DNA of 20,667 nt, taken from a virus. Position 1 is the first letter of the stretch. The number at the start of each line of letters is the position of its first letter. The stretch spans positions 1 to 20,667 of IMG/VR virus record IMGVR_UViG_3300033144_006271, one strand, 5' to 3'. Of this stretch, positions 1-20,667 are shown in pieces. The translations under genes and the position numbers were made by a program. The notes under the pieces were generated by a model, which saw nothing but the letters and a program-made list of their open reading frames with translations, was not told the origin of the DNA and did not search any database.

Positions 1-2
1 GG

Positions 3-116
3 GCCGACGAGGGAATGCTCTGGCTTTATTTCGATTCCGAAGAATGCCTTGGAAGGCCCCTCCGAGACATCGTTTATGTGGAAAGCGAGCCAGTCAAGAG
101 CGAGGAGAAAGAGTAG
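3..116 (+). CDS. 3' end of an unidentified phage gene (partial)
   Basis: The reading frame is open from the left edge of the window and ends at TAG 114-116. The visible 37 residues are acidic toward the end and include LWLYFDSEECLGRPLRDIVY. The stop overlaps the GTG start of the next gene by one base (TAGTG), the tight junction seen throughout this operon, which supports it being a real translated 3' end. In Mu-like phages the genes just before the TraR-type protein are often lysis or small accessory genes, but nothing visible identifies this one. I do not recognise the family. Confidence 0.5.
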   Translation, partial: ADEGMLWLYFDSEECLGRPLRDIVYVESEPVKSEEKE

Positions 117-361
117 TGGCGGACATCGGGGACGTGGCGCTCAAGGAAACGGAAGTTCACGACAATGCCGCCCTGTCGGTCCACCGCAGCCGGAACGGCA
201 TCGAGACGCCGGAATATCGAGGCACGCGGCGGATCTGCCTGGGCTGCAAAAAGCCGATCCCGGAGAGGCAACTGGTGGCCGAACCGAACGCTGTTAGGTG
301 CGTGCCATGCCAGGCAACTCATGACGAAAAGGAAAAGAGGGGGGAGCAATGGAAACGCTAG
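116..361 (+). CDS. TraR/DksA-type C4 zinc finger protein
   Basis: A small protein of 81 residues with a C-terminal C4 zinc finger: Cys41-x2-Cys44 and Cys62-x2-Cys65, in the context CLGCKKPIPERQLVAEPNAV then RCVPCQ. This is the signature of the TraR/DksA family. Known members bind the secondary channel of RNA polymerase and alter promoter choice; phage and plasmid versions are short and lack the long coiled coil. I chose the GTG at 116 because AGGAG lies about 8 bases upstream (around 103-107) and because it joins the upstream stop. The frame also has an ATG at 44, but that would overlap the upstream gene by over 70 bases. Mu-like late operons often carry such a gene just before the terminase genes. 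The family call is secure; its target here is inferred. Confidence 0.85.
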   Translation: MADIGDVALKETEVHDNAALSVHRSRNGIETPEYRGTRRICLGCKKPIPERQLVAEPNAVRCVPCQATHDEKEKRGEQWKR

Positions 362-666
362 GAAACATGGCTATTCTCGAACTGCTCAGCAAGTTCGGCC
401 TTATCGGACTCATCCTCTTTTTGTGGTGGTACGACCAGCGTACACGGGACCGGCAGGATGAGAGACACCGGCAAGGCCTCGCCGCAATACTGGATCGATA
501 TGACAAAGACATGATGGAGGTCCGAGGCATGTACGAGCGAAACGCCTCTCTCTGCCGTGACTATGCGGATATATCCAAAGACTACAAGGAGTTGATTATC
601 CTGAATACCCAGGCCATGACCAGACTGACCGACATTATGACTGTCATAAAGGAGCGGATACAATGA
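349..666 (+). CDS. single-TM coiled-coil phage protein (Mu gp25/DUF2730-like)
   Basis: A protein of 105 residues. Residues about 8-27 (ILELLSKFGLIGLILFLWWY) form one hydrophobic membrane segment. The remainder is charged and helical, with a run rich in Asp/Glu/Arg that looks like a coiled coil. The start at 349 follows a strong purine tract (GGGGGGAG, about 338-345) and overlaps the upstream gene by 13 bases. The position before the terminase genes and the TM-plus-coil layout match the Mu gp25-type (DUF2730) proteins of unknown function. An i-spanin or another lysis-related membrane role is possible, because the topology (short N-terminus, TM, long soluble coil) would fit. No outer spanin partner is visible, so I leave the function open. 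Confidence 0.6.
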   Translation: METLGNMAILELLSKFGLIGLILFLWWYDQRTRDRQDERHRQGLAAILDRYDKDMMEVRGMYERNASLCRDYADISKDYKELIILNTQAMTRLTDIMTVIKERIQ

Positions 667-908
667 GCGAACGCTTGAAACATCTCGGACGCCTGGAGGA
701 ACAAAAGCTACGGGCCGAGGAGCTCCGAATCAAGATGCGGGGTCTGATAGAGTCTCAGCGGGAGCATCTGGATCCGTTTGAAAAACACGAGAATCTCGAT
801 ACGGAGATCATTGCGAGCCAGGCGTTGGAACTTGCCACGATCAAGATCGAATACGTCGGCATCCTGGACGAGATGAAGGCGATCGAGAAGGCATTGGGAA
901 GGCTGTAA
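663..908 (+). CDS. small coiled-coil phage protein (Mu gp26-position)
   Basis: A protein of 81 residues, almost wholly charged and helical, with heptad-like Leu/Ile spacing (for example EEQKLRAEELRIKMRGLIES). It contains no cysteine and no membrane segment. It starts in an ATGA overlap with the upstream gene, and its TAA overlaps the ATG of the small terminase gene (TAATG). Mu-like phages have a small helical protein (gp26) at this position. I recognise the position and shape but not a domain, and no function can be given. Confidence 0.65.
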   Translation: MSERLKHLGRLEEQKLRAEELRIKMRGLIESQREHLDPFEKHENLDTEIIASQALELATIKIEYVGILDEMKAIEKALGRL

Positions 909-1321
909 TGGCATCGGAAATACCCTGGGAGATCCGCGAAGAAGCGGAGGGACTCTACATCATTGACGGCCTCACATTTGAGGCCGTGGCAGCCAAGCTC
1001 GATGTTGCCGTCAATACACTAAAAGGCTGGGCAAAAGCTGAGGGGTGGCGGGAGCGCCGTTACGAATACCGCAGCAGCCGCCGACGGATCGAGGAAAAAA
1101 CGCAAAAACTACGGCTGGCCTTGGTGGATAACGCGATTAACGATCCTGGCAGCCCGTTGGCCGCGTATGCGTTTGCCAGGGTAGAACAACTCATCATCGA
1201 AAAACAGAAGAAAAAAGCCACAGTCACGGCGGCAGATGTTGAAAAAATAGCGAAAAAGGGTGGCCTGTCCGATGATGCCGCCGCGCAGATACGGCAAAAA
1301 ATACTGGGAATCACGGAATAA
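908..1321 (+). CDS. phage terminase small subunit (DUF1804 / Mu gp27-like)
   Basis: A protein of 137 residues. The N-terminal third (about residues 8-45) is a helix-turn-helix: IREEAEGLYIIDGLTFEAVA followed by AAKLDVAVNTLKGWAKAEGW, the layout typical of phage small terminases that recognise packaging DNA. Basic residues follow (RERRYEYRSSRRRIEEK). The C-terminal half is helical and Ala-rich, likely for oligomerisation and contact with the large subunit. The gene sits directly before the large terminase gene, 3 bases between TAA and ATG. In transposable phages packaging starts near the left phage end by a headful mechanism, so this protein would choose that site. The DUF1804/gp27 assignment rests on position and the HTH pattern. 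Confidence 0.75.
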   Translation: MASEIPWEIREEAEGLYIIDGLTFEAVAAKLDVAVNTLKGWAKAEGWRERRYEYRSSRRRIEEKTQKLRLALVDNAINDPGSPLAAYAFARVEQLIIEKQKKKATVTAADVEKIAKKGGLSDDAAAQIRQKILGITE

Positions 1322-1324
1322 CGT

Positions 1325-2815
1325 ATGCCCGAACATATGAGAGAAAATCGATCAAACCGGACCCCAATGGTGCTCTTGCCATATCAACAGCGGTGGTGTG
1401 CCGATCTCTCGCCTGTGAAAGTGGATGAAAAATCCCGCCGTGTCGGGTTGACCTGGGCTGAGGCCGCTGATGATACGCTGCTCGCCTCGCAGACGACCGG
1501 AATGGATGTCTGGTATGTCGGCTACAATAAGGACATGGCTCTGGAGTTTATCGAGGACTGCGCCGACTGGGCACGATTCTACAACCTCGCAGCGGCCGAA
1601 ATCGAGGAGATGGTTATTGATGAAGACGGCCGCGAGATACAGTCATTCCGGATCCGTTTCCCCTCGGGCTGGAAAATAATGGCACTATCATCCCGGCCTG
1701 CAAACCTGCGAGGGAAGCAAGGAAAAATTGTAATTGACGAGGCCGCGTTTCACGAAGATCTGGCCGGTCTCCTGAAAGCCGCGATCGCCATGCTTATGTG
1801 GGGCGGGCGCGTGGTGATTATATCCACACACAACGGCGACGACAACCCGTTCAACGGCCTGATCAACGACATCCGGGCGGGTAAAAAGCCCTATGCGCTA
1901 CACCGCACCACCATCGATGACGCACTGGCCGAGGGACTTTACCAGCGCATCTGCCTGCGAAAAGGTGTGGAATGGACCGCCGAAAACGAGGCCGCCTGGC
2001 GTGCCTCGCTTATCGAGTACTATGGCGACGATGCCGACGAGGAGCTGCTCTGCATCCCCTCCCAGGGATCCGGGGTCTATCTGACGCGGGCGCTGGTGGA
2101 AACGTGTATGTTCTGTGAGATTCCGGTGGTCCGCTACGAGCAGAAGGCGACATTCGCCGAGCTGGCCGACCATATCCGATACGGCGAGGTGAAAGACTGG
2201 TGCGAGGAATTTCTCGCGCCGCACCTGGAGGATCTGGATCCGAAACGGCGTTCGTATTTTGGCGAGGACTTCGGGCGCACCGGCGACCTGACCGTCATCA
2301 CGCCACTGTTGGAGCAGCAGGATGTGACCTATCGCGCGCCGTTTCAGCTCGAGCTGCGGAATATCCCGTTCAAACAGCAGGAGCAGATTTTGTACTACGT
2401 TGTCGATCGGCTGCCCCGGTTTTCGCACGGGGCGCTGGACGCGCGCGGCAACGGCCAGTACCTGGCAGAGGTCGCCATGCAGAAATACGGCGCCGCGAGG
2501 ATCAGCCAGGTCATGCTCTCGGAGAGCTGGTATCGGGAAAACATGCCGCCCCTGAAAGCGGCGTTTGAGGACCGGACGATCGCAATCCCGCGCGACGCGG
2601 ACACCCTGGACGACTACCGGGCGTTTCGAATGGTCAAGGGTATCGCAAAGATTCCGGACAAGAAAAACGTCGGCACCGACAAAAAACAGCGGCACGGCGA
2701 CGCGGGCGTCGCCGGCGCCCTGGCATGGTTCGCCACCAGGCAGGAAGGCGGCGGCCCGATAGAATACGAGACCGTCACCGAGCGCCGGGGTCTGACCGGC
2801 AGAGGAGCATATTGA
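1325..2815 (+). CDS. phage terminase large subunit (Mu gp28-like)
   Basis: A protein of 496 residues, close to the usual length of Mu gp28-type terminases. The ATPase half shows a non-classical Walker A at about 36-45 (KSRRVGLTWA, no GKT/S, as is usual in this family), Walker B at 135-140 (IVIDEA, Asp138-Glu139) and coupling motif III near 164-170 (VIISTHN). The nuclease half has the expected RNase H-like acidic residues at Asp315 (GEDFGRTGD), Asp372 (ALDARGNG) and Asp459 (HGDAGVAGALAW). It pumps DNA into the prohead through the portal and cuts it when the head is full. The ATG at 1325 has a poor ribosome binding site, so an ATG at 1337 is an alternative. The stop overlaps the portal start (TGATG). 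Confidence 0.92.
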   Translation: MPEHMRENRSNRTPMVLLPYQQRWCADLSPVKVDEKSRRVGLTWAEAADDTLLASQTTGMDVWYVGYNKDMALEFIEDCADWARFYNLAAAEIEEMVIDEDGREIQSFRIRFPSGWKIMALSSRPANLRGKQGKIVIDEAAFHEDLAGLLKAAIAMLMWGGRVVIISTHNGDDNPFNGLINDIRAGKKPYALHRTTIDDALAEGLYQRICLRKGVEWTAENEAAWRASLIEYYGDDADEELLCIPSQGSGVYLTRALVETCMFCEIPVVRYEQKATFAELADHIRYGEVKDWCEEFLAPHLEDLDPKRRSYFGEDFGRTGDLTVITPLLEQQDVTYRAPFQLELRNIPFKQQEQILYYVVDRLPRFSHGALDARGNGQYLAEVAMQKYGAARISQVMLSESWYRENMPPLKAAFEDRTIAIPRDADTLDDYRAFRMVKGIAKIPDKKNVGTDKKQRHGDAGVAGALAWFATRQEGGGPIEYETVTERRGLTGRGAY

Positions 2816-4386
2816 TGTTACTGGATCAATTCGGGCGACCGATTGCAAAGATGGAGAAACAGCCCGAGCGGCGCGAGATCGCCGTGGCGGCGGTGCGCGA
2901 CCGCTACAGTTTGTACCCCAGTTCCGGACTCACGCCGGTCAAGCTGGCGGGCATCTTCAGGGAGGCTGACAGCGGCAGTGTCTATCGCCAGGCCGAGCTG
3001 TTCGAGGAGATGGAGGAAAAAGACACCCACCTCTTTGCCGAATTCCAGACCCGCAAGAATGCCGTCCTCGGCCTGGATTACGATATCGATCCGTACGACT
3101 CCAGCCCTGAAGCTAAAAAGATAGCCGAATTCTGCGCCGACGTCCTGTTCAACCTGCCGTCATTCGAGGAGTCGCAGCTCGATTCCCTGGACGCCATCCC
3201 GAAGGGATATTCCATGCAGGAGATCATCTGGGACGTCGTGGGCGGAAAGGCCGTGATTGCCGGGCTCAAGTGGATCCACGCGAAAAAGGCCGTGTTTACC
3301 GACTTCGGGAAAGGCATGTGGGAGCCGGCGGTCAAAATTCCCCGAGTCGCCACCGAGGCCGAACCGATCAACGGCGAGGACCTTCCGCCCTTCAAACTCG
3401 TCTATCACCGCTACAAGGCCCGATCGGGATACGACACCCGCGCGGGGATCCTCCGCACCTGTGCCTGGATGTACCTGTTCAAAAACTACGGGATCAAGGA
3501 CTGGGTCGCGTTCGCCGAGGTGTTCGGCATGCCGCTGCGCCTGGGCAAATACGACTCGGGCGCGAGCAAGGACGATAAGGACGCGCTGAAGCTGGCCATC
3601 CAGTCCCTGGGCTCCGACGCTGCCGGGATCATATCGAAAAACACGGAGATCGAATTTATCGAGGCCGTCAAGGGCGCGCCGAAAGACAACATATTTGAGA
3701 ACCTGGCGAACTTCTGCAACCGGGAAATGTCGAAGGCCATCCTCGGCCAGACCGCGACCTCGGAAGGGACGCCCGGCAAACTCGGCGCGGACGACGCGCA
3801 GTCCGCGGTCCGTCAGGACCTCATCGAGTCCGACGCGGGTTCCCTGGCAAACACAAACCGGTTCCAGGTCCTGCGCCCGCTGGTCGGCTATAATTTTGGA
3901 TGGGACAAGCCCCTTCCCTGGTACCGGATTAAGTACGAAAGCCCGGAGGATCTCAAATATCTCTCCGACGTGTACGAAAAACTGCACAAAATCAATTATC
4001 CGCTCTCGGCGAAGCACGTATCGGAGCGGTTCGGCGTGCCCCTGCCCGACCCGAAAGACAGGGACGATTTCATCCTCCCGGCGCAGACCGGGCCGGAGGC
4101 GTTCAAAACGAACCGCGTGGTCGCCAAAAACCGCCAATTCTCGCCCGAGCAGGAGGCGCTGGAGGGTCTGGTCGCCCGGACGGGCAAAGAGGCGCCTGGG
4201 GCCACACAGGGCCTCCTGGAGCCGATTCGTGAACTTATCATGACAGCCGGGTCCCTGACCGAGATCCGCGACGGGATATATGCACTCTATTCCGAGATGG
4301 ATCCCCGCGCACTGGAGGACCTCGTCGCGAGGGCAATATACACGGCCGACCTGTACGGCAGGGCAACAATTGAGGAGAAAAAGTGA
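2815..4386 (+). CDS. portal protein (DUF935, Mu gp29-like)
   Basis: A protein of 523 residues from the ATG at 2815. That start overlaps the terminase stop and is preceded by AGAGGAGC at about 2801-2808; the open frame extends further up to 2725, but only inside the terminase gene. Family features include HLFAEFQTRKNAVLGLDYDI, a GYSMQEIIWD segment, AWMYLFKNYGIKDWVAFAEV, and the late GQTATSEGTPGKLGADDAQS run that is very typical of DUF935 portals. The portal forms the dodecameric ring at one head vertex through which DNA enters and leaves and to which the tail attaches. Its stop (TGA 4384-4386) overlaps the GTG start of the MuF gene. Confidence 0.92.
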   Translation: MLLDQFGRPIAKMEKQPERREIAVAAVRDRYSLYPSSGLTPVKLAGIFREADSGSVYRQAELFEEMEEKDTHLFAEFQTRKNAVLGLDYDIDPYDSSPEAKKIAEFCADVLFNLPSFEESQLDSLDAIPKGYSMQEIIWDVVGGKAVIAGLKWIHAKKAVFTDFGKGMWEPAVKIPRVATEAEPINGEDLPPFKLVYHRYKARSGYDTRAGILRTCAWMYLFKNYGIKDWVAFAEVFGMPLRLGKYDSGASKDDKDALKLAIQSLGSDAAGIISKNTEIEFIEAVKGAPKDNIFENLANFCNREMSKAILGQTATSEGTPGKLGADDAQSAVRQDLIESDAGSLANTNRFQVLRPLVGYNFGWDKPLPWYRIKYESPEDLKYLSDVYEKLHKINYPLSAKHVSERFGVPLPDPKDRDDFILPAQTGPEAFKTNRVVAKNRQFSPEQEALEGLVARTGKEAPGATQGLLEPIRELIMTAGSLTEIRDGIYALYSEMDPRALEDLVARAIYTADLYGRATIEEKK

Positions 4387-5141
4387 ATTTAGACGGCCCG
4401 AACATAGTTCTCGAACCGGTCCCGTTCGACGAGGCAATCGAATACTTCGGCGCGCGGATCCCGATGACGGCGGAGCGTTTTGCGGCCCTCTCGACCCAGG
4501 CGTTGACCACGGCATTCATGGTCGGGGGCGTCGCCCGGATGGACCTGGTCGAAGGCATCCACGGGGCAGTCCTTTCTGCGATCGAATCGGGTGAGACTCT
4601 GGCCGATTTCCGGGGGCGCGTGGACGACCTGTTCGCCGCCCAGGGATTCACGGCGGCCGATAAGGGCCTCGGTGCGTGGAGGATGGAGACGATCTTTCGG
4701 ACGAACGTCCAGACGGCATACAGCGTCGGCCGATATGAGCAGATGGTCGACATGCAGGAAGAATTTCCATACTGGGAATATGACGCCGTGAACGACGGAA
4801 ATACCCGTCCCGAGCATGCCGCGCTCGATGGCAAGGTCTTCCCGGCGGACCATCCGTTCTGGGACACATGGTATGTGCCAAATGGTTACAACTGCAGATG
4901 CGGCGTGAATCCCGTACACAAATTTGCGGCCGAGGAAGAGGGACTCAAGATTGAGACCGACGACCCGACAGGGAAGCTGATCGAGCCGATCGACGCCGCC
5001 GGGAATAAGCTCCCGGCCCGGCCGCTGATGCCGGATCCTGGATTCGCCACGAACCCGGCGAAACAGCCCTGGCAGCCGGATCTCGACAAGTATCCGGCCG
5101 GGCTGAGAAAGCAATACGAGCAGGAGGAAAAAAACAGATGA
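4383..5141 (+). CDS. head morphogenesis protein, MuF family (Mu gp30-like)
   Basis: A protein of 252 residues. The MuF core lies in the middle: RTNVQTAYSVGR at 106-117, then NDGNTRPEHAALDGKVFP and a Trp/Pro/Cys ending WYVPNGYNCRCGV with Cys171 and Cys173. Mu gpF is a minor head protein needed for head assembly and found inside virions in low copy. There is no C-terminal toxin domain, since the protein ends soon after the core in a Pro-rich, charged tail. It uses GTG at 4383 with GAGGAG at about 4372-4377, in a GTGA overlap with the portal stop. It is followed by the protease gene, the standard Mu order F then I, but gene G is missing here and appears later at 9256. Confidence 0.88.
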   Translation: MNLDGPNIVLEPVPFDEAIEYFGARIPMTAERFAALSTQALTTAFMVGGVARMDLVEGIHGAVLSAIESGETLADFRGRVDDLFAAQGFTAADKGLGAWRMETIFRTNVQTAYSVGRYEQMVDMQEEFPYWEYDAVNDGNTRPEHAALDGKVFPADHPFWDTWYVPNGYNCRCGVNPVHKFAAEEEGLKIETDDPTGKLIEPIDAAGNKLPARPLMPDPGFATNPAKQPWQPDLDKYPAGLRKQYEQEEKNR

Positions 5142-6184
5142 AGCTCTATGCGCTTGTAAAAGAAATCGATGGTGTGCCGACCGAGTTCCAGCTGCTGCAG
5201 TTTGGCGAGATATCGCTCGACGGCCGGAAAAACCCGGCCGTATTGGACGAGGCCGGGATGAAGGAAATCATCGCACAGTTCGAATCCCGCGGGAACGACA
5301 TGGTCATCGACTACGAGCACCAAACACTCGCGGGAACGCAGGCCCCGGCGGCCGGATGGATAAAACGGCTTGTCGATAAGGGCCAGGAGGGATTGTGGGC
5401 GGTCGTGGAGTGGACCGACAAGGCGAAGGAATATCTCAAGAATCGGGAATACCGGTATTTTTCGCCGGTCATGTGGATCCACAAGACGACGCACAGGGTC
5501 GAGAACATCGAGAATGTCGCCCTGACAAACTATCCGAGGATAAACAACATAAACCCGATCATGGCAAAAATGAACCATGATCACAACGAGGAGGATGATG
5601 ATATGGACAAAATCAGAGAGATGTTGAAGCTGGCGGCGAAAGCAACCGCCGAGGAAATCGAAGAGGGGGTGGCGCTGCTGGTGCTCAAAAGCGCTGACCA
5701 GGAAACGAAACTCGCGGCAGCGCTGGCGACAGCGGAGAACGCGGCGAAGGTCGTCGCCTGCAAGGCTGTGATGACGGCCCTCGGGGCGGACGAGAAGGCA
5801 ACCGCCGACGATCTCGTCAAGATCATCACGGGCATAAAGGCCCTGGAAACCCCGGCTCAGAAACTGAGCCTGAAGGTCCAGGAACTGGAAGGGATCATCA
5901 ACGCCGGAGTGACAGAGAACCTCGTCCAGGAGGCCCTCAAAACCGGCCGAACGTCGCCGGCGGAACTGGAGGCGTGGGGTACTGATCTGGCAAAAAACTC
6001 GCCGGATCAGTTTAAGAAGATCGTGCTGTCCCGGACGCCGGGAAGCGTGATCCCGCTCGACAAGCTCTCTGTGTCGCACGTAAAGGCCGGAGATCTGCCC
6101 GACGAGGTGCAAAAGGAGATCAACAAGCAGATGGGGATCTCCGACGAGACGTTCCAGAAATACGGCCCGAAAAAGGCCGACTGA
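5138..6184 (+). CDS. prohead protease with C-terminal scaffold (Mu gpI-like)
   Basis: A protein of 348 residues of the Mu gpI family. The N-terminal ~145 residues form the protease: the conserved VIDYEHQT with His61, and YFSP with Ser109 as the probable nucleophile. An acidic linker follows (HDHNEEDDD), and then an Ala/Glu/Lys-rich helical region that looks like scaffold. In Mu the protease removes the scaffold and trims head proteins during maturation. AGGAGG at 5122-5127 precedes the ATG, which overlaps the MuF stop (ATGA). A strong internal start gives the scaffold alone (see the 5603-6184 entry). Its TGA lies inside the first unit of a tandem heptamer repeat. Confidence 0.88.
   Translation: MKLYALVKEIDGVPTEFQLLQFGEISLDGRKNPAVLDEAGMKEIIAQFESRGNDMVIDYEHQTLAGTQAPAAGWIKRLVDKGQEGLWAVVEWTDKAKEYLKNREYRYFSPVMWIHKTTHRVENIENVALTNYPRINNINPIMAKMNHDHNEEDDDMDKIREMLKLAAKATAEEIEEGVALLVLKSADQETKLAAALATAENAAKVVACKAVMTALGADEKATADDLVKIITGIKALETPAQKLSLKVQELEGIINAGVTENLVQEALKTGRTSPAELEAWGTDLAKNSPDQFKKIVLSRTPGSVIPLDKLSVSHVKAGDLPDEVQKEINKQMGISDETFQKYGPKKAD
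5588..5594 (+). promoter_or_regulatory. internal ribosome binding site for the scaffold
   Basis: GAGGAGG inside the protease gene lies eight bases before an in-frame ATG at 5603. It is as strong as the site of the full-length gene, as needed for scaffold to be made in excess over protease. Confidence 0.6.
5603..6184 (+). CDS. nested scaffold protein (Mu gpZ-like, internal start in I)
   Basis: An in-frame ATG at 5603 (codon 156 of the protease gene) has a near-perfect ribosome binding site, GAGGAGG at 5588-5594, eight bases upstream. It would give a 193-residue product starting MDKIREMLKLAAKATAEEIE, exactly the helical scaffold part without the protease. Mu is known to make its scaffold (Z) this way from the 3' part of gene I. 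The internal start falls just after the acidic linker, at the natural domain boundary. The sequence shows the site; its use is inferred from Mu. Confidence 0.65.
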   Translation: MDKIREMLKLAAKATAEEIEEGVALLVLKSADQETKLAAALATAENAAKVVACKAVMTALGADEKATADDLVKIITGIKALETPAQKLSLKVQELEGIINAGVTENLVQEALKTGRTSPAELEAWGTDLAKNSPDQFKKIVLSRTPGSVIPLDKLSVSHVKAGDLPDEVQKEINKQMGISDETFQKYGPKKAD

Positions 6185-6243
6185 TCAGGGATCAGGGATC
6201 AGGGATCAGGGATTAGGGATTAGGGATTAGGGATTAGGGATTA
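6183..6243. repeat. tandem heptamer repeat, (GATCAGG)4(GATTAGG)4
   Basis: Four perfect copies of GATCAGG (6183-6210) are followed by four perfect copies of GATTAGG (6211-6238) and a partial GATTA. The two blocks differ by one C/T base. The stop codon of the protease gene (TGA 6182-6184) overlaps the first unit, so the array fills the gap before the decoration gene. A related, decayed tract recurs at 11670-11690. The function is unknown. Similar GGATTAGG strings are scattered through some deltaproteobacterial genomes, so this may be a host-type repeat captured by the phage. Confidence 0.9.
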
Positions 6244-6295
6244 ATCCATACCCCTTGATCCTGTAATCCTCAAAAAACACAGGAGGATACATAAC

Positions 6296-7462
6296 ATGAA
6301 AAGAATATCGAACATGAAGGGGAGCATATGGGTAGTGATGTTCATCGCCCTGCTGCTCATTGGATTCTGCGGCCCGGCCTGGGGAACGGCGCTGTCCGCG
6401 GACGTGAAAACCCAGTACACCGACGGGAAGCACATGGTCCTGTCGGTCGATGACGCCGATACCATATACGCCGGGGCGCTGGTAAGTGTCAACGCCGCCG
6501 GGTATGCCATCGCCGGGGCCGACACGGCGAGCACGATATTTGTGGGGATCGCCCGCGAGTATGTGGACAATTCCGACGGATCCGACGGTGACGAAACCGT
6601 GCTCGTGCAGCGGGCCGGGGTATTTAAAATGCTCCTCGGTACCGCGATAACCATCGCGAATATCGGGGATAATGTCTTCATCGCCGACGACGCGACCGTC
6701 GATCTGACGGCGAACGTGACGAATAACATCTACGTCGGGATCATCGCGAAATACATCGACACGACCCACGCCTGGGTAGACATCACTCCGGCGATCCAGC
6801 AGGCCGATGTGGCGACGCATATCGCCGACACCTCGGAGGCACACGCCGCGAGCGCTGTGTCGTTACTGGACTCCGGGACCTTTACCGCCACGGCAAATAT
6901 AGAGACGGCACTCGCGGAGATTTATCAGGGCCTGCTTACGGCCAAGGGAGTTATCCAGATCCCCATGCCGAACATTACCGATGCAGGGGTCGCCTTGGCT
7001 GCATTTTCGAACGCCGACGATCCTCTCCCTGGGTTCTGCCTCACGGCCGAAGGACTTGGCGTCCGCTGGAACAATCACGGGACACCGACGGCGGTAGCAG
7101 TGAAGGTAATAGTTCCGCCTGATGCGGACATCACTGCCGATATGACGCTCCATATCCTTGCAGCCAAGGTCGGGGCGACGGAGGGGGATGCCACAAAGTT
7201 CACAGTCGTGGCATACAACAACGTGGTGGCAGCTCTCTACGATGCAGACGCCGATTTCGGCGGGGATACTGACGCGATGGGAGGCGCCACTGCAACGAAG
7301 ACGGTGCAGCATGTGACCCTGACGCTGGCATTGGCCAACCTCACTGCCTATCCGGCGGCAATGGAGCTTACCCTCCAGCCCAAGGACGGGACCCTGGGCA
7401 CCGACGATGTGATCCTGCTGGCAGCATGGATCGAATATAAAAAGAAGATATTAACCAGCTAA
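6296..7462 (+). CDS. head decoration-like protein with N-terminal signal peptide
   Basis: A protein of 388 residues with three parts. Residues 1-30 are a textbook Sec signal peptide: basic MKR, a hydrophobic core IWVVMFIALLLIGF, and a likely cleavage after AWG at residue 30. Residues about 31-165 resemble small head decoration or cement proteins (DUF2190-like) of siphoviruses: a TDGK segment, repeated short beta strands (IYAGALVSVNAAGYAIAGAD) and IYVGIIAKYIDTTHAWVDIT. A HIADTSEAHAASAVS linker leads to a C-terminal beta-rich domain, possibly for surface display. AGGAGG at 6281-6286 supports the ATG at 6296. Position before the major capsid gene fits a capsid protein. A signal peptide on such a protein is very unusual. 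A Cys lies at residue 25, but Phe precedes it, so it is not a lipobox. Confidence 0.7.
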   Translation: MKRISNMKGSIWVVMFIALLLIGFCGPAWGTALSADVKTQYTDGKHMVLSVDDADTIYAGALVSVNAAGYAIAGADTASTIFVGIAREYVDNSDGSDGDETVLVQRAGVFKMLLGTAITIANIGDNVFIADDATVDLTANVTNNIYVGIIAKYIDTTHAWVDITPAIQQADVATHIADTSEAHAASAVSLLDSGTFTATANIETALAEIYQGLLTAKGVIQIPMPNITDAGVALAAFSNADDPLPGFCLTAEGLGVRWNNHGTPTAVAVKVIVPPDADITADMTLHILAAKVGATEGDATKFTVVAYNNVVAALYDADADFGGDTDAMGGATATKTVQHVTLTLALANLTAYPAAMELTLQPKDGTLGTDDVILLAAWIEYKKKILTS

Positions 7463-7527
7463 CGAGGCTTTCCAGTCTACCCCGACGGAACGCCATAACC
7501 GCTAACAGAGCATAAGGAGATAATGAT

Positions 7528-8433
7528 ATGCTAGTAAATAAAGCATCCATCACCGCGGTTTTCATCTCGCTGAAAACCACATTCAACCAGGCATTCGAGG
7601 GCGCGCCCAGTCAGTGGCAGAAGACGGCCATGCTGGTCCCCTCCGGCAGCAGTCAGAGCGATTATGCCTGGCTCTCCCGGTTCCCCAAAATGCGAAAATG
7701 GCTGGGCGACAAGGTAATAAAAAGCCTTTCCGCCTTTAACTACAGCGTTGTCAACGATGACTGGGAAGCCACCGTCGCGGTCAAGCGAAACGATATTGAA
7801 GACGACACTCTCGGCATTTACGCGCCCCAGGCACAGGAGGCGGGATACTCGGCGAAAAATCTCCCCGATGAGATCGTATCCGACCTGAAGAATGACGCAT
7901 TCGAAAGCGAGTGCTACGACGGGCAGTATTTTTACGACGACGATCATCCGGTGGGCGAATCAACCGACTCGAACCTGGGCACAGCGGCGCTCTCCGCGGC
8001 CACCACGGCGCTTGCCCTTGCAAGCTACGGCGCGGCGCGGCTGGCCATCATGACCATGACCGACGATGAGGGGCGTCCCCTGGGCCTGATCCCCGACGTC
8101 CTCGAAGTGCCCCCGGCCCTGGAGGCGACAGGCAGGCTGCTTCTGGAAAATCCGAAGCTGACCGACGAATCTCCGAACCCCTATATCGGCACGGCGGAGC
8201 TCGTGGTGAATCCCCGGCTCACCAGTTCCACGGCCTGGTTCCTCCACGTGACGAAGCGGCCCATCAAGCCCTATATCTACCAGGAGCGGAAGAAACCGGT
8301 CTTCGTCGAGCAGACAGGCATGGACAATGATGACGTCTTCATGCGCGGGGAGTTCAAGTTCGGTGCCGAGGCGCGAGCCGCCGGCGGTTACGGCCTCTGG
8401 CAGATGAGCTACGGCAGCACCGGCGCCGGTTGA
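7528..8433 (+). CDS. major capsid protein (Mu gpT-like)
   Basis: A protein of 301 residues, matching the length of the Mu gpT family. Recognisable segments include FNQAFEGAPSQWQKTAMLVP near the N-terminus, MRKWLGDKVIKSLSAFNYSV, a KRNDIEDDTLGIYAPQAQE stretch, and the C-terminal FMRGEFKFGAEARAAGGYGL typical of this family. It forms the icosahedral shell (HK97 fold). AAGGAG at 7514-7519 lies eight bases before the ATG at 7528, one of the best ribosome binding sites in the window, as expected for the most abundant protein. A 65-base gap separates it from the decoration gene, and a strong hairpin follows it (8464-8486). Confidence 0.92.
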   Translation: MLVNKASITAVFISLKTTFNQAFEGAPSQWQKTAMLVPSGSSQSDYAWLSRFPKMRKWLGDKVIKSLSAFNYSVVNDDWEATVAVKRNDIEDDTLGIYAPQAQEAGYSAKNLPDEIVSDLKNDAFESECYDGQYFYDDDHPVGESTDSNLGTAALSAATTALALASYGAARLAIMTMTDDEGRPLGLIPDVLEVPPALEATGRLLLENPKLTDESPNPYIGTAELVVNPRLTSSTAWFLHVTKRPIKPYIYQERKKPVFVEQTGMDNDDVFMRGEFKFGAEARAAGGYGLWQMSYGSTGAG

Positions 8434-8463
8434 TAGCTCCGACATGGTGATGCAGTAAACAGC

Positions 8464-8486
8464 GCGGCCGGCCACGCGCCGGTCGC
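8464..8486 (+). terminator. GC-rich hairpin after the major capsid gene
   Basis: GCGGCCGGC (8464-8472) pairs with GCCGGTCGC (8478-8486): nine pairs including one G-U, with a five-base loop. It is followed by TTCATTACATT rather than a clean T-run, so it is a weak terminator at best. It may instead attenuate transcription into the tail genes or protect the 3' end of capsid mRNA, keeping capsid expression above that of its neighbours. Confidence 0.45.
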
Positions 8487-8512
8487 TTCATTACATTACG
8501 GAGGCGCGAGTT

Positions 8513-8833
8513 ATGATCAGAATTAAATGCAAGAGAAAATCGGGTTTCTATCGTGTGGGAATTAAACACGGCCCCGAGTGGACAGAATATCCCGACGGCA
8601 GATTTACCCCCGGCGAGATAAAACGCCTGAAGGCGGAGCCGATGCTCGTCGTAGAAACCGTGGCCGAGGAGGATCCGTACGAGGCGATGAACAAGGCGGA
8701 AATCCTGGACAAGATCCTGGTGTTTCAGCCGATCGACACGCTGAAAAAGGAGAAGAAGGCCGACCTGATCGAGATGCTGAAGGCCCACGAACAGGCCGCG
8801 GTAAAAGCAAAAGCCGACGCGGCCGAGGACTAA
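8513..8833 (+). CDS. Mu gp35-like small head/accessory protein
   Basis: A protein of 106 residues. The N-terminal ~50 residues look like a small beta domain (RKSGFYRVGIKHGPEWTEYP, then DGRFTPGEIKRLKAEPML). The C-terminal half is charged and helical, with a MNKAEILDKILV and KADLIEMLKAHE pattern resembling HeH/SAP-like short helical hairpins. It ends in a Lys/Ala/Asp-rich tail. GGAGG at 8500-8504 gives good spacing to the ATG at 8513. Mu and its relatives have a protein like this (gp35, FluMu gp35) right after the major capsid protein; its role is not established. Confidence 0.65.
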   Translation: MIRIKCKRKSGFYRVGIKHGPEWTEYPDGRFTPGEIKRLKAEPMLVVETVAEEDPYEAMNKAEILDKILVFQPIDTLKKEKKADLIEMLKAHEQAAVKAKADAAED

Positions 8834-8836
8834 CCG

Positions 8837-9256
8837 ATGTACGCGACACAGGCCGACATACTGGAGCAGCTGGATGGGGATATCCTCATCCAGCTCACCG
8901 ATGACGCGGATGCGGGCACTGTTGATGCCGATGTAGTGACACGCGCCATCGCCGACGCGGACGCCGAGGTCGACGGGTACTGCGGCAAACGCTATCCCGT
9001 GCCCTTCTCGACCGTCCCTCCGATCATCCGGAAGTTCTCCGTCGATATCGCCATCTACAATCTCTATGCCAGACGCCAGGGCGCGCCGGACGATCGGAAG
9101 GACCGCTATAATAATGCACTGAAGTTTCTGACGAATGTCTCAAAGGGTCTCATATCCCTGGGCGAGGATGATCCCGACGCGACGCCGGCAAGCGAGGCTC
9201 CGGAAATCGACAGCGAGGACCGGATATTCGACCGCACGACGATGGAGGATTTTTGA
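8837..9256 (+). CDS. head-tail connector protein, DUF1320 (Mu gp36-like)
   Basis: A protein of 139 residues. The typical start MYATQADILEQLDGDILIQL, a following ADADAEVDGYCGKRYPVPFS segment and IRKFSVDIAIYNLYARRQGA are all hallmarks of DUF1320, the Mu gp36 family. It is helical and occupies the place of the head-completion (gp6-like) adaptor of lambdoid and HK97-type phages, so it probably binds under the portal. Its TGA (9254-9256) overlaps the ATG of the next gene. It lies 3 bases after the gp35-like gene, with only a weak ribosome binding site, so translation is probably coupled. Confidence 0.85.
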   Translation: MYATQADILEQLDGDILIQLTDDADAGTVDADVVTRAIADADAEVDGYCGKRYPVPFSTVPPIIRKFSVDIAIYNLYARRQGAPDDRKDRYNNALKFLTNVSKGLISLGEDDPDATPASEAPEIDSEDRIFDRTTMEDF

Positions 9257-9729
9257 TGATCGGGATCCGCTGGCTCGTAAAAGACGCCGGAGCGAATGCC
9301 GCACTGAAAAAGGCGGCGGCGAAGATGAAAAACCCGGAAGGCGCACTCCGGCAGATGGGCGGCGTACTCCTGCGGTCCATCGCGAAAACATTCGCGGCGG
9401 GCGGGCGGCCACAGAAATGGGAGCCCTCAATCCGGGCATCAAAGATAGGCGGGAAAACTCTCCTGAAGACGGCCCGGCTGCTCCGATCAATCACGTTTTC
9501 CGTGGGGACACGTACCCTCACCGTGGGGACGAATGTCAAATACGCGCGGATCCACCACCTGGGGGGCGTGATCAAACCGAAATCGGGGAAGGCCCTGAAG
9601 GTCAACATCCCCGGTGTGGGCTGGCGGACGCTGAAACAGGTCAGGATCCCGGCGCGGCCGTTTCTTGTCGTCCAGGCTGAGGATACCCGGATATTCAACC
9701 GGATCCTGGCGGAGGATGTGACATCATGA
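9256..9729 (+). CDS. virion morphogenesis protein (Mu gpG-like, phage tail completion S family)
   Basis: A protein of 157 residues from ATG 9256; a TTG three bases earlier is less likely because the TGATG overlap and GGAGG at about 9244-9248 favour 9256. The sequence is basic and has the family pattern ALRQMGGVLLRSIAKTFAAG, a PQKWEPSI motif, KTLLKTARLLRSITF and a late YARIHHLGG with a PARPFLVV ending. Mu gpG and P2 gpS family proteins complete heads or tails. In Mu, G follows F directly; here it sits between gp36- and gp37-like genes, in the place held by HK97 gp10-type tail completion proteins. Confidence 0.85.
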   Translation: MIGIRWLVKDAGANAALKKAAAKMKNPEGALRQMGGVLLRSIAKTFAAGGRPQKWEPSIRASKIGGKTLLKTARLLRSITFSVGTRTLTVGTNVKYARIHHLGGVIKPKSGKALKVNIPGVGWRTLKQVRIPARPFLVVQAEDTRIFNRILAEDVTS

Positions 9730-10187
9730 ATTCATCGATGAAGCCGCTCCTGGCTGCGATTGAAACGGCCCTGCAGACGGGGGTTTCATACATGAGGGAC
9801 AGCGATATCTATATCGCCGACGATCTCTACCGGCTCCCGAAGGGCGTGCGTTTCCCCGCCGCCGCCATCAAGGACGGCACGGTTTCGGTGCAGGAAACGC
9901 CGGGCGGCATGTGGGTGCTCGCCATGAACGTCTCGATCGCGGTTTTTGTGAGGACATACAAAGAGACCGAGGCGATCATGGGGAACGCCGAAACAGAGGC
10001 AAAAGGTATCCTCGACTGCGAGGCTGACGTGATCGGCACGCTGTCTGAAAACCTGCTCGGGCTCGCCGGCGTGGTGCTGGCGATCTGGACGGGGTCCGAG
10101 GAGTCGGAAAAATTCGAGGACGAAAGGGAAGCCATCCAGATGAAAATCGTCAAAGTTCAATACGAAAAAGAGGAGGACAGGCCATGA
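9726..10187 (+). CDS. Mu gp37-like protein (DUF1834), probable tail terminator
   Basis: A protein of 153 residues. It has the expected alternation of helix and strand: MKPLLAAIETALQTGVSYMR at the start, FPAAAIKDGTVSVQE and WVLAMNVSIAVFVRTY in the middle, and a helix with TEAKGILDCEADVIGTLSEN. Mu gp37 (DUF1834) stands in the place of lambda gpU/gpZ-type tail terminator proteins, which cap the tail tube and join it to the head. An ATGA overlap links it to the gpG gene, and GGAGG at 9711-9715 serves it. The fold assignment is from position and pattern, not from a diagnostic motif. Confidence 0.65.
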   Translation: MNSSMKPLLAAIETALQTGVSYMRDSDIYIADDLYRLPKGVRFPAAAIKDGTVSVQETPGGMWVLAMNVSIAVFVRTYKETEAIMGNAETEAKGILDCEADVIGTLSENLLGLAGVVLAIWTGSEESEKFEDEREAIQMKIVKVQYEKEEDRP

Positions 10188-10381
10188 ATTACAGGCTGAA
10201 AAAAGGGCAGGAGAATATCACGATAATGGGCGGTCGCTTCGAGGGGAAGAAATTTCTCCGCGGAGTGGAATACTCGGCCATCCCCCCGGAGGAAAAAGGC
10301 CGGTTCGAGAAGGTCCCCGAGCCGAAAACCAAAACAGAGAAAACGGCGACAAAACCGGCCGCCGGAGGAGGTGAAAAATGA
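10184..10381 (+). CDS. small basic protein (Mu gp38/DUF2635-like)
   Basis: A protein of 65 residues. The N-terminal 40 residues could form a small beta domain (RFEGKKFLRGVEYSAIPPEE). The C-terminus is a low-complexity Lys/Thr/Pro/Ala tail. The start has a perfect AGGAGG (10171-10176) and an ATGA overlap; the end overlaps the tail tube start in the same way. Mu gp38 is a similarly small protein between gp37 and the tail sheath, so position supports the call, but the sequence is too short for certainty. Confidence 0.6.
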   Translation: MNYRLKKGQENITIMGGRFEGKKFLRGVEYSAIPPEEKGRFEKVPEPKTKTEKTATKPAAGGGEK

Positions 10382-11655
10382 GGTCCTTTCAGGCAACACA
10401 TAACCAGGTGGCCGTCTCGGCCAACATACGCGAAACGGCAATCAATACAGTCGCCACACTGGACACGTCGATGCTTTTCGATCTTGGCAGCGTGATAAAT
10501 TTGAAGCCGATCCGCCAACCGAATGAAGATGAGGCCACGGGCTACGAAGAGGCCGATCTCATCTATGATCTCGGCGCGAAGACGGAATGGGCGCTGGCGG
10601 CATCGCGTGCGCAGCCCCAGCATTTTGCCCTCATTATGGGCTATGGCCTGGGGAGTGTATCCACGGCCGCCCTGGGCGATGGCTACAAGCACACCATCAC
10701 GCCCATCGACGGGGATCTCGATGACGATCGGTCAAACCCCACCTTTACGGCAGGCATGCGCTACGGCCGGACCGTCATGAAACGCCGGTTTGCCTCGATG
10801 GCCATCTCCGATTTCACGGCCAGCTTTTCCAAGGACGACTGGTGCAAGATCAACGCCAACGTTGTCGGATCGGGTCTGGTGGCGGACAACATGACCGAAG
10901 AGGTCGTCGCGGCCCTCGACACGGTGACAGAGCTGACCCTGGCCGCAAACGCCGTCGAGGGATCCACGGCGGCGGAACGACTGGCCAATGTACAGCGGAT
11001 CCGCGTGGAGCTGACGTCGGGAGTCTGGACAGAGGTGGTATATTCGGCGGTCTCCGACGCGGAACCGGCCGTCATCACGATCACAGCCCCCGGCGCGGAA
11101 GCGGAGAGCAAAAACTACCGCATCCTCTACATACCCGAAGAGGCGGACTGGCACACATTCCCGGCCCGCGTACAGGAGACGCCGCTGCGCGTGGCGCAGA
11201 TGACGATCAATATGGGCGGGAAATGGTCGGGGACCGCCTTCGAGGGAGGCCGCGCGATCGATGCTGAGGTAAAAAGCCTCGATTGGAATTTCCAGAATGG
11301 AATCACGCCGGAATTCGTGCCAGGCGGCAGCGGCGCATACGCTTCGCTCATGATCCGCCAGGGACGAACCCAGACGCTGACGCTGAACCGGGAGTTCCGC
11401 AATTACATCCTCCAGCAGCACATCGATGCGAACGACGAGTTCGGTGTCCATATACAGTGTCTGGGCGGCCTGATGGACGATACCTACTATTACACCGTGG
11501 ATATCGTTTTCCCCTCCTGCGGCGTCGTCGAGGCCCCCATCAGTGTGGACGGCAAAAGGCTGGCTGAGGCGGGCGACCTGAGAGTGCTGGAGGATGCGAC
11601 GTACGGCTCGGTGATCTCCTATGTCCAGAACCTGCAGGCTACGTACGCGGCGTAG
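10378..11655 (+). CDS. major tail protein, siphovirus-type tail tube
   Basis: A protein of 425 residues in the place where Mu has the contractile sheath (L) and tube (M) genes. No sheath gene is present. Features of large tail-tube proteins are the TLDTSMLFDLGSVINLKPIR start, an NPTFTAGMRYGRTVMKRRFA segment and ITPEFVPGGSGAYASLMIRQ near the C-terminus, with a beta-rich centre (about residues 180-255) that looks like an inserted Ig-like domain. A single long tube protein directly followed by tail chaperone and tape measure genes points to a long non-contractile tail, as in B3/D3112-type transposable phages. GGAGG lies upstream of the ATG, with ATGA overlap to the previous gene. Confidence 0.7.
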   Translation: MRSFQATHNQVAVSANIRETAINTVATLDTSMLFDLGSVINLKPIRQPNEDEATGYEEADLIYDLGAKTEWALAASRAQPQHFALIMGYGLGSVSTAALGDGYKHTITPIDGDLDDDRSNPTFTAGMRYGRTVMKRRFASMAISDFTASFSKDDWCKINANVVGSGLVADNMTEEVVAALDTVTELTLAANAVEGSTAAERLANVQRIRVELTSGVWTEVVYSAVSDAEPAVITITAPGAEAESKNYRILYIPEEADWHTFPARVQETPLRVAQMTINMGGKWSGTAFEGGRAIDAEVKSLDWNFQNGITPEFVPGGSGAYASLMIRQGRTQTLTLNREFRNYILQQHIDANDEFGVHIQCLGGLMDDTYYYTVDIVFPSCGVVEAPISVDGKRLAEAGDLRVLEDATYGSVISYVQNLQATYAA

Positions 11656-11669
11656 GGGTGAGGGGTACA

Positions 11670-11690
11670 GGATTAGGGATTAAGGATTAG
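11670..11690. repeat. decayed GGATTAGG heptamer tract
   Basis: GGATTAGGGATTAAGGATTAG has three units of the GATTAGG type, one with an extra A, abutting the hairpin at 11690-11714. It is the same motif as the long array at 6183-6243, in another intergenic gap of the same operon. Confidence 0.75.
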
Positions 11691-11714
11691 GGGACAGATT
11701 TATAATCTGTCCCC
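11690..11714. repeat. perfect 11-bp inverted repeat (REP-like hairpin)
   Basis: GGGGACAGATT (11690-11700) and AATCTGTCCCC (11704-11714) are exact reverse complements around the three bases TAT. An A-run and the ribosome binding site of the next gene follow, so it lacks the T-tract of a + strand terminator. The motif resembles short palindromes I have seen dispersed in deltaproteobacterial genomes near REP-associated transposases; that link is from memory and unverified. It may be a host-type mobile palindrome that landed in the gap. Confidence 0.8.
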
Positions 11715-11735
11715 ACCAAAAAAAAGGAGAAAATC

Positions 11736-12134
11736 ATGGCGAGAGAACTGACAAGCGAAAAACTGAAATTGACGTTTTACGACCGTCTTTCCGATTCCAA
11801 CCTGGAGTTGTTTTATCGTCTCCCGACAACGGAAGAGCAGATAAAGTACGACAACTCGCTGATGACGCGGAATCGCAACAAGGTCAGTACCGCCATCGGC
11901 GAGGCCCGGATGAAATTCGGGGCAAAGATACTCACCGGGATCGGAGACAACTCCTTTGTTCACGAGAAGGAGGGAAAAGTGGTTCCCCTCCATTCGCGCG
12001 AGGATTCCGATCATTACGAGGCCGACTGGAAAGAGATAGTTGTCCGCCTCGCGCCGGACGTGGTCTCAAAGCTGGGTTTTGTCGTGTTTGAAGGGTCCCT
12101 GGAGCGAGCCGACGACACGGAGGACCCTACCTAG
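11736..12134 (+). CDS. tail assembly chaperone, short (zero-frame) form
   Basis: A protein of 132 residues, small and acidic, directly between the tail tube and tape measure genes, where lambda gpG and its equivalents lie. The sequence begins with LTSEKLKLTFYDRLSDSNLE and contains EEQIKYDNSLMTRNRNK, with a final acidic ERADDTEDPT. It would coat the tape measure protein during tail assembly. AAGGAGA just upstream (about 11724-11730) gives a good start at 11736. Its stop TAG (12132-12134) is read through in the -1 frame by the extension described separately, as in the lambda G/GT system. The family is not clear from motifs; the call rests on place, size and the extension. Confidence 0.7.
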   Translation: MARELTSEKLKLTFYDRLSDSNLELFYRLPTTEEQIKYDNSLMTRNRNKVSTAIGEARMKFGAKILTGIGDNSFVHEKEGKVVPLHSREDSDHYEADWKEIVVRLAPDVVSKLGFVVFEGSLERADDTEDPT

Positions 12135-12445
12135 CGGACCTGGAGCGCATCTACGGGGAGGGGATCTGTGATGAACGGGACCGGGCAAAGTGCGAGGCGG
12201 AATGTGGAACAGGGGCGGGACTGGAGTGGGCATGCGCCCAGTGCGGGAAGATACCCTGGGCGGATATCCATCCGTACACAAAGCGGATCATGCGCCTGCG
12301 CCATCTGCGCCTCGCCGGGTATGATCTGATGACGCTCAATATCGAGCCAGGTGGGTGGGAAGATCTCGGTACCTTGGAAGAACACGAGCGGCGCGCCGCG
12401 GCAGGCCGGCCGCGGCCGGTATATATTGTGAGATTGAAGGAATGA
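12092..12445 (+). CDS. -1-frame extension of the tail chaperone (GT-like)
   Basis: The frame one base back from the chaperone is open from 12092 to TGA 12443-12445, and its stop overlaps the tape measure ATG (ATGA). It has no ATG, GTG or TTG until 12290, so it needs a -1 shift between 12092 and 12134. The protein reads sensibly: LADLERIYGEGICDERDRAK, then two Cys pairs ending in CAQCGKIPWADIHPYTKRIM, RLRHLRLAGYD, and WEDLG. HPYTxxxxRLxxLxxAGY with WEDLG resembles the T part of GT proteins known to me. The cleanest slip point is C CCT ACC TAG at 12125-12134, where tRNA-Pro could re-pair on CCC, but no classical X XXY YYZ heptamer is visible. The fused product would be about 235 residues. Confidence 0.7.
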   Translation, partial: RVPGASRRHGGPYLADLERIYGEGICDERDRAKCEAECGTGAGLEWACAQCGKIPWADIHPYTKRIMRLRHLRLAGYDLMTLNIEPGGWEDLGTLEEHERRAAAGRPRPVYIVRLKE

Positions 12446-15144
12446 ACAGTAACAAAATACAAATCCAGCTGATCGTCGACGACAAAGGATCCGTCGCCGT
12501 CAAGCAGTTCGGCAAGACATCGGAGCAGACCTTCAAAAAGTCGAAGGGGCACGCCCTCGCGTACAGTGCGGCGGCGGCGGCGGCACTGTACGGGGTCGCG
12601 AAAGCCCTCGGCGCGGCCTCGCGCATGGCAAAGGAATATGTCGCCCTGGCCAACGTCCAGGAGGCGGCGGAGCAGAACCTGGCGGCGGTCATCAAGGCCA
12701 CGGGTGGGGCCGCCGGGTACAATCTGGATCAGCTTAAAAAAATGGCGTCGGGGATGCAAACCGTGACGACCGTCGGCGATGAAGTCATCCTCAACGGCAT
12801 GGCGATGCTGGGCACCTTCAAGCAGATCCGGGGCGAGGGGTTCGAGCGGGCCACAAAGGCCGCCCTCGATATGGCCCAGGTCCTGGGCACGGATATGAAA
12901 TCGTCTGTGGTGATGATCGGCAAGGCGCTCAATGATCCGATCACCAACCTGTCCGCCATGACCCGCGCGGGGGTACAGTTCACCGAGACCCAGAAAGACA
13001 TGATAAAGACGCTTTGGAAGGCCGGAGACGCGGCCGGGGCGCAGAACATCATCCTCAAGGAGCTGGAAGGCCAGATGGGAGGGGCTGCCGAGGCTGCGGC
13101 GAAGACATTCGGCGGGGCGGTTGAAGCATCGACCAACGATCTGGGAGACATGAAAGAGGAACTGGGTTTTGTCATCACGAAAAACCAGTTCATGATCGAG
13201 CTGGTCAAGCTGGCCGGGCAGCAGTTCAGGCAGATGGGGCAGTATGTCCAGGAGAACCGGCAACATCTCATGGAGCTGGTGAAGTCGGGGATCCTCGGGC
13301 TGGTCGACGGCATCATAAAAACAATCGAGGTCATGCGCTTTTTCCATAACGCCTGGCTCGGCATCAAGCTGGTCGGGACGGCGGCGATAGATAGTCTGAA
13401 AGCTGCTATTGGCTCATTGGGCGTAGCCTTTTACGCCATTTTGGAAACTATTGTGAAGGGCTACCGCATGATTTTTGAGCAGTTAGAGCGGTTGCCTATC
13501 ATCGGAGAAAAGTTTGCGGGCATAACAAGCCATTTAGAAACTATAGAGAGCGGCTTTAGAGGAGCGAAAGAGGGCTGTATAGATTTTGCTAAATCTTCTT
13601 TTGATGTGACAAAGAGTGTCGCCGCCGACATCGAAAAAACGAATAAAACCTATGACACGGTCATCGGCACGGTCGAGGGGTGGAAAAAGAAGATCGCCGA
13701 GATCCCGGTCGCGCAGGTGAAAGCATCGGAAGCGGTCGTCAAGGCCGTGGGCTCGCAGGTCGAAACGGTGACTACGCTTACAAGGGCCGAAGTTAAGGCC
13801 GCCGAGAAAGCCGCAAAAGAAAAGATCAAAGCCGCCAAGGACTTTGCCAAGGAATCCACCCGGATCTATGAACGGCTGGTCGATGACGTCAGCAAAAACG
13901 CCCTGAGCGAATATCAATACAAGGACAAGCTCCTCGATAAGCAGTACTCGGAATACAAAAGACACCTCGTATCACTGGGGAAGGAAAACGCCACCTATGC
14001 CGACGGGGTGAACCTCCTCGACAAATGGCTGGCGGGCGAAAAACGGAAACTCCGGGATGATGAAGTGCGCAAGCACGGATCCGTCGTGGATCGGCTGACC
14101 CTGGATTGGAAAGAATATCAGCGGGAGGGCATCGACGCGAACCGGATAATGTACGACGCGATCAACGCCGGGGCGATGGAGTTGGAGAGCCAGCTTTCCG
14201 ACAACTTCTTTAATATCCTTACCGGGAACATGGACAAGGTCAAGCTCGATTGGGATTCAATGTGGAGCGCAATGGCCCGGTCCGTCGCTGATCATATGGC
14301 GCGCATAGCGACTGAGATGGCGGTAAACACTGCGGTAAAAGCCGTATCCACTGGTATGGACTGGCTTGGCACGGCGCTGGGCTGGTGGGAAACCGGATCA
14401 TGGTTGATCAAGAAACAGCAGATGGCGGTCCTGCATCCCGGCGAGATGGTGATCCCGGCGGACGTGGCGGAGCAGGTTCGGAGTGGAATCGGTGGGCCTT
14501 CGATGGGGTCACAGTCGGCGCTGGGGGAGGGATTCCCTGCCACTGTAACTGGATATGAGGCTGAAGTTGATGCCGCTGTGATGGGTTCATTACAACAATC
14601 GGGAAGGTCTATGCTTGCCATGACGGTCGCGAATGCTGTAATGACCGGGGCATTTGCCGTTAATCCAATGGGGTTTGCTGTTGCGATCGGGAAAGCCATG
14701 ATTACTGGGATTCTAGCCGAACAAGTAATGGAAGCCTTCAAAGGACTTGAAGACGTGATGCCCGCGGGTTTCGGTGGTTTTTCTGGTTTTGGAGACTCCG
14801 GGTCTTTAGCCGGAGTTAGTGCCGACAGCATGATGGGTGTCAGTATCAGTGGTATGGCCGGCGAAGATGGCGGTGGTTGGAAATGTGGCGGCATCTCCTA
14901 CGGTCCCTTGTCCGGGCACGACGAGAAACTGCATGGCATTGAGGCCGTCGTCCCACTGCCAAACGGGCGCACGATACCCGTCGAAATGACTGGAGGAGCC
15001 GATTCGCCGGAATTGCTTGCCGAGTTCAAAAAGCTCCGCGCGGATCTGCAGGCCCAAAGTTTCGCAGGCAATCGTAATACGTTAAAAATGGCGAAGATAT
15101 TGGATAAGTTTGATAACGACGGCCTCCCCGCGGAGAGAACATGA
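12442..15144 (+). CDS. tail tape measure protein
   Basis: A protein of 900 residues from ATG 12442 (an upstream GTG at 12355 would overlap the chaperone extension). The N-terminus (IQIQLIVDDKGSVAVKQFGK) and the Ala-rich segment near 41-61 are typical of tape measures. Long helical Ala/Lys-rich stretches run through the middle, with hydrophobic segments near 290-360. Two tape-measure C-terminal motifs occur: HPGEMVIPA from residue 665 and a GGISYGP segment followed by HGIEAVVPLP from residue 831; normally one is expected. It sets the tail length and is ejected with the DNA. Bases 13385-13620 and parts of 14520-14880 are AT-richer than the flanks, suggesting mosaic exchange. The length implies a tail of roughly 135 nm, using about 0.15 nm per residue. 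Confidence 0.9.
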   Translation: MNSNKIQIQLIVDDKGSVAVKQFGKTSEQTFKKSKGHALAYSAAAAAALYGVAKALGAASRMAKEYVALANVQEAAEQNLAAVIKATGGAAGYNLDQLKKMASGMQTVTTVGDEVILNGMAMLGTFKQIRGEGFERATKAALDMAQVLGTDMKSSVVMIGKALNDPITNLSAMTRAGVQFTETQKDMIKTLWKAGDAAGAQNIILKELEGQMGGAAEAAAKTFGGAVEASTNDLGDMKEELGFVITKNQFMIELVKLAGQQFRQMGQYVQENRQHLMELVKSGILGLVDGIIKTIEVMRFFHNAWLGIKLVGTAAIDSLKAAIGSLGVAFYAILETIVKGYRMIFEQLERLPIIGEKFAGITSHLETIESGFRGAKEGCIDFAKSSFDVTKSVAADIEKTNKTYDTVIGTVEGWKKKIAEIPVAQVKASEAVVKAVGSQVETVTTLTRAEVKAAEKAAKEKIKAAKDFAKESTRIYERLVDDVSKNALSEYQYKDKLLDKQYSEYKRHLVSLGKENATYADGVNLLDKWLAGEKRKLRDDEVRKHGSVVDRLTLDWKEYQREGIDANRIMYDAINAGAMELESQLSDNFFNILTGNMDKVKLDWDSMWSAMARSVADHMARIATEMAVNTAVKAVSTGMDWLGTALGWWETGSWLIKKQQMAVLHPGEMVIPADVAEQVRSGIGGPSMGSQSALGEGFPATVTGYEAEVDAAVMGSLQQSGRSMLAMTVANAVMTGAFAVNPMGFAVAIGKAMITGILAEQVMEAFKGLEDVMPAGFGGFSGFGDSGSLAGVSADSMMGVSISGMAGEDGGGWKCGGISYGPLSGHDEKLHGIEAVVPLPNGRTIPVEMTGGADSPELLAEFKKLRADLQAQSFAGNRNTLKMAKILDKFDNDGLPAERT

Positions 15145-16541
15145 AAATCATAATCCCGACAACGATCACTGACGCGATGCTTGTCTCATCCGATGTTGCT
15201 GAGGACGATTACGACGAATTTGCAATGGGTACGGCCTACGACCCCGGCGATTACGTCATGGATACGACGGGCGTCGAGATCCTGACCCTCGATGTGGCTC
15301 CGGCCACCGACTGGGCGGCCGGGGATCTGCTTACCGGCCAGACCAGTGCAGAAACCTGCCGGGCCGTCGCGAAGCTCACCGACCTGACCTATCAGGTGCG
15401 TGAGCGGAGCGATGATTTTACGCTGGGCGAGATCATCGGCGTGACCGGGAACGGAGACAAACTGGCGGATCAGGGCGCCGCTCATCCCACGATTACCGTG
15501 GCCACCGACAAGGTCCATAAAATCTATGAGGCCCTCACCCAGGGGGCTGTCGAGACCCTGACCCTCGATGTGGCCCCCGCCACGGCATGGATAGCGGGGC
15601 GGACCATTACCGGCCAGACGAGCGGCAAAACCTGCCTCATCGTCTCAAAACTGACCGATCTCACTTACCAGATCAAATCACGCAGCGGGGCCTTTACACT
15701 GGGCGAAATCATCGGCGTTACCGGTATATCCGCGGAGCTGGCAGACCAGGGCGCCGCCCACCCAACCGTGGCGACCGCCTCCAATACGGGCAATTATCCG
15801 CCGACTGATCTGCTGCGGGACACTCCCCTCTGGTGGTCGAAAATCAGCTCGACGAACCGCTGGAAGGTATTTGACAACATCGTCGGCTCGCAGACGGAGC
15901 AGGCCGATCTGATCAGCATTTCCATCACGCCGGGAATGATCGAGGCCATAGCGTTTCTCAATCTCGACGCCTCATCAATCACCGTCACCATGACCGATCC
16001 GGTCGAGGGCGAGGTATATAACGAGACGATCAACCTTGTCATGACCGACAGCCGGGGCATCAGCCTGATCTATGACTGGTATTCCTACTTTTTCGGGACC
16101 TCCCCGAAAACGACGGACGCGGTGAAGCTGGACCTCTCCCCCTATCCATCCGCCACGGTTGCCATTGCGATCAGCAACCCGGATCTGACGGCAAAGGTAG
16201 GCGGGATTGTTGTCGGCCAGGCCGGGGATCTGGGTGTTTCCAGGTACGGCACCATCCTGTCCATTACGGACTATTCGACCAAATCAGCCGATGCGGACGG
16301 TAATTTATCAATCGAGGAGAAGGCCTACTCAAAGCGTATGTCGGTACCGATGCGGCTCAGTAACTCGGTACGCGACGAGGTTTTCCGCGTGCTGGCGCAG
16401 TATCGAGCCACGGCCCTGGTCTGGGTCAACAGCGAGGACTATGCGTCGGAGATCATATTCGGGTTTTATAAGGATTTCTCGATCGTTGTGAAATATCTTA
16501 CGTACAGTGATTGCGAAATCGAAATTGAAGGTCTGACATAA
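15141..16541 (+). CDS. distal tail protein with two inserted repeat domains
   Basis: A protein of 466 residues. The N-terminus (IPTTITDAMLVSSDVAEDDY) and the core from about residue 215 (TDLLRDTPLWWSKISSTNRW then KVFDNIVGSQTEQ) resemble an uncharacterised family of siphovirus tail proteins. Two copies of a ~78-residue domain interrupt the N-terminal part: residues 45-123 and 137-214, sharing LTLDVAPAT, TGQTS, KLTDLTYQ, FTLGEIIGVTG and LADQGAAHPT. They flank KVHKIYEALTQGA, which belongs to the core family. The C-terminus (from about 380) is a compact mixed domain. With no other baseplate-like gene present, this is the best candidate for the tail tip. ATGA overlap joins it to the tape measure gene. 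Confidence 0.65.
   Translation: MKIIIPTTITDAMLVSSDVAEDDYDEFAMGTAYDPGDYVMDTTGVEILTLDVAPATDWAAGDLLTGQTSAETCRAVAKLTDLTYQVRERSDDFTLGEIIGVTGNGDKLADQGAAHPTITVATDKVHKIYEALTQGAVETLTLDVAPATAWIAGRTITGQTSGKTCLIVSKLTDLTYQIKSRSGAFTLGEIIGVTGISAELADQGAAHPTVATASNTGNYPPTDLLRDTPLWWSKISSTNRWKVFDNIVGSQTEQADLISISITPGMIEAIAFLNLDASSITVTMTDPVEGEVYNETINLVMTDSRGISLIYDWYSYFFGTSPKTTDAVKLDLSPYPSATVAIAISNPDLTAKVGGIVVGQAGDLGVSRYGTILSITDYSTKSADADGNLSIEEKAYSKRMSVPMRLSNSVRDEVFRVLAQYRATALVWVNSEDYASEIIFGFYKDFSIVVKYLTYSDCEIEIEGLT
15273..15509 (+). repeat. inserted tail domain, copy 1
   Basis: Encodes residues 45-123 of the distal tail protein. It is alignable almost without gaps to copy 2 (15549-15782); the shared DNA includes CTGACCCTCGATGTGGC. 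Silent and replacement differences are spread throughout, so the duplication is not recent. Confidence 0.85.
15549..15782 (+). repeat. inserted tail domain, copy 2
   Basis: Encodes residues 137-214 of the distal tail protein. It is separated from copy 1 by 13 codons of what looks like the original protein, so the two copies sit on either side of a core segment rather than in direct tandem. Confidence 0.85.
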
Positions 16542-16552
16542 GGAGAAAGATC

Positions 16553-17536
16553 ATGCCTATTACAACATTACCGGAAGCCCCAAGCCGCAGCACTCCGGCC
16601 ACGTTCTCGGATCTGGCGGATGCCCTTCTGGGTGCCCTGGAGACGTTCGTCACTGAGGCCAACGCCCTCGAGACAAACGTCAACGCGAAAGAGGTGCTGG
16701 CTGTGGCAGCCGCCGTGGCAGCGGAGGCCTCGGAGGCCGTGGCAATGGCTGCAGCAAATTACGTCGGCCCCTGGGCAGATCAGGTCGGAGCGGCGGCGGT
16801 GCCCTATGCCGTGTCGCATCTCGATCAATACTGGCAGCTCTCTGAGAACCTGGCCGACGTCACGGCCAAAACACCGGGGACGGACGCGGAATGGATTAGA
16901 ATAGGGTGGACGGTCAAGACGATGCAGGAGGCCGTATACGCGGCCGACGCTGAGGCCTCAGACACCTACGTTATCACGCTTTCCCCGGTCCCGGCGGCTT
17001 ATTTTGCAGGCATGATGATCACGTTTAAAGCCAACACCGCAAATACCGGCGCCTGCACAATCGATGTTAATGAGCTTGGGGCGAAGTCTATCAAAAAACA
17101 GCTGGACCAGTCCCTCGCCGATGGAGATATAAAAGCGGGCCAATTAGTGGCCCTGATCTATGACGGGACGAATTTTCAGATGTTGAGTCAACTCGGAGCC
17201 GAAACGGCCACCCTCGCCATCGGCTCTGTCGGTGGCGGAGCGCAAGCGCTCGACCTTTCCCGTGCCCGGAACTTCACCATGACCATCGACACCGCTGAAA
17301 CTACAATTTCTTTCACGAATCCACCGGCCTCTCCGACCCTCTGTGTGTTTTCCTTATGGATGACCAATCTCGGGAGTCAGACAACCAACTGGCCCGCAGC
17401 CCTCCACACCGCCACCGGGGGGGCGTTACCAACCCCGACTGCCAGCGGCATAGACCTGTGGGTAGTTGCGACTACAAATGGCGGCACATCGTATACCCTG
17501 ATTGGATATGTGCTCGACTTCCAGGCGGCGGCGTAA
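16553..17536 (+). CDS. tail fibre protein
   Basis: A protein of 327 residues. The start PSRSTPATFSDLADALLGAL with TFVTEANALETNVNAKEVLA is the usual N-terminal attachment segment of phage tail fibres, followed by an Ala/Glu helix. The middle (SDTYVITLSPVPAAYFAGMM, then FKANTANTGACTIDVNELGA and KSIKKQ) is a repeat unit typical of receptor-binding fibres. The C-terminus is beta-rich, Thr/Gly-rich and likely trimerises or binds the host surface. AGGAGA at 16541-16546 lies six bases before the ATG. Its TAA overlaps the next start (TAATG), so the LamG-like protein is co-translated. Confidence 0.8.
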   Translation: MPITTLPEAPSRSTPATFSDLADALLGALETFVTEANALETNVNAKEVLAVAAAVAAEASEAVAMAAANYVGPWADQVGAAAVPYAVSHLDQYWQLSENLADVTAKTPGTDAEWIRIGWTVKTMQEAVYAADAEASDTYVITLSPVPAAYFAGMMITFKANTANTGACTIDVNELGAKSIKKQLDQSLADGDIKAGQLVALIYDGTNFQMLSQLGAETATLAIGSVGGGAQALDLSRARNFTMTIDTAETTISFTNPPASPTLCVFSLWMTNLGSQTTNWPAALHTATGGALPTPTASGIDLWVVATTNGGTSYTLIGYVLDFQAAA

Positions 17537-18279
17537 TGGATGCGCTCCAGATGATGATGGCGGCTGCAGGTGAAATAACCTGGGAAAATTGGGACGAGCT
17601 TTCAGAGTCCGGGCTTGCAAGTGATGACATATTTGTCTGCCTTATGAGCAACGTAAATGCCGGTGGCGATGAAACGGGCGAAGGTGGCGGTCTGACTGGA
17701 GCAGACCTTGTGTTGACCGAAGCTGGAACCCTTGCAGGAGCGACTGGTGCCCCGCCTACACGAGACTTTGACGGGACTGATGATGTTCTAAGTATGACCA
17801 CGGCTGCGGCTGATGCGCTCTTTGGCAATGCAAACAACACTTGGACAATAATTCTCAAAGTTACGAACCTTGATTTGGTTACTCAGGACATCTTTTGGAA
17901 GTTTGATAATTCAGGAGCGACCGAGAATATATATTGCATCCAACAGGCGGATAAAATACCCGACTTTACCATTGAACAGGATAATGTAATTGAAATCGAA
18001 ACTGAAACCGATGCGCTCCAGGCCGCAACAACATATTATATTTGCTTGTGGACAGATGGGACGGTTGCAAGGTGTGGGTATTCGACAACCAAGCCAACTA
18101 AATGGTCGGATTTTGCTGCCGGGAAGAGGTCTGAGTTTAGCACAAATACGGGCGCGTTTTCTGGTGAAACCTTCGACGCTAACTCTTCGCTAATGGGGCT
18201 TTCTGCTGCTGGTTTTTGTGGTGGTGAACTGTATTATGTAGTGATAGCAAAAACCTGTCTTATAGACAACGATTCATAG
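17536..18279 (+). CDS. LamG/concanavalin-like tail-associated protein
   Basis: A protein of 247 residues from the ATG at 17536, which overlaps the fibre stop; the frame is open further upstream only inside the fibre gene. The central part has the pattern of a LamG/concanavalin-like lectin fold found in phage adhesins: RDFDGTDDVLSMTTAAADAL, NNTWTIILKVTNLD, then TYYICLWTDGTVARCGYS. Such domains bind sugars, so this is probably a second receptor-binding component or fibre tip. Base composition falls gradually along the gene (AT-richer from about 17560 on), which suggests separate acquisition. It contains several Cys residues, unusual in a phage fibre. Confidence 0.6.
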   Translation: MDALQMMMAAAGEITWENWDELSESGLASDDIFVCLMSNVNAGGDETGEGGGLTGADLVLTEAGTLAGATGAPPTRDFDGTDDVLSMTTAAADALFGNANNTWTIILKVTNLDLVTQDIFWKFDNSGATENIYCIQQADKIPDFTIEQDNVIEIETETDALQAATTYYICLWTDGTVARCGYSTTKPTKWSDFAAGKRSEFSTNTGAFSGETFDANSSLMGLSAAGFCGGELYYVVIAKTCLIDNDS

Positions 18280-18288
18280 GAGGGTACT

Positions 18289-18669
18289 ATGGAAGATGTA
18301 GTTATAAGAGAAAACGAAAAAGTGGCGTACAGGGGAAATCTGCCGGCAGTATTCAAGAACAGCAATATGAACTGCCTTGCTCTTGATAAATGCTCGTCTG
18401 AATCCAGACTTAAAAAGGGTATTTATCCTCTTAAAGTGGTGAAGCCTGACTACAATTCCACCACGCACAGAATTAATGACTTCATCGATGAAGTTGTAGA
18501 CGATGTTAATATCCAGACCTTTATCGTCAGGCCACTCACACAGGAGGAGCTGGACAAGAGAACGGTGCTGGAATACAGACAGAAAATCGAAGCGGAAAAA
18601 GAAATTATGGCAATCAAGAGCCTTATTGCCAAGGGCGAACTGCCGGAGGATTATGGCACCCTAGCATAG
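18289..18669 (+). CDS. small tail-fibre-associated protein, unknown function
   Basis: A protein of 126 residues preceded by AGGAGGG at 18278-18284 (spacing only four bases). The first ~80 residues are mixed alpha/beta (KKGIYPLKVVKPDYNSTTHR, INDFIDEVVDDVNIQTFIVR). The end is a charged helix (EELDKRTVLEYRQKIEAEKE) that could be a coiled coil. It is clearly AT-richer than the head genes. Its place at the end of the fibre module is where fibre chaperones or assembly proteins are often found, and the final coil fits that, but I do not recognise a domain. Confidence 0.55.
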   Translation: MEDVVIRENEKVAYRGNLPAVFKNSNMNCLALDKCSSESRLKKGIYPLKVVKPDYNSTTHRINDFIDEVVDDVNIQTFIVRPLTQEELDKRTVLEYRQKIEAEKEIMAIKSLIAKGELPEDYGTLA

Positions 18670-18810
18670 GAAGCGGACAGTATTCCTTGGAGATGCGACC
18701 TCCAAAAACCCCGTAGAGATCACGGGACGGGATGACCCGCTACCATCCGCACACCCAGACAGCGGAAAACATAGCAGGGTTACTTCCCAAAAGCAACTGG
18801 GAGGCAAAGC
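18670..18810 (+). ncRNA. hairpin-rich leader of the dam gene (candidate structured RNA)
   Basis: This gap contains no ORF but five possible stems in a row. They are TTGGAG/CTCCAA (18687-18705), CCCGT/ACGGG (18710-18726), CGGG-ATGA-CCCG (18728-18739), TCCGC/GCGGA (18746-18766) and CTTCCCA/TGGGAGG (18783-18804). The last stem holds the ribosome binding site GGGAGG (18799-18804) six bases before the dam ATG. The layout is that of a regulated leader: upstream fold plus an SD-sequestering hairpin. I do not recognise a known riboswitch or RNA family in it. The pairs were found by eye, and the individual stems are short. Confidence 0.4.
18783..18804 (+). promoter_or_regulatory. hairpin covering the dam ribosome binding site
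   Basis: CTTCCCA (18783-18789) pairs with TGGGAGG (18798-18804), seven pairs including one G-U, with an eight-base loop. The 3' arm is the Shine-Dalgarno sequence of the gene starting at 18811, so folding would block translation. Confidence 0.5.
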
Positions 18811-19569
18811 ATGAACAGTCCATTGGCGTACATAGGAGGAAAATCAAGGCTATCTGAAGCGATTATTAAAATGATACCCGAACATCAGGCATATTGCGAG
18901 GTGTTCGCCGGTGGAGGGTGGGTATTCTTCAGAAAAGAACCATCTAAATACGAGACAATTAATGATTTTGACAGCGACCTGGTTACCTTTTACAGGGTGC
19001 TGCAAAATCACCTTGAAGAATTTTTAACGCAGTTCAAGTGGTTGCTTTCATCGAGGGAGTGGTTCGAAGATTGGAAGCGTCAACAGGAAGCGGGCGGTCT
19101 GACAGATATCCAGCGGGCGGCAAGGTATTACTATTTACAACGGCACTCATTTGGCGGACGCGTGCGTAATCGGACGTTTGGTGTAGGTCAACTATAACTG
19201 CCCAGAATCAACCTCCTGCGGATCGAGGAGGAGCTCTCGGCGGTTCACCTCCGACTGGCCAGGGTGACAATAGAAAACCTTCCCTGGCAGAAGTTCATGA
19301 CACGTTACGATCGGCCGCAGACATTCTTTTATTTAGATCCTCCATACTGGAAAGCGCCGGTTTATCAGCACAACCTGGAGTTGAAAGATTATCAGGAGAT
19401 GGCGATTATTTTATCTGGGGTTGAGGGTAAGTTCATATTGAGCATTAACGACCTTCCGGAGATCCGGGAGATTTTTGGGACATTCAATATCAAACCCGTA
19501 ACCTTAAAATACACCGTTGCAAAGGAAAAATCCACAGTAGGGAAAGAGCTTTTGGTGAGCAATTTTTGA
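18811..19569 (+). pseudogene. Dam-type DNA adenine N6-methyltransferase with in-frame TAA
   Basis: A D12-class adenine methyltransferase of about 252 codons split by one in-frame stop, TAA at 19195-19197 (codon 129). The first half has the SAM-binding start SPLAYIGGKSRLSEAIIKMI and EVFAGGGWVFFRKEPSKYET; the second half has the catalytic DPPY at codons 176-179 (FFYLDPPYWKAP) and a normal C-terminus. Both halves are in the same frame and well conserved up to the stop (RNRTFGVGQL, stop, LPRINLLRIEEELSAVHLRL). The intact enzyme would methylate adenine, probably to protect phage DNA, at the right-end position where Mu has its DNA modification gene mom. The truncated first half lacks DPPY, so it should be inactive unless the stop is read through. 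A sequencing error is possible. Confidence 0.8.
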
Positions 19570-19716
19570 GCGGGTTCTGATGTGGTTGTTATAGGTTTTT
19601 AGCCTGGCGAATCGAGAAATTGAGATTCGACAGGGTTTTTGCGCCCTAACGGCGATGGTACTATATTATCTGAGTTTATCTGCAAAATATTCTGAGATTG
19701 TTTGTTCAACTATACA

Positions 19717-19749
19717 GGGAGTTGCGATAAATTGCAATCCCCTTTTTTT
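19717..19749 (+). terminator. intrinsic terminator
   Basis: GGGA-G-TTGCG (19717-19726) pairs with TGCAATCCC (19733-19741): about nine pairs with one bulged G and a terminal G-U, a short AT-rich loop, then C and seven Ts (19743-19749). It lies about 150 bases after the methylase gene and probably ends the phage late transcript. Confidence 0.65.
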
Positions 19750-19756
19750 GTGACTA

Positions 19757-19781
19757 TGTAGTCATTTTTTAGTCATTTTTT
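19757..19781. repeat. tandem TAGTCATTTTTT, two copies (possible transposase or regulator sites)
   Basis: TAGTCATTTTTT occurs at 19759-19770 and again at 19770-19781, sharing one base. The first copy is also half of the palindrome TGACTA-TG-TAGTCA (19751-19764). A third copy with 13 identical bases (TGTAGTCATTTTT) lies at 19953-19965. Repeated motifs near the end of a transposable phage could be transposase binding sites; an operator role is an alternative. Confidence 0.6.
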
Positions 19782-19952
19782 GGCGATACCTTATAATGGT
19801 AATAGAGTTAACTATTTAGACGGTGGATCGGTTTGACAACGCGGACAGGAATCACACCTTTCTTCCTGAAACAAACAGATCTCCATCTTTGATGAGGAGG
19901 CTAGACTTCAATCGTTAATAGACCCTTATGCCCATATCATAGTGCTACTCCT

Positions 19953-19967
19953 TGTAGTCATTTTTCA
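19953..19967. other. candidate right end of the prophage
   Basis: TGTAGTCATTTTTCA repeats 13 bases of 19757-19769 and ends in CA, the expected last bases of a Mu-like element (TG...CA). The next five bases, GTAAT, would then be the target duplication. The left end is outside the window, so this cannot be confirmed here. Confidence 0.3.
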
Positions 19968-19981
19968 GTAATATTTATAAT
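19955..19981 (+). promoter_or_regulatory. possible promoter for the MFS gene
   Basis: TAGTCA (19955-19960, four of six matches to TTGACA) is followed after 15 bases by a perfect TATAAT (19976-19981). The start codon of the MFS gene lies about 100 bases downstream. A similar pair, TAGTCA 19770 and TATAAT 19792, lies upstream with a 16-base spacer. AT-rich DNA gives such matches easily. Confidence 0.35.
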
Positions 19982-20082
19982 CAAAAATGAATTGCATCGC
20001 AATTATTAGACGAGTGAGTATGTATTTGGTCATGTAGCTTTTGGGCTAAAAATATGTTTTGGACTTTTTTAAGGCGGAGAAG

Positions 20083-20667
20083 ATGGATATGGAAAAGCTG
20101 TGGACAAAAGATTTTGTCACGGTGTCCATGATTAATTTCTTAGTGTTTTTAGTACATTTTTTATTGATGGTTATTATCGCTTTTTATGCCATCGATAAAT
20201 TTCATGCTACTACGAGCGTAGCAGGACTTGTTGCGAGTATCTTTATTATTGGAGTTTTAATCGGTCGATTCACGACCGGTTATTTTATTGAAGATATCGG
20301 AAGCAAGAGAGTTTTAATTGTTGGCACAATATTTTTTATTACCACCGTAGTATTATATTTTGCGGCAATCACTTTGCCGCTATTGATCATCATAAGACTT
20401 TTGCATGGGATGGCTCATGGGGTAGCCAGCACAGCCACGGGAACAATAGTCGCCAAGATTGTTCCTGCCAGGAAACGCGGCGAAGGCATCGGCTACTATG
20501 GCATGAGTATCATATTGGCATTGGCCTTAGGTCCTTTTATGGGAATCCTTTTACTTCAGCATGTCGATTTCAAGATGATTTTTCTTGTGAACTCGATATT
20601 AGCTGTTATCGGTTTTTTTATATCTTTTGTTGTTCATGAGCCGGCCCGTAATTTGCCCGAACAGAAT
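20083..20667 (+). CDS. MFS transporter, N-terminal part (runs off the window)
   Basis: 195 codons are visible with no stop. The protein is strongly hydrophobic with about six membrane segments, the first at residues 15-35 (INFLVFLVHFLLMVIIAFYA). The loop between segments 2 and 3 (GRFTTGYFIEDIGSKRVLIV) is the major facilitator motif A region (G-x3-D-x2-G-x-[KR]). IRLLHGMAHGVASTATGTIV followed by PARKRGEGIGYYG is typical of multidrug or sugar efflux MFS proteins. The substrate cannot be told. ATG at 20083 and ATG at 20089 are both possible; GGAG at 20076-20079 is better spaced for the second. The codon use is very AT-rich (about 30% GC in one counted line), unlike all phage genes upstream, so it is probably chromosomal flank. 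Confidence 0.85.
   Translation, partial: MDMEKLWTKDFVTVSMINFLVFLVHFLLMVIIAFYAIDKFHATTSVAGLVASIFIIGVLIGRFTTGYFIEDIGSKRVLIVGTIFFITTVVLYFAAITLPLLIIIRLLHGMAHGVASTATGTIVAKIVPARKRGEGIGYYGMSIILALALGPFMGILLLQHVDFKMIFLVNSILAVIGFFISFVVHEPARNLPEQN

Follow-up and report, generated by a model that had tools for sequence, protein, structure and literature searches.

Phage DNA methylases help to evade host restriction, and, to our knowledge, what is known about the timing of these enzymes comes mainly from the mom gene of phage Mu, whose message is opened by Com. Translational riboswitches, such as those of the SAM-II, SAM/SAH, and preQ1 types, sequester the Shine-Dalgarno (SD) sequence of the gene they control. 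The leader analyzed here, located upstream of a phage dam gene, has in common with them a structured domain, an element that masks the SD, and two mutually exclusive folds, but it differs from them in that it finds no sequence or structure match in Rfam, it precedes a phage gene, and ligand binding is only a candidate property. A further family, D12-methyl (RF02950), is linked by its name, as the leader is by its position, to genes of D12-class DNA adenine methylases, but it is a separate family with a model of 64 positions. In Mu, the zinc-ribbon protein Com binds the mom mRNA beside a translation-inhibition structure and exposes the start of the gene (PMC6483171). The leader resembles this system in that the mRNA of a late DNA-modification gene hides its own start signals, but there is no com gene in our case, and a four-way cloverleaf with a competing helix stands in place of the short hairpin that lies beside the translation-inhibition structure of mom.

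The dam leader and its buried ribosome-binding site

The window, i.e., the whole stretch of DNA analyzed, is an entire IMG/VR record of 20,667 nt that comprises the right portion of a Mu-like prophage, with an apparent host MFS transporter gene at its end. The ORF preceding dam stops at 18669 and the ATG of dam is at 18811, leaving a leader of 141 nt (18670-18810), which is the gap size that the initial annotation had given. That annotation had also called it the largest gap after 349; this holds approximately, although a longer stretch, from 12135 to ~12436, precedes the tape-measure gene unless the small ORFs found there are genes. The 126-aa ORF located 5' of the gap matched nothing in Pfam or PHROGs, and searches of viral contigs and phages returned no relatives of it. 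A com gene of the Mu mom type (PF10122) was found neither upstream in the operon of the window nor in the gap.

The dam gene of the window is interrupted by an in-frame stop codon (Table 1), not mentioned in the initial annotation, at a position where its relatives have a residue, within GPMHRPRI. The gene is full-length (~250 codons) in 15 of its 16 nearest relatives, the remaining one being cut by the end of its contig, and the stop may be a true mutation or an assembly error. Because of this stop codon, the control exerted by the leader may be vestigial in the window phage, the leader copy itself being intact as RNA. A DNA similarity search with the dam region yielded coding matches only. 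The nearest dam proteins are 67-79% identical to that of the window, and most of them carry a different, strikingly conserved leader, which we have named type A, the leader of the window being type B.

The folding energy of the region 18660-18840 was -54.1 kcal/mol versus -44.2 +/- 4.0 kcal/mol in shuffled sequences (z -2.5; 3 of 200 as low). The initial annotation had seen in the gap five successive hairpins, the last of them hiding the entire SD. The arrangement has to be redrawn, since the fold that covaries is a cloverleaf in which P1 encloses P2, P3, and P4, and the SD hairpin comes after it. The masking of the SD was corroborated: its mean unpaired probability in the window was 0.03, versus 0.43 after shuffling the sequence 5' of it, and thus the start signals lie within RNA structure as in Mu mom. 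In 49 related leaders, the SD was unpaired with a mean of 0.14 versus 0.33 when the upstream sequence was shuffled (Wilcoxon p 4e-10), and the pairing between SD and anti-SD was stronger within a leader than between leaders (p 0.007; p 0.006 in a thinned set).

Table 1. Features of the dam leader and the dam gene in the window
Feature	Coordinates	Strand	Remarks
P1 5' strand, GCGGACAGTA	18673..18682	+	Partner 18741-18750; conserved CA/CA internal mismatch; covariation in relatives
P2 hairpin, TTGGAG / CTCCAA	18687..18705	+	
P3 hairpin, CCCCGT / ACGGG	18710..18726	+	Most variable helix of type B, with the strongest covariation
P4 hairpin, CGGG-AUGA-CCCG	18728..18739	+	Nearly invariant
P1 3' strand, TACCATCCGC	18741..18750	+	Covariation, swap test
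Switch strand, ACCCGCTA	18735..18742	+	In P4/P1 in the cloverleaf, otherwise in the alternative helix with 18772-18780
UAKCA motif region, TAGCAGGGT	18772..18780	+	Partner in the alternative helix; similar motif in sister leader types
SD-sequestering hairpin	18783..18804	+	CTTCCCA 18783-18789 with TGGGAGG 18798-18804
R1 covariance model match (type B dam leader)	18669..18779	+	95.3 bits; window included in the model
Shine-Dalgarno GGGAGG	18799..18804	+	6 nt 5' of ATG 18811
dam, D12-class DNA adenine methylase, PF02086	18811..19569	+	In-frame TAA 19195-19197; 128 + 123 codons

No intrinsic terminator or attenuator was detected in the leader. Some open frame is present in 29 of 50 leaders, which is not unusual for ~150 nt, and non-triplet indels alter the spacer lengths among relatives while the pairs are kept; on these two grounds a conserved ORF in the gap was rejected. 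Neither is the gap a gene that is intact in relatives, a possibility that had been raised with the initial annotation.

Rfam 15 gave no match in the window at gathering scores, in agreement with the earlier impression that no known riboswitch or RNA family is present. A permissive scan of the window (E<=10) returned only SNORA7 and Guanidine-II at chance level, and at the loci of the relatives only tRNAs were above threshold. Lacking any Rfam match, the SAM, SAH, ribozyme, and D12-methyl families were rejected. D12-methyl (gathering score, 57 bits) did not match at E<=10 the window, a type A leader (L008), or a consensus-like type B leader (L146), nor did it match the leader places of two genomes that carry six leaders, where its E<=10 matches lie elsewhere and below the cut-off. 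The leader belongs to a large and apparently undescribed RNA family placed before DNA-methylase genes in many phages. Judged from sequence comparison, we rate it as a new family of a known kind, the cis-regulatory leaders, unusual in how it combines switch, place, and spread.

The type B family, its sister types, and the genes behind them

The type B leader was first recognized by its resemblance to the leaders of two other contigs (L131 and L132), whose dams are merely 46-49% identical to that of the window. Two DNA patterns derived from this resemblance retrieved 37 and 52 viral contigs, and nearly all the true type B copies found in this way are located directly 5' of D12 dam genes. Forty-two type B leader cores, including that of the window, were aligned (alignment A3), and the consensus shows P1 enclosing P2, P3, and P4, with the UAKCA motif and the SD hairpin 3' of the cloverleaf. 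The stems of these homologous leaders, for which the initial annotation had proposed a covariation test, do covary: 86.5% of the cells of the 25 pairs are paired, and the score was 0.140 versus 0.059 in shuffled alignments (0/500), and at most 0.057 in a slid-partner control that keeps relatedness. The search patterns fixed parts of P1, P2, and P4, so the constancy of these helices in the fetched sequences is partly by construction; most double changes fall in P3, which was fixed by no pattern. The changes in P1 among relatives are U-A to C-G, C-G to U-A, and G-C to C-G.

A covariance model built from the 42 rows (R1) matches the window over model positions 1-113 of 113 with an E-value of 1e-23, a match that is not independent because the window is one of the rows (the E-values of R1, and of R2 below, are rough). 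In an RNA-only search of ~400 genomes, R1 found 11 places, nine of them directly before a D12 dam (L204, L206-L213). Another place (L205) precedes a 252-aa gene without Pfam match, which is itself preceded by a ParB/N6-N4 methylase gene, and at L214 there is no gene immediately 3'. The SD hairpin is intact in the type B leader of L205 (1501-1612, - strand). In L209 the UAKCA motif and the SD hairpin are absent and the type B cloverleaf runs straight into the SD and dam, a natural deletion of the switch part. A truncated type B element with no dam start behind it (51.8 bits) is found in L181 (1433-1547, - strand), possibly a rearranged or chimeric contig.

Covariation is even stronger in type A, with double changes in 24 of 33 pairs (score 0.422 versus 0.159). 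Its covariance model (R2) found, in an RNA-only search, 26 places in 20 of 291 genomes; dam stands behind 25 of them and a broken dam remnant behind the remaining one. The SD is not buried in type A leaders, where the start codon, and not the SD, may be the candidate target. In these leaders (L008 2351-2512 and others), the 5' arm of P3, GGCUGUUCAU, is complementary to the dam start region, AUGAACAGCC; this pairing was better within leaders than after swapping (p<5e-5), and the start codon was not significantly freed when the type A cloverleaf was forced (p 0.38). A single chromosome of Desulfosarcina widdelii (NZ_AP021875) contains four prophage dam copies (L101, L104, L107, and L108), each with a type A leader of its own.

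Some dam leaders of intermediate type are matched by R2 (L137, 38.7 bits; L099, 34.5 bits) and others by R1 (L134, 38.4 bits; L138, 25.8 bits; L119, 24.4 bits). Used unfiltered on isolated phages, R2 matched the slot before dam or com in UMP151 (26.1 bits), B3 (19.6), phiHAP-1 (18.0), KS9 (17.3), MuM16-1 (16.6), and VP882 (15.9); each score is modest when taken singly, and the top seven matches are all on the sense strand in this slot. R2 also matched the slot 5' of com in com-dam phages from IMG/VR (L069, 27.3 bits; L090, 20.9 bits; L049, 19.5 bits). An alignment of 24 proteobacterial phage leaders of the dam/com slot (A7) has double changes in 13 of 14 consensus pairs. The P2 loop of type A and proteobacterial leaders has the conserved form GC-NNN-AAC, a candidate recognition or tertiary-contact element.

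The isolates were reached by covariance models only; a BLAST search with the leaders had no hits in isolate phages, and its plasmid matches were short and mostly in tssF. Isolate phages of unrelated groups (L242, L244, L248, L249, L251-L253) have a gap of ~127-155 nt before dam; neither R1 nor R2 matched the dam gap of Bacillus phage ZY1 or Sinorhizobium phage Aussie. Altogether, the leader family precedes dam genes of phages in Desulfobacterota, Pseudomonadota, and others, and is present in the isolates VP882, phiHAP-1, B3, UMP151, and KS9. From the shared topology, place, and UAKCA motif, and from the bridging matches, we infer that the leader types are of common descent, with convergence as the alternative.

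The slot before dam is also used by com. Of 126 dam loci, 22 have a Com-like zinc-ribbon ORF adjoining dam or overlapping it; the four of these ORFs that were scanned belong to PF10122, the Mu-like Com family, and phage B3 is annotated as com-dam. The presence of com or the leader before dam or com suggests that this slot serves to control the translation of DNA-modification genes, either through RNA structure alone or with Com as well. The functional precedent of Mu mom invoked in the initial annotation is therefore closer than claimed, as com precedes the same dam elsewhere and a related leader precedes com.

Leader and gene do not always share their kin. In a tree of 81 dam proteins, that of the window falls inside the group with type A and intermediate leaders (99*), but its leader is of type B, which suggests module exchange. 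The type B leader is also present in a separate dam lineage (L131, L132, and L144). In L202 (6257-7698) and L166 (9809-9958), the gene behind type B is a DAM-like/GNAT fusion (PF22555 + PF22559), whose frame is broken in L166; in L202, a ParB-like gene comes next, together with an ORF that by eye resembles an EcoRI-type methylase. In L201, type B precedes a Zn-ribbon ORF that has an N6/N4 methylase behind it. Since it accompanies several dam lineages as well as a few other genes, type B appears to be a portable regulatory module, and this recombination of leader and gene argues against control by one particular enzyme.

Two mutually exclusive helices

The coevolution of the paired strands was analyzed by comparing pairing energies within leaders with those obtained after exchanging strands between leaders, relatedness being handled by thinning only. 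In 16 type B leaders thinned to <75% identity, this swap test was positive for P1 (p 0.0009), P3 (z -8.3, p<5e-5), the SD hairpin (p 0.006), and also the alternative helix (p 0.00015). The same held for P1 (z -5.4) and the alternative helix (p 0.0008) in 14 thinned type A leaders, and for both helices in the proteobacterial leaders, either with all 24 (z -8.8 and z -4.1, respectively) or with 18 after thinning (z -7.4 and p 0.0001). To guard against bias from hand-picked segments, the proteobacterial test was also run on alignment columns, together with a negative control, in which the P1 5' strand was combined with the same downstream segment and gave p about 0.85-0.86. A fixed-column test of the type A alternative helix was not significant, but the register-free swap tests were positive, a difference that is explained by the varying register of this helix. 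The P1 3' strand has two pairings that coevolve in three alignments, as is characteristic of a two-state switch.

The alternative pairing is available in all three groups, i.e., type B, type A, and proteobacterial leaders, and the minimum-energy fold of the window leader contains it. In type B, the alternative fold is on average ~9 kcal/mol more stable than the cloverleaf (38 of 41 leaders). Energy prediction thus does not give the cloverleaf as the ground state, and the two-state picture rests on comparison, not on energy. Conserved pairs that are not chosen by energy would be expected of a state that is stabilized by a factor or selected kinetically. The mean SD exposure was 0.26 in the forced cloverleaf versus 0.14 in the alternative fold, and 0.01 versus 0.02 in the window, and this small difference makes the assignment of ON and OFF states weak.

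A putative switch that times DNA methylation

On these comparative grounds, we consider it probable, at roughly three chances in four, that the gap, as the 5' leader of the dam mRNA, works in cis to switch translation by means of two exclusive folds. The proposal of the initial annotation that dam is controlled post-transcriptionally by a structured leader is supported by the burial of the SD in the 49 leaders, the covariation, the coevolution of the SD hairpin, and the association with methylases in RNA-only searches. As the comparison shows, the conserved parts of this leader are the cloverleaf, the UAKCA motif, and the terminal hairpin that buries the SD. The strand shared by P1 and P4 can also pair with the UAKCA segment in a second helix that excludes the cloverleaf and coevolves independently. 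A factor binding to the cloverleaf (a small molecule or a phage or host protein), or the order of folding during transcription, would select one of the folds, and the chosen fold would determine the accessibility of the ribosome-binding site. DNA methylation would in this way be held back until the right stage of infection, which is the job of Com for mom in Mu. As a weak guess, the energy-favored alternative fold would be the OFF state and the factor-stabilized cloverleaf the ON state.

Regarding the nature of the factor, the cloverleaf might be the aptamer of a riboswitch in which a metabolite (SAM, SAH, a nucleotide, or another signal of the infection state) selects the fold, a possibility that we regard as real but doubtful. 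The multi-stem junction, with near-invariant letters in the junction and in P4, the two exclusive coevolving helices, and the SD hairpin as expression platform are in keeping with it. Moreover, type B precedes genes as different as a D12 dam, the DAM-like/GNAT gene, and the Zn-ribbon ORF with its N6/N4 methylase, and a shared ligand fits this better than the control by one enzyme. However, no SAM, SAH, or other riboswitch of Rfam 15 matches the leader, and the gene behind the L205 copy has no recognized methylase domain.

The factor could also be an RNA-binding protein, i.e., a Com-like phage regulator, a host protein, or the methylase itself, that opens or closes the ribosome-binding site, which is conceivable rather than probable. 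Com does open a translation-inhibition structure in the mom mRNA of Mu (PMC6483171), com genes adjoin or overlap dam in the 22 loci mentioned above, and several com genes have a related leader before them. Against this, no com gene occupies the slot where the leader is of the window type, and control by the D12 enzyme alone fails to explain the presence of the element before unrelated genes.

It is improbable that the element works as a DNA site (operator, recombination, or packaging) or as a self-cleaving or independent RNA, the burial of the SD being incidental. Self-cleaving ribozymes are enriched near genes of Mu-like phages (PMC10085705), and the L214 copy has no gene immediately behind it, but no Rfam ribozyme family matches. 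In addition, pairs and not letters are conserved, with G-U pairs and double changes, nearly all copies are sense-oriented at a short distance 5' of a start codon, and the complementarity to the SD coevolves. Finally, it is very improbable that the gap is the remnant of a gene or a plain spacer in which a hairpin arose by chance, even though the dam of the window is itself broken, given the 95-bit model match, the covariation, and the relatives, none of which has a gene in the gap and whose non-triplet indels leave the pairs intact.

In a broader reading of the cis-acting switch, which we put forward tentatively and as a close call, the leaders would form a new class of bistable regulatory RNA that is present in dam-encoding phages of several bacterial phyla, and before com in com-dam phages, senses a signal, times DNA methylation, and is portable between unrelated DNA-modification genes. 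Since its two exclusive helices coevolve, a switch is predicted, and every member of the family supplies the exact compensatory mutations. As isolated phages carry the leader, the signal that would time the modification of phage DNA is directly testable.
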